64,000 bases of DNA. Origin: Actinomadura oligospora ATCC 43269. Lineage in GTDB: Bacteria; Actinomycetota; Actinomycetes; Streptosporangiales; Streptosporangiaceae. Under the pieces are notes generated by a model. That model saw only the letters and a program-made list of their open reading frames with translations. It ran no database searches and was not told the origin of the DNA. This document shows positions 1 to 64,000 of this stretch, in pieces. Both the position numbers and the translations under genes were made by a program. Position 1 is the first letter of the stretch. Each line of letters starts with the position of its first letter. The stretch covers positions 496,001 through 560,000 of the forward strand of contig NZ_JADG01000004.1 of NCBI RefSeq assembly GCF_000518265.1, written 5' to 3'.

Positions 1-582
1 CTCCTGCTGGCCGGGGGCGCCCTCGTGGTGGCTGAACTCCACCGAGATGCCCATCGACTCCAGCATCATGATCGCGTTGCGCCGGAAGTCGTGCGCGGCG
101 CTGTGCGGGGTGTGGTCGAAGTAGCCGCCCTGGTCCACCGGCACGGGCTCGCGGCCGTCCTCGGGACGGTTCTGGAGCAGGAAGAACTCGATCTCGGGAT
201 GGGTGTAGAAGGTGAACCCGAGGTCGGCGGCGCGGGCCAGCGCCCGCTTGAGCACGAAGCGCGGGTCGGCGAAGCTCGGCGTGCCGTCCGGCATGAGGAT
301 GTCGCAGAACATCCGGCCGGCGCCGGGCGTCTCGCTGCGCCATGGCAGGATCTGGAAGGTGGACGGGTCGGGCTTGGCGATCATGTCGGCCTCGTAGACC
401 CGGGCGAAGCCCTCGATCGCCGAGCCGTCGAAGCCGATGCCCTCGCCGAACGCCCCCTCCAGCTCGGCGGGCGCGACGGCGACGGACTTCAGGAAGCCGA
501 GCACGTCGGTGAACCACAGCCGGATGAAGCGGATGTCCCGCTCCTCCAGCGTGCGGAGCACGAACTCCTGCTGTCGGTCCAA
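1..582 (-). CDS. glnA2: Glutamine synthetase family protein, GlnA2-like (C-terminus outside window)
   Basis: This encodes the first 194 residues of a type I glutamine synthetase family protein; the rest lies left of the window. The beta-grasp region with FDGSAIEGF and the start of the catalytic domain (EIEFF, then FSHHEGAPGQQE) are visible. The N-terminus (DRQQEFVLRTLEERDIRFIRLWFTDVLGFLKS in outline) matches the GlnA2 branch of actinomycete paralogues rather than the main GlnA, as I recall those sequences. GlnA2 of Streptomyces is described as a gamma-glutamyl-polyamine synthetase, so the substrate here may not be ammonia. Start is a TTG at 582 with GGGAGAG just upstream; no better start is in frame. 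It follows the amino-acid ABC operon on the same strand, 366 bases downstream, with candidate regulatory repeats between. Confidence 0.93.
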   Translation of the reverse strand, partial: MDRQQEFVLRTLEERDIRFIRLWFTDVLGFLKSVAVAPAELEGAFGEGIGFDGSAIEGFARVYEADMIAKPDPSTFQILPWRSETPGAGRMFCDILMPDGTPSFADPRFVLKRALARAADLGFTFYTHPEIEFFLLQNRPEDGREPVPVDQGGYFDHTPHSAAHDFRRNAIMMLESMGISVEFSHHEGAPGQQE

Positions 583-663
583 AGCCCTCTCCCTCGTGCG
601 ACGCCGTCCCCGGCAGGCGGTGGTGGACACCGGGTCCGGCACTTTGCAGTATGACCGGCCGCT

Positions 664-679
664 GTTACCGCGACGTTAC
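664..679 (-). promoter_or_regulatory. GlnR-like box upstream of glnA2
   Basis: Read towards glnA2 the sequence is GTAACGTCGCGGTAAC, two GTAAC half-sites with 6 bases between (AC-N9-AC). This fits the GlnR pattern GTnAC-N6-GaAAC with one mismatch. It lies 82-97 bases upstream of the glnA2 start. An identical GTAAC-N6-GTAAC arrangement precedes the purine permease at 39553-39568. The 11-base repeat period also allows PhoP binding. Confidence 0.55.
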
Positions 680-823
680 GTCGCGGGGGCGCCCCGGCGG
701 GGGCTTACCCAGCGAAAACGCCACCGATGCGAGCATTCTCGAGCGTCACGGACATGGTGCCCCGCGCCGCCAACTCTGCCACATCGGGGACGAACGGAAC
801 ACGCCGACGTCTCCGCACCTCAT

Positions 824-851
824 GCTTACCCGCGTTTACCTGACGCTTACC
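824..851. promoter_or_regulatory. Triple direct repeat, PhoP-box-like
   Basis: Three heptamers GCTTACC, GTTTACC and GCTTACC begin at 824, 834 and 845, about one helical turn apart. They are close to the PhoP direct-repeat unit GTTCACC of Streptomyces. They sit in the 583-948 interval between the ABC operon and glnA2, about 245-270 bases upstream of the glnA2 start. The rest of that interval holds the GlnR-like box and GC-rich hairpins; no gene is seen in it. Confidence 0.4.
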
Positions 852-903
852 CTAGCCCCCGGCCAACGCCCAGGTCGGGGGCCTGTTCCACGGGTTCCTC
901 GGA

Positions 904-922
904 CCCCGCGGGATTCGCGGGG
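904..922 (-). terminator. Hairpin after the ABC operon
   Basis: CCCCGCG and CGCGGGG form a 7-bp stem with a 5-base loop, 27 bases past the ATPase stop codon. A second hairpin (GCCCCCG 855-861 with CGGGGGC 876-882) lies just beyond. No T-run follows, as is common in actinomycetes. Confidence 0.6.
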
Positions 923-948
923 ATCCGCCCCGGTTCGTTCGCCCGGGT

Positions 949-1713
949 TCAGACGTCCACTTCGCCGACCCGGGCCGCCGCCGGATCCAGGACGCGGGCG
1001 AGGAAGGTCCGGGTGCGCTCGTGCTCCGGACTCGCGATCACCCGGTCCGGCGGGCCCTGCTCGACCACGACGCCGCCGTCCATGAACACCACCCGGTCGG
1101 CGACCTCGCGGGCGAAGCTCATCTCGTGCGTGACCACGACCATGGTCATGCCCTCGTCCGCGAGACCGCGCATGACGCCGAGGACGTCCCCGACCAGCTC
1201 GGGGTCCAGCGCGGACGTCGGCTCGTCGAACAGCATGACGGCCGGGTCCATGGCGAGCGCGCGGGCGATCGCCACGCGCTGCTGCTGGCCGCCGGACAGC
1301 TTCTCCGGGTACTCCTCCACCTTGTCGGCCAGGCCGACCCGCTCCAGGTTCGCGCGGGCGACCCGCTCGGCCTCGGCCCTGTCCCGCCTCAGCACCTTGC
1401 GCTGAGCGACCGTCACGTTCCCGAGGACGGTCAGGTGCGGGAACAGGTTGAACGACTGGAACACCATGCCGATGCGCCGACGCGCGGCGTCGATGTCGAC
1501 GTCGGGGTCGGTGAGCTCGACGCCGTCCACCGTGATCGTCCCGCCGGACGGCTCCTCCAGCAGGTTCACGCAGCGCAGCAGGGTGGACTTGCCCGAGCCG
1601 GACGGCCCGATCACGCACACCACCTCGCCGGACTCGATGCTGAGGTCGATGCCGCGCAGGACCTCCAGCTCCCCGAACGTCTTGCGGAGGTCCCTGATCT
1701 CGATCGCGCTCAT
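949..1713 (-). CDS. Polar amino-acid ABC transporter, ATP-binding protein
   Basis: Cytoplasmic ATPase (254 aa) that powers uptake through the permease encoded just upstream. Walker A GPSGSGKS is at residues 36-43, Q-loop around 86, signature LSGGQQQR from 139, Walker B VMLFDEP at 159-165 with catalytic Glu164, and the H-loop His at 196. Length and motifs are those of the GlnQ/GluA group of family 3 (polar amino-acid) importers. It overlaps the permease stop by 4 bases (ATGA), so the two are translationally coupled. It is the last gene of a four-gene operon. Substrate is not proven; the binding proteins and neighbouring glutamine synthetase paralogue favour glutamate, glutamine or a related amino acid. 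Confidence 0.95.
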
Positions 1714-2546
1714 CGCCGTCCCCGCTTCTGCCGTGCCTCCAGCCGCCGGGCCAGGTAGCCGAGCGGGATCGTGATCAGCAGGTAGCAGAGGCCCGCGACC
1801 AGGATCGGGGTGGTGTTGCCGAGCTGGCTCGCCGCGTCCCGGCCGAACTTGGTGAGCTCCCGCTGGCTGAGGAGTACGCCGAGGAACAGCGCCAACGACG
1901 AGTCCTTGAACAGCAGCACCAGCTCGTTGGTCAGGGGCGGGATGACAACCCGGAGCGCCTGCGGGATGACGATCGTCCGCATCGCGCGGAACTGCGACAT
2001 GCCGAGCGAGCGCGCCGCCTCGGTCTGCCCGCGCGGCACCGCCTCGATGCCCGCCCGGATCGTCTCGGCCATGTACGCCGCCGCCACCAGGCCGAGCGAC
2101 ACCGCCGCCTGCCCGTACACGCCGCCGGGCAGTTCGAAGCCGGGGAACGCGAGCGGGATCCCGGTGCCGACGAAGATGAAGATCAGCAGCGCCGGCAGGC
2201 CCCGGAAGACCTCGATGTAGGCCATCGCGAACCAGCGGAACGGCAGTGCCGACGACAGCCGCATCAACGCGATGACCAGCCCGCCGACGAGGCCGAGCAC
2301 GAACCCGCTCACCGTGAAGGCCACCGTGTTGCGCAGGCCGATCGTGATGATGTCCGGGAACAGGTCCCTGGCGACCGACCAGTTGAGGAAGTTGATGTGC
2401 AGGGCGTGCCAGTCGGCCAGCGCGATCGCAAGCCCGACGGCGATGACGAAGACGCCGTACTCGCCGCCGAGGACGAGCCGCCTGCGGCGCCTGCGGGTCA
2501 GCCCGCCGCCGCGCGCGGCGGCGGCGGGCTCGGAGGTGGACGCCAC
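1710..2546 (-). CDS. Polar amino-acid ABC transporter, permease
   Basis: Integral membrane subunit (278 aa) of the amino-acid importer. The N-terminus is arginine-rich and cytoplasmic; the first membrane segment is near residues 30-50, followed by four or five more. The EAA loop that contacts the ATPase is visible in the second half ([10 protein letters not shown], then IPQALR), as in HisM/GlnP permeases. Start is a GTG at 2546, one base after the stop of the binding protein (TGA-C-GTG). A single permease gene is present, so the complex probably works as a homodimer. Confidence 0.93.
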
Positions 2547-2547
2547 G

Positions 2548-3351
2548 TCAGTGCCCCTCGGGCATGGGCCCGATCCACTTTTCGTAGATCGCCTTGTAGG
2601 AGCCGTCCGTGCGGGCCTGGGCGATGACGGAGTCGATGACGTCCTTCAGCCCGGTGTTCTTGTCCTTGCGGACGGCGAAGCCGTACTGCTCGCCGGTGTT
2701 GTAGTTGCCGTCGATGGCGTAGGCGGAGTTCGCCGGGTCCTTCAGCCAGCCCTGCACGACCGGGTAGTCCTCGACGATGACGTCGACCTTGCCGGTGCGC
2801 AGGCCGTTGAGCAGCGCCGCCGAGTCGTCGAACGAGACCGAGTCGATCTTCGCGGCGTGCACGAACTCCTCGCCGGTGGTGGACGCCTGCGTGCCGACCT
2901 TCACCTTCTTCAGGTCGTCGACGGACGCGAACGCGGCGCCCTTCTTGCCCATGGCCGCCTGGGTGGCGTCGAAGTAGGGCTTGGTGAAGTCGATGAACTT
3001 CGCGCGCTCGGGCTTGATCGTCATGCCGGCGGCGGCGACGTCGCACTTGCCCGCGTTCAGGGCCGCGCCGGTCTTGATGGTCTCGAACGGGGTGTCCACG
3101 ACCTTCTGGGTGACACCGAGCTTCTTGGCGACCAGGTCCATCACGTCGACGTCGAAGCCGACGACCTTGCCGTCCTTCACGAACTGGAACGGCGGGTACG
3201 GCAGGTGCGTGCAGGTCGTGAGCTGACCCTTCTTGACCAGCTTGGCGCCCTGCACCGTCACGCCGTCGCCGCCGCCGCAGGCCGAGGCCGTGGCGAGCAC
3301 CGTGACGGCGACCGCCACGAGCGCCGAGAGTCGGGGAATGCGTCCGGACAC
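2548..3351 (-). CDS. Amino-acid-binding lipoprotein of ABC transporter (second copy)
   Basis: Extracellular substrate-binding protein (267 aa), family 3 (SBP_bac_3), tethered by a lipidated cysteine: hydrophobic signal, then ASAC-GGG near residue 25. The GTG at 3351 is chosen over the longer frame because GGAGG lies 6 bases upstream and the signal peptide starts there. The fold motifs PPFQFVKDGKVVGFDVDVM, FETIKTG and the ending YEKWIGPMPEG are typical. It shares these with the gene directly upstream, so the two are tandem paralogues. The lipobox has Ala instead of Leu at -3, slightly unusual. Confidence 0.93.
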   Translation of the reverse strand: MSGRIPRLSALVAVAVTVLATASACGGGDGVTVQGAKLVKKGQLTTCTHLPYPPFQFVKDGKVVGFDVDVMDLVAKKLGVTQKVVDTPFETIKTGAALNAGKCDVAAAGMTIKPERAKFIDFTKPYFDATQAAMGKKGAAFASVDDLKKVKVGTQASTTGEEFVHAAKIDSVSFDDSAALLNGLRTGKVDVIVEDYPVVQGWLKDPANSAYAIDGNYNTGEQYGFAVRKDKNTGLKDVIDSVIAQARTDGSYKAIYEKWIGPMPEGH

Positions 3352-3404
3352 GTGATCCTCCAGGGGGTTTCTGATGCACGTGGAGACGATTTCTACCATG
3401 GTCG

Positions 3405-4214
3405 TCACCGCCGGACGCCAGGTGACCGGCCGATCCACTTCTCGTAGAGGCGCTGGTAGGAGCCGTCCGCGCGGGCCGCGTCGAGGGTCTGGTCGATCGT
3501 CTGGACGAGCGCGGGGTCGCTGTTCCTGGTCACCATGAACCCGTACTGCTCGCCCGTTCCGAACCGTCCGCGGGCCGTGAACGCGGCGTTGGCGGGGTCG
3601 CGGAGCCAGCGGAGGGCGGTCGGATGGTCCGCGACGACGACGTCCACCCGGCGCGTGCGCAGGCCGTCGAGCAGCGCGTCCGGGGTCTTGTACGAGACGG
3701 TGTCGAGTTCGGCGTCGCGCAGGTAGCGCTCGCCTCCCGTGAGCCCCAGGGTCCCGACGCGGACGTGCGCCGACTTGAGCGCGGCGGGGCTGGTGAGGGC
3801 GCGTCCCTTGCGTCCGACGACCATCTGGTAGACGTCGAAGTACGGCTTGGAGAAGCCGATCTCGGCGGCGCGCGCCTGGGTGATCGTCATGGCCGCCGCC
3901 ACGACGTCGCAGCGGGTCGCGGTGAGCGCCGAGCCGGACTGCATCGGGTCGTAGGCGGTCTCCCGGACGTTCAGCGGCACGCCGAGCCGCTTGCCGACGA
4001 GCCCCATCAGGTCCATGTCGAAGCCGACGACCTTCCCGTCGCGGCGCTCCTCGAAGGGCGGGTTCGGGACGTGCGTGCAGACGGTGAGCCGGGTCCGGTC
4101 GACCAGCGCCACGCCCTTCACCTCGCCCTCGCGCACGCCGCAGCCGGCGGCGAGGGACGCCGCGAGGACCACGGCGGCGACCGGAGAGAGGCGGGAGAGG
4201 GGACGTCGGATCAC
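3405..4214 (-). CDS. Amino-acid-binding lipoprotein of ABC transporter (first copy)
   Basis: First gene of the ABC operon, a family 3 solute-binding protein (269 aa). The signal ends in LAAGC, a good lipobox. GTG at 4214 is chosen because AAGGAG lies just upstream; the open frame runs a further 900 bases but reads antisense to the terpene cyclase gene. It has the same motifs as the second copy (VGFDMDLM, FSKPYFDV, GEQYGFMV, YEKWIG) but has diverged in the ligand lobes, e.g. YDPMQSGSAL for FETIKTGAAL. Two binding proteins sharing one permease and ATPase suggest two substrates or affinities. A small inverted repeat (CCTTG-TGCG-CAAGG, 4223-4236) overlaps the ribosome-binding site. Confidence 0.93.
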   Translation of the reverse strand: MIRRPLSRLSPVAAVVLAASLAAGCGVREGEVKGVALVDRTRLTVCTHVPNPPFEERRDGKVVGFDMDLMGLVGKRLGVPLNVRETAYDPMQSGSALTATRCDVVAAAMTITQARAAEIGFSKPYFDVYQMVVGRKGRALTSPAALKSAHVRVGTLGLTGGERYLRDAELDTVSYKTPDALLDGLRTRRVDVVVADHPTALRWLRDPANAAFTARGRFGTGEQYGFMVTRNSDPALVQTIDQTLDAARADGSYQRLYEKWIGRSPGVRR

Positions 4215-4386
4215 GCTCTGCTCCTTGTGCGCAAGGGGTTTCGACCGACTATCCCACGCCCGCGCCCCGCCTCGGGCGGCCTGCCGACCCCGCCGCGAAC
4301 GGCCTGCCCGCCCCGCCCGGGGACGGCCTGGAGCGGAGCGTCCCGTTTCCGAGATTTGACGTGGCGGTCGTCCGGCCGCGGCACCG

Positions 4387-5448
4387 ATGATCACTAGCGT
4401 GGGGCGGACCGTGGACGTTCCAACGCTGCTGTCGCTGACCGAACGGGTGGAATCGCTGGCCGCCCCGTCCGGCGTGCATCCGGGCGCGTCGCCGCTCGGC
4501 GCGCGGCTGGACGGCTGGACCCGCGCGCAGGGCCTGGTGCTAGGCGATCCGGACACCTCGCCGCTCGGCCGGGCCCGCTGCGACCGGCTCGCCGCGCGAC
4601 TGTTCGCGACCGCCGACATCGACCGTGTCGAGCTGTTCGGGCACTGGCTGACCTGGACGTTCGCACTCGACGACACGCTCGACCGGCCGCCGATGTCGGC
4701 GAGCGCGACCGCCGTCTGCGCCCTGTACGACGACCTGCTGCGAGCGCTGCGGCGCGGCGCCGCCCTGCCCGGCGCCCGTCCACTGGAGAACGCGCTCGTG
4801 GAGCTGTGGCGGCGGACGTCGCCGCGCATGAGTTCGCGCTGGCGACGCCGGTTCCTGGTGCATCTGGAGGTGCACCGGACGGCGTGCGCCGAGGAGGCGG
4901 TGAACCGGCGCACCGGGCAAACCCCCACACTGCGGGGATACGCCGCGGGACGGCGCGGCGCGTGCGGGCCCCACCTGTTCGACCTGGTCGAGACGGTGCT
5001 CGGGGTGGAGCTTCCGCCCCGTGTCCTGGACTCCCCGCCCTGGACGGCCCTGACCGAGGCCACCGCCGACGTGGTGGCCTGGTGCAACGACCTGGCGTCC
5101 TTCCGGCGCGAGCAGGCGGACGGCGACGCGCACAACCTCGTCGCGGTGGCGGCCGACGCCCACGGCCTGACGGATGAGCAGGCCGCGTCCTGGACGGTCG
5201 AACGGCTCGTCCAGCGGGCCGCCGACCAGGCCGAGGCCGGACGCCTCCTGTCCGAGGCGCTGGACCGGCTCGCGCTGCCCGAGCCGGATCGGGCCGCGAC
5301 CGCGCGGGTCGCGTCCGTGCTCCTGAACGCGCCGCGCGCCCATCTGGACTGGCTCGTCGAGTCCGGCCGCTACGACCTGCCGCACCCCGACGTCCACCGC
5401 CCGCCGCGCCGCCAGCTGGGCCTCCGGGACATCCTGGCGAGCCGCTGA
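4387..5448 (+). CDS. Class I terpene synthase (terpene cyclase)
   Basis: Soluble Mg-dependent cyclase (353 aa) that ionises a prenyl diphosphate. The aspartate-rich motif DDTLD is at 95-99, the diphosphate-sensing Arg is probably R189 or R190 (GYAAGRRGACGP), the NSE triad is N234, S238 and E242 (NDLASFRRE), and the RY pair is R328-Y329. All catalytic motifs are intact and the length fits bacterial sesquiterpene or monoterpene cyclases. No prenyltransferase, P450 or methyltransferase is adjacent, so the product cannot be predicted. The ATG at 4387 has no clear ribosome-binding site; GTG codons at 4399 and 4411 are alternatives. It is divergent from the ABC operon. Confidence 0.92.
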   Translation: MITSVGRTVDVPTLLSLTERVESLAAPSGVHPGASPLGARLDGWTRAQGLVLGDPDTSPLGRARCDRLAARLFATADIDRVELFGHWLTWTFALDDTLDRPPMSASATAVCALYDDLLRALRRGAALPGARPLENALVELWRRTSPRMSSRWRRRFLVHLEVHRTACAEEAVNRRTGQTPTLRGYAAGRRGACGPHLFDLVETVLGVELPPRVLDSPPWTALTEATADVVAWCNDLASFRREQADGDAHNLVAVAADAHGLTDEQAASWTVERLVQRAADQAEAGRLLSEALDRLALPEPDRAATARVASVLLNAPRAHLDWLVESGRYDLPHPDVHRPPRRQLGLRDILASR

Positions 5449-5468
5449 CCTCCGGAGACGGGGGTCAG
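5445..5468. terminator. Bidirectional terminator containing both stop codons
   Basis: CTGACC (5445-5450) pairs with GGTCAG (5463-5468) around a 12-base loop that contains TCCGGA. The stem includes the stop codons of the terpene cyclase and of the convergent regulator gene. Confidence 0.5.
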
Positions 5469-6448
5469 ACGATGCGGGCCAGGTCGTCGCCCATCGGGGT
5501 GCGGACGTAGACGACCCGGCGGCCCATGCGGTGGCCCGTCACGAGGTCGCAGGAACGCAGCACGGAGAGGTGCTGGCTGACCGCGCCGGGGGTGACGCCG
5601 AGGCGGCGGGCGAGCTCGGTGGTCGAGGACGGGGCGTCCAGCGCGTGCAGGATCTCCGCCCGGACGCGTCCGACCAGGGCGCCGAGCGAGCCCGCGCGCG
5701 GGCCCGGACGGGTCTCCCACACCGTGGCGACGCCGGACACCGGGTAACTCAGCATCGCCTGGTAGGGCGGCGGGAGGACCTGGACGCGCGGCCAGGTGAA
5801 CACGCTCGGCACGAGCAGCAGGCCCCGGCCGTCCAGGCCGCCGTGGAAGGTCCACGGCCGGTCGATACGCAGGATGCCGTTGTCCCATTCGACGGTCTCG
5901 TGGAGGTCGGCGAACACGCCCGCCGCGCCGCGCTCGCTGAGGGCGCGGGAGCGGCGCAGGACGTCCCCCTCCAGCAGTTCGCGGATGCGGCCCCAGAACG
6001 GCCGGACCGCCGCCCGCCAGAACGCGTCGAGCTGGTCGGCGACCGCCGTGAGGGTCGCGTCCGGGTCGGCGACCAGGCGCGTGAGGGCGGGCCCCCCGGG
6101 GGCGATCGGGTACAGCGACCCCTCGGTGCCCGACCAGGCGAGCTCGTCGACGACGACGTCGCGCGGGGTGGCACGGATCGTCGCCAGCTCGGCGTCGAAG
6201 TCCGGCAGCGGGGTGGTGGGCGGCGGGGTGAGGAAGTCGGCGACGTAGCCGGTGGCGGGCACCAGGGCGCGCAGCAGGTCCAGGTCGAGCCCGGCGAGGC
6301 GGGGCCGGACGGCGCGCAGCCACGGCAGGTGCAGGGCGCGCCGGGACGGGTCGGCGAGCACCCGCAGCGCCCCGACCGCCTCCCATGCGGGCGAGAACGC
6401 GAACCGGACGCGGGCGGCGTCGTCCGGGGTGAACACGAACCGGATCAT
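5465..6448 (-). CDS. DUF5937/ArsR-type winged-helix transcriptional regulator
   Basis: 327 aa. The N-terminal two thirds matches the DUF5937 pattern (MIRFVFTPDDAARVRFAFSP start, RALHLPWLR, later GLLLVPSVFTWPRV), and the last 70 residues form an ArsR-like winged helix (EILHALDAPSSTTELARRLG, then TPGAVSQHLSVLRSCDLV). Members are thought to be cytoplasmic repressors; the ligand is unknown and no metal-binding cysteines are visible in the helix. It is divergent from an MFS exporter, with an inverted repeat between, so it most likely controls that gene and itself. Confidence 0.88.
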   Translation of the reverse strand: MIRFVFTPDDAARVRFAFSPAWEAVGALRVLADPSRRALHLPWLRAVRPRLAGLDLDLLRALVPATGYVADFLTPPPTTPLPDFDAELATIRATPRDVVVDELAWSGTEGSLYPIAPGGPALTRLVADPDATLTAVADQLDAFWRAAVRPFWGRIRELLEGDVLRRSRALSERGAAGVFADLHETVEWDNGILRIDRPWTFHGGLDGRGLLLVPSVFTWPRVQVLPPPYQAMLSYPVSGVATVWETRPGPRAGSLGALVGRVRAEILHALDAPSSTTELARRLGVTPGAVSQHLSVLRSCDLVTGHRMGRRVVYVRTPMGDDLARIV

Positions 6449-6462
6449 CGCCCCTCCGACCT

Positions 6463-6478
6463 TTTAGCCCAGCCTAAA
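6463..6478. promoter_or_regulatory. Candidate operator between regulator and MFS gene
   Basis: TTTAGCCCAGCCTAAA: arms TTTAG and CTAAA separated by six bases, an A/T-rich repeat in a GC-rich 70-base divergent intergenic region. It lies 15-30 bases upstream of the regulator start and 41-56 bases upstream of the MFS start. Confidence 0.5.
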
Positions 6479-6518
6479 TGAATGTCCTGACCGGTTCGGC
6501 GGCCCGACCATCGTCAGC

Positions 6519-7829
6519 GTGACCACGCTCGACGAATCCCTGCGCGAACCCCCGCTCTCCGCTCCCCCGAACCGGCTCGGCTCCTTCTTCGCCACCCGCC
6601 TCGGCGGCCTGCCGCGCGCCTTCTGGGCGCTGTGGACGGGCACGCTGATCAACCGGCTCGGCACGATGGTCGAGCCGTTCCTCGGCCTGTACCTCACCAC
6701 CGCGCGCGGGCTGTCGCTGGCGCAGGCGGGCGCGGTGATGACCGTCCTCGGGGCGGGCTCGCTCGGCGGCCAGTTCCTCGGCGGGCTGCTCGCCGACCGC
6801 ATCGGACGGCGGCGGACGCTGCTGCTGTCCACGTTCGGCACCGGCGCGGCGATGCTCGCCCTCGGGTACGCGCAGGGCATCCTCGCGCTGGTCGCGGCGG
6901 CGGCGCTGCTCGGGCTGCTGATCGACATGTTCCGGCCCGCGTCCCAGGCGATGGTCGCCGACATCGTCCCGGCGGACGACCGGGCGCGCGCGTTCGGCCT
7001 CAACTTCTGGGCGGTGAACCTCGGCTGGGCGATCGCGATGGTGTCGGCCGGGACGCTCGCCCGCACCGGGTTCCACACCCTGTTCTGGATCAACGCCGCC
7101 ACGGCCACCGCGTTCGGGATCCTGGTCTGGCGCGCGGTCCCGGAGACGCGTCCTTCGGTTCCCGGCACGGGTGCGGACACAGGTGCGGACGCGGCGCCGC
7201 GCGGCGGGATGCTGGACGTGCTGCGCGACCGGGTCATGATCGGCTACACCTTCACGGCGATGGCGTACGTGTTCGTCCTGCTGCAGTCGATGTCGACGAT
7301 GCCGCTGGCGATGCGCGAGCAGGGCCTCGGAGCCGGCACCTACGGCTGGGTCATCGCGCTCAACGGCCTGGTGATCATCACCGTCCAGCCGCTGGTGAGC
7401 GCGTGGCTGACGCGGCGCGACCACTCGCTGGTGCTGGCCGCGGGCATGGCGATCGTGGCGGTCGGGATCGGCGCCACCGCGCTGGCGTCCGAGCCGTGGC
7501 AGTACGCGGTCATCGTGGTGTTCTGGTCGTTCGGCGAGATCATCGCCGCGTCCGTGCTGCAGGCGATCGTGGCCGGGCTGTCCCCCGAGCACCTGCGCGG
7601 ACGCTACAGCGGGCTGTACGGGCTCTCCTGGTCCGGCGGGTTCATGCTGGCGCCGCTCGGCGGGACGCAGCTGCTCGGCCTCGGCGGCCCGGCGCTGATG
7701 TGGCCGGCCTGCGGGGCGCTCGGGCTCGTGGCGGCCGTCGGGCAGCTTGCCCTCACCCCCGCCATCCGGAGGCGGACGGCCCCCGCCCCGGCCTCTGCTC
7801 CGGCCACCGCTCCGGCCGCCGCCTCTTGA
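6519..7829 (+). CDS. MFS transporter, probable drug exporter
   Basis: Twelve-helix major facilitator (436 aa). The loop between helices 2 and 3 carries the DRIGRRRTLL version of motif A, and helix 5 has the antiporter-like NLGWAIAM stretch. Start is GTG at 6519 (MTTLDESLRE); two ATGs nearby are out of frame. Partnered with the divergent DUF5937/ArsR regulator, so it is likely an inducible exporter. The substrate is unknown. The C-terminus is a short Ala/Pro tail. Confidence 0.9.
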   Translation: MTTLDESLREPPLSAPPNRLGSFFATRLGGLPRAFWALWTGTLINRLGTMVEPFLGLYLTTARGLSLAQAGAVMTVLGAGSLGGQFLGGLLADRIGRRRTLLLSTFGTGAAMLALGYAQGILALVAAAALLGLLIDMFRPASQAMVADIVPADDRARAFGLNFWAVNLGWAIAMVSAGTLARTGFHTLFWINAATATAFGILVWRAVPETRPSVPGTGADTGADAAPRGGMLDVLRDRVMIGYTFTAMAYVFVLLQSMSTMPLAMREQGLGAGTYGWVIALNGLVIITVQPLVSAWLTRRDHSLVLAAGMAIVAVGIGATALASEPWQYAVIVVFWSFGEIIAASVLQAIVAGLSPEHLRGRYSGLYGLSWSGGFMLAPLGGTQLLGLGGPALMWPACGALGLVAAVGQLALTPAIRRRTAPAPASAPATAPAAAS

Positions 7830-7843
7830 CCCCGGAGGGCTAT

Positions 7844-7862
7844 TATCGTCATAGTGACGATA
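7844..7862. promoter_or_regulatory. Perfect palindrome upstream of NAD synthetase
   Basis: TATCGTCATAGTGACGATA: 8-bp perfect arms with a 3-base centre, 44-62 bases upstream of the nadE start. A TTGACC hexamer at 7826-7831 would place a -10 element inside the palindrome. NAD biosynthesis genes of actinomycetes are controlled by NrtR at A/T-rich palindromes, which this resembles in form; the regulator is not in the window. Confidence 0.6.
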
Positions 7863-7905
7863 CCCGGTCGGTGATCGGGATCCGGCGACCTCCTAGGGTG
7901 GAGAC

Positions 7906-9693
7906 GTGGCACAGCTCAGGATCGCGCTCGCGCAGGTGAACCCGACCGTCGGCGACCTCGGCGGCAACGCCGCGCTGATCGTCGACTGGACCCGGCGCGC
8001 CCGGGACGCGGGCGCGCACCTGGTCGCGTTCCCGGAGATGGCCCTCACCGGCTACCCGGTCGAGGACCTCGCGCTCCGCTCGTCGTTCGTCGACGCGTCC
8101 CGCGACGCCCTGGAGCGGCTCGCCCGGCGGCTGGCGGACGAGGGCCTCGGCGACCTGCCCGTGGTCGTCGGCTACCTCGACCGCCGGACGGACGGCCCCG
8201 TCCGTCCCGGGCAGCCCGCCGGATCCCCGCTGGACGGCGCGGCCTGGCTGCACGGCGGCGAGGTGCTCGTCCGCTCGGCCAAGCACCACCTGCCGAACTA
8301 CGGCGTGTTCGACGAGTACCGCATCTTCGTGCGCGGCGACACGCTGCCGGTCGTCCGGGTGAACGGCGTGGACGTCGCGACCGTCGTCTGCGAGGACCTC
8401 TGGCAGGACGGCGGCCCGGTCAGCGTCACCGGCGCCGCCGGGGCGGGCCTGCTGCTGGCCGTCAACGCGTCCCCCTACGAGCGGGCCAAGCAGGACACCC
8501 GGCTCGACCTGTGCGCCCGCCGCGCCCGCGAGGCGGGCTGCGCGCTCGCCTACGTCAACATGGTCGGCGGCCAGGACGAGCTGGTCTTCGACGGCGACTC
8601 GGTCGTCGTCGGCGCGGACGGCGCGCTGCTCGCCCGCGCGCCGCAGTTCACCGAGCACCTCCTCGTCTCCGACCTCGATCTTCCCGCCGCCGACCCGGCC
8701 GCCGAGCCCGGCCGCGAGCCGGTCGACGCCCTGGACGGCACGACCATCACCGTCGAGCGGCTCGTCCTGTCCGGCGAGCCCGCGCCCGCCTCCCCGGCCC
8801 GTCCGCTGGAGGTCGCCGAGCGGCTGGACGACCTCGGCGAGGTGTACGCGGCGCTGGTCACCGGCACCCGCGACTACGTCCGCAAGAACGGGTTCCGCTC
8901 GGTCATCATCGGCCTGTCCGGCGGCATCGACTCGGCGCTGGTCACCACCATCGCCTCCGACGCCATCGGCCCGGAGAACGTGCACGCCGTCCTGCTGCCG
9001 AGCCGCTACTCGTCCGAGCACTCGGTCACCGACGCCGAGGAGCTGGTCAAGCGGCAGGGCGTGCACTCCCGGATCGTCCCGATCCGCGGCATGGTGGACG
9101 CGTTCGAGGCCGAGCTCGACCTGCACGGCCTCGCGTCGGAGAACCTGCAGGCCCGGATCCGCGCCAACATCTGGATGGGCCTGTCGAACGAGCACGGCCA
9201 CCTCGTGCTGACCGGCGGCAACAAGAGCGAGCTCGCGACCGGCTACTCCACCCTCTACGGCGACTCGGCGGGAGGCTTCGGCCCCATCAAGGACCTGGTC
9301 AAGACCATGGTCTGGGCGCTGGCCCGGTGGCGGGACGAGCAGGTCGGGTCGGACCTGCCGTTCCTGCACCCGTTCGAGGAGCCGCCGATCCCCGACGCGA
9401 TCATCGTCAAGGAGCCGTCCGCCGAGCTGCGCCCGGACCAGCGGGACTCCGACTCCCTGCCGCCCTACGACGTCCTCGACCCGCTGCTGGTCGACTACGT
9501 CGAGCGCGACATGGGCCGCGACCGGCTGATCGCGGCCGGCCACGACCCTGACCTGGTCGACCGCGTCATCCGCCTCACCGACCTCGCCGAGTACAAGCGC
9601 CGCCAGTACCCGCCGGGCCCGAAGGTCACCCCGAAGAACTTCGGCCGCGACCGCCGCCTGCCCATCACCAACCGCTGGCGCGAGAACCCGTAA
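7906..9693 (+). CDS. nadE: Glutamine-dependent NAD+ synthetase
   Basis: Cytoplasmic two-domain enzyme (595 aa) that makes NAD+ from deamido-NAD+, ATP and glutamine. The nitrilase-like glutaminase domain has the triad Glu44 (FPEMALTGYP), Lys126 (SAKHHLPNYGVFDEYR) and Cys162 (VVCEDLWQ). The synthetase domain follows, with the ATP-pyrophosphatase P-loop SGGIDS at 338-343 and the GNKSELATGYSTLYGD motif. All catalytic residues are present. Start is the GTG at 7906 with GGTGGAG close upstream. It is a single-gene unit bounded by a palindromic operator and a strong terminator. Confidence 0.97.
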   Translation: MAQLRIALAQVNPTVGDLGGNAALIVDWTRRARDAGAHLVAFPEMALTGYPVEDLALRSSFVDASRDALERLARRLADEGLGDLPVVVGYLDRRTDGPVRPGQPAGSPLDGAAWLHGGEVLVRSAKHHLPNYGVFDEYRIFVRGDTLPVVRVNGVDVATVVCEDLWQDGGPVSVTGAAGAGLLLAVNASPYERAKQDTRLDLCARRAREAGCALAYVNMVGGQDELVFDGDSVVVGADGALLARAPQFTEHLLVSDLDLPAADPAAEPGREPVDALDGTTITVERLVLSGEPAPASPARPLEVAERLDDLGEVYAALVTGTRDYVRKNGFRSVIIGLSGGIDSALVTTIASDAIGPENVHAVLLPSRYSSEHSVTDAEELVKRQGVHSRIVPIRGMVDAFEAELDLHGLASENLQARIRANIWMGLSNEHGHLVLTGGNKSELATGYSTLYGDSAGGFGPIKDLVKTMVWALARWRDEQVGSDLPFLHPFEEPPIPDAIIVKEPSAELRPDQRDSDSLPPYDVLDPLLVDYVERDMGRDRLIAAGHDPDLVDRVIRLTDLAEYKRRQYPPGPKVTPKNFGRDRRLPITNRWRENP

Positions 9694-9706
9694 GCCGCAG
9701 GACGCG

Positions 9707-9742
9707 GGCTGAGCCTGTGACCCGCAGGTCACGGGCTCAGCC
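9707..9742. terminator. Strong terminator between nadE and the phosphatase gene
   Basis: A 16-bp stem with one G-T wobble and a 4-base CGCA loop: GGCTGAGCC and GTGACC on the left pair with GGTCAC and GGCTCAGCC on the right. It starts 13 bases after the nadE stop and also lies beyond the end of the convergent gene. Confidence 0.9.
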
Positions 9743-9792
9743 GTGTCCCGCGGTCGGCGCCCGCGGCGGTCACGTGGCTTTCGAGCCGCGCC

Positions 9793-11880
9793 CTAGCGGT
9801 GGTGGTTCTCGCCGGGCCAGCTGGGGATCGGCTCGTCCGGCTCGGGCGGGACGCCGGGGACGACCTGCTCGCACCAGACGACCTTGCCCGCCTGGGTGCG
9901 GCGGGTGCCCCACCGGTGCGCGAGCTGGCTGACGACCAGCAGGCCGCGGCCGTTCTCGTCGTCGTCGAGGGCGTGGCGCAGGCGCGGCAGCGCGGCCGAG
10001 CGGTCCAGCACCTCCAGGGTGAGGGTGCGCTCGAGCAGCAGCCGCAGCTCGATGCCGCCCGGCGCGTAGCGGAGCGCGTTGGTGACCAGCTCGGACGCGA
10101 GCAGCTCGGTGGTGTAGACGAGGTCGGACAGGCCCCACTCGGTCAGCTTGCTGCACACCAGCCCGCGCGCCCGGCGGACGGACGCGGGGTCGGTCGGCAG
10201 CGGCCAGGACGCCATCCGGTCGGCGGGCATCCGGTGCAGCCGGGCCAGCAGGACGGCGATGTCGTCGCGGTGCTCGTCGGCGTACACGCCCGCGAGGGTG
10301 GCCTTGGCCAGGTCCTCCATCGGGCGGCCGACGGTCTCGGCGGTGAACAGCGAGCGGAGCCGGGCCAGGCCGTCGTCGATGTCGCGGCCCCGGTTCTCCA
10401 CCAGGCCGTCGGTGTAGATGACGAAGACCGAGCCGTCCTCGACGGCGAACTCGCGGCTCTCGATGGCCGCGCCGCCGACCACGCCGAGCGGCGGCGCGGG
10501 CGGCACCTCCAGGTAGGCGTTCGCGCCGTCCGGGGCGGCCAGCAGCGGCGGCAGGTGCCCGGCGGACGCGACCTCCAGCTTTCCGGTCGTCGCGTCGTAC
10601 ACGGCGTACACGCAGGTGGCGAAGTGCGGCTCCTGCTCGCCGAGCTCGATCATCAGCTCGTGCATGACGTGCAGCGCGTCGGCGGGCGGCAGCTCGAGGT
10701 TGGCGAGGGTGTGCAGGGCGGTGCGCAGCCGTCCCATGGTGACCGCGGCGCGCACGCCGTGCCCGGCGACGTCCCCGACGATGAGGGCGACGCGCGCGCC
10801 GGGCAGCGCGATCGACTCGTACCAGTCGCCGCCGACCTCGACGAGCTTGCTGCCGGGCAGGTAGCGGTGCCGGACCTCGACGGTCGCGGGCGCGGACAGC
10901 CGGTTCGGCAGCAGGCTGCGCTGCAGCGCGAGGGCCGTGGCGCGCTCGCGGCTGAACAGCCGGGCGTTGTCGATGACGATGGCGGCGCGGGCGGCGAACT
11001 CCATGCCGATCTCGACGTCGTAGGCGTCGAAGCGGCGGTGGCCGCCGACGCGGGTGCAGGCGATGAAGCCGAGCAGCGTGTCCCGGGCGATCATCGGCAG
11101 CAGCACCATCGACACGTCCGATAGCAGGTGCCCGACCGGGTTGCGCCGCCACTTCTCGGCGATGGCGCCCGCGTCCCTGCGCTCGACGTGCCGCAGCAGG
11201 ACGGGCCGGGCGGTGTCGAGCACCTCGCGGTAGGGCGTGCCCTCGGGGAACACCAGGACCTCGCCGACCGGGAACGTCGCCGTCCAGGCGGGGTCCTCGT
11301 CCTCGGAGGCGACCGAGATGCGGCGCATCACCGCCGAGCCGGTCTCCTCGTGCACCTCGTCCGCCGCGACCAGGCTCTCCAGGATCAGCACGGACGACAC
11401 GTTGCAGTAGTGCGGGACGACGACGTCGACGATGCCCTTGGCGGTCTGGTCCAGGTCGAGGGACTGGCCGAACCGGGTGAGCGCGTCGTCCATCAGCGCG
11501 CGGCGCATGAGGGACGGGTCCTGGAAGCGCTCGCTGGGCGGCAGCGCGACCCGGACGTACAGCAGCCCGGCGGTGCCGTCGCCGACCATGGGCTGCGCGG
11601 TGACGACCGCGTCGACGCCGCGGCCGTCGGCGTGCCGCGCGGTGAGCACGGCCGTGCGCTCCTGCCCGGCGGCGGCGGCCTCGAGCAGCCCCTCGAGCTC
11701 GGCCTTGGCGTCGTCGGCGACCAGGTCGGTCGCCGGACGCCCGATCAGTCCGCCCGGGTCATGGCCGAGGACGGCCGGGCAGTTGGGTCCGCACTGGACG
11801 ATCACGCGGTCGGCGTCGAAGCCGAGCACCAGTGTGCGGGACGGGGAATCGCCGACGGGCGCGTCGCCCCGTGGCGCCAT
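9793..11880 (-). CDS. SpoIIE-type PP2C phosphatase with PAS, GAF and HATPase domains
   Basis: A 695-residue soluble protein of the actinomycete partner-switch type. Order: PAS-like domain about 20-125, GAF domain about 150-315 (FDAYDVEIGMEFAARAAIVIDNARLF is its end), PP2C/SpoIIE phosphatase about 330-550 (GGDWYE and VGDVAGHG carry metal-binding Asp residues; FVIYTDGLVENR follows), and a C-terminal anti-sigma-like ATPase about 565-690 (ELVTNALRYAP, then GRGLLVVSQLAHRWG). It probably dephosphorylates anti-anti-sigma factors and may also act as a kinase. ATG at 11880 is preferred over GTG at 11892 because AGGTGAG is 8 bases upstream. No anti-sigma partner gene is adjacent. Confidence 0.92.
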   Translation of the reverse strand: MAPRGDAPVGDSPSRTLVLGFDADRVIVQCGPNCPAVLGHDPGGLIGRPATDLVADDAKAELEGLLEAAAAGQERTAVLTARHADGRGVDAVVTAQPMVGDGTAGLLYVRVALPPSERFQDPSLMRRALMDDALTRFGQSLDLDQTAKGIVDVVVPHYCNVSSVLILESLVAADEVHEETGSAVMRRISVASEDEDPAWTATFPVGEVLVFPEGTPYREVLDTARPVLLRHVERRDAGAIAEKWRRNPVGHLLSDVSMVLLPMIARDTLLGFIACTRVGGHRRFDAYDVEIGMEFAARAAIVIDNARLFSRERATALALQRSLLPNRLSAPATVEVRHRYLPGSKLVEVGGDWYESIALPGARVALIVGDVAGHGVRAAVTMGRLRTALHTLANLELPPADALHVMHELMIELGEQEPHFATCVYAVYDATTGKLEVASAGHLPPLLAAPDGANAYLEVPPAPPLGVVGGAAIESREFAVEDGSVFVIYTDGLVENRGRDIDDGLARLRSLFTAETVGRPMEDLAKATLAGVYADEHRDDIAVLLARLHRMPADRMASWPLPTDPASVRRARGLVCSKLTEWGLSDLVYTTELLASELVTNALRYAPGGIELRLLLERTLTLEVLDRSAALPRLRHALDDDENGRGLLVVSQLAHRWGTRRTQAGKVVWCEQVVPGVPPEPDEPIPSWPGENHHR

Positions 11881-12016
11881 GACGGATCTCACCTGACGCT
11901 CCAGTCAGCCGGTCCTGCATCCACTCCCCCAGCCCAGTATGGAGCATGCATGCCGGGGTTTGGGAGAAGATCACGGCCTGCGCGACGAAAACGGCATGGA
12001 AAAACAGACTTCCCAG

Positions 12017-12646
12017 TCAATCCGCCGAAATACCTCGGAGGATGGTGTCCACCAGCTGCTCGGCGAACCCGTCCGGCAAGGGCTCCGGAGGCTTGTGGAA
12101 CGAGAAGGCGCCGACGAGCATCGCCACCGCCACGTTCACGTCGACGTCGCGCCGGACCTCGCCGCGCTCGACGCCGCGCCGCAGCACGTCGCAGTACACC
12201 TCGCGGCGCGGGTTCATGACGTCCTGCCGGTAGCGGGCGTACAGCCCGGGGTACTTCTCCGCGCCGCCGACCACGTTCCAGAAGCATCGGGACGCCTTGA
12301 ACCCGCGCTCGACCGACATGTGCCGGGCGAGCGTGAGCAGGTCGTCCCGGACGCCGGTGCCGGGCAGCTCGGGCAGCGGCCCCTTGAGCGAGCTCAGGGC
12401 GCCGACGATCAGCGCCTCCTTGTTGGGCCAGCGCCGGTAGATGGTCGTCTTGGCGACGCCCGCGCGGGCGGCCACGGCCTCCATCGACACGCCGTCGACG
12501 CCGGACTCCTCGGCCAGCAGGTCGATCGTCGCGTCCAGGATCGCCTTCTCGGCGCGCTCGCTGCGGGGGCGGCCCGGGCGCGCTGCGCCCGGGCGGCTCT
12601 CGTCGGTCTCCGCCGGCCGCCGCGCGGTCGGCTTACTCTCGGTCAT
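12017..12646 (-). CDS. TetR-family transcriptional repressor
   Basis: 209 aa. An N-terminal helix-turn-helix lies around residues 50-80 (MEAVAARAGVAKTTIYRRWPNKEAL) behind a basic, disordered leader; the C-terminal domain is a ligand-binding helical bundle. It is 14 bases downstream of the MFS gene on the same strand, so both share one transcript. It most likely represses the operon through the inverted repeats at 14300-14363. Its ligand is presumably the pump substrate, unknown. Confidence 0.9.
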   Translation of the reverse strand: MTESKPTARRPAETDESRPGAARPGRPRSERAEKAILDATIDLLAEESGVDGVSMEAVAARAGVAKTTIYRRWPNKEALIVGALSSLKGPLPELPGTGVRDDLLTLARHMSVERGFKASRCFWNVVGGAEKYPGLYARYRQDVMNPRREVYCDVLRRGVERGEVRRDVDVNVAVAMLVGAFSFHKPPEPLPDGFAEQLVDTILRGISAD

Positions 12647-12660
12647 CGCGGTTCACATTC

Positions 12661-14259
12661 TCACACGCCGGCCCGCTCCTGGTTCCCGTCCGCCGGTTCG
12701 GCCGTCGCGTCCTCGGACGCGGCGGGCGAACCGGCGACGAGTTCGTCCTCGACGGCGGCGCGGCCCGGCATCCAGCGCAGCACGACCAGCGCGCTGACCA
12801 GCGCGATCAGGGCCGCCGCGCCCGCGGCGACGTGCACCGCGTGGACGAACGCCTCGTCGGCGGGGCCGATCAGGGCCCGGGCGCCGGGGATGACCGCGCC
12901 CGCCTGGTGCGCGCCCGCGATCGACTGGCCGACGGCCTCGCGCGCCGACTCGGGCAGCGCGGTCAGCCTGTCCCGCAGGTCCGAGCGGTAGATCGAGGAG
13001 ATCACCGAGCCGAGGACGGCCACGCCGAGCGCGACCGCGACCTGGCGGGCGGTGTTGTTGAGCGCGGAGCCCGCGCCCGCCTTCTCCCGCGGCAGCGCCG
13101 ACATGACGGCCTCGGTCGCGGGCGGCATGACGTTCGCCATGCCCGCGCCCTGCACGAAGAAGATCACCCCGAGCACCCAGAGCGGGGTGTCGACGCCGAG
13201 GAACTGGTAGCCGAGCAGGGCCCCGGTCACCGCGAGCAGGCCGACGGTGCAGACCATCTTGGCCCCGAACCGGCGCACCATGGACGCGCTGCGCGGGGAG
13301 AACAGCAGCTGCGCGACCGCGAACGGCATGACCATCGCGCCCGACTCGAGCGGGCTCAGCCCGCGCACGGACTGCATGTAGAAGTTGGAGAAGAAGAACA
13401 CGCCGCCCGCGGAGAAGAAGCACAGCGCGATCGCGGCCACCGACGCCGACAGGCGCGGGTCGCGGAACAGCCGGACGTCGAACGCGGGGTGCTCGGTGCG
13501 GGCCTCGTGCCAGACGAACGCGGCCAGGACCAGGAAGCCGAGCGCGATCGGCGCCAGCACGTCCACCGCGGTCCACTGGCCCTTGTCGCCGCCGCGGATG
13601 ATGCCGTAGGACAGCGCGACCAGGCCGATGATCGACAGCAGCACGCCGAACGGGTCGAGACCGCCGCGCTCGGGGTTGCGGGACTCCGGCACGAGGAACA
13701 CGATCGCCGCCGCGCCCGCGACGATGACCGGGACGTTGATCAGGAAGACCGAGCCCCACCAGAAGTGGGCCAGCAGGAGGCCGCCGGTGATCGGGCCGAT
13801 CGCGACGCCGAGGCCGACCGCGCCCGCCCACAGGGCGATGGCGCGCGGGCGCTCCTTCGGCTCGAACACGTTGGTGATGATGGACAGCGTCTGCGGCATG
13901 ACCGCGGCCCCGCCGAGGCCCATCAGCGCGCGGGCCCAGATCAGCTGGGTCGGGGACTGCGCGTAGGCCGAGGCGAGCGAGGCGATCGCGAAGATCACCA
14001 TGCCGCCGAGCAGCACCCGCTTGCGGCCGAGCCGGTCGCCGAGCACCCCGAAGGTGAACAGCAGCCCGGCGAACACCAGCGTGTAGGAGTTGATCGACCA
14101 CTCGAGCTGGCTCTGGGTGGCGCCGAGGCCCTCGTGCGGGTCGGCGATGGTCTTGAGGGCGACGTTCAGGATGGTGTTGTCCAGGACCACGACGAGCAGG
14201 CTGACCGTCAGCACGCCGAGGACGTACCAGCGTCGCCGCTGGATGGTCTGGGGATCCAC
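12661..14259 (-). CDS. MFS drug-resistance transporter, DHA2 (EmrB/QacA) type
   Basis: Fourteen-helix major facilitator, 532 aa. Typical DHA2 signatures: LDNTILNVAL in helix 1, GDRLGRKRVLL in the 2-3 loop, GGAAVMPQTLSI, and GLGVAIGPITGG (motif C of antiporters) in helix 5. It should export a lipophilic drug or metabolite with proton exchange. Cotranscribed with the TetR gene that follows. The C-terminal 30 residues are acidic and probably cytoplasmic. Confidence 0.93.
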   Translation of the reverse strand: MDPQTIQRRRWYVLGVLTVSLLVVVLDNTILNVALKTIADPHEGLGATQSQLEWSINSYTLVFAGLLFTFGVLGDRLGRKRVLLGGMVIFAIASLASAYAQSPTQLIWARALMGLGGAAVMPQTLSIITNVFEPKERPRAIALWAGAVGLGVAIGPITGGLLLAHFWWGSVFLINVPVIVAGAAAIVFLVPESRNPERGGLDPFGVLLSIIGLVALSYGIIRGGDKGQWTAVDVLAPIALGFLVLAAFVWHEARTEHPAFDVRLFRDPRLSASVAAIALCFFSAGGVFFFSNFYMQSVRGLSPLESGAMVMPFAVAQLLFSPRSASMVRRFGAKMVCTVGLLAVTGALLGYQFLGVDTPLWVLGVIFFVQGAGMANVMPPATEAVMSALPREKAGAGSALNNTARQVAVALGVAVLGSVISSIYRSDLRDRLTALPESAREAVGQSIAGAHQAGAVIPGARALIGPADEAFVHAVHVAAGAAALIALVSALVVLRWMPGRAAVEDELVAGSPAASEDATAEPADGNQERAGV

Positions 14260-14299
14260 GGAACTCCTTGGAGGGATCGCTTGGGGAGGCGGGAAGAAA

Positions 14300-14363
14300 A
14301 TTGCGCTACGGAGGCGTTGCGCAATGAGCGTACGCCGGAGAATTCAGATACGCAACCGTAGCG
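14300..14363. promoter_or_regulatory. Two inverted-repeat operators upstream of the MFS-tetR operon
   Basis: First site: ATTGCGC (14300-14306) and GCGCAAT (14319-14325), which contain CGCTAC and GTTGCG half-sites six bases apart. Second site: CGCAACCGTAGCG at 14351-14363. Both use the same half-sites, CGCTAC and CGCAAC. They lie 41-104 bases before the MFS start, where a TetR repressor would act. The panB start is 152 bases further on. Confidence 0.5.
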
Positions 14364-14514
14364 TTTCGAAATGCTCCCCCCGCACGTTCCGGAGGGGGAA
14401 CCGGGCATCGCGGCAGGAACGGGAATCGGCGGGGGTTCCGTGGCCGTTGTTCTGGTGGGATCATCGGTCCCGTCCGGGTACGCCACCGTGGCGCCTCGAG
14501 ACTGGAGGTACACC

Positions 14515-15399
14515 GTGTCTTCTGACGTGTCCGCTTCCACGCCGAAGTCCCCCGCTGGACAGCAGGGATCCGCCCAGCCGACCGCTCTGTACGGCGGCAA
14601 GGGCACCCGACGGGTGACCGTGCGCGACATCGCCGCCGCCAAGGCCCGGCATGAGAAGTGGCCCATGCTCACCGCCTACGACGCCCTCAGCGCGCGCGTC
14701 TTCGACGAGGCGGGCATCCCCGTCCTTCTCGTCGGCGACTCGGCCGCGATGGTCGTCTACGGCTACGACTCCACCATCCCCGTCACCGTGGACGACCTCG
14801 TTCCGCTGGCCGCCGCGGTCGTCCGCGGGGCCAAGCGCGCGATGGTGGTCGCCGACCTTCCGTTCGGGTCCTACCAGGCGAGCGTCCCCGAGGCGCTCGC
14901 GAGCGCGGCCCGGTTCATGAAGGAGGCGAACGTCCAGGCCATCAAGGTCGAGGGCGGGCGCCGGATCCTGCCGCAGGTCGAGGCCATGGTCGCGGCCGGG
15001 ATCCCCGTCATGGGCCACCTCGGCCTCACCCCGCAGTCGGTGAACGCCTTCGGCGGCTACCGGGTGCAGGGCCGCGGCGAGGACGGCGAGCAGCTGCTGG
15101 CCGACGCCAAGGCGCTCGAGGCCGCGGGCGCGTTCTCGGTCGTCCTGGAGTGCGTCCCGGACGAGCTGGCCCGCCGGGTCACCGCCGCGCTGTCCATCCC
15201 GACGGTCGGGATCGGCGCGGGCGAGGGCACCGACGCACAGGTCCTGGTCTGGCAGGACATGGCCGGGCTCACTCCCCACACCGCCAAGTTCGTGAAGAAG
15301 TACGCCGACCTCTACTCCGTCCTCGGGGACGCTGCGCGCGAGTATGCCGAAGAGGTCGTCGCGGGCGCCTTCCCGACGCCCGAGTACAGCTACAAGTAA
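14515..15399 (+). CDS. panB: 3-methyl-2-oxobutanoate hydroxymethyltransferase
   Basis: First committed enzyme of pantothenate synthesis, transferring a hydroxymethyl group from 5,10-methylene-tetrahydrofolate to 2-oxoisovalerate. 294 aa from a GTG at 14515, chosen because GGAGG lies 6 bases upstream; the longer frame from 14371 lacks such a site. Visible motifs: [29 protein letters not shown] (Mg-binding region), [13 protein letters not shown] and the late [18 protein letters not shown]. The N-terminus carries about 35 extra disordered residues before the TIM barrel, usual in actinomycetes. No panC or panD is near. Confidence 0.96.
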
Positions 15400-15402
15400 G
15401 CC

Positions 15403-15421
15403 GTCCGGCCCTCGGTCGGAC
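15403..15421. terminator. Convergent terminator after panB
   Basis: GTCCGGCC and GGTCGGAC form an 8-bp stem with one mismatch and a CTC loop, directly between the two convergent stop codons. Confidence 0.6.
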
Positions 15422-15423
15422 TG

Positions 15424-16170
15424 TCAGGCCCTGTCGGCGCCCGTCTCAGTGCGGGCCTCGGCGGGGCCTTGGCCGTTGTCGGGCGTCCGCGGCGCGGGGA
15501 TGCCGGGCCGCTCCTCGCCCGCCTGGTCGCCCTCGTCGCGGATCTCCTTGTGGAGGGTGCGGACGGCGGCGTCCAGGACGTCCGGACCGGCCACGTTCAT
15601 CAGCAGCAGGCCGAGGTTGAGCGTCTTCTGGCCGTCCGACATGTCACTGCCCGCGAGCGCGTCCACGGCGGTGCGCAGGTCGGCCTGGTCCTCGGCGGAG
15701 ACGTTCTGCAGCAGGCCCAGGCAGTAGGTCGGCAGCGCCAGCCGGGCACGGGGGAACGAGACGCCCTCCATGATGCGGCCGACGTCCTGCGCGCGGCTGC
15801 GCGCCTGCACCCGGTCGACGCCCCGGTCGGCGGCGGCGAGCAGCGAGGTCAGCAGGGTGGACGGGCCGACGGCGACGTCCTCGTCCCCGACCCGGACGGT
15901 GAACACCGCGCTGCGGAAGATCATCATCGAGCCGAGGCTGGCGGCCAGCACCTGCGCGGCGCCGAGCATCTGCGGCGACTTCACCCCGAACTCCCAGTGG
16001 AAGGTGCGCAGGAGCAGCAGCGAACCGGCGCCCGCGGCCCCGTTGATCAGCACGTACGCCCAGGTGCTCGGCACCCGGACCAGCGTGATCGGACGGTCCC
16101 GGTACCGGCTCACCAGTTCGGCGACGCCGACCAGGCAGGCGAGCGCGACCGTGATCAGGTACCCGGTCAC
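15424..16170 (-). CDS. Hypothetical membrane protein
   Basis: 248 aa, family not recognised. Three hydrophobic segments occupy about residues 3-18, 35-55 and 70-90; the remaining 150 residues are predicted soluble and helical (LLTSLLAAADRGVDRVQARSR and onwards), ending in a disordered Pro/Glu-rich tail. It probably sits in the cytoplasmic membrane with the helical part inside. It follows a small winged-helix-like gene by 49 bases on the same strand, which suggests joint transcription. Function unknown. Confidence 0.75.
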   Translation of the reverse strand: MTGYLITVALACLVGVAELVSRYRDRPITLVRVPSTWAYVLINGAAGAGSLLLLRTFHWEFGVKSPQMLGAAQVLAASLGSMMIFRSAVFTVRVGDEDVAVGPSTLLTSLLAAADRGVDRVQARSRAQDVGRIMEGVSFPRARLALPTYCLGLLQNVSAEDQADLRTAVDALAGSDMSDGQKTLNLGLLLMNVAGPDVLDAAVRTLHKEIRDEGDQAGEERPGIPAPRTPDNGQGPAEARTETGADRA

Positions 16171-16219
16171 CGGCCGTCCCCCGTCCGCGCTCCACCGGCG
16201 ACGATCGCGCGGCGGACGC

Positions 16220-16585
16220 TCACCGGTCCCCGGGGGGCGCGAGGCGGACGATCTCGTCGATCTCGCGTTCCACCGTCACCAGGCCCCGGTCGCGCAGGCT
16301 CTCCACGGCGTCGGCGATCTCCAGCAGCCCGAGCCCGGTGCCGTGCTGGAGCTGCTCCAGCGACTGCGGGCGTCCGGCGGCGCCGAGCCGCGCCAGGACG
16401 CGGCGGCACACGTCCGGCAGGTCGGTGTCGTCGGGGTCCGGGTCGCCGCCTCGTCCGGTGACGGGACCGCCGCCTCCGGGATCCGGGGTCGCGCGCGACG
16501 CGGTGCCTCCGTAACCGGTGTCGAGCGGGCGTCCGGGCGGACGCAGGAAGGCGCTCCACGGGTCGGCCGACCGGATCTGCCTCAT
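16220..16585 (-). CDS. Small protein with C-terminal winged-helix-like domain
   Basis: 121 aa. The first half is Gly/Pro-rich and probably disordered; the last 60 residues look like a winged helix (VCRRVLARLGAAGRPQSLEQ, then GLGLLEIADAVESLRDRGLVTVE). ATG at 16585 is chosen because AGGTGA lies 5 bases upstream; the frame could begin as far as 16720 but without such support. It may be a DNA-binding or membrane-recruited protein working with the membrane protein that follows. Family not identified. Confidence 0.65.
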   Translation of the reverse strand: MRQIRSADPWSAFLRPPGRPLDTGYGGTASRATPDPGGGGPVTGRGGDPDPDDTDLPDVCRRVLARLGAAGRPQSLEQLQHGTGLGLLEIADAVESLRDRGLVTVEREIDEIVRLAPPGDR

Positions 16586-16820
16586 CTTCACCTGCCCTGT
16601 AGTACGGCGATCATAGGACGCGGCCCGTCCACGGCGGAACCACCGCAGCACATCCCAGGATGCCCGCGCCACACCGCTTTCCGCGCCGTCTTCGGCACGG
16701 TGCCGGTCAGAGTCGGCCACCCGTCCACGTCAGCACTTGGACGTCCGTGCGTCAGCTACCGCTCCAGTGACTCTCCCCATGTCCGCATCGCGCCGCGTGG
16801 GCCGCCCCCTCCCCCATCTC

Positions 16821-16862
16821 CACGGAACGCGACCGCGGCAGCGCCGACGGTCACGTTCCGTG
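16821..16862. terminator. Long hairpin downstream of the F420:NADP oxidoreductase gene
   Basis: CACGGAACG (16821-16829) and GACCG pair with CGGTC and CGTTCCGTG (16854-16862), interrupted by one C-A mismatch, leaving a 12-base loop. It lies 38 bases past the npdG stop on the minus strand. The remaining part of the 16586-16899 interval shows nothing else I can name. Confidence 0.7.
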
Positions 16863-16899
16863 AACGGGGGACGGGGTTCGGGAAGGTGGGAACGCGGGG

Positions 16900-17601
16900 T
16901 CAGACGTCGGTGACGCGCAGGCCCGCGTGCGCCTTGTAGCGGCGGTTGATGGAGATCAGGTTCGCGGTGAACGCCTCGACCTGGCGGGCGTTGCGGAGCC
17001 GTCCGCCGTACACGCCGCGCATGCCGGGGATGCGTCCGGCGAGGGCCTGGACGGTGTCGGTGGCCGCGCGGTCGTCGCCGAGGACCAGGACGTCCAGCTC
17101 GGTCTCGTCCACCTCGGGGTCGAGCAGCAGGACGGCCGACACGTGGTGGAAGGCGGCGACGACGCGGACGCCCTCGGTGTTCTGCAGGACGGCGGCGGCC
17201 TGCTCGGCGGCGCTGCCCTCCTCCACCGCGAGCGCGAACGCGCCCTTCTTGTCGAACCCGAGGGGGTTCACGCAGTCCACCACGATCTTGCCCGCGAGGG
17301 CGTCGCGCAGGGACGACAGGAGGTCCCTGTGGCCGTCGTAGGGGACGGCCACGATCACCACGTCCGACCCGGACGCGGCCTCGGCGTTCGCCGCGCCCTG
17401 GATCCCCAGGTCCGCGCCGAGGTCGGCGGCGGCCTGCCGCGCGCGCTCGGCGCTGCGCGAGCCGAGGGTGACCTTGTGTCCGGCGAGCGCGAACCGGCGG
17501 GCCAGGCCCTTGCCCTGGTCCCCGGTCCCGCCGAGGATCCCGATGCTCAGTCCGGAGACGTCGGGCAGGTCATGGGGGCTCTTCTTCGGCTGATCAGTCA
17601 T
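16900..17601 (-). CDS. npdG: F420H2:NADP+ oxidoreductase
   Basis: Cytoplasmic enzyme that moves hydride between coenzyme F420 and NADP. 233 aa. The N-terminal Rossmann motif is GILGGTGDQGKGLARRFALAG from about residue 20, followed by SRSAER, where Ser and Arg are suited to the NADP 2'-phosphate. VDCVNPLGF and the conserved AAFHHVSA stretch are also family-typical. Start ATG at 17601. Its presence indicates the host makes F420, as most actinomycetes do. It has its own terminator and no F420 biosynthesis genes beside it. Confidence 0.93.
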   Translation of the reverse strand: MTDQPKKSPHDLPDVSGLSIGILGGTGDQGKGLARRFALAGHKVTLGSRSAERARQAAADLGADLGIQGAANAEAASGSDVVIVAVPYDGHRDLLSSLRDALAGKIVVDCVNPLGFDKKGAFALAVEEGSAAEQAAAVLQNTEGVRVVAAFHHVSAVLLLDPEVDETELDVLVLGDDRAATDTVQALAGRIPGMRGVYGGRLRNARQVEAFTANLISINRRYKAHAGLRVTDV

Positions 17602-17691
17602 GGCGTCGAGTCTGCCAAACCGGGCGGACCCCTCCGCGCACGGACCCGTCCCGTCCGAAACCGCGCGTCCCGGCCCGGTTCTTGGGCCACG

Positions 17692-18288
17692 ATGGAACGC
17701 ATGGACGCCGAGCACGTCATGATGCTGCGCGAGGTGCTGGCCGCGACCGGATGGCTGGAGCGCACCGGGGAGTTCGGACGGGCGCTGCGGGTCAGCGCGC
17801 GCACCCCCGGCGGGCTGCTGCTGGTCGGCACCCCCACGGGCGAGCCCTGGCACCTCGCCGCCCACCTGGACGACGAGAGCAGCCTGAACGCGCTGCCGGG
17901 CCTGTCCCCCACGCTCGTCCGCTGGTCCCCGCCCGCGGACGCGCCCGCGCACCTCGCCGTGGGCCTGGAGCGGATCGAGGACGCCGGACGGGGCGAGACC
18001 CTCCTCGTCGTCGCCGAGGACGAGGCGCCGGTCCCGCTGCTGGAGCGGGTCGACGACGCCCGCCGCGTCGGGGCCACGATCCTCGCCCTGGACGGCGGCG
18101 ACCGCGAGCTCCAGGGTCTCGCGCACGAGGGCCTGACCATTCCGTCCGCCGATCCCCTGGTGAGCTTCGACGGTGCCCAGCACCTGGTCAGCGCCGCCGC
18201 CGGGCAGGACCTCACCCGTCCCCGCCGCGGCCTCCGCGACCGCCTCGCCCGCCTCCTCGACGCCGTCACCGGCCCCGTCATCGACTGA
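17692..18288 (+). CDS. Conserved hypothetical protein
   Basis: 198 aa from the first ATG, or 195 from the ATG at 17701; neither has a clear ribosome-binding site. It looks like an alpha/beta soluble protein: LLREVLAATGWLERTGEFGRAL at the start, a central LLVVAEDEAPVPLLERVDDARRVGATILAL that resembles a nucleotide- or sugar-isomerase-like fold, and a basic C-terminal helix. No catalytic motif was recognised. It is divergent from npdG with about 90 bases between. Function unknown. Confidence 0.78.
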   Translation: MERMDAEHVMMLREVLAATGWLERTGEFGRALRVSARTPGGLLLVGTPTGEPWHLAAHLDDESSLNALPGLSPTLVRWSPPADAPAHLAVGLERIEDAGRGETLLVVAEDEAPVPLLERVDDARRVGATILALDGGDRELQGLAHEGLTIPSADPLVSFDGAQHLVSAAAGQDLTRPRRGLRDRLARLLDAVTGPVID

Positions 18289-18335
18289 CCCGGCCGACAG
18301 CCGGCGCGAACCGGCCGGCCGCCGGTCCGCGTCGG

Positions 18336-18521
18336 TCAGTCGTCGTCCTGGGCGTCCCAGGCCTTGTTGCGCTCGCGGGCCTCGGCCAGGGCTCCCGCGG
18401 CCTCGGCCTCGGTGGCGTAGGGGCCCATGCGGTCCTTGTCGGGGCAACCGGGGCCGTGCTCGACGCGCAGGTGCTTCAGGCAGAACCACCAGGCGTCGTC
18501 GATGTCCTTCTTCGCGTTCAT
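18336..18521 (-). CDS. Small conserved hypothetical protein
   Basis: 61 aa, with two cysteines (FCLKHLRVEHGPGC) that could bind a metal, followed by an acidic amphipathic helix (TEAEAAGALAEARERNKAWD). Similar short proteins with WFCLKH and GPY motifs are, to my memory, common next to map genes in actinomycetes. Start ATG at 18521 with GGAGGG nearby. It is divergent from the methionine aminopeptidase gene. Function unknown. Confidence 0.75.
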   Translation of the reverse strand: MNAKKDIDDAWWFCLKHLRVEHGPGCPDKDRMGPYATEAEAAGALAEARERNKAWDAQDDD

Positions 18522-18586
18522 GTGCCCTCCCTTTCGATCACGCCTCTGGAGTCGTCCCCCGCCGGGGCTGACTACACTCGCTGACC

Positions 18587-19438
18587 ATGACGACCCACCT
18601 CCTCCGGCCCGGCCGTGTCTCGCCCATGCGCAAGGTACCCGCGAACATCCACCGTCCGGAGTACGTGGGCAAGAAGACCCCGAAGACGGGCGAGCCGGAC
18701 GTCAAGACGCCGGAGACCATCGAGCGGATGCGGGTGGCGGCGAAGATCGCGGCGCGGGCGCTGGAGGAGGTCGGCAAGAACGTCCGGCCGGGGATCACCA
18801 CCGACGAGCTGGACGTGATCGGGCACGAGTACATGCTCGACCACGGGGCCTACCCGTCCACGCTCGGGTACCGCGGGTACCCCAAGTCGCTGTGCACCTC
18901 GATCAACGAGGTGATCTGCCACGGCATCCCGGACGACACCGAGCTGCGCGACGGCGACATCGTCAACGTGGACATCACCGCGTTCGTGGACGGCGTGCAC
19001 GGCGACACCGACGCGACGTTCCTGGTCGGGGACGTGGACGAGGAGGCGCGGCTGCTGGTCGAGCGCACCCACGAGGCCATGATGCGCGGGATCCGGGCCG
19101 TCCGGCCGGGACGCGCGATCAACGTGATCGGACGGGTGATCGAGTCCTACGCCAAGCGGTTCGGGTACGGGGTCGTCCGCGACTTCACCGGGCACGGCAT
19201 CGGCACCACCTTCCACTCGGGCCTGGTCGTCCCGCACTACGACGACCCGGCCGCGACGACCGTGATGCAGCCCGGCATGACGTTCACGATCGAGCCGATG
19301 CTCACCCTCGGCACCCCCGAGTGGGACATGTGGCCGGACGGCTGGACCGTCCTCACCAAGGACCGCAAGCGGACGGCGCAGTTCGAGCACACCCTCCTCG
19401 TGACCGACGACGGCCATGAGATCCTGACGCTGCCGTAG
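18587..19438 (+). CDS. map: Type I methionine aminopeptidase
   Basis: Removes the initiator methionine from nascent proteins. 283 aa, with an N-terminal extension of about 40 residues typical of the MetAP1c form of actinomycetes. The five metal ligands are visible: Asp129, Asp140, His203, Glu236 and Glu267; the His of CHGIP (112) is also conserved. Start ATG at 18587 lacks a strong ribosome-binding site; a TACACT -10-like element lies just upstream, so the mRNA may have a very short leader. Actinomycetes often carry more than one map gene, so this may not be the only copy. Confidence 0.95.
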
Positions 19439-19517
19439 CCGGAATCCGGGAAGCACGTCACAGAGGACGCTCCACCGCGGAGGCATCCGTCGCCGGACGT
19501 CCGGGAAGAGCTCCCTC

Positions 19518-20210
19518 ATGAACGCTCCCGCACCGTACGAACCTCCGCGAGTGCCGTCGGACAGCATGCCGCCCGGGAGGGCGGCGTTGAGCGTGACATG
19601 GGCGGCGCTGCCGTTCCTGACGCTGGGCTACGCGACCCCGTTCACCTTCGCGGCGGCGGCGCTGTGGCGCCGGCGGATGCACCTGGTGTGGGCGACCGTG
19701 GTGTACAGCGGCCTGTTCGCGGGGCTGCTGCTGATCGCGCCGAACCTCAAGAGCGACGGCGGGGCGCAGCGGGCCGCGGGCATCCTGATGTCGGTGCTGG
19801 CGCTCGTGGGCTGCGGGCACGCGTTCCTGGTGCGGCGCCAGGTGTTCGATCCGGACGGCCTGTCCGGCGTCGGGAACGACGCGGTGGTGGAGCGGGTCCG
19901 GCAGCAGCGGCTGCTGCGCGCCAAGGCCCGCGACCTGGCCGCGCACGATCCGGGACTCGCGCGGGAGCTGCGGATCGGCCGTCCGGACCTGCCCCGCCAG
20001 TTCCACGACGGCGGCCTGGTCGACGTCAACCACGCCCCGCCCGAGGCCCTGACCATGCTGCCCGGCATCACCCCCGAGCTGGCCGGACGGATCGAACGGG
20101 CGCGGGCCGAGACCGGCGGCTTCGTCTCCGCCGAGGAGCTGTCCGCCGTGGCGGGCCTCCCCCCGGCGATCACCGGCGAGCTGTCCGAGTTCGCCATCTT
20201 CATCCGCTGA
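19518..20210 (+). CDS. Membrane protein with ComEA-like helix-hairpin-helix domain
   Basis: 230 aa. Three hydrophobic segments lie in the first 110 residues (around 25-48, 55-75 and 88-106). The C-terminal 70 residues form tandem helix-hairpin-helix motifs: LVDVNHAPPEALTMLPGITP, then GFVSAEELSAVAGLPPAI, as in ComEA. This could bind DNA or a partner protein at the cytoplasmic face. No competence genes are near, so a DNA-uptake role is not supported. Start ATG at 19518 with GGGAAGAG upstream. Confidence 0.8.
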   Translation: MNAPAPYEPPRVPSDSMPPGRAALSVTWAALPFLTLGYATPFTFAAAALWRRRMHLVWATVVYSGLFAGLLLIAPNLKSDGGAQRAAGILMSVLALVGCGHAFLVRRQVFDPDGLSGVGNDAVVERVRQQRLLRAKARDLAAHDPGLARELRIGRPDLPRQFHDGGLVDVNHAPPEALTMLPGITPELAGRIERARAETGGFVSAEELSAVAGLPPAITGELSEFAIFIR

Positions 20211-20246
20211 CCGGCCGAACACCCGGGGACGCTCGCGGACCGGCGC

Positions 20247-20870
20247 TCAGTAGGCGACGGTGATGCGGCGGCCGACGGCCTTGGGATCCTCCAGCTCGTC
20301 CACGAGGGCGACGGCGTAGTCCTCGGCGCTGATGCGGCTGTTGCCGTCGGCGTCGGAGAGGAGCTGGTCGCCGCCGAGGCGGAACGTGCCGGTGCGCTCC
20401 CCGGGGCCGATCTCGGCGGCCGGGGAGATGTAGGTCCAGTCGAGGTCGCCCGCCTCTTCGCGAACGGCGTCGAGGAGGGCCCCCTGCGCGAGGGCCTCAT
20501 TCTTGTAGAGCGCGGGGAAGTCCGGGCTGTCCACGAGGCGCTGTCCGGGCGCGATCTCCAGGCTGCCCGCGCCGCCGACGATCACCACGCGCCGCACCCC
20601 CGCCTTCCGGGCCGCGGCGAGGACGCCGCGTCCGTCGGCGAGCAGCGGGGCGACGGTCTCCGAGCCGTCGCGCGGCGGGGCCACGGCGACGACGATCGCG
20701 TCGTGCCCGGCGGCGAGCTTCGCGATCGCGTCGGCGTCGCTCGCCTGGGCCCGCGCCGTGCCGTCCTTGCCGCTGCGGGTCACCCCGGTGACCTCGTGGT
20801 TCCGGGCGCGCGCCTCGGCGGCGACGCGGGAACCGACCATGCCGGTGGACCCGACGATCAGGATCTTCAT
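20247..20870 (-). CDS. NAD(P)-binding NmrA/SDR-type protein
   Basis: 207 aa, an atypical short-chain dehydrogenase fold with the nucleotide-binding motif GSTGMVGSRVAAEA at residues 7-20. It lacks an obvious YxxxK catalytic pair (the corresponding stretch is YKNEALAQG), like NmrA-type redox sensors or quinone/NADPH-binding proteins. It is divergent from an HxlR regulator, a very frequent pairing, with a perfect operator between. Likely induced by electrophilic or oxidative stress through that regulator. Confidence 0.88.
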   Translation of the reverse strand: MKILIVGSTGMVGSRVAAEARARNHEVTGVTRSGKDGTARAQASDADAIAKLAAGHDAIVVAVAPPRDGSETVAPLLADGRGVLAAARKAGVRRVVIVGGAGSLEIAPGQRLVDSPDFPALYKNEALAQGALLDAVREEAGDLDWTYISPAAEIGPGERTGTFRLGGDQLLSDADGNSRISAEDYAVALVDELEDPKAVGRRITVAY

Positions 20871-20897
20871 GCTTGTCTCCCTTCGACGTGGCGTACG

Positions 20898-20938
20898 GTA
20901 TCCATCGGATACTGGTTACTACAACGATCCATAGGTAC
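20898..20938. promoter_or_regulatory. HxlR operator pair
   Basis: GTATCCATCGGATAC (20898-20912) is a perfect inverted repeat with 6-bp arms and a 3-base centre. A degenerate copy, GATCCATAGGTAC, lies at 20926-20938, 27 bases further on. Both sit in the 80-base divergent region between the NmrA-like gene and hxlR. Confidence 0.7.
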
Positions 20939-20950
20939 CCTTTGGAAACC

Positions 20951-21358
20951 ATGAAGGACTCCATGCGTCCCGGGGACGCCTTCGACCCGTCCTGCCCGAC
21001 CCGGATGGTGCTCGACCGGATCGGCGACAAATGGTCGGTGCTGATCGTGCTGACCCTGCTGGACGGACCGCGGCGGTTCACCCAGCTGCGCGACCGGATC
21101 GGCGGCGTCACCCCCAAGGTCCTTACCCACACGTTGCGCGGGATGGAACATGACGGTCTTCTCGTCCGCCGGGTGTTCGCCGAGGTCCCGCCGCGCGTCG
21201 AGTACGAGCTGACCCCGCTCGGGCACTCCCTGCGGGAGCCGATCCAGGCCGTCGCCGACTGGGCCGAGGCCCACGTCCAGCAGGTCATGGCCGCCCGCGA
21301 CCGGCACGACGACGACACCACCGGCCGGACGCCCGCCGAGAGCGCCGCCACGCGGTGA
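20951..21358 (+). CDS. HxlR-family winged-helix regulator
   Basis: 135 aa. The HxlR core is complete: DPSCPTRMVLDRIGDKWSVLI, the RRFTQLRDRIGGVTPKVLTHTLRGMEHDGL recognition region and the YELTPLGHSL wing. The Cys in the first motif is the usual redox-sensing position in this family. ATG at 20951 is chosen over the longer frame from 20873, which would run through the operator. It most likely represses itself and the divergent NmrA-like gene. Confidence 0.92.
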   Translation: MKDSMRPGDAFDPSCPTRMVLDRIGDKWSVLIVLTLLDGPRRFTQLRDRIGGVTPKVLTHTLRGMEHDGLLVRRVFAEVPPRVEYELTPLGHSLREPIQAVADWAEAHVQQVMAARDRHDDDTTGRTPAESAATR

Positions 21359-21523
21359 ACCTGCGGGGTTCCGGCTTGGCGCTGGAACGGCCGCCGGGTC
21401 GGGGGGATGCTGGACGGAACGGGCAGGCGCGACCTTCGGCGTGCCGCCCGCTAAAACGATCACTAACGGGATAGTGTCCCGCCGTACCTGGCAAGACGGG
21501 ACGGACGGGGCGGGGATGCGCGC

Positions 21524-22240
21524 ATGATGGGGCACACGCACGCGCTGAGCGGGGCACTGGCATGGCTGGCCGTCGTCCCCGTGCTGGGGCGGACGGACCT
21601 GATGCACCAGTACGCGTTCCACCTCGACACCAAACAGCTCGCGGCCGGGACGATCGTGGCGGCGGGGGCCGGGCTGCTGCCCGACATCGACCACCACAAC
21701 GGGCGCATCGCCAACACGCTCGGCCCGCCGTCGCAGCACTTCTGCAAGTGGGTCGGGAAGATCTCCGGCGGGCACCGGCACGGCACCCACTCGATCCTGT
21801 TCGCGGTCGGGATGGGCTGGGGCATCGACTGGCTCGCGTCCCACCAGCGCTACGCCTGGTGGGCGGTGCTGTTCATCATCGTGGGCTTCGGGCTGCGGGG
21901 CATCGGCCTGGACTTCGAGGGCAAGGAGCCGCAGTCCGCGCTCGCCGACTGCGCGCTAGCCGCCATCGCCGTCTGGTGGATGCACGACCTGAACATGGAC
22001 TTCGTCGGGTGGGCGATCACGGTCGGCTGCCTCGCGCACATCATCGGCGACTGCCTGACACCCCAGGGGTGCCCGGTGCTGTGGCCGATACCCTGGCGGG
22101 TCGCCGTACCGGTCGTGCCGAAGACGAACGGCAAGGTCGAGCACGCCGTCATCGTCCCGCTGCTGATCCTGGGGACGGCGATCCTGGCCGTCCGGTCGGC
22201 GCTCGGGGACACCGCGACGCAATGGCTGAACAAGGGTTGA
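21524..22240 (+). CDS. DUF457/YdjM-type membrane-bound metal-dependent hydrolase-like protein
   Basis: 238 aa with about five membrane segments. Histidine and aspartate motifs expected for the family are present: GHTHALSG at the start, LLPDIDHHNGRIAN, GGHRHGTHS and later AHIIGDCLTPQG. These suggest a metal centre at the membrane; the reaction is not known in related proteins. Start is the first of two ATGs at 21524. It is a single gene; about 165 bases upstream hold no recognisable motif. Confidence 0.85.
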   Translation: MMGHTHALSGALAWLAVVPVLGRTDLMHQYAFHLDTKQLAAGTIVAAGAGLLPDIDHHNGRIANTLGPPSQHFCKWVGKISGGHRHGTHSILFAVGMGWGIDWLASHQRYAWWAVLFIIVGFGLRGIGLDFEGKEPQSALADCALAAIAVWWMHDLNMDFVGWAITVGCLAHIIGDCLTPQGCPVLWPIPWRVAVPVVPKTNGKVEHAVIVPLLILGTAILAVRSALGDTATQWLNKG

Positions 22241-22268
22241 CCGGCGGCGTCGGCGGCGGGCTGGTCTC

Positions 22269-22814
22269 TCAGTTCGCCATGAGGTCGGCGAACTCGTCGC
22301 ACTTGTAGCGGGTCGCCATCTCCTTGAACAGGTCGTCCACCTTGCGGGAGTCCTCGGGACCGGTGCCGCCCTTCTCCCGGACCCTCACGGCGATCGGGTA
22401 GTCGAGCCTGACCTGCTTGATGCCGGGGGCGGCGTTGGCGGTGCAGACCACCTGGCCGAGCAGCAGCCGCGGCCAGCGCACGTTCGCCCTGTTGACGCGG
22501 ACGGTCAGCAGGCCGCTGGAGTCGTAGGCCATCAGCGTGACGCCGCCGGGCAGGAGCGTCCGGTAGCCCAGCTGCCGTTCGGCGTCGGTGGGCGCGACGG
22601 TGAGCTGCTGGAGGCCGAGGTACGGCTGGTTCAGCAGGCCCGGACGGGAGACCCGCGCCAGCCTGTCGCCCCTGACCAGGTAGACCGCGACCGGGTTGGG
22701 TTGCGCGGTCGGCCGGGGGATGTCGCCCGCGCCGACCGGACCCGTCGGGCGGACGCCGCAACCGGTCAGCGCGAGCAGGACGCCCAGGCCCGCGAGAAGG
22801 CATCTCGGTCTCAT
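22269..22814 (-). CDS. Hypothetical lipoprotein of a two-component operon
   Basis: 181 aa. Signal with lipobox LTGC near residue 19, then a mature domain with no recognised family (QLTVAPTDAERQLGYRTLLPGG, and later VVCTANAAPGIKQVRLDYPI). The VAPTDAE stretch and the overall length recall GerMN-type lipoprotein domains, but weakly. It overlaps the kinase stop codon (ATGA) and is the third gene of a regulator-kinase-lipoprotein operon. A lipoprotein beside an OmpR-type system recalls CseA of the Streptomyces sigE operon, where it tunes envelope signalling; here the gene order differs. Confidence 0.85.
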   Translation of the reverse strand: MRPRCLLAGLGVLLALTGCGVRPTGPVGAGDIPRPTAQPNPVAVYLVRGDRLARVSRPGLLNQPYLGLQQLTVAPTDAERQLGYRTLLPGGVTLMAYDSSGLLTVRVNRANVRWPRLLLGQVVCTANAAPGIKQVRLDYPIAVRVREKGGTGPEDSRKVDDLFKEMATRYKCDEFADLMAN

Positions 22815-24388
22815 GCCTCGTCCTCCTCGTCCGCCGAGGGCAGCCACAGGGTGAAGACGGCGCCGCCGTCCGGTCCGTTGGCGACCGCCAGCATGCCTCC
22901 GTGCAGACCGGCGTTCTCCAGCGCGATGGACAGGCCGAGCCCGCTGCCCTCGCTGCGGGACCGGGCCGCCTCCGCCTTGACGAACCGGTTGAAGACCAGG
23001 GGAAGCAGGTCCTCCGGGATGCCGGGGCCCGCGTCGGTCACGGTCAGCTCCACGCCGTCCTGCTCGGGCCGGAACGCCACGCTCACCGGCGGGCCGCCGT
23101 GCCGCAGCGCGTTGCCGACCAGGTTCGCCACGATCACGTCCAGCCGCCGGGGGTCGAGCCGGACGATCAGGTCCGCCGGGCCGTCCACGGCGACCTCGCC
23201 GGTCCAGCCGCGCGCGTCCAGGGTCGCCTCGACGGCGTGGGCGACCACCACGTCGTCCAGGACGAGCGCGGCGGCCCCGGCGTCGAACCGGCTGATCTCG
23301 ATGAGGCGCTCGACGAGCGCGCCCAGCCGCCGGGTCTCGACCGCGACCAGCCGGGCGGCGTCGTCGCCCTCCTCGGCGAGGATCTCGGCCATCGCGACCA
23401 TCGAGGTCAGCGGGGTGCGCAGCTCGTGCGAGACGTCCGCGACGAACCGGCGGGACGCGGCGTCCTTGGCGCGCAGCTCGCCGACCATGTGCTCCAGCTG
23501 GTCGGCCGTCCGGTTGAAGGTGCGGACGAGGTCGGTCAGCTCGTCCCGTCCGCGCTCGCCGATCCGGGTGGAGAAGTCGCCCTCGCCCAGGGCGCGCGCG
23601 GCCCGGCCGAGGACCCGGACCGGACGCAGCACGCCGCGCGTCGCGGCGAGGGCCATCGTGAGCGCCAGCAGCACCGCGAACCCGTCCGCGATGAGCAGCG
23701 CGCGGGTGAACTGGGCGAGTTCGGTCTCCTCGCGCCGCAGGCTGACCGACACGAACACCAGCGGACGTTTCTGGCCCTCCTGTTCCCTCTGCTCGGGCTG
23801 CGCGGCCAGCATTCCGATCAGCAGGTAGGCGTGGCCGCGCACCCGGACGCGCTGGAAGACCGTCTCCGAGAGCATGCGGTAGGAGAACATCACGCTCACC
23901 GGGACGCCCACGCCCGCCGCCGCGGCGTTCCGGACGCGGTCGTCCAGCGCGGCCGGCTGGTAGGCGGGCAGGTTCATCACCCACACCCGACGCTCGGAGG
24001 TGTAGAGCGCGGCGAGGAGCTGCTGCCGGACGAGCTCCTCGCCGCCCGGGGGCGTGGTGACCGGGACGTAGCGCGCGACGGTCTGCCGGATCTCGATGAT
24101 CTCGGTGTCCTGGACGCGCTCCAGCAGGGCCCGGCGGACGAGCACGTAGGAGATCCCGGACGCCAGCAGGGCGGCGACCAGCGCCACCGCCACGAACGCG
24201 GCGGCGAGGCGGGTGCGCAGGCCCATCGGGCGGAGCCGCATCGTGTATCGCGCCGAGTACCCCCTGAGCAGGCGCACCGCGCGCGCCACCGGACGGGGGA
24301 CCACCCGGCGCGCCGCACGGGCCGCCAGGCGGCGCGGCGAGCCCGCCTTCGGAATGCGCGCCTTCAGGGAGCGCGGCGGGCGGGTCAC
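22811..24388 (-). CDS. Sensor histidine kinase (OmpR-partner type)
   Basis: 525 aa. The first 55 residues are highly basic and cytoplasmic; membrane helices lie at about 60-82 and 228-250, enclosing an extracellular sensor domain of some 145 residues. HAMP follows, then the HisKA dimerisation helix with phospho-acceptor His321 (VSHELRTPLTSM) and the HATPase domain (NLVGNALRHG, DAGPGIP, GSGLGLSI). The GTG start at 24388 overlaps the response-regulator stop (GTGA). It should sense envelope conditions; the ligand is unknown. Confidence 0.93.
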   Translation of the reverse strand: MTRPPRSLKARIPKAGSPRRLAARAARRVVPRPVARAVRLLRGYSARYTMRLRPMGLRTRLAAAFVAVALVAALLASGISYVLVRRALLERVQDTEIIEIRQTVARYVPVTTPPGGEELVRQQLLAALYTSERRVWVMNLPAYQPAALDDRVRNAAAAGVGVPVSVMFSYRMLSETVFQRVRVRGHAYLLIGMLAAQPEQREQEGQKRPLVFVSVSLRREETELAQFTRALLIADGFAVLLALTMALAATRGVLRPVRVLGRAARALGEGDFSTRIGERGRDELTDLVRTFNRTADQLEHMVGELRAKDAASRRFVADVSHELRTPLTSMVAMAEILAEEGDDAARLVAVETRRLGALVERLIEISRFDAGAAALVLDDVVVAHAVEATLDARGWTGEVAVDGPADLIVRLDPRRLDVIVANLVGNALRHGGPPVSVAFRPEQDGVELTVTDAGPGIPEDLLPLVFNRFVKAEAARSRSEGSGLGLSIALENAGLHGGMLAVANGPDGGAVFTLWLPSADEEDEA

Positions 24389-25059
24389 GGGGCGGTGAAG
24401 CGGTAGCCGAAGCCTCGGACGGTCTGTATGAGGCGGGGGTCGGCGGGCTCGTCCTCGATCTTGGCTCGGACGCGCTGGACGCAGGCGTCGACGAGCCGGG
24501 AGTCGCCGGGATAGGTGTGCTCCCAGACGGCGGCGAGCAGGTGCTGGCGGGTCATGGCCTGCCCCGGACGGCGGGTCAGCTCCAGCAGCAGCCGCAGCTC
24601 GGTCGGGGTGAGCCGGACGTCCTGCCCGGCCTTGGTGACCTTGAGCGCGGAGCGGTCGACGACCAGGTCGCCGTAGGCGGACCGGTCGGTGTGGGACTGC
24701 TCGGCGCGACGCAGGACGGCCCGGATCCGGGCGTCCAGGACGCGCGGCTCGACGGGCTTGGTGACGTAGTCGTCCGCGCCCGCCTCGAGGCCGAGGACCA
24801 CGTCCAGGTCGTCGCCGCGCGCGGTGAGCAGGATGACCGGGAGGGTGTCGTCGCGGCGGATGCGCCGGCAGACCTCGATGCCGTCGACGCCGGGGAGCAT
24901 GACGTCCAGCACGGCGATCTCGGGCCTGCGGGCGCGCAGCGCGTCGAGACCGTCCTCGCCGGTCGCGCGCGCGGTGACCGAGTGCCCGAGGCGGCTCAGG
25001 GCCAGCTCCAGCGCGGCGCGGGCGGAGGGGTCGTCTTCCACGAAGAGAATGCTCGCCAC
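24385..25059 (-). CDS. OmpR-family response regulator
   Basis: 224 aa. The receiver domain (1-115) has the acidic pair EDD, phospho-acceptor Asp in VLDVMLPG, and the Thr/Lys switch residues (LTARGD, VTKPVE). The winged-helix effector domain (about 130-222) ends in LIQTVRGFGYRFTAP. First gene of the operon with the kinase and lipoprotein, overlapping the kinase by four bases. Upstream is a divergent membrane-protein gene with about 100 bases between. It resembles CseB-type envelope-stress regulators, but I cannot name the regulon. Confidence 0.94.
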   Translation of the reverse strand: MASILFVEDDPSARAALELALSRLGHSVTARATGEDGLDALRARRPEIAVLDVMLPGVDGIEVCRRIRRDDTLPVILLTARGDDLDVVLGLEAGADDYVTKPVEPRVLDARIRAVLRRAEQSHTDRSAYGDLVVDRSALKVTKAGQDVRLTPTELRLLLELTRRPGQAMTRQHLLAAVWEHTYPGDSRLVDACVQRVRAKIEDEPADPRLIQTVRGFGYRFTAP

Positions 25060-25160
25060 GTCACCATTATCCGTCCTTGTCGATCTTCAACCTCCTTGTG
25101 TCACGAAATCCAGACATCACACGAACATGATCACAACGGTCCGCCGGAACGGTGGGCCGT

Positions 25161-26915
25161 ATGTCCCAGGTCATCGCACCCCCGGCCCCGTCCGCCCCAC
25201 GGGCCGCCGCCGCACCCCGCCGCGACCCGCTGCCGTGGCTGCTGCTGTTCGGCGCCGTCGCGCAGGTCGTGCTGCGCCTCTGGCTGGCCCGCGCCCGCAC
25301 CGGCCCGGTCGCCGACCCGGACGAGACCAGCTACCTCGCGATCGCCCGGTGGCTGGCCGGCGGACCCGGTGCCGACCTCTCGGGCAACACGTTCTACCAG
25401 GCCGGATATCCGGTGCTGCTGAGCCCGCTGCACTGGTTCACCGACGCCCCGGGAACCGTCTACACCGGCGTCATCGTCATCAACGCGCTGGTCGGGGCGG
25501 CGCTGTTCCCGATGGGGTACGCGGCGCTGCGCCGGTTCGGCGCCCGGCGACGCGCGGCCCTGCCGCTGTCGTTCGCGGCGTCGCTGCTGCCCGCGTCGAC
25601 GTTTTTCGGAATGTTCGCCCTGACGGACGCACTGCTGCCCACGCTGATGCTCGGCTGGCTGCTGCTGCTCGACCGGTTCGTCCGGACGCGGCGTCCCGTG
25701 GACGGCGCGCTGGCGAGCCTGGTGGCCGTGTACGCGTGCTTCACGCACTCGCGCGGCGAGATCGTGCTGGCCGTCCACCTTCTGGCCCTGCTGGCGACCC
25801 GTCCGCGCGCGATGTGGGCGGGGCTGGTCACGACGGCGGGCGGGTACCTGGCGGCGTCCTCGGTCAACGACGCGCTGCGGCGCTCGTTCTACCCGGACGG
25901 CGCGCGGGACATGGCGGGTCTTCTCCAGGAGCGGCTGACCGGCGCGTCCGGGCAGGCGTGGTCGCTGTCGGGGATGTCCGGGCAGATCTGGTACCTGGTC
26001 GTCGGGACGTGGGGGCTGGCCGGGATCGGGCTCGTCGCGACGTTCGCGGCGCTCGCCCGCAAGGAGACGCGGCTGATGGCCGGGGTGCTGCTGACGACCA
26101 CGTTCGGCGTCGCGTACGCGTCGGAGGCGGCGCTGCCGGACGAGCACCGCGTCGGGAACTTCGCCTACGGCCGGTACCTGGCGATGCTGGCGCTGGTGTA
26201 CGTCCTGATCGCGCTCGCGGTGCTGACGAGGGCGTCGGCGCGGAACGCCGTGCGGGCGTCGCTGGCGGGCTTCCTCATCGCCGCCGAGGCGGGCGCGACG
26301 GTGCTGCTGTACGCGGGCGCGCGGTTGCGGACGCACCAGTTCATCGGGTTCGACTTCCCGGAGACGAACTTCCTCACCCAGGACCGGACGCAGTTCCGGC
26401 TCGTCCTCGCGACGCTCATCGCCACCGGGCTGCTCGCGGTGCTGGTCGCGTCGCGCCTGTTCGGCGGCGCGCGGACGGTCGCGCTCGTCCTGCTCGCGGT
26501 GAACACGGCGGCGATGGTGCACATCATGGGCGACGGGAAGCGCGTGTTCCCGCCGCCGCCGCTGCCCGCCGCTTCCGAGCGCGGTGGCGTGGTCGCCGAC
26601 CGCTCGCTGAACTGGGTGGCGCGGACGAAGCTGACCAATCCGGTGTGGTGGACGCGGATCGGCTGGATCGACGCGGCCCACCAGGCGCCGGGGCCCGGCG
26701 TCTGCACGGTCGTCGTGCCACCCGGGACGGACGGGACGCCGCCCGAACAGACCTGGCCCCGCCATCCGGCGGGCTGGCTCACGCGCACGGGCGGCGCGGG
26801 CACGGCCCGGTGGGTCGCCTGGTACGACCCGCGCTGCGGAACCGCCACCGCCGATCCCGGGCCCGCGTCGGGCCGTCCCGGAACCGTCCGGACCTCGCTC
26901 AAAGCGCCACGCTGA
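25161..26915 (+). CDS. PMT-like polytopic membrane glycosyltransferase (putative)
   Basis: 584 aa, about 11 membrane helices and a C-terminal extracytoplasmic domain of roughly 130 residues. After the first helix comes VADPDETSYLAIARWLAGG, an acidic DxDE-type motif in the position used by GT-C glycosyltransferases that use polyprenyl-phosphate sugars. A role in glycosylating cell-wall polymers or proteins is inferred from this topology only. ATG at 25161 is preferred; GTG at 25152 in the same frame is possible. It is divergent from the OmpR-type operon and might belong to its envelope regulon. Confidence 0.8.
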   Translation: MSQVIAPPAPSAPRAAAAPRRDPLPWLLLFGAVAQVVLRLWLARARTGPVADPDETSYLAIARWLAGGPGADLSGNTFYQAGYPVLLSPLHWFTDAPGTVYTGVIVINALVGAALFPMGYAALRRFGARRRAALPLSFAASLLPASTFFGMFALTDALLPTLMLGWLLLLDRFVRTRRPVDGALASLVAVYACFTHSRGEIVLAVHLLALLATRPRAMWAGLVTTAGGYLAASSVNDALRRSFYPDGARDMAGLLQERLTGASGQAWSLSGMSGQIWYLVVGTWGLAGIGLVATFAALARKETRLMAGVLLTTTFGVAYASEAALPDEHRVGNFAYGRYLAMLALVYVLIALAVLTRASARNAVRASLAGFLIAAEAGATVLLYAGARLRTHQFIGFDFPETNFLTQDRTQFRLVLATLIATGLLAVLVASRLFGGARTVALVLLAVNTAAMVHIMGDGKRVFPPPPLPAASERGGVVADRSLNWVARTKLTNPVWWTRIGWIDAAHQAPGPGVCTVVVPPGTDGTPPEQTWPRHPAGWLTRTGGAGTARWVAWYDPRCGTATADPGPASGRPGTVRTSLKAPR

Positions 26916-26942
26916 CGGCTAGGACGGTCCCTCTGAACGGAC

Positions 26943-26973
26943 GAGCCCGCCCCGGAGACTTCGGGGCGGGCTC
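26943..26973. terminator. Strong bidirectional terminator
   Basis: A perfect 12-bp stem (GAGCCCGCCCCG with CGGGGCGGGCTC) with a 7-base loop between convergent genes. Outside it, ACGGAC and GTCCGT can extend the pairing past a two-base bulge. Confidence 0.92.
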
Positions 26974-26987
26974 GGTCCGTTTCCGAT

Positions 26988-28088
26988 TCAGAACCTGGTG
27001 ACCAGGGCGATGCGGTCGTGGTCGACGAGGAAGCCGTCGGAGACGAAGGTGACCTCGCCGCCGTAGTCCAGCTGGGCCTCGATGAGGTTGTCGACGACGT
27101 CGTCGACGACGCCCTCGCCCTTGACGTAACCGGGGCTGGTGTCGTCCAGCGGGTCGATCACGCCGTCCGCGCCCCGCAGGCCGGGCAGGTGGTAGCCGCG
27201 CTCGACGACCAGGTGCTCGCCGCGGCCCTCCTTCACCAGCGACAGCACCTCCTTGACGCCCGCCGCGTACCGCTTCAGGCCGCGCGCGGCCTCCAGCTCG
27301 GTGAGCACGCCGACCTCACGCAGGTCCTCGTAGGCGTGCAGGACGGGCCGGGCCAGGTCCATCAGGACCGAGGCGGGCGCGTCCTCGTAGGCGCCGTCGA
27401 TCCGTCCGGCGACGGTGAGCTTGCCACCCGCCTCCTCGTCGAACCACGCCTGGGCGCGGACGACGCCCGCGATGATGACCGGACGGCGGTCCCGCGCGTT
27501 GATCTTCTCCAGCGCCTCCACGGTCCGCCGGACGAACAGCTGGTGCGGGGCGTTGGCGTCGCGGATGCTCGGTGGCGCCGCCTTGCCGACGACCGCCTCG
27601 TCGAGGCTCTCCGGCGACATCGGGAAGCCCTCGCGCTCGACCTGCGTGAGCGTCTCGCCGCGTCCGTCCCACAGCCGGGTCCTGTTGTCGGACAGGACGA
27701 GCAGCCAGTAGCGGGTGCGGCGGGTGAAGGCGGCGACGAGGTCGCGCGTCGCGAAGGTGGTGTCCAGCACCACACGCTCCTCGACCGGCTGGTCGATCGT
27801 GAAGGTGTGCACCTCCCCGCCCGGAGCGGCGAACAGGACCAGGCCCTCCTCGGCGTCGGCCGGGTCGAGGCCCTGCACGGCCTTCTCCAGGCCGTCGTAG
27901 AGCGCGTGCGCCTCCTGGGACGGCACCTCCGGGTCGTCCCGGAGCCGCCGCTTCACCTCGGCCAGCAGGTTGCGGAGCCGGATGGGGTCCTGCTGGTTGT
28001 CCGGCGCCCGGCGGTTGGTCGGCATGAGGACCGACACCGCCGGGTACGAGCGTGGCCTGCGCAGTTCGGACAGTGTGGCAGCGTCCAT
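26988..28088 (-). CDS. baeRF family 3-like protein (eRF1-like fold)
   Basis: 366 aa. The start, AVSVLMPTNRRAPDNQQDPI followed by RLRNLLAEVKRRL, and the overall layout match the bacterial archaeo-eukaryotic release-factor-like family 3, as I recall it. Members have eRF1-like domains 2 and 3 and are proposed to act on stalled ribosomes or in stress responses, mostly without biochemical proof. No GGQ hydrolysis motif is visible here. ATG at 28088 has GGGGGATC upstream; the frame extends to 28172 without support. It is divergent from an HtrA-type protease. Confidence 0.75.
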   Translation of the reverse strand: MDAATLSELRRPRSYPAVSVLMPTNRRAPDNQQDPIRLRNLLAEVKRRLRDDPEVPSQEAHALYDGLEKAVQGLDPADAEEGLVLFAAPGGEVHTFTIDQPVEERVVLDTTFATRDLVAAFTRRTRYWLLVLSDNRTRLWDGRGETLTQVEREGFPMSPESLDEAVVGKAAPPSIRDANAPHQLFVRRTVEALEKINARDRRPVIIAGVVRAQAWFDEEAGGKLTVAGRIDGAYEDAPASVLMDLARPVLHAYEDLREVGVLTELEAARGLKRYAAGVKEVLSLVKEGRGEHLVVERGYHLPGLRGADGVIDPLDDTSPGYVKGEGVVDDVVDNLIEAQLDYGGEVTFVSDGFLVDHDRIALVTRF

Positions 28089-28298
28089 GATCCCCCGATC
28101 GACGCGATGTGAGCTTGCCTGTGCCTCTTTTCTAACGAACCGCAGGTAAACCAGGTATAAGCGGCACATCATGATCCCGTCGTGTCAAGCGCGGGACAGT
28201 CTCCGATCAACCGCGGATCAACTCTCGGTACCGGCTCCACGCCCCACGGTCACGGCCCTTCCGGGCGGGGGACAACCCCTCCGGGAGGTCGGTACGCA

Positions 28299-29411
28299 AT
28301 GCAGATCAACGGCAAAGGACGGGCGGGGACGGCCGTGGGGGCGCTCACGGCGGCCGGGGTGCTGGTGCTCGCCTCGTGCAGCGGCGGCAACGACATCGGC
28401 AACGGCGGCGGGGAACGGGAGAACGGCCGGGGCGGGAACGAGGCGACCAGCCCGCCCTCGACCGTGTCGGCGGGGAACGCCGCGTCCGAGGTCGAGGCGC
28501 AGTACGAGAAGGTCGTCCGGACCGTCCTGCCGGCGGTGGTGCAGATCACCACGGACACGGGCGAGGGCTCCGGCGTCGTGTACGACTCCAGCGGCGACAT
28601 CGTGACCAACGCGCACGTGGTCGCGGGCGCGCACAGGATCCAGGTGACCGCGGCGTCCGGCGGCAAGACCCTGGACGCGAAGCTCGTCGGCCAGTTCGCG
28701 CCGGACGACATCGCCGTGGTGAAGGTGAGCGGCGGGTCGCTGCGTCCGGCGAGGTTCGGCGACTCGAACAAGCTGAGGATCGGTCAGATGGTGCTCGCGA
28801 TGGGCAACCCGCTGGGACTGTCCGGGAGCGTCACCCAGGGCATCGTGTCGCAGCTCAACCGCGAGGTGTCCACCAGGCGGGAGGGCGCGTTCCCGGGCGC
28901 GACCATCGGGGACGCCATCCAGACCAGCGCCGCCATCAACCCGGGCAACTCCGGCGGCGCGCTGGTCACGCTGAACGGCGAGGTGATCGGGATCCCGACC
29001 GCCGCCGCGTCCGACCCGCAGATGGGCGGCTCGGCGGTCGGCATCGGGTTCGCCACGCCGTCCGGCACCGTCCAGCGGATCGCGCCGCAGCTCATCAGGG
29101 ACGGCAGGGTCACCAACTCCGGACGGGCCGCGCTCGGCGTGATGGTCCGCACGATCATCGACCCGACCAGCCTCCAGCAGACCGCCGTGGGCGTGGTCAG
29201 CGTGACCCGGGGCTCGGGCGCGGACAAGGCCGGGATCGTCCCCGGCGACCTGATTCTGCAGGTCAACGGCACCGCCACGCCGAGCCAGACCGAACTGGCC
29301 GAGGTCCTCGCCAAGCTGAAGCCCGGCGACACGGCCAAGGTGGAGGTGCAGACCGCCGACGGCTCCAAGAAGTCGGTGGACGTCACGCTCGGCGAACTCC
29401 CCGGCTCCTGA
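28299..29411 (+). CDS. HtrA/DegP-like trypsin-type serine protease, lipoprotein
   Basis: 370 aa. Signal with lipobox LASC (Cys27), a disordered Gly/Asn linker, a chymotrypsin-fold domain with the triad His106 (TNAHVVAG), Asp137 (DDIAVVKV) and Ser218 (NPGNSGGAL), and a C-terminal PDZ domain (about 275-365). It should act outside the membrane in protein quality control or regulated proteolysis. ATG at 28299 is chosen for GGGAGG 10 bases upstream and the signal peptide. The 210-base divergent region before it holds no operator I could identify. Confidence 0.95.
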   Translation: MQINGKGRAGTAVGALTAAGVLVLASCSGGNDIGNGGGERENGRGGNEATSPPSTVSAGNAASEVEAQYEKVVRTVLPAVVQITTDTGEGSGVVYDSSGDIVTNAHVVAGAHRIQVTAASGGKTLDAKLVGQFAPDDIAVVKVSGGSLRPARFGDSNKLRIGQMVLAMGNPLGLSGSVTQGIVSQLNREVSTRREGAFPGATIGDAIQTSAAINPGNSGGALVTLNGEVIGIPTAAASDPQMGGSAVGIGFATPSGTVQRIAPQLIRDGRVTNSGRAALGVMVRTIIDPTSLQQTAVGVVSVTRGSGADKAGIVPGDLILQVNGTATPSQTELAEVLAKLKPGDTAKVEVQTADGSKKSVDVTLGELPGS

Positions 29412-29462
29412 CCTCGCGGCCCGCTCGGCGAGTTCCCTGCTCCTGGCGGTGTGGTCGGCGGG

Positions 29463-30122
29463 TTACGCGCCCGGGGAGATGAAGCCGGTCTCGTAGGCGA
29501 GGATGACGGCCTGCGTGCGGTCGCGCGCCTGCAGCTTCGCCAGGACGTTCCCCACGTGCGTCTTCACCGTCTGCGGGCTCACGTACAGCTCGGCCGCGAT
29601 CTCGGCGTTGGAGTGGCCCCGCGCGACCAGGCGCAGGACGTCCGCCTCGCGCTCGGTGAGCCGCGCGTGCCAGTCCGCGCCGCCGCCCGGCCCGCCGCCG
29701 GGCGCGTGCTCGGCGGCCAGCGTGCGGATCGCGCTCGGGAACAGCAGGCTCTCGCCGTGCACCACGGTCCGGATCGCCTGGAGGATCTCCTCCGGGCGCG
29801 TCCGCTTGAGCAGGAAGCCGTCCGCGCCGGCCTTCAGCGCGTCGTAGACGTACTCGTCGTTCTCGAACGTCGTCACGACGATGATCTTGGGCGGGGTCCC
29901 GCCCGCCGCGAGCAGCCGCCGGGTCGCCTGGATGCCGTCCAGGCGGGGCATCCGGACGTCCATCAGGACCACGTCCGGGGCGGTCCGGGCGACCGCGTCC
30001 GGCACGTCCGCCCCGTCGGCCGCCTCCCCCACCACGGTCAGGTCGGGCTCGGCGTTGATGATCGCGGCCAGCCCGGCGCGGATCAGCCGCTCGTCGTCCA
30101 CCAGCAGCACCTTGATCGTCAC
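29463..30122 (-). CDS. NarL/LuxR-type response regulator
   Basis: 219 aa. Receiver domain with DDE acidic cluster, phospho-acceptor Asp in VLMDVRMP and Lys in FLLKRT; LuxR-type helix-turn-helix at the C-terminus (LTEREADVLRLVARGHSNAE, then SPQTVKTHVGNVLAKL). GTG start at 30122 overlaps the kinase stop (GTGA). It forms a two-gene unit with the kinase. Target genes are unknown. Confidence 0.94.
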   Translation of the reverse strand: MTIKVLLVDDERLIRAGLAAIINAEPDLTVVGEAADGADVPDAVARTAPDVVLMDVRMPRLDGIQATRRLLAAGGTPPKIIVVTTFENDEYVYDALKAGADGFLLKRTRPEEILQAIRTVVHGESLLFPSAIRTLAAEHAPGGGPGGGADWHARLTEREADVLRLVARGHSNAEIAAELYVSPQTVKTHVGNVLAKLQARDRTQAVILAYETGFISPGA

Positions 30123-31351
30123 GCACCGGACATTAGCGGCAATGACACCTCCATGCGCCATTCGCCCCCGGCCGGGCCCGCCGCCATGTCGCCGCGCAGC
30201 ACGGTCACGCGCTCCCGGATGCCGCCGAGACCGCGTCCGCCGCCGTCCCGGGTCCGGCTCGGCGTCCCGCTCAGCGGGTTGGCCACCAGGACGTTCAGCC
30301 GGTTCTCCGCGACGGTGATGCGCAGCGTCACCGGCACCTTCCCGGCGTGCCGCAGCGCGTTCGTCAGCCCCTCCTGGACGATCCGGTACGCCTCCCGCGA
30401 CACCGCCGCCGGGACGCCCCCGACGGCGTCGTCCACGCCGTGGTCCAGCTCGACGCCCGCGAGCTTGGTCTGCTCGACGAGCCGCCCGAGGTCGGCGAGG
30501 GTCGGCTGCGGGGTCGTCCGGGCCTTGTCCTCGCGGAGGAGGCCGAGCACGTGGTCGAGGTCGGCCAGGGCGGCCCGCGCGCTCTCCTCGATCGCGGTGA
30601 GCGCCTCGCGGGCGAAGTCCGGATCCCTGTCCAGGACGCGGGACGCGGCGGCCGCCTGGAGCGTCACGACGCTCAGCGCGTGCCCGACCGAGTCGTGCAG
30701 CTCGCGGGCCAGCCGGTTCCGCTCGGCGAGTTTGGCGGCCTGCTCCTCCAGCTCCACGACGCGCTCCTCGGCGGTGGGGCCGAGGAAGCGGGGCGCGAGC
30801 GCGGTGAGGGTCCGTCCCGCGACCACGATCAGGCCGAGCAGCGCGACGACGCAGGCCAGCCCGGCGGGCGGCGCGAGCCACTGGTAGCCGCTGTGCTTCC
30901 AGGCGTACAGCGGGCTGCGCGGGTCGTCCAGGACGCCCCAGCCGAAGAGCGGGAAGGTCGTCAGCACCGCCGCGAACGGCGGCACCGCCAGGCTGGCCGC
31001 GCCGATCACGACGCCGACGTGCAGGTGCAGGCTGAACCAGAGGCCGGTGCCGAGGCGGGCCCGCAGGGACCGGGCGACCGGCACGTTCATCTCGGCGAGC
31101 CGTCCGCCGAGCAGCTCCTTGACCGCCGTGCCCTCCACCTGCCGCACCCCGGGGACCATCCCGGTCACGACCGCGGCCGGGATCGGCAGCAGCAGCATCG
31201 CCGTCACCGACCCCGGCCCCTTCAGGGGTGACAGCCCGACGAGGACCATCAGCAGGAACCAATACGGCATCAGCAGCGCCGCGCCCATCACCAGATAGGC
31301 CCAGCGCCGCCAGGTCGTCCGGTCGGAGACCGTGCGCAGGAGTCGAACCAC
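30119..31351 (-). CDS. NarL-partner sensor histidine kinase (HisKA_3)
   Basis: 410 aa. Several hydrophobic segments in the first 190 residues form a membrane sensor without a large outside domain. The dimerisation helix carries the phospho-acceptor His in RELHDSVGHALSVVTLQ, and the ATPase domain follows (EGLTNALRHAG, GGGRGLGGIRERV). Typical DesK/LiaS-like architecture, which often senses membrane or cell-wall state. ATG at 31351 overlaps no other gene; about 80 bases separate it from the CopD/CtaG gene upstream. Confidence 0.92.
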   Translation of the reverse strand: MVRLLRTVSDRTTWRRWAYLVMGAALLMPYWFLLMVLVGLSPLKGPGSVTAMLLLPIPAAVVTGMVPGVRQVEGTAVKELLGGRLAEMNVPVARSLRARLGTGLWFSLHLHVGVVIGAASLAVPPFAAVLTTFPLFGWGVLDDPRSPLYAWKHSGYQWLAPPAGLACVVALLGLIVVAGRTLTALAPRFLGPTAEERVVELEEQAAKLAERNRLARELHDSVGHALSVVTLQAAAASRVLDRDPDFAREALTAIEESARAALADLDHVLGLLREDKARTTPQPTLADLGRLVEQTKLAGVELDHGVDDAVGGVPAAVSREAYRIVQEGLTNALRHAGKVPVTLRITVAENRLNVLVANPLSGTPSRTRDGGGRGLGGIRERVTVLRGDMAAGPAGGEWRMEVSLPLMSGA

Positions 31352-31433
31352 GCGACGATCCTTACAGACCCGGTGACCTGCGCGCCTCCCCCGTCCGGGG
31401 GGCTTCTGCCGCGCGTCCGGAGGAACGCGGCGG

Positions 31434-33464
31434 TCAGTCGCCGCGTTCCTCCTCGCGCCGGGCGAGCCGGGCGAGGCGGTCGTTGTAGGCGGCGAGCTCG
31501 TCGTCGGCCGCGGAGCGCTCGCCGCGCGCGGCGGCGCGGTCGGCCCGGCGGTCCTCCCGGCGGGCCCGGCGCTGGTCGTCGAAGAACCACTGGAAGGCCA
31601 GGAAGATCAGCACGATGAAGGTCGGGATCTCGCCGAAGCCCCAGGCGATCGCGCCGCCGGTGTGCTGGTCCTGGAGGATGGAGGTGCCCCAGTCCGGGTG
31701 GACGGCGGTGTACCAGGCGCGCGCGAGCGGCGCCCCGAGGTTCATCAGGGCGATGCCGAAGAACGCGTGGAACGGCATCGTGACGAACAGCAGGATCAGC
31801 CGTCCCGGGTAGGGCAGCTTGTGCGGCGCGGGGTCGACGCCGATCAGCACCCAGTAGAACAGCGACCCGGACAGCAGGAAGTGCGACATCATCGCGATGT
31901 GCCCGAGGTGGTTGCGCATCGCGGACTCGAACAGCGGCGTGAAGTACAGCGCGAACGTGGACGCCACGAAGATGATCGTGGCCACGCCCGGGTGCGCGAA
32001 GAACGACACGTACCGCGAGTGCAGCAGCGCCGTCAGCCACTCGCGCGGGCCCCGGTCCCCGCGCACCCTGGCGGGCTTCAGGGCGCGCAGCGCCAGCGTC
32101 ACCGGCGCGCCCACGACCAGGAAGATCGGGGTCAGCATGGACAGCACCATGTGCTGCACCATGTGGACGCTGAACAGGATCGGCGCGTACTTGGCGACGC
32201 CGGTCTCGGTCACCGCGACGATCGTCAGCAGCCCGACGAACCAGGACACCGTCCGGCCCATCGGCCAGGAGTCGCCGCGCCGCCGCAGCCGCAGGACGCC
32301 CGCGACGTACACGAAGCCGAGGACGATCACGAGCGCGGCGAAGAAGAAGTCGAACTGCCACAGCGTGGCGAGCCGCGCCGGGCCGACCTCGGGCGGGAGG
32401 TCGTAGCCGATCAGCGACTTGACCGTGCTCTCGATCTCCGAGGGCGCGGGCGGCGCGGTGCGCGCGAGCGCGACGGCCAGGCCCATGGCGGCGGCCATCA
32501 CGGCGGCCTCGACGGACGCGAACCTGGCGAACGCCCTTGCCTCGCCCTTCTCGATCCGGGTCAGCGTCCGCTCGCGGTGCCACCAGCCGAACCAGCCGAG
32601 GACGGCGAACGCGACGATCTTGCCGAGGGCGAGCCGTCCGTAGTCGGTGTCGAGCAGCTGGGCCGGGTCGGGCAGCCGGGCGATCACGTTGACCAGCCCG
32701 GACGCGCCGACGATCACGTAGCACCAGAGCGCCATCCGGCTGAACCGGGCGGCCATGACGCCGAGCCCGTCGCGTCCGGCGAGGGCGTGCGCGGCGAGGA
32801 TCGCGAGCCCGCCGACCCACGGCGCGACGGCCCCGACGTGCAGCGCGACGCCGGTCACCGCGACCGAGTGGTTCGCGGCGGACGCCGAGTGCCCGGTCAG
32901 CGGCGCGGGCAGCAGCGCGACGATCGCGAGCGCGAGCAGCCCGAACGCGGCGGCGGGCGTGGTCGTCGTCCGCGACAGCAGCGCGACCACGACCGTGATC
33001 AGCACGACCAGCATGAGGGCCGTGCCCTGCGGGAGCTGCCCGACGTACGAGCTGAGCTCGCTGCCGGTGACGATGTCGCCGACCGGCTGCCCGAGGACGT
33101 CCGAGACGGTGAACACCAGGTTCGCGGCGGCCGCGGCGGCCCAGAGCGCGGCCAGCCAGGACGCACCGCGCAGGTAGCCGAGCGCGGAGGCCGACAGCGA
33201 CGGCTTGCCGGAACCGCCCGCGCCGGTCATCGGCAGCAGCGCCGTGGCGGCGATCAGCGCGCCCACGGTCAGCGCGGCGGCCAGGTCCATGACCAGGCGG
33301 GAGAAGGGCAGGCCCCACCGGGTCAGCGCGCCCGCGTCCCCCAGCCCGGGGATGATCTTCTCGGTGACGGCGCCGCCGAGGACCAGCGCCGCGACGAGCA
33401 CGGCGACGGCCGCCACCAGGGCGGCCAGGGCCGCGCGGGCGACCCGGAGAGTGCTTGCGTTCAC
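31434..33464 (-). CDS. CopD/CtaG fusion: copper import and cytochrome c oxidase assembly protein
   Basis: 676 aa polytopic membrane protein. The first half (about 1-340, eight helices) is CopD-like, with a conserved HVGAVAPWVGGLA stretch; the second half (about 360-630) is the caa3-type CtaG domain (HMVQHMVLSMLTPIFLV, later HFLLSGSLFYW and PFHAFFGIALM), rich in His and Met that can carry copper. The last 60 residues are a charged cytoplasmic tail. It probably delivers copper to cytochrome oxidase. It follows copC by 6 bases, so the pair is one operon. Confidence 0.93.
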   Translation of the reverse strand: MNASTLRVARAALAALVAAVAVLVAALVLGGAVTEKIIPGLGDAGALTRWGLPFSRLVMDLAAALTVGALIAATALLPMTGAGGSGKPSLSASALGYLRGASWLAALWAAAAAANLVFTVSDVLGQPVGDIVTGSELSSYVGQLPQGTALMLVVLITVVVALLSRTTTTPAAAFGLLALAIVALLPAPLTGHSASAANHSVAVTGVALHVGAVAPWVGGLAILAAHALAGRDGLGVMAARFSRMALWCYVIVGASGLVNVIARLPDPAQLLDTDYGRLALGKIVAFAVLGWFGWWHRERTLTRIEKGEARAFARFASVEAAVMAAAMGLAVALARTAPPAPSEIESTVKSLIGYDLPPEVGPARLATLWQFDFFFAALVIVLGFVYVAGVLRLRRRGDSWPMGRTVSWFVGLLTIVAVTETGVAKYAPILFSVHMVQHMVLSMLTPIFLVVGAPVTLALRALKPARVRGDRGPREWLTALLHSRYVSFFAHPGVATIIFVASTFALYFTPLFESAMRNHLGHIAMMSHFLLSGSLFYWVLIGVDPAPHKLPYPGRLILLFVTMPFHAFFGIALMNLGAPLARAWYTAVHPDWGTSILQDQHTGGAIAWGFGEIPTFIVLIFLAFQWFFDDQRRARREDRRADRAAARGERSAADDELAAYNDRLARLARREEERGD

Positions 33465-33470
33465 GATCTC

Positions 33471-34076
33471 CTACTCACCGGAGGAGGGGTGCTTGCGCTT
33501 GGCGCGGGAGACGATCAGGACGCCGATGCCGATCCCGAGCAGCGCGCCGACACCGATCATCACCCAGCGGGCCGCGCCGTTCGAGGACTCCTTCGCCTCG
33601 GCCTTGGGCGAGCTCCGCACGCTCGCCCCCACGGGCGGGGTGCCCGGGGACGCGGCGTTCGGAGCGGCCGTCGGGGCGCCGCCGGTCGGCTGGGCGCCCA
33701 CGGCCGTGAAGGTCAGGTCGGAGCCCTCGATGCGGTGGCCGTCCGCGCCGACGACGGCGTAGGAGACGGTGTAGTCGCCGGACGGCAGCGGCCCGGTCAG
33801 CTTCTGCGTGACCTCGGCGCCGCCGCGCCGGGCGTCCCCGGCCTGGTACTCCTTGCCCGCCTTGTCCTTGACCAGGACCTTCGCGAAGCCGATCCGGTCG
33901 CTGAACACCAGCTTCACCTCGGTGACCGAGGCGGCGGTGGCGTTCTTGCCCGGGGTGCTGCCCACCAGGCGGGTGTGGGCCAGCGCCGGTGTGGTCAGCA
34001 GCGCGCCGAACGCCGTCGTCAGCACCGTGACCAGCGCGGCGAGCAGGCCGAGCCGGCGCGGGATGGAGGTCTTCAT
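33471..34076 (-). CDS. CopC-domain copper-binding protein, membrane-anchored
   Basis: 201 aa. Sec signal ending TTPALA-HT, so the mature protein begins with the histidine that in CopC proteins forms part of the Cu(II) brace. The CopC beta-barrel follows (LVGSTPGKNATAASVTEVKL, later SYAVVGADGHRIEGSDLTF, with the second conserved His). A Pro/Ala linker and a C-terminal membrane helix (about 170-190) anchor it outside the cell. ATG at 34076 is chosen so that the signal peptide is N-terminal; the frame could start at 34124. It passes copper to the CopD/CtaG protein encoded next. Confidence 0.92.
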   Translation of the reverse strand: MKTSIPRRLGLLAALVTVLTTAFGALLTTPALAHTRLVGSTPGKNATAASVTEVKLVFSDRIGFAKVLVKDKAGKEYQAGDARRGGAEVTQKLTGPLPSGDYTVSYAVVGADGHRIEGSDLTFTAVGAQPTGGAPTAAPNAASPGTPPVGASVRSSPKAEAKESSNGAARWVMIGVGALLGIGIGVLIVSRAKRKHPSSGE

Positions 34077-34150
34077 GGCGGGACCGGAGTTCTCCAGAGT
34101 CGAATCGATATGAGCCTCCACCACCCTACTGACGCTCCGCGATGGCCGTG

Positions 34151-34178
34151 CTCCGGGTCGTTGATCAACGTCCCGGAG
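34151..34178. terminator. Large palindrome between the acyl-CoA synthetase gene and copC
   Basis: CTCCGGG (34151-34157) and CCCGGAG (34172-34178) enclose CGTTGATCAACG, itself a perfect palindrome, with a T-T mismatch on each side. As RNA it gives an 11-bp interrupted stem with a GATC loop. It is 63 bases past the acyl-CoA synthetase stop and 75 bases before copC, so it may be a terminator, a copC operator, or both. Confidence 0.5.
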
Positions 34179-34240
34179 CGCGCCGGGTCACACGCCGCCG
34201 CGCAGGCGGACCGCACGCGGTCACACGACGCCGGGCTCGG

Positions 34241-35929
34241 TCAGACGGTGCCGAGGACGTGGGCGCGGCCGTGGCGGGCGAACTCGGCGCGGACGGCCTC
34301 GGCGGTCGCGGCGTCCAGGGGCTCGTAGGCCAGGTCCCGGCCCGGACGCCACCAGACGCCGCCGCTCGCGTCCGCAGCGCCGCCCGTGCCTGCGGGGCCG
34401 TCCCAGCGTTGGCGGCGGAGGGGCCGCTTGTCGACCTTGCCGGTCGCGGTGAGGGACATGGCCGGGACGATCCGGACGAACTTCGGGGCCCACTTCGTCC
34501 CCAGGTCGGGCTGGGCGGCGAGGAAGGCGGCGAAGGCGTCCGGCTCGAAGGGGCGTCCGTCCGCCAGTTCGAGGGCGGCCATGACCTGGTCGCCCGTCCG
34601 GGGGTCGGGGACGGGGTAGACGGCGCACATGACGACCGGGTCCCAGCGGGCCAGGACGCGTTCGACCGGCGCGGCGGCGAAGTTCTCGCTGTCCACGCGG
34701 AGCCGGTCGGCGGTCCGTCCGGCGAAGTAGAGGTAGCCGCCCGCGTCGCGGTAGCCGAGGTCCCCGCTCCAGTAGAGGCCGTCGCGGACGCGCTCGGCGT
34801 CGGCCTCGGGGTTGTTGTAGTAGCCCTCGAAGGACGCGGCGACGTTGAGGCCGACGAGCTCGCCGATGGCGTCGTCCGGGTTGCGCAGGGTGCCGTCCGG
34901 GGCGAACCGGGCGGGCGGGCACTCCGCGCCGGTCCCGGGGTCCAGGACGGCGACCTCGATGCCCGGCCGCGGCACGCCCAGGGCGTCCGGCGGGGTGCCC
35001 GGGACCTTGTGGATCGCGATCGCGCCCTCGCTGGAGCCGTACCCCTCGATGATCCGGCAGCCGAAGCGCGCGCCGAACCGGGCCATGTCCTGGGCGGACG
35101 CCTCGGTGCCGAACGCGGAGACCAGCGTGTTCTCGGCGTCGTCCGGGCGTTCGGGGGTGGCCAGGACGTAGGCCAGGGCGCGTCCGACGTAGTTGAAGTA
35201 GGTGACGCCGTACCTGCGGACGTCCGGGAGGAAGCCGGACGCGGAGAACCGGCGGCGCAACGCGACCGCCGCGCCCTCGTGGACGGCCATCGCGAGGTTC
35301 GCCATGACCGAGTTGCCGTGGAAGAGCGGCATCGCCGCGTAGGTGACCGAGTCGGGTCCGATCCCCATGTTGGACGCGTTGGCCCCGATGTCCGCGAGTC
35401 GTCCCTGCCCGCACGAGACGGCCTTCGGCGCGCCCGTCGAGCCGGACGTGAACAGCAGGAGCAACCGGTCGGACGGGTCGGCGGGCTTCACCGCCTCGTC
35501 CTCGTCCGCGCCCGCGGGAAGCGCGTCCCGGTAGGCGGCGGAGTCGACGCGGTGGACGGGGACGCCGAGGTCCAGGCCGTCCAGCAGCGGGGCGTGCGCG
35601 GCGTCGGTGATGATCAGGTCGCAGTCGGTGTGCCGGATGTCGGCGGCGAGCCCGGCGCCGCGCCGGGTCGGGTTGATCCCGACGAGGGTGCAGCCCGCGA
35701 GCGCGGCGGCCCCGATCCAGAACACGAACTCGGGGACGTTCTCCAGCAGCACGCCGACGTGCCGGGCGCGGCCGTCCGGGGCCGGGCGGAGGCCCGTCGT
35801 CCAGGCCGCCCGGGCGCGGGCCGCCCGGACCACCTCGTCCCAGGTGTACGCGTCGTCCTCGAAGAGCAGGCCCCGGCGGGGGTCCCCGGACCGCGCGAGC
35901 AGCGTCTCGGCGAAGGTCGCGTGCGGCAC
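34241..35929 (-). CDS. Acyl-CoA synthetase, FadD17-like
   Basis: Adenylate-forming enzyme, 562 aa, that activates a carboxylic acid to its CoA thioester. Motifs: P-loop FTSGSTGAPKAVS near 165, EGYGSSEGAI, and YWSGDLGYRD with the conserved Asp; the C-terminal catalytic Lys is expected in TATGKVDKRPL. Overall pattern fits mycobacterial FadD17 (steroid or long-chain acid activation), as I recall it, but the substrate is not fixed by sequence. GTG start at 35929. A perfect 18-bp palindrome lies 15-32 bases upstream of that codon, so expression is probably repressed by a TetR protein encoded elsewhere. Confidence 0.9.
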   Translation of the reverse strand: MPHATFAETLLARSGDPRRGLLFEDDAYTWDEVVRAARARAAWTTGLRPAPDGRARHVGVLLENVPEFVFWIGAAALAGCTLVGINPTRRGAGLAADIRHTDCDLIITDAAHAPLLDGLDLGVPVHRVDSAAYRDALPAGADEDEAVKPADPSDRLLLLFTSGSTGAPKAVSCGQGRLADIGANASNMGIGPDSVTYAAMPLFHGNSVMANLAMAVHEGAAVALRRRFSASGFLPDVRRYGVTYFNYVGRALAYVLATPERPDDAENTLVSAFGTEASAQDMARFGARFGCRIIEGYGSSEGAIAIHKVPGTPPDALGVPRPGIEVAVLDPGTGAECPPARFAPDGTLRNPDDAIGELVGLNVAASFEGYYNNPEADAERVRDGLYWSGDLGYRDAGGYLYFAGRTADRLRVDSENFAAAPVERVLARWDPVVMCAVYPVPDPRTGDQVMAALELADGRPFEPDAFAAFLAAQPDLGTKWAPKFVRIVPAMSLTATGKVDKRPLRRQRWDGPAGTGGAADASGGVWWRPGRDLAYEPLDAATAEAVRAEFARHGRAHVLGTV

Positions 35930-35943
35930 GCCCCGAGCGTGTC

Positions 35944-35961
35944 ACCAAGCGATCGCTTGGT
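35944..35961. promoter_or_regulatory. Perfect 18-bp operator in front of the acyl-CoA synthetase
   Basis: ACCAAGCGATCGCTTGGT is a perfect palindrome immediately upstream of the GTG start (15-32 bases). Its CCAAGCGN form is typical of TetR-family operators at lipid-metabolism genes of actinomycetes. No tetR gene is adjacent. Confidence 0.8.
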
Positions 35962-35989
35962 CAACAGCGTGCCGGAGGACCCCGCGTCC

Positions 35990-37423
35990 TCACCCGCAGT
36001 CGCAGCACCCGCAGTCGCAGTCACAGCCGCAACACCCGTCGTCACAGCAGTTGCAGCAGTCGCCGCAGCCGCCGCAGCCCGAGCAGTCGCAGTTGTCACA
36101 GCAGTGCCGGGTGCACCAGCAGCGTTCCTCGCACGGATGGCCCGCGTACTCGGCCCACTCCGGCTGGAACACCCCGCAGGTCACGCAGACGAGCGTCCCG
36201 GTGAAGCAGGGGATCGGCAAGCCCGGACGCGGCGGCTTCGGCTTGTGCCTGCCGCGCCCGAACCCCGCGCCTCCGGGGAACCAGCCGCCCCCGCCTCCCC
36301 CGCCGCCACCGTGCGGCGGCTGGCCGGGCGGCGGGCCGTACCCCTGGCCGAAGCCCGGCTGCGGCGCCTGGCCGGGGTACTGAGCCTGCGGGTACTGCTG
36401 CGGATACTGCTGCCCCTGCGGGTACGGCTGCTGTCCGCCGGGCGGCGGGTACTGGCCGGGCGGCGGGGGCGGGTACTGACCGTGGACGGACTCCGGGCCC
36501 TTCTGCGGGGCCTTCTGTGGGTCCTTGTGCGGGACCTTGCACGAGCGGGCGTGCTTGCGCCGCGCCTCGGGGTACGGGTCGAAGACGCTGTCGACCGTGC
36601 GCCCGATCTCCCGGTTCAGCAGGGCCCGGACGAGCTGCGGCTTCTCCATCTCGACGTCCGCCAGGGCCAGCCGCAGGCCGCGCAGGGCGTCGTCGCAGAC
36701 GCGGCGCGCCTCGGCCGGGGACGTCCCGGTCGCGAGCAGCGGGTTGAACGCGCCGGTGGCGGCGTCCTCGCCGATGTCCTCGACGGCGTCGATCAGGTGC
36801 GCGAGACGTCCGAAGAAGCGTCCCGCCTCCGACAGCGCCTCGGCGTTGCCCTCGCGACCGGCGATGACGGCCGTGTGCGCGAACACCGCGGCGGTCGCGG
36901 TCTCGGTGGGCTCGGTCAGCTCCAGCAGCCCGAGCCCGGCCGCGCGCTCCAGCTCGGGCTGGCGGGCGACGGCGTCGCGCAGCACGGACGGATCGAACCC
37001 GACCGCCGCGCCGGTCCGCCCGCCCGCCTCGTCCCAGCGGTCGGCCATCCGGGACGCCGCCGCCGCGACCAGGCGGCGCGCGTACGGGCCGTCCCCGTCC
37101 GCCACGTGGTCACGGGTCTTGCCCGCCGCGAGCAGCAGGGACGCGGCGGCGGCCAGCCGCGCGCCCTCCGCCTGCGCCCGCACGACCCGCGCGCCCCGCA
37201 TCCCGCGCAGCGCGCACGGACCGGCGGCGCGGCGGGGCGAGGTCTCCGGGGCCTGCGCCTCGACCAGCACCGAGACGATCAGCCCGTCGTAGTTGGTGAC
37301 GACGCGGGCGGCCTGGCCGTGCTCGCGCCGCAGGGTCAGGCACAGCCCGCACAGGTGCGCCATCCAGTCCTCGAACAGCCTGCCCCGCAGCACATGACGA
37401 CAGGGCCGCACCACACCGAACAT
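35990..37423 (-). CDS. DUF5685 family protein with cysteine-rich C-terminal tail
   Basis: 477 aa. The family start MFGVVRPCRHVL is seen, then HLCGLCLTLRREHG and NYDGLIVSVLVEAQ. The central all-helical domain ends in HLIDAVEDIGEDAATGAFNPL, an acidic patch like those of isoprenoid-synthase folds; this resemblance is only suggestive. After about residue 290 there is a low-complexity Pro/Gln/Tyr/Gly linker, then about 80 residues with some 27 cysteines among Gly and Asp, a likely metal-binding tail. ATG at 37423 (GAGG upstream) matches the family start; the frame runs to 37507. Function unknown. Confidence 0.85.
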   Translation of the reverse strand: MFGVVRPCRHVLRGRLFEDWMAHLCGLCLTLRREHGQAARVVTNYDGLIVSVLVEAQAPETSPRRAAGPCALRGMRGARVVRAQAEGARLAAAASLLLAAGKTRDHVADGDGPYARRLVAAAASRMADRWDEAGGRTGAAVGFDPSVLRDAVARQPELERAAGLGLLELTEPTETATAAVFAHTAVIAGREGNAEALSEAGRFFGRLAHLIDAVEDIGEDAATGAFNPLLATGTSPAEARRVCDDALRGLRLALADVEMEKPQLVRALLNREIGRTVDSVFDPYPEARRKHARSCKVPHKDPQKAPQKGPESVHGQYPPPPPGQYPPPGGQQPYPQGQQYPQQYPQAQYPGQAPQPGFGQGYGPPPGQPPHGGGGGGGGGWFPGGAGFGRGRHKPKPPRPGLPIPCFTGTLVCVTCGVFQPEWAEYAGHPCEERCWCTRHCCDNCDCSGCGGCGDCCNCCDDGCCGCDCDCGCCDCG

Positions 37424-37473
37424 CCCCGGACCTCTTCCCCCGCGGCCGATTTCCCCCACGGCCGAACGCCTCA

Positions 37474-37507
37474 CGACATGCGTCGCACCACGCATGTCGC
37501 GCGACAT
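37474..37507. promoter_or_regulatory. Overlapping palindromes upstream of the DUF5685 gene
   Basis: CGACATGCG (37474-37482) and CGCATGTCG (37491-37499) form perfect 9-bp arms with an 8-base centre. The right arm also belongs to ATGTCGCGCGACAT (37494-37507), a perfect 14-bp palindrome. Three CGACAT half-sites are therefore present, 51-84 bases upstream of the DUF5685 start. Confidence 0.65.
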
Positions 37508-37556
37508 TATGCCGGGAAGGGGACACCAGAGATCAAGACCCGGAACCGGCCGGGAA

Positions 37557-38879
37557 TCAGACTCCGGCGCAGGCCAGCGCGCGCCCGTAGGCGGCGATCC
37601 GGTCGTCGTCCGGGGAGCCGTTCTCGGCGAGCAGCTCGGCGAGGTCGAACCAGGTCTGCGCGGCCTGCCGGGACGACTCCATCCGCTCCAGGCAGGACGC
37701 CGCCCGGGCCAGCGACGCGGTCGCCCGCCCCCGCTCCCCCAGCCGGACGCACGCCTCGCCGAGGACGGTCAGCGCGACCGCCGTGGCCCGGCGCGGCGCG
37801 TCCCCGAGCAGGTCGAGGGCCTCCTCGGCGCGGGCGACGGCCTCCGCCGGACGGCCCGTCGCGGTCTCGGCGCGGGCCAGCTCGGTCAGGCACCACGCCA
37901 CGTCCAGCTCCCCGGCGGCGCTGGCGTTGATCTCGCCGCGCACCCGGGCGAGCAGGTCGCGGGCGCGTCCGGCCTGGTCGGGACGCGCGCGCAGGAGCAG
38001 CCCGGCGTAGTTGACCCGCAGCCGGGCCAGGTTGCGCAGGTCGCCGTCCGGCGCGCCGTCGGTCTCGCCGAACTCCCCGGCGATCTGCAGCGCGCGCTCG
38101 GCCAGCTCGACGCCCTCCTCGTAGGCGCCGCGCACCTCGGCGACGAACGCGGCCTCCCAGTACGCGGCGACCCGCGCGGCCGGGCCCGCGCCGCGGTCGG
38201 CGCGCTCGACCAGCTGCGCGGCGAGCTGACGCGCGCGCACGAGGTCGCCGCGCTCGATGAACGCCGCCAGCAGCGCGGCCCCCAGGTGGACGGCCGAGTC
38301 GGTGGTGTCGGCGCCGGTCGCGGCGAGCTGGCGCAGCGCGTCCTCGGCGACGCGGACGCCCTCGCTGATGTCGCCGCGCTCGCGCAGGCACCGGCTCAGC
38401 GCGACGTGCACGCGGGTCCACTGGTCGGGGTCGTGCTCGGCGGACGCCTTGCCGCTCAGCGCGCGCAGCTCCCCGATGGCCTGCTCCAGGTCGCCGGACG
38501 CCTCCAGCGCCAGCGCGTGGCCCCACCGGGCCTGGTGCAGCATGTCCGGCAGGGCGACCGCGTCCGGGCTGGCGAGGACGTCGGCGAACCGGGCGCGGGC
38601 CTCGGCCGCGGCGCCGTTGCGCAGCGCGATCTCGGCGTAGTCCAGGGTGACCCGCAGCTCGTCCACCACGTCCTCGCCGACCCCGCTGACCAGGTACGTC
38701 GGCGAGCAGCTCAGCTTGGTCGCGAGCAGGTCCACCACGCTCGGCGCGGGCACCCGCTTGTCGCTCTCGATCAGCGAGATGTAGCTGTCGGACAGCTCGG
38801 GGTACGCGAGCTGGGCCTGGCTCATGCCCTGCCGGATGCGCAGCGCCCGGATCCGCTGCCCCAGTGTCTCCCGATCCAT
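37557..38879 (-). CDS. XRE-family regulator with TPR-like repeats
   Basis: 440 aa. Helix-turn-helix at residues 5-60 (LGQRIRALRIRQGMSQAQLA, then LSDSYISLIESDKRVPAPSVVDLLA), followed by about 360 residues of helical TPR-type repeats (e.g. ARFADVLASPDAVALPDMLH, then VHVALSRCLRERGDISEG). Such proteins are usually peptide- or signal-responsive regulators. ATG at 38879; the upstream extension of the frame is not supported. It is 133 bases upstream of the DUF5685 gene on the same strand, with the overlapping palindromes between, so it is the natural candidate to bind them. Confidence 0.88.
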   Translation of the reverse strand: MDRETLGQRIRALRIRQGMSQAQLAYPELSDSYISLIESDKRVPAPSVVDLLATKLSCSPTYLVSGVGEDVVDELRVTLDYAEIALRNGAAAEARARFADVLASPDAVALPDMLHQARWGHALALEASGDLEQAIGELRALSGKASAEHDPDQWTRVHVALSRCLRERGDISEGVRVAEDALRQLAATGADTTDSAVHLGAALLAAFIERGDLVRARQLAAQLVERADRGAGPAARVAAYWEAAFVAEVRGAYEEGVELAERALQIAGEFGETDGAPDGDLRNLARLRVNYAGLLLRARPDQAGRARDLLARVRGEINASAAGELDVAWCLTELARAETATGRPAEAVARAEEALDLLGDAPRRATAVALTVLGEACVRLGERGRATASLARAASCLERMESSRQAAQTWFDLAELLAENGSPDDDRIAAYGRALACAGV

Positions 38880-39110
38880 GTTCGAACCACCCGCCTGCCA
38901 GGTCCCCCCCGCGCCGTGCGCCGCACGTCGCATGGGAAGAAAACGTGTCGATCTTCCAGTCTGCCCGGATCGCGCCCGGTCAGGGTCCGGATTCAACGGA
39001 TCCGGACCCTCCCGTTCCGCCTCACGGCAGGCTATAGCGGACACCCCCCTCCGCGCCGCCCCCGCGCGCCCCCTCGGCCGGACGCCCCGGCTCCTGCTGT
39101 ACTAGCGGTC

Positions 39111-39506
39111 ATGAGCGTGTCCACCCATGTCCTCGACACCGGCAGCGGGACGCCCGCGGTCGGCGTGCCCGTCCGGCTCGACCACTACGACGCGGAGAAC
39201 TGGCGACTCGTCCGGGAGGGCGAGACCGACCCGGCGGGCCGCTGGGACCTGTCGTCCCCCCTGCCGGGTGAGGAGGCCGTCCCGGCGGAGGAGGACGAGC
39301 CCGGCCGGGCCCCGGAGGAGGTCCCGGAACTGGCTCCGGGGACCTACCGGCTGCGGTTCGGGTCGGGCCGCTACTACGCCGCCCGGGACGCCGAGTCGTA
39401 CTACCCCGAGATCACGATCATCTTCCTCGTGACGGGGACCGGGCAGCGGCACCACGTCCCGCTGGCCCTCGGGCCGTTCGGCTACTCCACCTACCGGGGC
39501 GCCTGA
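39111..39506 (+). CDS. uraH: 5-hydroxyisourate hydrolase (transthyretin-like), variant C-terminus
   Basis: Hydrolyses 5-hydroxyisourate to OHCU in urate breakdown. 131 aa. Active-site residues His6 (STHVLD), Arg44 (DPAGRW) and His115 (RHHVPL) are visible. Two oddities: an acidic insertion of about 20 residues (roughly 53-74), and a C-terminus YRGA where the family signature is YRGS. No uricase or OHCU decarboxylase gene is near. It is followed by a purine permease gene, which fits a ureide pathway. ATG at 39111, weak ribosome-binding site. Confidence 0.9.
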   Translation: MSVSTHVLDTGSGTPAVGVPVRLDHYDAENWRLVREGETDPAGRWDLSSPLPGEEAVPAEEDEPGRAPEEVPELAPGTYRLRFGSGRYYAARDAESYYPEITIIFLVTGTGQRHHVPLALGPFGYSTYRGA

Positions 39507-39552
39507 CCTGGCGGAACACGGCGTGCGCCCGTTTCTCGAAGGGGACGTTCAG

Positions 39553-39568
39553 GTAACCTTCCCGTAAC
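39553..39568 (+). promoter_or_regulatory. GlnR-like box upstream of the purine permease
   Basis: GTAACCTTCCCGTAAC: two GTAAC half-sites with 6 bases between, 89-104 bases before the permease start. Same half-sites, spacing, orientation and distance as the box before glnA2. Confidence 0.55.
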
Positions 39569-39656
39569 ACCGTTCCGACTAATCTGTGCAGGCCGCAGAC
39601 GTGATTCTGTGCGCACCGAATCCATCCAGCCCGATCCCCGCACCGGAGCACGCCTG

Positions 39657-41093
39657 ATGTCGCAAGCCACCCTCCATGACACGCCGCCTCCCGGCGGGCG
39701 CGGCCCGCTGGACCGCGTCTTCGACCTGACCGGACGGCGGACGACGGTCGCGCGCGAGCTGCGCGGCGGTGTCACCACGTTCTTCGCGATGGCCTACATC
39801 ATCCTGCTCAACCCGATCATCCTGGGCGGGGCGAAGGACGTCACGGGCGCGCAGCTGTCGATCCCGCAGCTCACCACGATGACCGCGCTGTCGGCGACGA
39901 TCGCGACGATCATCATGGGCCTGGTCGGGAACGCTCCGATGGCGGTGGCCTCCGGGCTCGGCATCAACGCGGTCGTGGCCTTCCAGGCCGCGCCGGTGAT
40001 GACCTGGGCGCAGGCGATGGGCCTGGTGGTGATCGAGGGCATCGTGATCGTGCTGCTCGCGGTCACCGGGATCCGGGAACGGATCATGCACGCGATCCCG
40101 CTCGCGCTCAAGCACGCCATCGCGGTCGGCATCGGCGCGTTCATCGCGCTGGTCGGCCTCTACGACGCCAAGTTCATCAGCTCCAGCGCGACGAGCCCGC
40201 CGCTGGCGCTCGGCACCGGCGGCAAGCTCATGGGCTGGCCCGCGGTGGTGTTCGCGATCGCGCTCGTCCTGATGATCGTCCTTTACGTGCGGCGGGTGCC
40301 GGGCGCGATCCTCATCGGCATCGTCGCCGCCACCGTGGTCGCGGTGATCGTCCAGGCCAACGCCAAGGTGCCCGCGGAGGGCTGGGGCGTGGTCGTCCCG
40401 GACGTCCCGGAGAAGTTCTTCGCCACCCCCGACTTCGGCCTGCTGTTCAACGTGGACGTGTTCGGCGGCTTCGGGCGGGCCGGGTTCATCACCGCGCTGG
40501 TCGTCCTGTTCACCCTGGTGCTGTCCGGGTTCTTCGACGCGATGGGCACGATCCTCGGCCTCTCGGACGAGGCGGGCCTGGTGAACGAGAAGGGCGAGGT
40601 CCCCAACCTCGGCAGGATCCTCACCATGGACGGCCTGTCCGCCGCGCTCGGCGGCCTGACCAGCTCGTCCGCCAACACCGTGTTCGTCGAGTCGGCGGCC
40701 GGCATCGGCGAGGGCGCGCGCACCGGCCTGGCCAACATCGCCACCGGCGCGCTGTTCGCGGTCACGCTGTTCCTCACCCCGCTCGCCGCGGTGGTCCCGG
40801 CACAGGCCGCCGCGCCCGCCCTGGTGCTGGTCGGCGCGCTGATGATGACGCAGGTCGCGAAGGTCACCTGGGACGACCTGGACATCGCGATCCCGGCGTT
40901 CCTGACCATCGTGTTCATGCCGTTCACCTACTCGATCACCAACGGCATCGGCGCGGGCGTGGTCGCCTACACCCTCATCAAGCTGGCCCGCGGCAAGATC
41001 CGCGAGACGCACTGGCTGATCTGGGTGATCGCGCTGATCTTCCTCGCCTACTTCGGGCTGCACCCCATCGAGGAAGTGCTCGGCGTCAAATAG
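39657..41093 (+). CDS. NCS2-family purine permease (AzgA type)
   Basis: 478 aa, about 13 membrane helices. AzgA-type signatures: ELRGGVTTFFAMAYIILLNP at the start, GNAPMAVASGLGINA in the substrate-site half-helix, and LGGLTSSSANTVFVESAAGI in helix 10. It should import guanine, hypoxanthine or adenine with protons. ATG at 39657 has GGAG 9 bases upstream; the GTG at 39609 would add a non-conserved leader. It lies downstream of uraH, separated by a GlnR-like box, pointing to purines as a nitrogen source. Confidence 0.92.
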   Translation: MSQATLHDTPPPGGRGPLDRVFDLTGRRTTVARELRGGVTTFFAMAYIILLNPIILGGAKDVTGAQLSIPQLTTMTALSATIATIIMGLVGNAPMAVASGLGINAVVAFQAAPVMTWAQAMGLVVIEGIVIVLLAVTGIRERIMHAIPLALKHAIAVGIGAFIALVGLYDAKFISSSATSPPLALGTGGKLMGWPAVVFAIALVLMIVLYVRRVPGAILIGIVAATVVAVIVQANAKVPAEGWGVVVPDVPEKFFATPDFGLLFNVDVFGGFGRAGFITALVVLFTLVLSGFFDAMGTILGLSDEAGLVNEKGEVPNLGRILTMDGLSAALGGLTSSSANTVFVESAAGIGEGARTGLANIATGALFAVTLFLTPLAAVVPAQAAAPALVLVGALMMTQVAKVTWDDLDIAIPAFLTIVFMPFTYSITNGIGAGVVAYTLIKLARGKIRETHWLIWVIALIFLAYFGLHPIEEVLGVK

Positions 41094-41166
41094 TGGCGTC
41101 CTGACGTGCACAGGGGGTAGGGAAGTAACGAAGCGCTGACCCCCGGCGTGAAAGGCGTGGCTGCCC

Positions 41167-42390
41167 GTGTCCCTGCCCGAGCCCCCCGGTGAGCCTCCCC
41201 CGCGCGGTCACGTGCTCCTCGCGCCCGACCGGTTCCGGGGGGCGCTCGGCGCCGTCGAGGTGGCCCGGCGGCTCGCCGCCGGGCTGCGCCTCGCCCGGCC
41301 GGACGTCCCGGTCGTGGAACTGCCCGTGTCCGGCGGCGGGGACGGCACCGTCGAGGCCGCCGTCGCCGCCGGGTTCCGCCGGATCGAGGTGAAGGTCTGC
41401 GGCCCGGCCGGACGGCCCGTCACCGCCGCGCTGGCCTTCGACGGCCGGTGCGCGGTGGTCGAGATCGGCGAGGCGGCGGGCCCCCGGGGACTCCCGGACG
41501 GCCCGCCGCGCCCGTTGTCGGCCACCAGCCTCGGCGCCGGGCAGCTGATCGTCCACGCGCTCCGGCTCGGCGCCCGCCGGATCGTCCTCGCCGCGGGCTC
41601 CAGCGCCGCCCCGGACGGCGGCGCGGGTCTCTTCCAGGGCCTCGGCGGCCGGCTGCTGGACGGCCTCGGCCGCGAACTCCCGCTCGGCGGGGCCGCGCTG
41701 CGCTCCCTGCACGCGCTCGACCTGCGCGGCGTGCCGGACCTCTCCGGCGTCACCATCACCCTCGTCGGCGACACCGGCCGTCCGCTGCTGGGCCGGGCGG
41801 GAGCGGTCGCGTCCGTCCTGTCGAGCGGGTATCCGGGCGGCGCGGTGGGCGGGGTCCCGGCCGGGGGCGGGTCCGCGCAGGGGCTGGGACGGGCGCAGGC
41901 GCGGATCCTGGAGGCGGGGCTGCGGCGGTGGGCCGACCTCGCCGAGTCCGTGACGCGCCGCCGGGCGCGGGAACTGCCCGGCGCGGGCGCGGCGGGCGGG
42001 GCGGGGTTCGCGGCGCTGGCGCTGCTCGGCGCGACCGTCGAGTCCGGGCCCGGGACCGTCCTCGACCTGGTCGGTTTCGCGGGCCGGGCGCGCGGCGCGC
42101 GGCTGGTCGTGACCGGCGCGGAGACCATCGACGCCGGAACGCTGCGCGGCGGGGTCGCCGCCTCGGTGGCGCGGGCCGCGGCGCGGGCGGGAGTCCCCGC
42201 CGTCGCCGTCGTCGGACGGCGCGGACTCACCGGCGAGCGCCTCCGCCGGGCCCGGATCCAGGCCGTGTACGCGCTCACCGACATCGACCCGGCGCTCGCC
42301 CGCACCCCGAACGCCGCGGGCCCCCTCCTGGAGCGCCTCACGGTCGCCGTCGCCGACGAGTGGCTGCCACCCCGGGGTTCACGCCTCTGA
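41167..42390 (+). CDS. Glycerate 2-kinase
   Basis: Phosphorylates D-glycerate, 407 aa, GarK/GlxK type. Family motifs: LLAPDRFRGALGAVEVA at the N-terminus, PVSGGGDGTVEA, LRLGARRIVLAAGSSAAPDGGAG and the late VVTGAETIDAGTLRGG. GTG start at 41167. Glycerate kinases of this type often accompany glyoxylate and ureide breakdown, so its place after the purine permease fits. The 73-base gap upstream makes cotranscription with the permease possible. Confidence 0.92.
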   Translation: MSLPEPPGEPPPRGHVLLAPDRFRGALGAVEVARRLAAGLRLARPDVPVVELPVSGGGDGTVEAAVAAGFRRIEVKVCGPAGRPVTAALAFDGRCAVVEIGEAAGPRGLPDGPPRPLSATSLGAGQLIVHALRLGARRIVLAAGSSAAPDGGAGLFQGLGGRLLDGLGRELPLGGAALRSLHALDLRGVPDLSGVTITLVGDTGRPLLGRAGAVASVLSSGYPGGAVGGVPAGGGSAQGLGRAQARILEAGLRRWADLAESVTRRRARELPGAGAAGGAGFAALALLGATVESGPGTVLDLVGFAGRARGARLVVTGAETIDAGTLRGGVAASVARAAARAGVPAVAVVGRRGLTGERLRRARIQAVYALTDIDPALARTPNAAGPLLERLTVAVADEWLPPRGSRL

Positions 42391-42408
42391 GCGTGCGGAG
42401 TAGCGTTT

Positions 42409-42515
42409 ACATACTGTCAGCGGATTCGGGAATGACTATACAGACTGGACATGGCAACCAGGTGTCGGCTGCCCCCACTCTTGAGGCGTACCAGCTGGTC
42501 ACATACCTGTCAGCG
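42409..42515. repeat. Long direct repeat upstream of alanine dehydrogenase
   Basis: ACATACTGTCAGCG (42409-42422) recurs as ACATACCTGTCAGCG (42501-42515), differing by one inserted C. The copies begin 92 bases apart in the 140-base leader of ald. Lrp/AsnC-type AldR proteins bind several sites in front of ald genes in mycobacteria; these repeats are candidates for such sites. Confidence 0.5.
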
Positions 42516-42530
42516 TTGACGGAGGGCAAC

Positions 42531-43646
42531 ATGAAGGTCGGCGTTCCTCGCGAGATCAAGAACCATGAATACCGCGTCGCCATCACTCCCGCCGGGGTGC
42601 ACGAACTGACCCGGCACGGCCATGAGGTGTTCGTGGAGCGCGGCGCCGGCGAGGGTTCGGCGATCCTCGACGACGACTACACCTCGGCCGGGGCCAAGAT
42701 CCTGGAGAGCGCCGACGAGGTGTGGGCCGAGGGCGACCTGATCCTCAAGGTCAAGGAGCCCATCGCCGCCGAGTACCATCGGATGCGGCAGGGCCAGACC
42801 CTGTTCACCTACCTGCACCTCGCCGCGTCCCGCGAGTGCACCGACGCGCTGCTGTCGGCGGGCGTCACCGCGATCGCGTACGAGACCGTCCAGCTGGCCG
42901 ACCGGTCGCTGCCGCTGCTCGCCCCGATGTCGGAGGTCGCGGGCCGCCTCGCCCCGCAGGTCGGCGCGTACAACCTCATGCGCTTCAACGGCGGCCGGGG
43001 CGTGCTGCCCGGCGGCGTCCCGGGCGTCTCCCCGGCCAAGGTCGTCGTCATCGGCGGCGGCGTGTCCGGCATCAACGCGGCGCAGGTCGCGGTCGGCATG
43101 GGCGCGGACGTCACCATCCTGGACGTCAACGTCGACCGGCTCCGCCAGATCGACGCGATCTACCAGGGCCGCCTGAAGACCCAGGTCTCCAACGCGTACA
43201 CGATCGAGCAGGAGTGCCGGGCCGCCGACCTGGTGATCGGCGCGGTGCTGATCCCGGGCGCGAAGGCCCCCAAGCTGGTCTCCAACGCGCTCGTCGCGCA
43301 CATGAAGCCCGGCTCGGTGCTGGTCGACATCGCGATCGACCAGGGCGGCTGCTTCGAGGACTCGCGTCCCACCACGCACGCCGACCCCACCTTCAAGGTG
43401 CACGAGTCGATCTTCTACTGCGTCGCGAACATGCCGGGCTCGGTGCCGAACACCTCCACCCACGCCCTCACCAACGTGACGCTGCCCTACGCGGTCGCCA
43501 TCGCGAACAAGGGCTGGAAGGACGCCCTGATCGCCGACCGCGCGCTCGCCCTCGGCCTCAACACCCACGCGGGCAACCTGATCTACGAGCCGGTCGCCGA
43601 GGCGCACGGCCTGAACCACGTGACGCTGGAGTCCGTCCTCGCCTGA
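42531..43646 (+). CDS. ald: Alanine dehydrogenase
   Basis: NAD-dependent interconversion of L-alanine with pyruvate and ammonia. 371 aa, full length. [20 protein letters not shown] at the start, active-site Lys in VKEPIAAEY and His in [11 protein letters not shown]-binding [18 protein letters not shown], and the family ending VTLESVLA. The ATG at 42531 is preceded by GGAGGGC. Upstream direct repeats suggest induction by alanine through an Lrp-type regulator not in the window. A large terminator closes the gene. Confidence 0.97.
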
Positions 43647-43713
43647 CGCCTCCGCCGCACGTGCTCGTCGAGCACGACCCCGCGCCTCACGCGCCCGCGC
43701 GTAGTGGCGTCCC

Positions 43714-43766
43714 GACGGCCCGCGCCCGCACGCCTCCTCACCCGAGGCGTCCGGACGCGGGCCGTC
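43714..43766. terminator. Two-stage hairpin after ald
   Basis: An outer 11-bp stem (GACGGCCCGCG with CGCGGGCCGTC) encloses an inner 7-bp stem (ACGCCTC with GAGGCGT) and a 7-base loop. It is about 70 bases past the ald stop and 110 bases before nsrR. Confidence 0.8.
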
Positions 43767-43842
43767 CCGCGTCCGGGTGGGCGCGGGGGGTGATGGCGCG
43801 GGTGCGGATGGTCATGTGACGGCCCACACGGGCCTAAAAGGC

Positions 43843-43855
43843 GCATCCAGGATGC
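43843..43855. promoter_or_regulatory. Candidate NsrR autoregulatory operator
   Basis: GCATCCAGGATGC is a perfect palindrome with a single central A, 22-34 bases before the nsrR start, where the promoter should be. The flanks (AAAAG and AAGTT) add some A/T symmetry. Confidence 0.6.
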
Positions 43856-43876
43856 AAGTTCTCCTACGCTTTGACC

Positions 43877-44320
43877 ATGCGGCTGACGAAGGCGACCGAC
43901 CTCGCGCTCCGCGTGGTGATGAGCCTCGCGGCGACCGACCCCGAGCCGAGCACGGCCCGGCGGATCGCCGACGAGATGCGCGTCCCGTACAACCACCTCG
44001 CCAAGGTGGTGGCGCGGCTGCAGCGGATGGGGATCGTCGAGACCCGGCGCGGACGCGGCGGCGGGCTCTGCCTGACCGACGCGGGTCGTGACGTGTCGAT
44101 CGGACGGCTCGTCCGCGACCTGGAAGGGGTCGGGGACGTCGTCGACTGCGAGGGCGACGTGCCGTGTCCGCTCCGGCAGGCGTGCCGGCTGCGGTCCGCG
44201 CTCCGCCGGGCGCAGGAGGCGTTCTACGCCTCGCTGGACGCGGTCACGCTCGCCGATCTGGTCACCGCGCCGACCGGCCCGGTCCTGCTCGGACTCGTCG
44301 GCCGTCCCCCCTCCGGATAG
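43877..44320 (+). CDS. nsrR: Nitric-oxide-sensing Rrf2-family repressor NsrR
   Basis: 147 aa iron-sulfur regulator. Rrf2 winged helix at the N-terminus (TKATDLALRVVMSL, then PYNHLAKVVARLQRMGIV). Cluster ligands Cys91, Cys97 and Cys103 have the same 6-residue spacing as in Streptomyces NsrR, and Asp8, the fourth ligand described there, is also present. NO damages the [4Fe-4S] cluster and releases DNA. ATG at 43877. It directly precedes the flavohaemoglobin gene, its expected main target. Confidence 0.93.
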   Translation: MRLTKATDLALRVVMSLAATDPEPSTARRIADEMRVPYNHLAKVVARLQRMGIVETRRGRGGGLCLTDAGRDVSIGRLVRDLEGVGDVVDCEGDVPCPLRQACRLRSALRRAQEAFYASLDAVTLADLVTAPTGPVLLGLVGRPPSG

Positions 44321-44374
44321 CCCGATCCCGGGCGCCCCGCTCCCCCGCCCCCGCACGCCGTTGAATCAGTAGAT

Positions 44375-44388
44375 CAAATACCAATTTG
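44375..44388. promoter_or_regulatory. A/T-rich inverted repeat before hmp
   Basis: CAAATACCAATTTG: arms CAAAT and ATTTG with a 4-base centre, directly against the GGAGG ribosome-binding site of hmp. It differs from the palindrome before nsrR. It could be an NsrR or other operator, or an mRNA structure around the start. Confidence 0.4.
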
Positions 44389-44396
44389 GAGGCGCC

Positions 44397-45587
44397 ATGC
44401 TCTCCCCCCGGTCCACCGAGGTCGTCCGCGCCACGCTCCCCGTCATCGGCGGCGCGATCAACGACATCACCGCCGTGTTCTACCCGCGGATGTTCGCCGC
44501 GCATCCCGAGCTGCTGCGCGACCTGTTCAACCGGGGGAACCAGGCGGCCGGCACGCAGAAGCAGGCGCTGGCGGGGTCGATCGCGGCCTTCGCGACCGCG
44601 CTGGTGGAGCACCCGGACGTCCGCCCGGACGCGATGCTGGGCCGGATCGCGCACAAGCACGCGTCCCTCGGCGTCCTGCCCGAGCAGTACCCGATCGTCC
44701 ACGAGCACCTGTTCGCCGCGATCGTCGAGGTGCTCGGCGACGCGGTCACCGAGGAGGTCGCCGCCGCCTGGGACGAGGTCTACTGGCTGATGGCGAACGC
44801 GCTCATCGAGATCGAGCGGCGGCTGTACGCCGGGCAGGGCGCGACGTCCGGCGGCTCCTGGCGGCCGTGGGTCGTCGCCGAGCGCGTCGAGGAGACCGGC
44901 GCCGTCGCGACGTTCCGGCTGCGTCCGGCCGACGACGCCGAGGTCGCCCCGTTCCGGGCGGGCCAGTACGTGTCGGTGCGGGTTCCGCTCGAGGACGGCG
45001 CGCGCCAGATCCGGCAGTACAGCCTGACCGACGCCCCCGGCGCCCGGGAGCGGACGATCACCGTGAAGCGGGAGGAGGGCGACCCGGCGGGCGAGGTCTC
45101 CAACCGGCTGCACGACACCGTCCGCGTGGGCGACACGCTCGAGCTGTCGGCCCCCTACGGCGACCTGGTGCTGGACGACGCGGACGGCCCGGTGCTGCTC
45201 GCGTCCGCGGGCATCGGCTGCACCCCGATCGTCGCGATGCTCAAGCGGCTGGTCGAGGACGGGCACGAGGCCCCGGTGATCGCCGTCCACGGCGACCGGA
45301 CGCGCTCCGGGCACGCCCTGCGGGACGAGCGCGCCACCCTGATCGGCAAGCTCGCCGAGGGCTCGGACCTCACCTGGTACGAGACCCCGGAGCAGCCCTG
45401 GCCGGCCGAGCGCACCGGCCTCGTGGACCTGTCCGGCGTCGAGCTGCCGGAGGGCCTGCGCGCCTACCTGTGCGGGCCGCTGCCGTTCATGCGGGCCGTC
45501 CGGACGCAGCTGATCGACGCGGGCGTCCCGGCGTCGGCGATCCACTACGAGGTGTTCGGCCCCGACCTGTGGCTCGCCTCCGCCTGA
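44397..45587 (+). CDS. hmp: Flavohaemoglobin, nitric oxide dioxygenase
   Basis: 396 aa, converts NO and O2 to nitrate using NADPH. The globin domain (1-140) has Tyr29 for the distal pocket and proximal His88 (AHKHASLG). The FAD-binding domain shows RQYSLTDAP, and the NAD-binding domain has SAGIGCTPIVAML and YLCGPLPFM; it ends in YEVFG. All functional residues are present. GGAGG precedes the ATG at 44397. With nsrR immediately upstream it forms a self-contained NO-detoxification unit. Confidence 0.97.
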   Translation: MLSPRSTEVVRATLPVIGGAINDITAVFYPRMFAAHPELLRDLFNRGNQAAGTQKQALAGSIAAFATALVEHPDVRPDAMLGRIAHKHASLGVLPEQYPIVHEHLFAAIVEVLGDAVTEEVAAAWDEVYWLMANALIEIERRLYAGQGATSGGSWRPWVVAERVEETGAVATFRLRPADDAEVAPFRAGQYVSVRVPLEDGARQIRQYSLTDAPGARERTITVKREEGDPAGEVSNRLHDTVRVGDTLELSAPYGDLVLDDADGPVLLASAGIGCTPIVAMLKRLVEDGHEAPVIAVHGDRTRSGHALRDERATLIGKLAEGSDLTWYETPEQPWPAERTGLVDLSGVELPEGLRAYLCGPLPFMRAVRTQLIDAGVPASAIHYEVFGPDLWLASA

Positions 45588-45603
45588 CCCTAGGCTGTCC
45601 CTT

Positions 45604-46194
45604 ATGGGGGAACTGATCATCCTTAGGCACGGCGAGACCGAATGGAGCCGGGACCTGCGGCACACGGGACGCACCGACATCCCGCTGACCGCCAGGGGCG
45701 AGGAGCAGGCGCGCGCCCTGGTCCCGGCCCTTTCGGAACTGCGTCCGGTGCGGGTCGTCGCCAGCCCGGCCGAGCGGGCGCGGCGCACCGCCGTGCTCGC
45801 CGGTCTCACCGTCGAACAGACCGACCCCGACCTGTGGGAGTGGGACTACGGCGGCTACGAGGGGATCACCAGCACCACGATCCGCGAGACCCGTCCCGGC
45901 TGGTACCTCTGGGACGACGGTGTGATCCCCGGCGACTCCGCGCACCCCGGCGAGACGGTCGGGCAGGTCGGCAAGCGCGCCGACGACGTCCTCGGCCGGG
46001 TCCGTCCGCTGCTGGCCGAGGGCGACGTCGTCCTCGTCGCGCACGGGCACGTGCTGCGCGTCCTCACCGCCCGCTGGCTCGGCCTGGACCCGGCCGAGGG
46101 CCGCCTGTTCGCGCTGGCCACCGGCACCGTCTCCACCCTCGGGGCCGAACACGGCCGTCCGGTGATCACATCCTGGAACGTCCCTCCGAAGTAG
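45604..46194 (+). CDS. Histidine phosphatase family protein
   Basis: 196 aa. The phosphoglycerate-mutase-type active site is intact: RHG with nucleophilic His9 (ILRHGETEWS), the ASPAERARRTA arginine loop, and the second catalytic His in VLVAHGHVLR. It is probably a small-molecule acid phosphatase rather than a glycolytic mutase, given its length and substitutions. It begins 16 bases after hmp and may be cotranscribed. The physiological substrate is unknown. Confidence 0.92.
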   Translation: MGELIILRHGETEWSRDLRHTGRTDIPLTARGEEQARALVPALSELRPVRVVASPAERARRTAVLAGLTVEQTDPDLWEWDYGGYEGITSTTIRETRPGWYLWDDGVIPGDSAHPGETVGQVGKRADDVLGRVRPLLAEGDVVLVAHGHVLRVLTARWLGLDPAEGRLFALATGTVSTLGAEHGRPVITSWNVPPK

Positions 46195-46202
46195 CGGGTA
46201 AG

Positions 46203-46234
46203 ATACCCCTCGGGGGGTATCCCCTCGGGGGTAT
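46203..46234. promoter_or_regulatory. Tandem CsoR operators
   Basis: ATACCCCTCGGGGGGTAT (46203-46220) has perfect 7-bp arms and a 4-base centre. Its right end is reused in a second site, TATCCCCTCGGGGGTAT (46218-46234). Both match the C-tract/G-tract palindromes bound by CsoR repressors. They lie 42-73 bases before the csoR start. Confidence 0.85.
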
Positions 46235-46275
46235 CGTGGCCGAACCCCCGCACCGCCGGCGACTGTGAGGACGAG

Positions 46276-46575
46276 ATGGCGACGAGCGAGACACCCACCC
46301 GCGGCTACACCGCCACCAAGGACCAGCTGGGAACGCGGCTGCGCCGCATCGAGGGGCAGGTGCGCGGCATCGAGCGCATGGTCGAGGACGACCGGTACTG
46401 CATCGACATCCTGACCCAGATCAGCGCGATCCAGGCCGCCCTGGACAAGGTGGCCCTCGGACTACTGGACGGACACGTCCGGCACTGTGTGGCCGAGGGT
46501 TCACACGAGGGCAAGTCCGAGGAGATGTCCACGGAGCTGATGGCCGCCGTGGGTCGCATCATGCGACGCGGGTGA
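46276..46575 (+). CDS. csoR: Copper-sensing transcriptional repressor CsoR
   Basis: 99 aa helical repressor (DUF156). Cu(I) ligands Cys42, His67 and Cys71 follow the C-x24-H-x3-C pattern of true copper sensors. The DNA-binding helix RLRRIEGQVRGIERMVEDDRYC is complete. It is preceded by tandem CsoR operators, so it is self-repressed and released by copper. No copZ or copA follows; the next gene is an MFS transporter 140 bases on. Confidence 0.95.
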   Translation: MATSETPTRGYTATKDQLGTRLRRIEGQVRGIERMVEDDRYCIDILTQISAIQAALDKVALGLLDGHVRHCVAEGSHEGKSEEMSTELMAAVGRIMRRG

Positions 46576-46670
46576 CCCAGTTTTACCCTTTTCATCATTA
46601 AGTAGGCGAAATATCCCTTGAAGTTCGGCATCTGAAGTGCTGCCCTGAGGGGAGCGTGTGAACTTCGACG

Positions 46671-46694
46671 GGTCCCGGGATCCCTCCCGGGACC
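46671..46694 (+). other. Perfect 10-bp hairpin in the leader between csoR and the MFS gene
   Basis: GGTCCCGGGA pairs perfectly with TCCCGGGACC around a TCCC loop, ending 21 bases before the MFS start codon. A wider repeat GAAGTTC (46620-46626) and GAACTTC (46660-46666) lies just upstream. It could terminate or attenuate csoR read-through, or be an operator. Confidence 0.65.
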
Positions 46695-46715
46695 CCGACC
46701 AGGGGGCCTTTCGCC

Positions 46716-48323
46716 ATGGCCGACGACCGGCTGACCGGCGCCGCGCGACCCGACGCCTCATCCGACACCTCGTCCGACGCTCCGCCTGACGGGAAGCCGG
46801 GCGGCGCGTCCGGAGGCCCGGGCGCTCCGCCCGGCGACCGGCTGGACCGCCAGACGATCATTCTGGGCCTGGTGGTGGTCTGCGGCACCGTCATGGCGAT
46901 CCTCGACACCACCATCGTCAACGTCGCGCTGCGGACCCTCGGACGGGACTTCCACGCCGACCTCGGCACGATCCAGTGGGTCGTCACCGGCTACCTGCTC
47001 GCGCTCGCCATGGTCATCCCGCTGACCGGCTGGGCCATCGACCGGTTCGGCGGACGCCGCGTCTGGATGACGTCGATCGTCCTGTTCGTCCTGGGGTCGG
47101 CGCTGGCCGGACTGTCCTGGAACGTCGGCTCGCTGATCACCTTCCGGGTGGTGCAGGGCCTCGGCGGCGGCATGCTGATGCCGACCGGGATGGCGATCCT
47201 GACCATGGCCGCCGGGCCGAGCCGGATGGGCCGCGTGATGAGCATCGTCGGCGTCCCGATGCTGCTCGGGCCCGTGTTCGGGCCGGTCATCGGCGGCTAC
47301 CTCGTCGAACGCGCCGACTGGCGCTGGATCTTCTTCGTGAACCTGCCCGTCGGGCTCCTGGCGCTCCTGCTGGCCTGGTGGAAGATCCCCGGCGGACGGC
47401 CCCGGGAGGACGGCGCGGCCCTCGACGTCCGCGGCATCCTGCTGCTGTCGCCCGGGTTCGTCCTGCTGATCTACGGGCTGTCGACGGCGAGCGGGAACGG
47501 CGGGTTCGGACAGGCGTCCACGATCGCGTGGCTGACCGCCGGGGCCGTGCTGGTCGCCGCGTTCGTCGTGCACGGCGCGCTGCGCGGCGGCAAGGCGCTG
47601 ATCGACGTCCGGCTCTACCGGAACCGGACGTACGCGACCGCGTCCGCCGTGGCGTTCCTGGTCGGGACCGTCCTGCTCGGCTCGATGCTGCTGATCCCGC
47701 TGTACTACCAGATCGGACGCGGCCAGGGCGCGCTCGAAGCCGGGCTGCTCATGGCCCCGCAGGGCCTCGGCGCGGCCACGTCCATGCCGTTCGCCGGGAT
47801 CCTCACCGACCGGCTCGGCGCGGGCCGGGTCGTCCCGTTCGGGATCATCCTGCTGACGCTCGGGACCGTCCCGTTCACCCAGCTCCACGCCGACACCTCG
47901 TTCTGGCTGCTCGGCATCGCCATGTTCGTCCGCGGTCTCGGCATCGGCGCGACGATGATGCCGTCCATGTCCGCGGCCGTCGCCACCCTCGCGCGGACGG
48001 CCGTCCCCCGGGCGACCAGCGCGCTCAACATCGTCGTCCAGCTCGGCGGCTCGTTCGGCACGGCCCTGCTCGCCGTCGTCCTGTCACGCCAGCTCGCCTC
48101 GAACCTCCCGGCCGCGGCGCGCGGCGCGTCCGGCGGCACCACCATGGGCGGCGACATCCCGCCCGCGGTCCGGCACCTGCTCGCCCCGCACCTGGCCACG
48201 GCCTTCTCCACCACGTTCTGGGTGGCCCTCGGCCTCGGCGCGGCGCTCATCCTCCCCGCGCTCCTCCTCCCCCACCGGGGACGGCGAAGCGGCGACGACG
48301 CCCCGCCGGTGATCGGAGGCTAG
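46716..48323 (+). CDS. MFS transporter, DHA2 (EmrB/QacA) type
   Basis: 535 aa, fourteen helices behind a disordered leader of about 40 residues. Motifs: AILDTTIVNVALRTL in helix 1, RFGGRRVWMTSI in the 2-3 loop and MLLGPVFGPVIGG (motif C) in helix 5. It likely exports drugs or metabolites. Its position after csoR, with a hairpin between, raises the possibility of copper-linked expression, though no metal-binding motif is apparent. Confidence 0.92.
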   Translation: MADDRLTGAARPDASSDTSSDAPPDGKPGGASGGPGAPPGDRLDRQTIILGLVVVCGTVMAILDTTIVNVALRTLGRDFHADLGTIQWVVTGYLLALAMVIPLTGWAIDRFGGRRVWMTSIVLFVLGSALAGLSWNVGSLITFRVVQGLGGGMLMPTGMAILTMAAGPSRMGRVMSIVGVPMLLGPVFGPVIGGYLVERADWRWIFFVNLPVGLLALLLAWWKIPGGRPREDGAALDVRGILLLSPGFVLLIYGLSTASGNGGFGQASTIAWLTAGAVLVAAFVVHGALRGGKALIDVRLYRNRTYATASAVAFLVGTVLLGSMLLIPLYYQIGRGQGALEAGLLMAPQGLGAATSMPFAGILTDRLGAGRVVPFGIILLTLGTVPFTQLHADTSFWLLGIAMFVRGLGIGATMMPSMSAAVATLARTAVPRATSALNIVVQLGGSFGTALLAVVLSRQLASNLPAAARGASGGTTMGGDIPPAVRHLLAPHLATAFSTTFWVALGLGAALILPALLLPHRGRRSGDDAPPVIGG

Positions 48324-48355
48324 GAGGCCGGCCGCGAGGTCAGGAGGCGACGCGG

Positions 48356-49291
48356 CTAGGAGGCGACGGCCCACAGGGACGGGTCGGTGGCGTGTTCGCG
48401 CGTGAGTTCCCGGGCCCGGCGGGCGTCGGGGCTGTAGCGGTACCGCTCGGGGACGACCCGGGTCGTCCGGTAGAGGCCCTTGAGGGTGAGGGTGGCGGCG
48501 AGGTCGGACGTCGGGAGACCCGGCAGCCCGTACTTGCGGCGGGCCCAGCGCGGCAGCGTCGAGACGACGAGGACGCCGAGGGCGGGCGCGGCGAGCTTGA
48601 GGGGCATGAGCCTGCTCGGGAGGGCCGGGTTGAACATGCGCCGGAAGCCGTCCTTCGCCTCGTCGCAGGCCCAGACGCGGCGGCGCATGCCGGCGTAGTA
48701 GTCGCGCATCTCGGCGACCGAGGACGGGACGTCCGCCGGGTCGAGGCCGACGACGGCGGCGGCGCGGCGCTGCTCGTCCACGAACCGGTCGGCGTCGGCG
48801 CGGCTCAGCGGGACGCCGGAGCGGCGCGCGACGTCCAGGTAGGAGTCGACCTCGCCCATGTGCACCCAGAGCAGGCTCTCCGGCTCGTCCACGGGGAACA
48901 CCTCGCCGGTGCGCGGGTCGGCGCCGGTGAGCCTGGAGTGGATCTTGCGGACGCGGCGTCCGACCCGTTCGACCTCGTCGTGCGTGCCGTAGGTGCGCAC
49001 CCGGACGAACTCGACCGTCCGGCCGAGCCTGGCCCACGCGGTGGCCGGGTCCATGAGCTCGGAGTTCTGCGCGGTGCCCCACATCGAGTGCGGGTGCAGC
49101 GCCTGGAGCAGCAGCGCGCGGATCCCGCCGACGATCAGCACCGGCTCGCCCATCACCCGCCAGGTGACCGACCCCGGCCCGAACAGCCCGAAGTCCTCGC
49201 GAGGCGCGTCCACCACCATGCCGGACGCGGTTCCGGTCGCCGTCTCAGGTGCCACGTCGGGTGCCGCGCCGGATGTCGCGTCGGGTGCCAT
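48356..49291 (-). CDS. Oxygenase MpaB-like (DUF2236) protein
   Basis: 311 aa. The DUF2236 core is recognised by ALLLQALHPHSMWGTAQNS, RTVEFVRVRTYGTHDE, and LLWVHMGEVDSYLDVARR. Relatives include rubber oxygenase Lcp and MpaB, which bind haem b; the His residues of these motifs are candidate haem ligands. ATG at 49291 has GGAGAGGAG upstream; the frame starts at 49357 without support. Substrate unknown; no partner genes. Confidence 0.9.
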   Translation of the reverse strand: MAPDATSGAAPDVAPETATGTASGMVVDAPREDFGLFGPGSVTWRVMGEPVLIVGGIRALLLQALHPHSMWGTAQNSELMDPATAWARLGRTVEFVRVRTYGTHDEVERVGRRVRKIHSRLTGADPRTGEVFPVDEPESLLWVHMGEVDSYLDVARRSGVPLSRADADRFVDEQRRAAAVVGLDPADVPSSVAEMRDYYAGMRRRVWACDEAKDGFRRMFNPALPSRLMPLKLAAPALGVLVVSTLPRWARRKYGLPGLPTSDLAATLTLKGLYRTTRVVPERYRYSPDARRARELTREHATDPSLWAVAS

Positions 49292-49449
49292 CGCCCGCTC
49301 CTCTCCGCGCCGTCCTCGAGCCGGGCGGCGCCGCTCGCACGCCTTCGAGGAAACCACGTCCGGCGGTGCAAGTACTCACTTATTTCCCGGATATGGCGGG
49401 ACTCACACCGACCGGGCGATCACGGCGGACGGGCGGGAAGGAGGAGGGT

Positions 49450-49797
49450 TCAGACCTCTTCGGGCTCGGGTTCGGGCGGGCCGGTCTGCTCGGCGACCCA
49501 GGCGAGGTAGTCCATGCTGCCCGCGACGACCGGCGTGGCGATGATCTCCGGGGTGTCGTAGGAGTGCTCCTCGGTGATGAGGCTGGCGAGCTCGTCGAAC
49601 CGGTCGACGGTGGTCTTGAAGACCACCATCCACTCCTCGGCCGCCTCGATCTCGCCCTCCCACCAGTAGGTGCTGGCGACCGGGCCGACCAGCTGCGCGC
49701 AGGCGGCCAGCCGCTCCGAGACGGCGGACTTCGCGAGTTCCGCCGCCTCCGAGCGTGAGTCGGTGGTCGTGGTCACCTGGACGTACGCATCGGCCAT
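49450..49797 (-). CDS. cutA: CutA1 divalent-ion tolerance protein
   Basis: 115 aa. CutA fold motifs: KSAVSERLAACAQLVGPVAS, STYWWEGEIEAAEEWMVVFKT and the late HSYDTPEIIATPV. These trimeric cytoplasmic proteins bind copper and resemble PII signalling proteins; a tolerance role is known in E. coli but the mechanism is unclear. ATG at 49797 has AAGGAG upstream. It lies 47 bases upstream of nothing coding on this strand except the GGT gene, whose stop is at 49845, so both may share a transcript. Confidence 0.94.
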   Translation of the reverse strand: MADAYVQVTTTTDSRSEAAELAKSAVSERLAACAQLVGPVASTYWWEGEIEAAEEWMVVFKTTVDRFDELASLITEEHSYDTPEIIATPVVAGSMDYLAWVAEQTGPPEPEPEEV

Positions 49798-49844
49798 GAC
49801 CTGCTCCTTCCCCCGTGCACCGATCGTAGCCGGACGACTCCAGA

Positions 49845-51812
49845 TCACTTCGCCGGCCTTACCACCAGTGCGCTTCCGCCGTGCCTGCGGACGGGCTCGG
49901 CGACCGCCCGGACCAGCCCGGGCGACAGGAACTCCAGGCCCGTGGCAGCGCCGATCTGCCCGGCCGGCGGACCCGGCCACAGCACGATCTGGTGACCCTT
50001 GGCCGACAGCGCCTGCCCGTACCGGTCGATGAACGCCTGCTCGGCGAACACCTGCGGCGTGTTGCGGTCGGTCGCGCGCGGCGCGGCGAGCGCGTCCGGG
50101 AGGTTCATGCCGAGGTCGAGCCGGTTCAGCAGGATCTGCAGGACGGTCGTGATGATCGTCGAGCCGCCGGGGGTGCCGACCGCGAGCAGCGGGCGGCCGT
50201 CCTTCAGCACGATCGTCGGGGACATGCTGCTGCGCGGACGCTTCTCCGGGCCCGGCACGTTCGGGTCGGCGGGCTTGCCGGGGGCGGGCGGCTGGAAGCT
50301 GAAGTCGGTCAGCTCGTTGTTGAGCAGGAACCCGCGTCCGGGGACGGTCAGCGCGCTGCCGCCGAACTGCTCGATCGACAGCGTGTAGGACGCGACGTTC
50401 CCCCACCGGTCGGCGACGACGAGGTGGGTGGTCTGCGGCCCTTCCTGCGTGAGCGTCCGGATTGGTGCGGCGGGCTGGGCACACGGGTGGTAGTCCCCGT
50501 CCGGGCTGCCCGGCGCGACGGGAGCGGGCGCGGCGGCGTCCGGCTTGATCTGGCAGGCGCGCTCGCGGGCGAAGCCCTTCGAGAGCAGCTCCCTGACCGG
50601 GACGTTCACCTTGTCGCTGTCGCCGATGTAGGCGCCCCGGTCGGCGTAGGCGAGCTTGGACGCCTCCAGGTAGTAGTGCAGGGCGCTGACCGGGTCCTTC
50701 GGGCTGAGCTTGTAGTTGCCGAGGATGTTCAGCGCCTCGCCGACCGTGATCCCGCCGGACGAGGACGGCGCCATCCCGTACACGTCCACGCCCCGGTACT
50801 TCACGTGCGTCGGGTCGCGCCACACCGGCTTGTAGGCGGGCAGGTCGGCGTCCGCCATCAGGCCCGGCCGGACGTTGCGGGTGGCGTTCGGGTCCTTCGG
50901 CGGATGCTGGACGGTCCGGACGACCTCCTTGCCCAGCTCGCCGCCGTACAGCCAGGACGGCCCGCGCTTGGCGAGTTCCTTGTAGGTCCGGGCGAGGTCG
51001 GGGTTGCGGAAGGTGGAGCCGACCGCCGGGAGCTTCCCGCCGGGCAGGAACAGCTCGCGCGTCGGGACGATGTCGCGGAACCGCGCCTCGTTCGTGGCGG
51101 TCTGGTCCTGGAACTCCTGGTCGACCGTGAAGCCGTGCTCGGCGACGCGGATCGCGGGCCGGAGGAGGGAGGCCATGGAACGCGTCCCGAAGCGGCGCAG
51201 CCCGGTGTCCCACTGCGCGAACGTGCCGGGGACGCCGACCGAGAGTCCGCTGGTCACGGCCTCGTCGAAGGACAGCGGCTTCCCGGTGTCCGGGTCGATG
51301 AAAGAAGTGTCCCTCATCGCCTTGGGGGCCTTCTCGCGTCCGTCGATCGTGGAGACACGGCGAGTGCGGGCGTCGTAATAGGTGAAGAAGCCGCCGCCCC
51401 CGATCGCCGCGACGTAGGGCTCGGTGACGCCGAGGGTCGCGGTGGCCGCGACGGCGGCGTCCATCGCGTTGCCGCCCTTGCGCAGGACCTCGAGCGCGCT
51501 GCGGCTGGCGTCCAGGTCGACGGTCGAGACCGCGCCGCCGTAACCGGTCGCGACGGCCTGCTTGCCGTCCGACGGACGCTGCGTCTTCGCCGGGGCCGTG
51601 GGCGCGGGCGCGGCGGTGGCCTGGCCGGGTGCGGCCAGCGCCGCGACGACCGCCGCGACGGCGGTGACCGCGACGACCTGGCGCCCGTGACCGGCCGGGC
51701 GGACGCGCGCGAACACGGCGTCGTTCAGAGGACGGAACGGACGCGCGAACACGCGGGTGCTGGGACGCGGACGTGGGCGTACGCTGCGACGAAACGGCGC
51801 GGGGAACGACAC
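49845..51812 (-). CDS. ggt: Gamma-glutamyltransferase
   Basis: Extracellular N-terminal nucleophile hydrolase, 655 aa, that cleaves gamma-glutamyl compounds. An unusually long basic leader precedes the signal helix (VVAVTAVAAVVAALAAPGQATA, roughly residues 50-70). The large subunit follows; autocleavage would occur before the catalytic Thr of QTTHLVVADRWGNVAS, and SSMSPTIVLKDG and GTPGGSTI belong to the small subunit. GTG at 51812 is chosen because GGAGGAGG is 4 bases upstream. It is divergent from an amino-acid permease, which may take up the freed amino acids. Confidence 0.94.
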   Translation of the reverse strand: MSFPAPFRRSVRPRPRPSTRVFARPFRPLNDAVFARVRPAGHGRQVVAVTAVAAVVAALAAPGQATAAPAPTAPAKTQRPSDGKQAVATGYGGAVSTVDLDASRSALEVLRKGGNAMDAAVAATATLGVTEPYVAAIGGGGFFTYYDARTRRVSTIDGREKAPKAMRDTSFIDPDTGKPLSFDEAVTSGLSVGVPGTFAQWDTGLRRFGTRSMASLLRPAIRVAEHGFTVDQEFQDQTATNEARFRDIVPTRELFLPGGKLPAVGSTFRNPDLARTYKELAKRGPSWLYGGELGKEVVRTVQHPPKDPNATRNVRPGLMADADLPAYKPVWRDPTHVKYRGVDVYGMAPSSSGGITVGEALNILGNYKLSPKDPVSALHYYLEASKLAYADRGAYIGDSDKVNVPVRELLSKGFARERACQIKPDAAAPAPVAPGSPDGDYHPCAQPAAPIRTLTQEGPQTTHLVVADRWGNVASYTLSIEQFGGSALTVPGRGFLLNNELTDFSFQPPAPGKPADPNVPGPEKRPRSSMSPTIVLKDGRPLLAVGTPGGSTIITTVLQILLNRLDLGMNLPDALAAPRATDRNTPQVFAEQAFIDRYGQALSAKGHQIVLWPGPPAGQIGAATGLEFLSPGLVRAVAEPVRRHGGSALVVRPAK

Positions 51813-52068
51813 AGGACCTCCTCCGGAACCGGCGTTCCCAACCGTGTCACCGATCTCGCCCGAATGCCAGCGTCCCGACCGACCCTGGACGTACCACCCG
51901 TCCGCCCGGTGGTCGCGCCGCTCTCGTCCCACCTCACGAATCTCAGGGAAATCATTGCGGTTTCGCCTGTTCGTGGTGAATTGTGGGCCCTTCAAGCAGT
52001 GCTGTCTCGCGAACAGCGGCGCGGGTTCAGGCCCTGGGGAAACATCGCCTAAGACCTGGGACTTCGCC

Positions 52069-54273
52069 ATGCCCAACAACATGTTCCGCCGGCTTCCGGT
52101 GGAGCGCGCGACCGGAGAGATGCACGGGGGCCGCCACCGGCTCCGCGTCGTGTACCGCACCCGCGACCTGATCGTGCTCGGCCTCGGTGTGATGGTCGGC
52201 TCCGGCATCTTCAAGATCTCCGGACAGCTCGCCGCGCAGACCGCCGGACCCGCCGTGATCGTCTCGTTCGTGGCGGCCGGGATCGTGTGCCTGCTGGCCG
52301 CGCTGTCCTACGCCGAGCTGTCGTCGATCATCCCGGTCGCGGGCAGCGCCTACTCGTTCAGCTACGTCGCGTTCGGCGAGGTCTGGGCGTGGGTCGTCGG
52401 CTGGTCGCTCATCCTGGAGCTGCTGCTCGCCGCGTCCGTCATCGCGCGCGCGTGGTCGCTGTTCGCCACGCAGACGCTGCACGACTTCAGCGTCCCGATA
52501 CCGGGCGCGCTCGGCGGCGTCATCGGGCAGGAGAAGGGCTTCGACGTCTTCGCGCTCGGCATCCTGCTGCTCATCGTCGCGATGCTGGCGATCGGGGGCC
52601 GGATGAGCATCCGGTCGCTGTGGTTCATGGTCCTGGCGAAGCTGATCGTCATCGGGCTGCTCATCGCGACGGGCCTGAAGTTCTTCGCCCCGCACAACCT
52701 GACGCCGTTCGTCCCGCCCACGAAGGCCGCGCCGGACGACAGCGCCCAGACCGTCCTGGACGCGCTGACGGGCGCGGTCACGGGCAGTTCGCCGCACGTG
52801 TTCGGCATCTGGGGCATCCTCGCCGCGACCCCCGCGATCGTGTTCGCCTACATCGGCTTCGACCTCATCGCGACGGCCGCCGAGGAGACCGACGACGCCC
52901 CGCACCGTGTCCCGCGCGGCATGATCGCGTCGCTGTGCATCGCGGTCGTGCTGTACCTGGGCGTCGCGGTCACGATGCTCGGCATGGTCCACTACAACCG
53001 CCTCGACCCGGCCAAGCCCGCGCTCAGCAACGCGTTCGGGATGGTCGGGGCCAGCTCCATGGGCAAGATCGTGGATGTGGGGGCCGTCCTGGGCCTCACC
53101 ACGGTCATCCTGGTGGTGCTGATCAGCCTCACGCGCGTGCTGTTCTCGATGTCCCGGGACGGCCTGCTGCCCCGCCAGATCTCCGGCATCGGACGGTACC
53201 GGGTGCCGACCCGGGCGACGCTGGTCGCCGGGGCCGCGGCCGTGCTGATGTCGCAGACCATCAACGTCCTGACGCTGGAGCACATGGTCGTCATCGGGAC
53301 GATGTTCGCGTTCCTGTTCGTGGCCGCCTCCGTGCTGCGGCTGCGGCGCGACCAGCCCGACCTGCACCGTCCGTTCCGGGTCCCGGCGGCGCGGCTGACG
53401 GCCGTGGTCACGATCATCCTGGTGGCGTGGCTGATGCTGAACCTGGAGCTGCGGACGTGGGCGTACTTCGGCATCTGGATGGCCGCGGGAATGGTGCTGT
53501 ACCTGGTCTACGGACGACGTCGCAGCCAGCTGAAACTCCTGCTGGAGCAACCCCCGCCCGCCCGCATCTCCATGCCGTACCCGGTCCCGGCACCTTCGGG
53601 CGCCCCCATGGCCGCGCCCGCGCCGATGGGCGGCCCTGCCATGCCCCCCATGTCATCTGGGGCTGGGGCTGTGCCTGGGCCGTCCGGGCCAATGGCGACG
53701 GGGCCGATGGCGACGGGGTCCTACCCGTCCGACGCGATGGCCGCCGCGTCCCCGCACGGTTCCTTCAACGCGCCACCCCCGCAGTACGAACGGCAGCAGT
53801 ACGACCGTCCGGCGGTCGAGACTCCGCCGAGCCGCGACCCGTTCGAGGTCCCGCCGCAGCGGCGGGCACAGCAGGAGAACTACGGATCGCAGGGCGGCAA
53901 CTACTACCAGGACGGTGAGGACGTCATCGGCCTCGGCTACGGCCACCCGTCCACCCCCAACCGCCGCCCTCCCACCGACCCGCGCGGTGCGAGTGACCCG
54001 CGCCCGTCGGGACGGTATGCGACCGGCGGCCAAACCGGCGGATATCCGATGCCTCCGCAGACGACCGGCCCCTACCCTGCCCCGCATCACCAGACGGGCG
54101 AGAACCCGTCTCCTTCGGGACCGCACGGAACGGGTGGGTACGCCATGCCGGGGGACGATCCGTACAGCTCAGGCTCCGGACGGCATCGCAGCGGTGGCGC
54201 GGACGCGGACCGCCCCGACCCGTCCGCCGAGGACCCGAACCTCCCACCCAACGGTGGCCGCTACCGCCGCTGA
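52069..54273 (+). CDS. APC-family amino-acid permease with long disordered C-terminal tail
   Basis: 734 aa. Residues 30-480 hold twelve helices of an APC permease (LIVLGLGVMVGSGIFKISG in helix 1, AFIGFDLIATAAEET-like region in helix 8, here FAYIGFDLIATAAEETDD), most similar in style to cationic amino-acid transporters. The last 240 residues are a cytoplasmic low-complexity tail rich in Pro, Gly, Tyr, Gln and Ser with repeated MATG, QYERQQY and TGGY units. That tail is not needed for transport in relatives. ATG at 52069 is chosen as the first Met of the conserved N-terminus. Divergent from ggt. Confidence 0.92.
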   Translation: MPNNMFRRLPVERATGEMHGGRHRLRVVYRTRDLIVLGLGVMVGSGIFKISGQLAAQTAGPAVIVSFVAAGIVCLLAALSYAELSSIIPVAGSAYSFSYVAFGEVWAWVVGWSLILELLLAASVIARAWSLFATQTLHDFSVPIPGALGGVIGQEKGFDVFALGILLLIVAMLAIGGRMSIRSLWFMVLAKLIVIGLLIATGLKFFAPHNLTPFVPPTKAAPDDSAQTVLDALTGAVTGSSPHVFGIWGILAATPAIVFAYIGFDLIATAAEETDDAPHRVPRGMIASLCIAVVLYLGVAVTMLGMVHYNRLDPAKPALSNAFGMVGASSMGKIVDVGAVLGLTTVILVVLISLTRVLFSMSRDGLLPRQISGIGRYRVPTRATLVAGAAAVLMSQTINVLTLEHMVVIGTMFAFLFVAASVLRLRRDQPDLHRPFRVPAARLTAVVTIILVAWLMLNLELRTWAYFGIWMAAGMVLYLVYGRRRSQLKLLLEQPPPARISMPYPVPAPSGAPMAAPAPMGGPAMPPMSSGAGAVPGPSGPMATGPMATGSYPSDAMAAASPHGSFNAPPPQYERQQYDRPAVETPPSRDPFEVPPQRRAQQENYGSQGGNYYQDGEDVIGLGYGHPSTPNRRPPTDPRGASDPRPSGRYATGGQTGGYPMPPQTTGPYPAPHHQTGENPSPSGPHGTGGYAMPGDDPYSSGSGRHRSGGADADRPDPSAEDPNLPPNGGRYRR

Positions 54274-54299
54274 CGCTTTGTCAGCACCGTCTCCGGACG

Positions 54300-54339
54300 A
54301 GGCGGAGACCCGCATCGCCTGGTGCGCGGGTCTCCGCCT
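54300..54339. terminator. Strong convergent terminator
   Basis: A perfect 14-bp stem (AGGCGGAGACCCGC with GCGGGTCTCCGCCT) with a 12-base loop between the permease and the convergent small gene. It marks the left border of the accessory region. Confidence 0.9.
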
Positions 54340-54386
54340 GGATCCGGACTCCGCCGAACGCCGGACGACACCGTCCTCTCTGACCT

Positions 54387-54710
54387 TCACCGAGGGACGA
54401 GCCGTGCCCTCCACTCCTCGAACATCAACGTGGCCTCCAACTGGGCGGCGGCCCCGACCACGAACCTGCAGTCGCCCAGCTCAACCCCACTCCGCGCATG
54501 CACGTACACGTCGGAGGACGCAGCCGGACGACGCACGACGACCTCTTCGACCGCACCCCGGCGCGACACCACGACCAGCACCGGAACCCCGTCCCGCGAC
54601 TCCAGCCGCACGAGGTGTCCGGCGTCCTGAGCCAGCAGGCCCAGCCGGACGAGCCGCCGCCTCGTCACCCACCGATCACGGCACGCCCGCATCCCGCCCG
54701 TCCACCTCAC
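54387..54710 (-). CDS. Small hypothetical protein
   Basis: 107 aa, third gene of a three-gene unit. Start is a GTG overlapping the stop of the ATPase-domain gene (GTGA). No family recognised. The sequence predicts mostly beta structure (LVRLESRDGVPVLVVVSRRG, then EVVVRRPAASSDVYVHARSG) and reads like a small nucleotide- or protein-binding domain. The coupling to the anti-sigma-like ATPase suggests a joint role. Confidence 0.6.
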   Translation of the reverse strand: MRWTGGMRACRDRWVTRRRLVRLGLLAQDAGHLVRLESRDGVPVLVVVSRRGAVEEVVVRRPAASSDVYVHARSGVELGDCRFVVGAAAQLEATLMFEEWRARLVPR

Positions 54711-55183
54711 CGGCGTGCCTCCCGCAGGTCAACGGCCATCTCGAACCACACCGACCACCGCTGGACGGCCCGTGCGTCCGAGACCCGGCAAGCACCTGCC
54801 CGGCAGGCCAGACCAGCCACGATGGCCAGCCCCCGCCCCGACTCCTCCCACGACTCCAGCGGATCGGTGTCCACCGGAAAGCGAGGCACCCCGCTCGCCC
54901 CACCGTCATCCAGGATCTCGACCCGCACCCGACTCGCCGATGCCTCCGCCCGTCCCGCCAGCAGCCGGACGGACACCTCCACTCCGCCGCCCGGACGCCC
55001 CGACGCCGTATGCCGAACCGCGTTGGTGACGATCTCGGTCGTCACCAGCTCCAGGTCATCGACGTCGGCGACGCCCAGCGGCTCGACCCACTCCCGAACC
55101 TGCGCCCGCACCTCCCGGACGTCCAGCACGCCCTCCCGCTGAGGCGCGAGCCGCTTCGGCCCCACGACCACTTCCCAGGCCAT
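54707..55183 (-). CDS. Anti-sigma-factor-like ATP-binding protein (HATPase_c)
   Basis: 158 aa GHKL ATPase-domain protein of the RsbW type without other domains. N-box ELVTTEIVTNAVRHT, G1-like ILDDGGASG and G2-like GRGLAIVAGLA are visible. Such proteins accompany XRE/DUF397 genes in the AbaA/WhiJ-type developmental cassettes of actinomycetes. ATG at 55183 overlaps the stop of the upstream 103-aa gene (TGATG). Divergent from the XRE gene at 55787. Confidence 0.88.
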   Translation of the reverse strand: MAWEVVVGPKRLAPQREGVLDVREVRAQVREWVEPLGVADVDDLELVTTEIVTNAVRHTASGRPGGGVEVSVRLLAGRAEASASRVRVEILDDGGASGVPRFPVDTDPLESWEESGRGLAIVAGLACRAGACRVSDARAVQRWSVWFEMAVDLREARR

Positions 55184-55494
55184 CACCGCGTCGCCGCCGC
55201 GATCTGGTGAGCCGCCCGCATCGTGCCGTCCACGGAAGCCGTCCGCCCCCCGTCCCAGCAGTACGACCACCCACCACCAGCGTCCTGGACCCCGAGAACC
55301 GCAAGGCGACGCTCACCACCTCCGTCCCGGACGTACAGGACGGGCTCCCCGTGCAAGGGATACGCCAGCCACGACGCCCGATCGATCGCGTGCAGGTCAG
55401 CCATGAGATCGGTCAGAACCCGCAGCCGCATCGCCGTCAGGCTCGCGTCCTCACAGGGACGTGCCGCCCCCACCATGCCCGGTAGGTTGTGCAT
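55183..55494 (-). CDS. Small hypothetical protein, first gene of the ATPase operon
   Basis: 103 aa. AAGGAG lies 8 bases upstream of the ATG at 55494. No family recognised; the core is LRVLTDLMADLHAIDRASWLAYPL followed by strands ending in WSYCWDGGRTAS. It is translationally coupled to the ATPase-domain gene. It may be a partner or regulator of it; function unknown. Confidence 0.65.
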   Translation of the reverse strand: MHNLPGMVGAARPCEDASLTAMRLRVLTDLMADLHAIDRASWLAYPLHGEPVLYVRDGGGERRLAVLGVQDAGGGWSYCWDGGRTASVDGTMRAAHQIAAATR

Positions 55495-55732
55495 TGGTCC
55501 GACTCCTTCCAGTCGGGCAAGGCCCCGGCACGGTGTGACCGCACCTTGTGTCGGGGCCGCCTGCGTTCATGGGCTGTTCCTCAGGACACCTGACCACGCG
55601 TGAACGGCGCAGCCCTGCGGCCGTCCTCCACGCATGCGACAGCGCGAGCGAGGGTCAGAACCCCGATCCGCACCACGCCGCACCTCACGCTGTGTCATGC
55701 TCCTGTCACTCAGCAACATGAATAGCACGAGA

Positions 55733-55762
55733 TTGCAGGGCTGCACACCGCAGTGCTGTAAA
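55733..55762 (+). promoter_or_regulatory. Possible promoter of the XRE gene
   Basis: TTGCAG (55733-55738) and TGTAAA (55757-55762) are spaced by 18 bases, 25 bases before the start codon. This is a visual match only. The 55495-55786 divergent interval shows no other clear site. Confidence 0.3.
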
Positions 55763-55786
55763 TCCACTCGCTCGGGAGGTACTTCC

Positions 55787-56641
55787 GTGACAGGGAACAG
55801 CCCCACGGCGCGGCGCCGCCAGCTCATCACCGAGTTGAAGCAGCTCCGCGAACGCGCAGGTCTCACGCAGGGACAGGCCGCCGAGCGCCTCGACTGGCAC
55901 CACACCAAGATCTTCCGGATCGAGACCGGACGCACCGGCCCGCACCCCAACGACGTCCGCCTCCTCGTAGAGGTCTATGGCGTCGAGGACACGGCCCAGC
56001 GCGATGCCCTGGTCCAGCTGGCGAAGGAAGCGCGCAAGCGCGGGTGGTGGTACTCCTACCGGGACGTCCTGCCGAGCAAGTACGAGTTCTACGTCGGCAT
56101 GGAGTCAGAAGCCTCGACCATCAATAGCTTCGAACTTGCCGTGATCCCCGGGCTCCTTCAAACCGAGGACTACGCCCGCGAACTCATCCGCTGCGGTCCC
56201 CTGGAGCTGGATCCAGAGGAGATCCAGCGCCTCGTGGAGGTTCGGATCACCCGCCAGCAGGTGCTCGCCAAGCAGAACCGTCCCCAGTTGTGGGCGATCC
56301 TCGACGAGGCCGCCATACGACGACAGGTTGGAGGCAAGTCGGTCCTGAGGGCTCAGCTCGAGCACCTGGTCAACAGCAGCGACGGCAAGACGACGGTGCA
56401 GGTCGTGGAAAGCCGCGTCGGTGCGCACCCCGGCACCACCGGCTCGTTCATCGTGCTCGAGTTCCCCGATCCAGCGGACGTGGATGTCGTCTACATGGAG
56501 ACCATCGGGGGCGATCTCTGGGTGGACAAGCCTGAGGACGTTGCCCGATATACCACCGCGTTCGATCACCTGCGAGCGGTCGCCCTGAGCCCCGATGACA
56601 CCCGCGTTATGCTGAATGCAGCGATCCGCGAACTTCGTTGA
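55787..56641 (+). CDS. XRE-family regulator with DUF5753 domain
   Basis: 284 aa, WhiJ/AbaA-type. The N-terminal helix-turn-helix (LKQLRERAGLTQGQAAERLDWHHTKIFRIETGRTGP in outline, about 20-55) is followed by the DUF5753 domain (YVGMESEASTINSFELAVIPGLLQTEDYARELI, then TTVQVVESRVGAHPGTTGSF). GTG at 55787 is used because GGGAGG lies just upstream. DUF397 genes follow directly. These regulators control development and antibiotic genes in Streptomyces; the DUF5753 domain may bind its small partner. Confidence 0.93.
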   Translation: MTGNSPTARRRQLITELKQLRERAGLTQGQAAERLDWHHTKIFRIETGRTGPHPNDVRLLVEVYGVEDTAQRDALVQLAKEARKRGWWYSYRDVLPSKYEFYVGMESEASTINSFELAVIPGLLQTEDYARELIRCGPLELDPEEIQRLVEVRITRQQVLAKQNRPQLWAILDEAAIRRQVGGKSVLRAQLEHLVNSSDGKTTVQVVESRVGAHPGTTGSFIVLEFPDPADVDVVYMETIGGDLWVDKPEDVARYTTAFDHLRAVALSPDDTRVMLNAAIRELR

Positions 56642-56659
56642 CCGCAGAGGGGTTGCGGG

Positions 56660-56863
56660 ATGAATGCTCTAGGTCTGTCCCCTGCAGTCTGGCGCACGAG
56701 TCGGCGCAGCCAACAGAGCGGGGCTTGCGTCGCCGTAGCACGCCTGTCCCAGGTCATGGCCGTCCGAGACAGCAAGAACCCCGGTGGCGGAAACCTCGTA
56801 TTCACGCTCCAGGCATGGCAAGCATTCAGCCAGGACGTCAAGCACGGCACCCACGACCTCTGA
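56660..56863 (+). CDS. DUF397 protein, first copy
   Basis: 67 aa. The DUF397 pattern VWRTSRRSQQSGACVAVARL, then AVRDSKNPGGG and FTLQAWQAFSQDVK is clear. These small acidic-to-neutral proteins partner with the XRE/DUF5753 regulator encoded 18 bases upstream. Its DNA is very similar to the second copy over the last 90 bases, showing a tandem duplication. WRTSRRS replaces the usual WRKSSHS, so this copy may be drifting. Confidence 0.88.
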   Translation: MNALGLSPAVWRTSRRSQQSGACVAVARLSQVMAVRDSKNPGGGNLVFTLQAWQAFSQDVKHGTHDL

Positions 56864-56951
56864 ACACCCGAAAGGCATGCCGTCCGCCTCGTCAGCCCCA
56901 GTCGGAACCTGCCGATCAGGCCTGCCGAGCACCTCTGGAGGAGGGTGCAAG

Positions 56952-57158
56952 ATGACCACGCCCAACCTGTCCCACGCCGAGTGGCGCAAGAGCAGCCACA
57001 GCAACGGATCGGGCGGCGCATGCGTCGAAGTCGCATGCGTCCCCACCGTGATCGCGGTCCGCGACAGTAAGAACCCCAGCGGCGGGAACCTCGCATTCAC
57101 GCTCGAGGCGTGGCAGGCGTTCAGCCAGGACGTCAAGCACGGCAGCCACGACCTCTGA
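56952..57158 (+). CDS. DUF397 protein, second copy
   Basis: 68 aa with the consensus form WRKSSHSNGSGGACVEVA, VIAVRDSKNPSGGNLAFTLEAW and the same ending as the first copy. GGAGGAGG lies upstream of the ATG at 56952. Likely the functional partner of the XRE regulator, with the first copy as a diverged duplicate. Confidence 0.92.
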   Translation: MTTPNLSHAEWRKSSHSNGSGGACVEVACVPTVIAVRDSKNPSGGNLAFTLEAWQAFSQDVKHGSHDL

Positions 57159-58113
57159 CCACTCGACGCATCTCGTCCGCACCGCAGGCCAGAACACCTT
57201 TACGTACGGCAGAGACAATCGCCGCATGAGCACGCCAAGCCGTCCACCCGACAGCGAACGCCGATGGCCCGCCGACAAGTTGAACGCTTTGCGGCTGGGG
57301 CAGCGCGTGGTCGCCGAAGTGCCCGCGTCCCAGCCTGGTCGGCGGGCATTCATCGCCATCACCCCGGTTGCCAGCCACGCCGACGCTGAAGCGCACCGAC
57401 AAGGCTGGAAGCGAAGCGACCGCGCTCGCGCGTTTCGCCTGGAGCACTGGGAGTACGAGGCCGACCGCATCAGCGGTTTCGACTACGACATCGACGCCGT
57501 CCTGATCCGGTCCGCGACCGCCGACGACGAGCCAGAACTGATCGCCGCCCTCGACGCGTGGGAGCTGCGCCCCGACCAGTTCCTCTACCCCTGGCAGACC
57601 GATGACCCGGTATAGGCCGCCGACGCACCCACTGAGCGGGCCCTCAAGGGCAGTGAACCCCGCGCCGTAAGCCCACCATGACGAACCGGCAGGTGCTGTG
57701 CCGCCCCATGGGGTGATGGTGTATGCCGTGTCCACCTCTGCTGTGAAGGTGTCCTCAGCGTCGTCGCCGTCGGTGATGGAGACGCGTGACTGACGGCTTC
57801 GAGACCAGAAGGCGCGCATGTCCGGGCTGGTCATGAGAAACCGCAGGGCGTTGCGGAGTTCTGGGAGCTCGATCGTGTGAGTCTCGTAGGCGACCTTCTG
57901 AAGGTTGAGGATCAGATTGCAGTAGTGGTACTTGCGGGTCGTCTGCTCACCAGGAGCGGGGGCGGGCCAGACCGAGCGGAGCTCGCCGTCCTCGATGGCC
58001 ATCTTGATCAGATCGGTGTGCAGCTCACGCATCACGAGTTCGCCGCTGCGCGTCTGTTCCTCCTGGGTGATCCTCAGCTCCTCGCGCTGGTTTCGCAGCT
58101 CGCGGCCCTGCAT
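57133..58113 (-). CDS. DUF6082-like protein, probably damaged
   Basis: Residues 1-125 of this frame match the DUF6082 type (RITQEEQTRSGELVMRELHT, then DLIKMAIEDGELRSVW and FLMTSPDMRAFWSRS). In relatives a membrane helix precedes this region; here the frame starts at ATG 58113 in the last turn of what looks like that helix (IAAALL just before the Met), and a stop codon cuts off anything further upstream. At the other end the frame runs past the usual family length and lies antisense to the next gene. Only about 57650-58113 is supported as real coding sequence. It is likely a decaying gene. Confidence 0.45.
   Translation of the reverse strand: MQGRELRNQREELRITQEEQTRSGELVMRELHTDLIKMAIEDGELRSVWPAPAPGEQTTRKYHYCNLILNLQKVAYETHTIELPELRNALRFLMTSPDMRAFWSRSRQSRVSITDGDDAEDTFTAEVDTAYTITPWGGTAPAGSSWWAYGAGFTALEGPLSGCVGGLYRVIGLPGVEELVGAQLPRVEGGDQFWLVVGGRGPDQDGVDVVVETADAVGLVLPVLQAKRASAVASLPALSVRFSVGVAGNRGDGDECPPTRLGRGHFGDHALPQPQSVQLVGGPSAFAVGWTAWRAHAAIVSAVRKGVLACGADEMRRVVRGRGCRA
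57226..57615 (+). CDS. Conserved hypothetical protein
   Basis: 129 aa, codon use typical of the genome. RRAFIAITPVASHADAEAHRQGW and DAWELRPDQFLYPWQTDDP at the end are features I have seen in unnamed actinomycete proteins near XRE/DUF397 genes. No catalytic motif. ATG at 57226. It lies 67 bases after the second DUF397 gene and may belong to the same transcript. Confidence 0.7.
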   Translation: MSTPSRPPDSERRWPADKLNALRLGQRVVAEVPASQPGRRAFIAITPVASHADAEAHRQGWKRSDRARAFRLEHWEYEADRISGFDYDIDAVLIRSATADDEPELIAALDAWELRPDQFLYPWQTDDPV

Positions 58114-58180
58114 GAGGAGGGCGGCGGCGATGCCTCTTGGGGAGGGCGCTCCTCATTCCATTTGTCACGGCACCGCCCTG

Positions 58181-58333
58181 CTAAGCACGGAATGTGTCCG
58201 GATCGCTTTCCAGCGGCTGCACCTGTTCGCCGTGGGTGCGCAATTCGGTAGCGATGTCCGCCAGGGCATGAAGCACCTTCGGGGACCGGGTGAGCCAGCC
58301 GCCGGTCTGGTAGCCGACGGGCCCGGCCCCAGC
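58181..58333 (-). pseudogene. C-terminal remnant of a hypothetical protein
   Basis: About 50 codons in a frame that begins after a stop codon and has no usable start: VGYQTGGWLTRSPKVLHALA, then DIATELRTHGEQVQPLESDP before a TAG. This reads like the end of a conserved actinomycete protein whose front is missing. The rest of 58114-58432 holds no other coding signal. Confidence 0.5.
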
Positions 58334-58432
58334 TCACCCGCTAAGGGCTGGCTGCGTTCAGCGGCATGGGCAGACTCGCGGAGGCTTTCGCGGGCGAAAC
58401 GGAGGGGTGTCGCAGGGGATTCGATCGCGCCT

Positions 58433-58789
58433 ATGTCGGACGAAGAGCTGGACTCTATCGAGGAAGGCGCTGAGGCGGCGACTCCCGGCACCTGGTACAT
58501 CAGGCAGCTCGATGACGTCAATGCGATGTGCCTGGTGGCGGTCAGCACCGTGCCCGACACCGGTCGGGGTGAGCGTTGGCCGGCCTTTGACCACGGCCAG
58601 ATCGTGGCGGCCACCCTCGTCCAAGAACCGCGCTACGTCGATGCGGCGGACGACCTTTGGGACCAGAACGCCCAGTTCATCGCGGACGCCCGTCGCGACG
58701 TTCCCCGGCTGTTAGCCGAGGTCCGACGCTTGGGCAGGCTCCTGGAGACTGTCAGCGATGAGCGCAGCTCCAACACCGGGTCCCTGTGA
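58433..58789 (+). CDS. Ead/Ea22-like small protein
   Basis: 118 aa. EGAEAATPGTWYIRQLDDVN, VAVSTVPDTGRGERWPAFDH and FIADARRDVPRLLAEVRRLGRL match the style of the small Ead/Ea22-like proteins found on phages and mobile elements as well as in actinomycete chromosomes. The conserved ATPGPW is ATPGTW here. ATG at 58433. Function unknown. Confidence 0.7.
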   Translation: MSDEELDSIEEGAEAATPGTWYIRQLDDVNAMCLVAVSTVPDTGRGERWPAFDHGQIVAATLVQEPRYVDAADDLWDQNAQFIADARRDVPRLLAEVRRLGRLLETVSDERSSNTGSL

Positions 58790-58892
58790 GCCTCAGCCAT
58801 GCGCGGAAGCCGTTCCACGTGGTTCGGCCCGTCCTCGCGGGTGCGCGTGTTGATGGGCCGCCCCATCGGGGACGGCCCGGGACGGGTGGCTC

Positions 58893-60041
58893 TTACCTGT
58901 CGATGCGGTTGGCTTCGGCGTCGAGCCAGACGTGCTGGTCCTGTGGAGTGACGGTGAGGCCCCATCGGTCGGCGGTGGGACGGTCGAGGTCGTCCCACCA
59001 ATGGTAGGCGTCCTCCACTTCCTGCCACAGGTCTCGGTCGCCGGACTGGCGAACCGGGAACTTCTCCGCGCCCGGCTCGACCTCCAGGCTGGCCCACGAG
59101 CCTGACCATGGATCGACCAGCCACACCGTGTACGCGCCGTCGTCCTGGTGCTGGACGACGAGCTTGCATCGGGGGACCTTGAGCCCGACCGCCAGCGACA
59201 CGTCGTACTCGCCGACCACGTCGTAGGGGTGCGGTTCAGTGAACGACCGGCGCGCATTGGAGACCTCGCGCACGTCGCGGGCCAGCCTGGGCCGCTTGCC
59301 GCGCTGGTCGCGGAGCCTCATGAACGCCACGTTCCCCACGATCCGGCCACGCATCGTGGCGTCTCGGTTCACTGTGAACGACACCAGTGCGCCGTTGTGG
59401 AAATCGGTGGCCCACGGCACCAGTACCCGTCCGCCCGGCCGCGTCTGGGCCGCCCACGCAGGCGGCACACGGTCGGCCGCCACCGTGGCGATCACACGGT
59501 CGAAGGGCCCGCGTTCCGGGTGCCCCAACACGCCGTCCCCGGTCGTGACCGTGACCTGATGGCCCGCGTTCCGCAGCACGTGGCGGGCGCGGTCGGCCAG
59601 CACCGGATCCACCTCCACCGAGGTCACCCGGCCGGCCCCGAGCCGTTCGGCCAGCAGCGCGGCGTTCCACCCCGTCCCCGTGCCGATCTCCAGCACGTTC
59701 AGGCCCGGCTCGGCATCCAACGCCGCCAGCATCGACGCCACGACACCGGGGCGGCTGGCCGAGCTGGTGATCTCATGGCCTACCTGCCCCGGCTCGGCCG
59801 GAACTCCATCGTCCACCTGGGTGATCCGCGCTTCGTTGGCGTAGCACAGCTCCAGCCATGCGGCCTCGTCGTCGGCACGCCGCACCGGCACCAGCCGGTC
59901 ACCGTCCTCGATCCACACGGTGTCGGGCACGAACCGGTGCCGGGGCACCGCCTTGAAGGCCGGACGCCAGTCCGGGGTGAGTGCTCCGGCATCGGCGAGG
60001 CTCTCGATAAGCCGGGCCGACAACTCCGTGGCGCCGGCCAC
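58893..60041 (-). CDS. Protein-L-isoaspartate-methyltransferase-like SAM-dependent methyltransferase
   Basis: 382 aa. The PCMT-type Rossmann domain spans about 60-230: VPRHRFVPDTVW, QVGHEITSSASRPGVVASML, the SAM-binding VLEIGTGTGWNAALLAERLG and VATVAADRVPPAW. A C-terminal domain of about 130 residues ends in WGLTVTPQDQHVWLD. Relatives are abundant in actinomycetes, some in ribosomal-peptide clusters where they act on Asp residues; no precursor or ATP-grasp gene is seen here. GTG at 60041 directly follows a TAG of an out-of-frame gene end. Confidence 0.88.
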   Translation of the reverse strand: MAGATELSARLIESLADAGALTPDWRPAFKAVPRHRFVPDTVWIEDGDRLVPVRRADDEAAWLELCYANEARITQVDDGVPAEPGQVGHEITSSASRPGVVASMLAALDAEPGLNVLEIGTGTGWNAALLAERLGAGRVTSVEVDPVLADRARHVLRNAGHQVTVTTGDGVLGHPERGPFDRVIATVAADRVPPAWAAQTRPGGRVLVPWATDFHNGALVSFTVNRDATMRGRIVGNVAFMRLRDQRGKRPRLARDVREVSNARRSFTEPHPYDVVGEYDVSLAVGLKVPRCKLVVQHQDDGAYTVWLVDPWSGSWASLEVEPGAEKFPVRQSGDRDLWQEVEDAYHWWDDLDRPTADRWGLTVTPQDQHVWLDAEANRIDR

Positions 60042-60102
60042 CTACTTGCCCTTCTCGTGTCTGCCGCCGCCAGGCGGGTCCTTGGGCTCCTTCGGCGGGA
60101 CC

Positions 60103-60216
60103 GGCTTTGAACTCCGATTCCTCTCCGTCCACGGCGTACACGTCGCGCATTTCCAGGTGGACAGCGCTGGCCCGCGCCGACCCCAGCAGGTCAGCGGGTG
60201 TCTGGCCCGTCGTCAT
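60103..60216 (-). pseudogene. Truncated DUF6879 gene
   Basis: The first 38 codons (DLLGSARASAVHLEMRDVYA core) match the DUF6879 N-terminus, as I know it, and then stop resembling the family at about 60105, losing some 130 residues. The frame runs on into the methyltransferase gene without meaning. The ATG at 60216 overlaps the end of the upstream 83-aa gene, the normal arrangement of this gene pair. This shows a deletion joining it to the sequence before the methyltransferase. Confidence 0.6.
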
Positions 60217-60442
60217 TCATCAGCTCCTTGAGTAACGGCAGGAGGCGGCCCGGAATCCGGACGACGGCCTCGTTCGACGGGATGTGGTCACGACCGGAAG
60301 TCGTCAGGAGCTCGGCCACCACCGCCGGGTCCTCCACCGTCCACCCTTGCACCACCAGGCTGCCGTCCGCGTCGTCGTGCCAGAACGAAGGCGAGTCGCC
60401 GTCCTTGCTGTCCGGGTCCTTGCCGAGGAAACGCAGTGCCAT
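60191..60442 (-). CDS. Small conserved protein that normally precedes DUF6879
   Basis: 83 aa. MALRFLGKDPDSKDGDSPSF, then GSLVVQGWTVEDPAVVAEL and VRIPGRLLPLLKELM follow a known small actinomycete family usually encoded just before a DUF6879 gene and near XRE regulators. It appears intact while its partner is truncated. ATG at 60442. The 60443-60609 gap before the next gene holds nothing I could name. Confidence 0.75.
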   Translation of the reverse strand: MALRFLGKDPDSKDGDSPSFWHDDADGSLVVQGWTVEDPAVVAELLTTSGRDHIPSNEAVVRIPGRLLPLLKELMNDDGPDTR

Positions 60443-60609
60443 GACGCCCTCCCGAGTCGGGGGTGCCCCAGGCGTGGCACGCCGGGAGCACCACCTTCCC
60501 GCCGCACAGGTGAGCCGAGCAAGATATCTGCGCGCGCGACCTTGGCAGCTGGGCAGCACGAGTGTGCAGCACCACGGTAAGTACGCGGCCGAGGGCTGGG
60601 CTGGGTGGG

Positions 60610-61260
60610 TCAGGGTGGGGTCAGGTCGGCGTGGAAGGCGAGTCTGGCGGCCTGGGTGCGGTTGGTGCAGTCGAGTTTGGTCAGCATTCGGGAGACGTAG
60701 GTCTTGATGGTGGTCTCGCTGAGGTGCACGCGTTCCGCGATCTCGGCGTTGGACAGGCCCGCTCCGATGCAGGCCAGGATCTCCAGTTCCCGCTCGGTGA
60801 GGTCGGCGATTCTCGCCTGGGCGCGGCGGAGGGTGGCCTGGTGCTGGGCGGACGCGGCGGCCAGTCGTTTGGTGGGGCCTGGTGACAGGACAGTGTGGCC
60901 CTGGGCGGCGACGCGGACGAGGGCGATGAGGTCTTCGGGAGGGGTGTCCTTGAGGAGGAAGCCGGCCGCGGCCGCGTCGATCATCTGGACCACGTACCGG
61001 TCGAGGTCGAAGGTGGTCAGGGCGATGACCCTGGGCGGATCGGCCAGGCGTGCGATGCGCTCGGTGGCGGTCAGCCCGTCCACGCCCGGCATGTGCAGGT
61101 CCATGAGCACGACGTCCGGGGCCAGCCGGACAACGGACTCCACCGCCTCGGCACCGTCGTGCGCCACGCCCACCACCGTCAGGTCCGGCGCGTCCTGGAG
61201 GATGATCCGCAGGTGCGCGCAGACCAGCCGGTCGTCGTCGACGATCAGCACCTTGATCAT
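60610..61260 (-). CDS. NarL/LuxR-type response regulator
   Basis: 216 aa. Receiver with DDD acidic patch, phospho-acceptor in VLMDLHMPG and Lys in FLLKDT; LuxR-type HTH at the end (LTERELEILACIGAGLSNAE, then SETTIKTYVSRMLTKL). ATG at 61260 overlaps the kinase stop (ATGA). Third gene of a permease-kinase-regulator run; it probably controls the ABC transporter next to it, as in many export or antibiotic-resistance modules. Confidence 0.94.
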   Translation of the reverse strand: MIKVLIVDDDRLVCAHLRIILQDAPDLTVVGVAHDGAEAVESVVRLAPDVVLMDLHMPGVDGLTATERIARLADPPRVIALTTFDLDRYVVQMIDAAAAGFLLKDTPPEDLIALVRVAAQGHTVLSPGPTKRLAAASAQHQATLRRAQARIADLTERELEILACIGAGLSNAEIAERVHLSETTIKTYVSRMLTKLDCTNRTQAARLAFHADLTPP

Positions 61261-62447
61261 GGTCGTCCGTCCACGGGCAGCGCCGCCTTGAGCTCGAATC
61301 CGCCGTCGGGGTGCGGGGAGGCGTGCAGGCGGCCGCCTACCAGGTCGACGCGCTGGCGCAGTCCCTCCAGCCCGGTTCCGCCCTCGCCCAGCTCGACGTC
61401 GGGCCCGCCGGACGAGGCCGTGTTGCGCACCGCGATGTGGATCCATCCGGCGTCGTAGCGCACCTGAACGCGGACGTCGGCTTCGGGCGCGTGCTTGTGC
61501 ACGTTGGTGAGCCCCTCCTGGACGATCCGGTACGCCGTGCGCCGGACGGCGGGCTCGGCGGGGAGCGGCTCCCCGTGGGTGGCCAGTTCGACGCCGATCC
61601 CGGCGGATCGGGAGTCGGCGACCAGGTCCGACACATCCAATACGTCGGCCTTGTCGTCGAGCACGGTCCCCACCTGATCCTGCGAGCGGAGCACTCCGAC
61701 GAGTTCTCGCAGCTCCCTCATCGCCTGCCTGCCGACCACGCGTATGTCCTCGGCCGCGGCTCTCACCTCCTGGTCGGGGGCGCGGGTACGCAGCGACGTC
61801 GCCTGCAGCACCATCAGGCTGACCCGGTGGGTGACCACGTCGTGCATCTCCCCCGCCAGCCGGGCCCGTTCCTCCAGCCGGGCCTGATCGGCCCGGAGCT
61901 CCTGCTCGATCTCGGCCCGCTCGGCCCGTTCGGCCAGGGCCTCGATCAGCCGCCGCCGCGACCTCTGGTGAAGGCCGAGCAGTATGGGCACCACTACGAC
62001 CGCCACGATGCCCGAGGCCACGACGCCCGCCATCTCGGCCCAGGTGGGGTCCCCTCCCCAGGCGGTTCGCGCGTAGTACAGGTGGACGCCCGCGGCGACC
62101 AGCAGGACGGCCCCGACGGCGGCCCATCCCGGCAGCGTGCGACGACGGCCGTAAAGGGCCAGGGCGTACAGGCTGAAGGGCAGCGCGAGCGGAGAGGCGA
62201 GCACCGCGGCGACCGAGCACGCCAGGGCCACCGAGAAGGGGAACCGGCGCCGGAACGCCAGCGACAGCCCGGCGAGGCCCGCCACGATCACGGCGGGCAA
62301 CGGCACACCCCGGCCGGGGGACAACGGGCTGGGGCCCAGCCCGAGCCCACCACCGGCGATCGTGACCGCGGCCGCGAACCCGACGTCGGACAGGGGGAGG
62401 CGGATCCGCGGCGGAAAGGACCACGTCACCCTGCTCACGGTACCCAT
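61257..62447 (-). CDS. NarL-partner sensor histidine kinase (HisKA_3)
   Basis: 396 aa. About four or five membrane segments in the first 160 residues, a short coiled-coil rich in Glu and Arg (ALAERAERAEIEQELRADQA), the phospho-acceptor His in GEMHDVVTHRVSLMVLQ, and the ATPase domain (VQEGLTNVHKHAPEA, GTGLEGLRQRV). ATG at 62447 lies one base before the permease stop at 62449, so the genes are coupled. Likely senses membrane-active compounds, by analogy only. Confidence 0.93.
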   Translation of the reverse strand: MGTVSRVTWSFPPRIRLPLSDVGFAAAVTIAGGGLGLGPSPLSPGRGVPLPAVIVAGLAGLSLAFRRRFPFSVALACSVAAVLASPLALPFSLYALALYGRRRTLPGWAAVGAVLLVAAGVHLYYARTAWGGDPTWAEMAGVVASGIVAVVVVPILLGLHQRSRRRLIEALAERAERAEIEQELRADQARLEERARLAGEMHDVVTHRVSLMVLQATSLRTRAPDQEVRAAAEDIRVVGRQAMRELRELVGVLRSQDQVGTVLDDKADVLDVSDLVADSRSAGIGVELATHGEPLPAEPAVRRTAYRIVQEGLTNVHKHAPEADVRVQVRYDAGWIHIAVRNTASSGGPDVELGEGGTGLEGLRQRVDLVGGRLHASPHPDGGFELKAALPVDGRP

Positions 62448-62448
62448 G

Positions 62449-64000
62449 TCACTCGTGCGCGATCGCTGTCAGGACGTCCATCCGCCCGGCCCGCCGGGCC
62501 GGCCAGACGGCGGCGGCCACGCCGATCACCCCGGCCAGGACCGCGCAGAGCGCGAGCGGGACCACCGGGACCACCAGCACGTCGAACCCCAGACCGGCCA
62601 TGGCGTGCTGGAGGGCGATGCCGAAGCCCAGGCCGATGAGCAGTCCGAGCACCGCGCCGAACAGGGCGATCAGGATCGACTCCAGGCGGATCATGCGGCG
62701 CAGCTGACCCCGGTCGACGCCGACCGCGCGGAGCAGGCCGAGCTCCCTCGTCCGCTCGAACACCGACAGCGCCAGCGTGTTGGCCACCCCGATCGCGGCG
62801 ATGACGACCGACAGCGCCAGCAGCAGAGTGATCTGGGTGGTCATCTGGTCCAGGCTCTGAACCTTCTCCTTCTTCCACCCCGAACGGTCATAGATCCCCA
62901 GGTCGGGATATCCGGCCAGGGACCGGCGGAGGGCCCGCAGGGTGGCCGCGTCCGCGGTCCTGACCTTGAGGCTCAGCGAGTGGGCGGCCGGAAGCGGAGT
63001 GTGGGCCTTGTAGAGGGACTCGGGAAGCATGACGTTCCCGAGACCGACCAAGGGGTAGATGCCCGCGACGCGCACGTCCTGCCCCCCGCCGTCGGGGAAC
63101 CGCGCCGACAGGATCGTCCCCACCTTCCAATGGTGGGCGGAGGCGACATCGCTCTCGACCAGTACCCCGTCGGTTCCAGCGTTGAGATCGCCGGCCGCCA
63201 TCCGGTGCGCGACGGGCGCCATGATCGTGGGCAGGTCCCCGGCGCTGTACTCGAGCCTGGATCCGTTGAGGTCGACCGTGCCCGTGTAGGTCGGGGTGGT
63301 CCGCTCGATGCCGGGCGTCGAGGCCGCCCGCCTGATCGCGTCCGCGTCGATGGAGCTCCCCCGGACGGGGAGGACGAAGTAGTCGTCGACGAACGAACTC
63401 TCGATCTGCCGGCTGACGGACGCCTTCATCGAAGCGCCGAGCACGTTGACGGTGCCGACCAGGGCCAGGCCGACCATCAACGCCCCCGCCGTGGCGGCCG
63501 TCCGCCTGGGGCTGCGCTGGGCGTTGCGTCTGGCCAGGAGGCCCGGGGTTCCGAACCATCGGGGAAATCCCTTGCCGAGCAGCTCGATGACGGGGCCGCT
63601 GATGACCGGCGAGAGCGCCGTGACTCCCAGGAACACCAGCGTGGCTCCCAGACCCACCAGGGCCTTCGCCATCAGGCCGGCCCCCAGCTGCCCCGCCAGG
63701 ACGGCCAGCCCCCCGAGTGCGGTGAGGACGGTCCCGGTGACGACGCGTCGGCCGAGTGCCCGCTGCGGCGGGGCGACGTCGTCGCGAAGCGCCGCGATCG
63801 GAGGGATCCGGGCGGCGCGGCGGGCGGGTACGTAGGCGGAGACGACGGTGGCCGTCGTGCCGACGACGTAGGACGCGGCGACCGCGGTGCCGGAGAAGGC
63901 CGGCGCGCTCGTGGCACCGCCGTTGAGGATCACCTGAAGGAACGCGGCCATCCCCGTCCCGGCCGCCAGGCCGAGCGTCGAACCGACGACACCCACGGCG
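62449..64000 (-). CDS. FtsX-family ABC transporter permease (N-terminus outside window)
   Basis: The visible 516 codons are the C-terminal part of a MacB/FtsX-type permease of two repeats: helices near the right edge, the PARRAARIPPIAALR motif, a middle cytoplasmic and membrane stretch (LARRNAQRSPRRTAATAGALM), a large outside domain, then the last three helices (LLALSVVIAAIGVANTLALSVFERTRELGLLRAVG) and the ending PARRAGRMDVLTAIAHE. It should act with an ATPase encoded further right. It exports a substrate or acts by mechanotransmission. Followed directly by the kinase and regulator genes. Confidence 0.92.
   Translation of the reverse strand, partial: AVGVVGSTLGLAAGTGMAAFLQVILNGGATSAPAFSGTAVAASYVVGTTATVVSAYVPARRAARIPPIAALRDDVAPPQRALGRRVVTGTVLTALGGLAVLAGQLGAGLMAKALVGLGATLVFLGVTALSPVISGPVIELLGKGFPRWFGTPGLLARRNAQRSPRRTAATAGALMVGLALVGTVNVLGASMKASVSRQIESSFVDDYFVLPVRGSSIDADAIRRAASTPGIERTTPTYTGTVDLNGSRLEYSAGDLPTIMAPVAHRMAAGDLNAGTDGVLVESDVASAHHWKVGTILSARFPDGGGQDVRVAGIYPLVGLGNVMLPESLYKAHTPLPAAHSLSLKVRTADAATLRALRRSLAGYPDLGIYDRSGWKKEKVQSLDQMTTQITLLLALSVVIAAIGVANTLALSVFERTRELGLLRAVGVDRGQLRRMIRLESILIALFGAVLGLLIGLGFGIALQHAMAGLGFDVLVVPVVPLALCAVLAGVIGVAAAVWPARRAGRMDVLTAIAHE

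Follow-up and report, generated by a model that had tools for sequence, protein, structure and literature searches.

The DUF5685 domain of Actinomadura oligospora, its predicted isoprenoid-synthase fold and its pairing with a Cys-rich C-terminus

The DUF5685 locus of A. oligospora

The window analysed here is a stretch of 64,000 nucleotides of the genome of A. oligospora ATCC 43269 (contig NZ_JADG01000004.1, positions 496,001 to 560,000). On its minus strand it carries a gene of the DUF5685 family (PF18937), located between a regulator gene on the upstream side and an acyl-CoA ligase gene and copper-related genes on the downstream side. The genes and the parts of the DUF5685 gene are as follows.

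37557-39044, minus strand: XRE/TPR regulator gene, upstream; a neighbour in Actinomadura only
35990-37423, minus strand: DUF5685 gene, 477 amino acids from the conserved MFG start
36572-37423, minus strand: DUF5685 domain, residues 1-284, predicted trans-isoprenyl-diphosphate-synthase fold
37400-37402, minus strand: C8, present in 65 of 65 ungapped actinomycete rows
37340-37351, minus strand: CGLC, residues 25-28, present in 67 of 67 actinomycete and 6 of 6 Coriobacteriia sequences
37214-37216, minus strand: C70, present in the same 67 of 67 and 6 of 6
37091-37111, minus strand: first Asp-rich motif, DHVADGD, residues 105-111; D105 and D109 invariant
36764-36790, minus strand: second Asp-rich motif, DAVEDIGED, residues 212-220; D212, A213 and D220 invariant, D216 in 66 of 67
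36251-36571, minus strand: linker, Pro/Gln/Tyr and then Gly-rich; its length varies, and some homologues, such as that of L007 (348 amino acids), lack it
36155-36217, minus strand: semi-conserved hydrophobic Cys segment PIPCFTGTLVCVTCGVFQPEW with a C...PxW motif; low-confidence in the structural model
35993-36154, minus strand: hypervariable Cys/Asp/Gly tail with a CxCxC-type terminus
34241-35929, minus strand: AMP-dependent acyl-CoA ligase gene, downstream; a neighbour in a minority of Actinomadura loci
33471-34124, minus strand: copC; a neighbour in Actinomadura only
31434-33464, minus strand: CopD/CtaG fusion gene; a neighbour in Actinomadura only

The open frame of the DUF5685 gene is uninterrupted from 37507 down to 35990 (minus strand, 505 amino acids). 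As DUF5685 homologues begin with MFG or VFG, the start is probably at 37423, giving the 477-residue protein. Its membership of PF18937 is firm: the sequence scores 86.6 bits against a gathering cut-off of 26.7 (E 2.4e-24), and the family invariants CGLC, D46, C70, the Asp motifs and NP are all present. Pfam names no function for this family, and its name conveys none of the features described below (a predicted fold, a Cys-rich tail and a partnership with a J-protein).

The original prediction put the number of Cys among the final 80 residues at about 27. The tail is real, and the exact count is 24, with 18 in the last 40 residues and 30 over the full 505-residue frame. The Pro/Gln/Tyr linker described as joining it to the domain is likewise present, followed by a Gly-rich and then a basic part (KPKPPRPG). 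The densest stretch of 60 residues in the tail contains 21 Cys, and the runner-up among all six-frame open reading frames of the window contains 9. Third-position G+C amounts to 0.91 in the tail and 0.96 in the domain, the codon pattern of a translated sequence. A search of the 9.35-Mb genome with a Cys-rich DNA pattern revealed no second Cys-rich protein of this kind, the sole match being a short-period repeat.

The copC gene, noted at about 2 kb, indeed lies 1.9 kb downstream (33471-34124). Among 69 DUF5685 loci, copC is found downstream in 16 and copD/ctaG in 18, all of them from Actinomadura, and the acyl-CoA ligase gene stands between DUF5685 and copC in a minority of the Actinomadura loci. 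Because this adjacency is restricted to Actinomadura, the link to copper is weak, and with 16 of 69 loci and none outside the genus, copC is ruled out as a general functional partner. No metal gene recurs near DUF5685 outside Actinomadura in the 69 loci, no neighbour conserved across actinomycete genera was found, and no prenylation-linked gene appeared as a recurrent neighbour of DUF5685. An acyl-CoA dehydrogenase-like gene is common to the Streptomyces loci, and the XRE/TPR gene to those of Actinomadura. The acyl-CoA ligase of the window resembles steroid-22-oyl-CoA synthetase, with a score of 651.7 bits that falls short of the cut-off of 900.

A Cys-rich C-terminus, fused to the domain or on a partner protein

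Members of the DUF5685 family are known from across Actinomycetota, from Clostridia and from Thermotoga maritima. Of the genomes sampled, 42 of 60 in the genus and 85 of 121 in the order encode one. When a tail is defined as 8 or more Cys among the final 60 residues, 138 of 140 distinct actinomycete DUF5685 proteins possess one (median 19 Cys per last 60 residues), in genera including Actinomadura, Streptomyces, Nonomuraea, Amycolatopsis and Nocardia. The two remaining cases are a locus cut at the edge of its stretch, the full copy of which is tailed, and a broken frame in L129. The tail, initially regarded as an unusual feature, is thus the rule among these proteins, and the absence from close homologues that would have spoken against it was not observed.

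The linker may be missing altogether or exceed 100 residues in length. Three parts can be distinguished in the tail: first a basic/Pro stretch, next a short segment that is hydrophobic, contains Cys and leads into PxW, and finally an end made of Cys, Asp and Gly. The C...PxW segment is found in 122 of the 138 homologues, as PIPCFTGTLVCVTCGVFQPEW in Actinomadura and as LIAGCLVWTGLCCTCQVCC in Streptomyces. In 69 non-redundant sequences (less than 85% alike in the DUF5685 domain), a CxC lies within the last five residues of 61 tails, Cys occupies positions -1, -3 and -5 in 61, 77 and 81% and positions -2 and -4 in about 30%, and CxC and CxxC are enriched while CCC is depleted (29 seen against 113 expected in shuffles), all of these spacing and end-position counts being inflated by sequence relatedness. 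Between the Cys stand mostly Asp, Gly, Ser, Glu and Asn, and aliphatic and aromatic residues are scarce. Cys is conserved no better than the other tail residues in ungapped pairs (45 versus 58%), which indicates that the tail is constrained in composition and in its end motif, not by position.

No known Cys-rich domain was detected in the tail, neither by Pfam, even at E 10, nor in the PDB, although low-complexity queries are easily missed by such searches. A membrane-spanning anchor was considered and rejected, since the median 17-residue Kyte-Doolittle peak of 1.65 owes to Cys scoring as hydrophobic; if Cys is scored 0 instead, hardly any tails pass 1.6. Tandem DUF5685 copies with differing tails were observed in two Crossiella genomes and in two other genomes (L141:3240-5600, L142:8001-10367, L088:4001-6400 and L089:3998-6561), and the 69-kb Nocardia plasmid pPE-7 encodes a DUF5685 protein with a short Cys/Asp tail (L254:4001-5008).

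Six DUF5685 proteins from Coriobacteriia have no tail. In four of the six genomes, the DUF5685 gene is followed by a J-domain gene and then by DnaK, and the C-termini of these J-proteins are Cys-rich (LICCGIWCCGPTLCRFIGF, LLCCSMWLCGPTLCRMFCTPFYW, LCCLCCCAQYGCMMLPRFCIGF). Within these four genomes, the DUF5685-adjacent J-proteins contain 5-7 Cys in their last 30 residues (n=4) and the others 0-2 (n=16). The two genomes without this adjacency each encode one Cys-tailed J-protein elsewhere (8 Cys; ending in LCCCAVCGPTLCQPFLCCL), and none was found in four DUF5685-free genomes related to them at genus or family level. The members of this Cys-tailed J-domain family are listed below; DnaK adjoins in four genomes.

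L058:3821-4618: Cys-tailed J-domain gene
L059:3119-3895: Cys-tailed J-domain gene
L060:3163-3969: Cys-tailed J-domain gene
L061:3080-3856: Cys-tailed J-domain gene
L289 and L290: further members of the family

DUF5685 and the Cys-tailed J-protein are found in the same 6 of 59 Coriobacteriia genomes and nowhere else. This co-occurrence would have a probability of 2e-8 if the genomes were independent, which they are not, as they belong to four genera; moreover, the J-protein profile was built from those six and matches them by construction, so that the 53 absences constitute the test.

A similar arrangement was encountered in Clostridia-type loci, which came from collections of plasmids and phages (Pusillibacter, L249; Subdoligranulum, L250; and two gut contigs, L251 and L252). 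In all four of these loci with an intact DUF5685 gene, a J-protein gene directly follows, its product having 5-9 Cys in the last 30 residues (for example SCCTQMLCLNLLCNCCCCGGGF). The partner J-protein tails are short and hydrophobic, often with CCC runs such as CNCCCC. A diverged DUF5685-like protein (L253:4001-4870), in which CGLC has become RGVQ and part of the second Asp motif is lost, has no J-gene beside it. In A. oligospora and 20 relatives, a search for a Cys-tailed J-protein returned just ordinary J domains, with matches ending by position 152 of 261. No relative was found on viral contigs. The entries labelled 'Bacteriophage sp.' (MT835850, MT835652 and MT836096, corresponding to L251, L252 and L253) look like bacterial gut contigs, judged by eye from J-domain, elongation-factor-P-like and glucosamine-synthase-like frames.

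The DUF5685 domain and a Cys-rich C-terminus are therefore paired, whether within one protein or across two. The constancy of this pairing suggests that the tail is likely a substrate or ligand of the domain, not an ornament. It would be very improbable, in our estimate, that the tail is a low-complexity expansion generated by repeat slippage and tolerated without a specific job. Its hypervariable length and sequence, and Cys that in ungapped pairs are conserved no better than their neighbours, would suit such an origin, but a tail in 138 of 140 homologues across many genera, the positionally conserved CxCxC end, the conserved PxW segment and a trans counterpart that co-occurs exactly with the domain all argue against it.

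The same observations bear on the initial proposal of a metallothionein-like or structural metal tail. Metallothionein-like traits of the tail are a Cys density of about 40% and the presence of CxC, CC and CxxC. Its terminal part shows metallothionein spacing (CxC/CxxC/CC, few aromatics), and the depletion of CCC, the polar fillers, a possible Zn site in the domain (see below) and, in Actinomadura, copC/copD close by add to the case for a metallothionein-like sink or metal-loading arm for Zn2+ or Cu+, with a domain that may itself use the metal or may sit at the membrane and buffer it. On the other hand, copC is not found near the gene outside Actinomadura, the tail has no Pfam or PDB match, and the J-protein tails, being short, hydrophobic and rich in CCC runs, are unlike metallothioneins, as is the fusion of the tail to a predicted enzyme fold. 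What stands of the proposal is thus a genuine, conserved tail with ligand-like spacing; what does not is the link to copC, confined to one genus, with no metal gene to replace it elsewhere. Since the trans tail is hydrophobic, often contains CCC and belongs to an adjacent or co-occurring J-protein, a substrate or partner tail fits at least as well as a metallothionein, and we hold metal binding to be a possible but tentative explanation, the chief competitor of the one ranked first below.

Predicted fold and candidate active site of the domain

An AlphaFold2 model of residues 1-284, built on an alignment of 67 sequences, was obtained with a pLDDT of 92.6 and a pTM of 0.91. In a Foldseek search against the PDB, the best match is the prenyltransferase MoeN5 (E 2.4e-4), with polyprenyl synthases also top-ranked. 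Structural alignment with VIA-align gave a Z of 21.8 and an rmsd of 2.7 over 242 residues to the polyprenyl synthase 4jxy; all 50 structures listed, for which Z lies at 19.4-21.8 and the match spans residues 8-281, either are prenyl-diphosphate synthases or bear the title of an isoprenoid synthase. A Z of about 21 is well above background, because helical proteins without a clear match typically reach a best Z of about 14. The domain is thus strongly predicted to adopt an all-alpha trans-isoprenyl-diphosphate-synthase (trans-IDS) fold throughout.

The sequence agrees weakly with this predicted fold. A mixed DUF5685 profile aligned by hhalign to actinomycete PF00348 proteins gives E 0.0026, with D212 and D216 on the second DDxxD, compared with E 0.0011 for PF00348 against PF00494, two accepted families of the same fold. 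The window protein has no PF00348 profile match at E 0.001, and membership of PF00348 fails both on the profile and on the residues that bind isopentenyl diphosphate (IPP); the fold assignment is that of a prediction. Direct homology to squalene/phytoene synthases was rejected, the profile E values of 0.18-0.23 being weaker than those to PF00348. A sequence search with the whole protein against the PDB yielded just a chance match to the linker. The A. oligospora genome contains four PF00348 genes and no SQS_PSY (PF00494) gene was found in it; all 12 sampled genomes of the genus have 2-5 PF00494 genes.

From Coriobacteriia to Actinomycetia, C25, C28, D46, C70, D105, D109, D212, D216, D220, N227 and P228 are among the residues that are invariant or nearly so. 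The first Asp-rich motif reads DHxxD in the window protein and, in Coriobacteriia, DDxxD (4/6) or DNxxD (2/6). C8 of Actinomycetia is replaced by H73 in Coriobacteriia; with either residue, C25, C28 and C70 plausibly form a putative Zn site.

Like the trans-isoprenyl diphosphate synthases, DUF5685 has DxxxD at both expected places. Unlike them, it carries CGLC and an added Cys tail, and most of the IPP-binding positions are lost: Q37 stands for the Lys of GKxxR (GxxxR being found at residues 36-40 in most members), P172 for the Lys of KT, H209 for Gln and A213 for the second Asp of motif 2, with P172, H209 and A213 placed by a weak profile alignment and Q37 by eye through motif matching. The Gln preceding motif 2 is absent altogether, its position being occupied by H209 in 67 of 67 actinomycete sequences and by Tyr in 6 of 6 from Coriobacteriia. 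With these residues missing, a standard chain-elongating synthase is unlikely, and the domain may be a pseudoenzyme.

The tail might then be a structural or redox module regulating a catalytically dead isoprenoid-synthase-fold protein, for instance a redox sensor for Hsp70 and its J-protein, by docking on the domain, forming disulfides or sharing a Zn or Fe-S site with CGLC and C70. Such a role would accord with the invariant CxxC and C70, the lost IPP-binding residues, the J-protein and DnaK partners in Coriobacteriia and the diverged L253, which lacks both the CxxC and a J-gene. We nevertheless consider it unlikely, as the tail varies greatly among homologues and is modelled without structure (pLDDT 40-48), unlike a docked module, and conservation of both Asp motifs argues for a site that is in use.

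Prenyl donor and tail lipidation as the first-ranked proposal

The trans-IDS-like enzymes ComQ and PalQ attach a prenyl group to the tail of a peptide whose gene adjoins their own (PMC10853753, PMC5331326, PMC13290415), and Rab geranylgeranyl transferase classically acts on C-termini with two Cys, such as CXCX, CCXX and XXCC (PMC13290415). Because the predicted fold points to prenyl diphosphates, and in view of these two precedents, we place lipidation or tethering of the tail first. By analogy with PalQ and ComQ, which act on Trp, the domain would bind a prenyl donor and modify or anchor the tail, a reading to which we assign a probability of roughly 0.35.

In the proposed mechanism, a divergent domain of trans-IDS fold would work with a Cys-rich C-terminal tail, which in Actinomycetia would be presented in cis through the flexible linker and in Clostridia and Coriobacteriia would form the C-terminal end of another polypeptide, a J-domain protein that is usually encoded in the same operon and, in Coriobacteriia, next to DnaK. 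A prenyl (di)phosphate would be held by the two Asp-rich motifs and Mg2+, and the lipid would be put on one or a few Cys near the tail end, or the tail would be held so as to be lipid-anchored. The outcome would be a membrane tether for the protein itself or for a J-protein/Hsp70 machine.

The tight terminal CxCxC and the hydrophobic J-protein tails fit C-terminal lipidation. Against it stand the roughly 20 Cys in an acidic, hydrophilic tail, far above what a lipid anchor needs, and the CxC/CxxC spacing, which resembles that of metal ligands. DUF5685 shares with ComQ, PalQ and ChrPC the predicted superfamily fold and a divergent second Asp motif. All characterised trans-IDS-like protein prenyltransferases, however, act on Trp and keep the Gln before motif 2 (PMC13290415), while DUF5685 has His or Tyr at that position and Cys as candidate acceptors. 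That DUF5685 would be a trans-IDS-like S-prenyltransferase on Cys-rich C-termini, acting on the J-protein in trans and on its own tail in cis, seems doubtful to us; if true, it would be the first known Cys-acting enzyme of trans-IDS fold and would mirror, in prokaryotes, both CxC prenylation of the Rab type and the cysteine string protein. In the latter (eukaryotic DNAJC5), the Cys domain is palmitoylated (PMC10903463). DNAJC5 and the DUF5685-paired J-proteins have in common a J domain and a Cys-rich region, lipidated in DNAJC5; the bacterial Cys tail differs in its location at the very end, and the likeness is one of J domain and layout.

No published description of the DUF5685 fold, its tail or its pairing with a J-protein was found in a search that left most subscription journals outside. 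With a predicted fold, candidate active-site residues and a fixed Cys-rich partner, the question of whether DUF5685 is an enzyme becomes accessible to direct testing. Should the tail bind metal, the protein would be a metallothionein fused to an isoprenoid-synthase fold, for which we found no earlier report. If the domain lipidates the tail, the pair would represent a bacterial cysteine-prenylation system with a fold different from the eukaryotic one.
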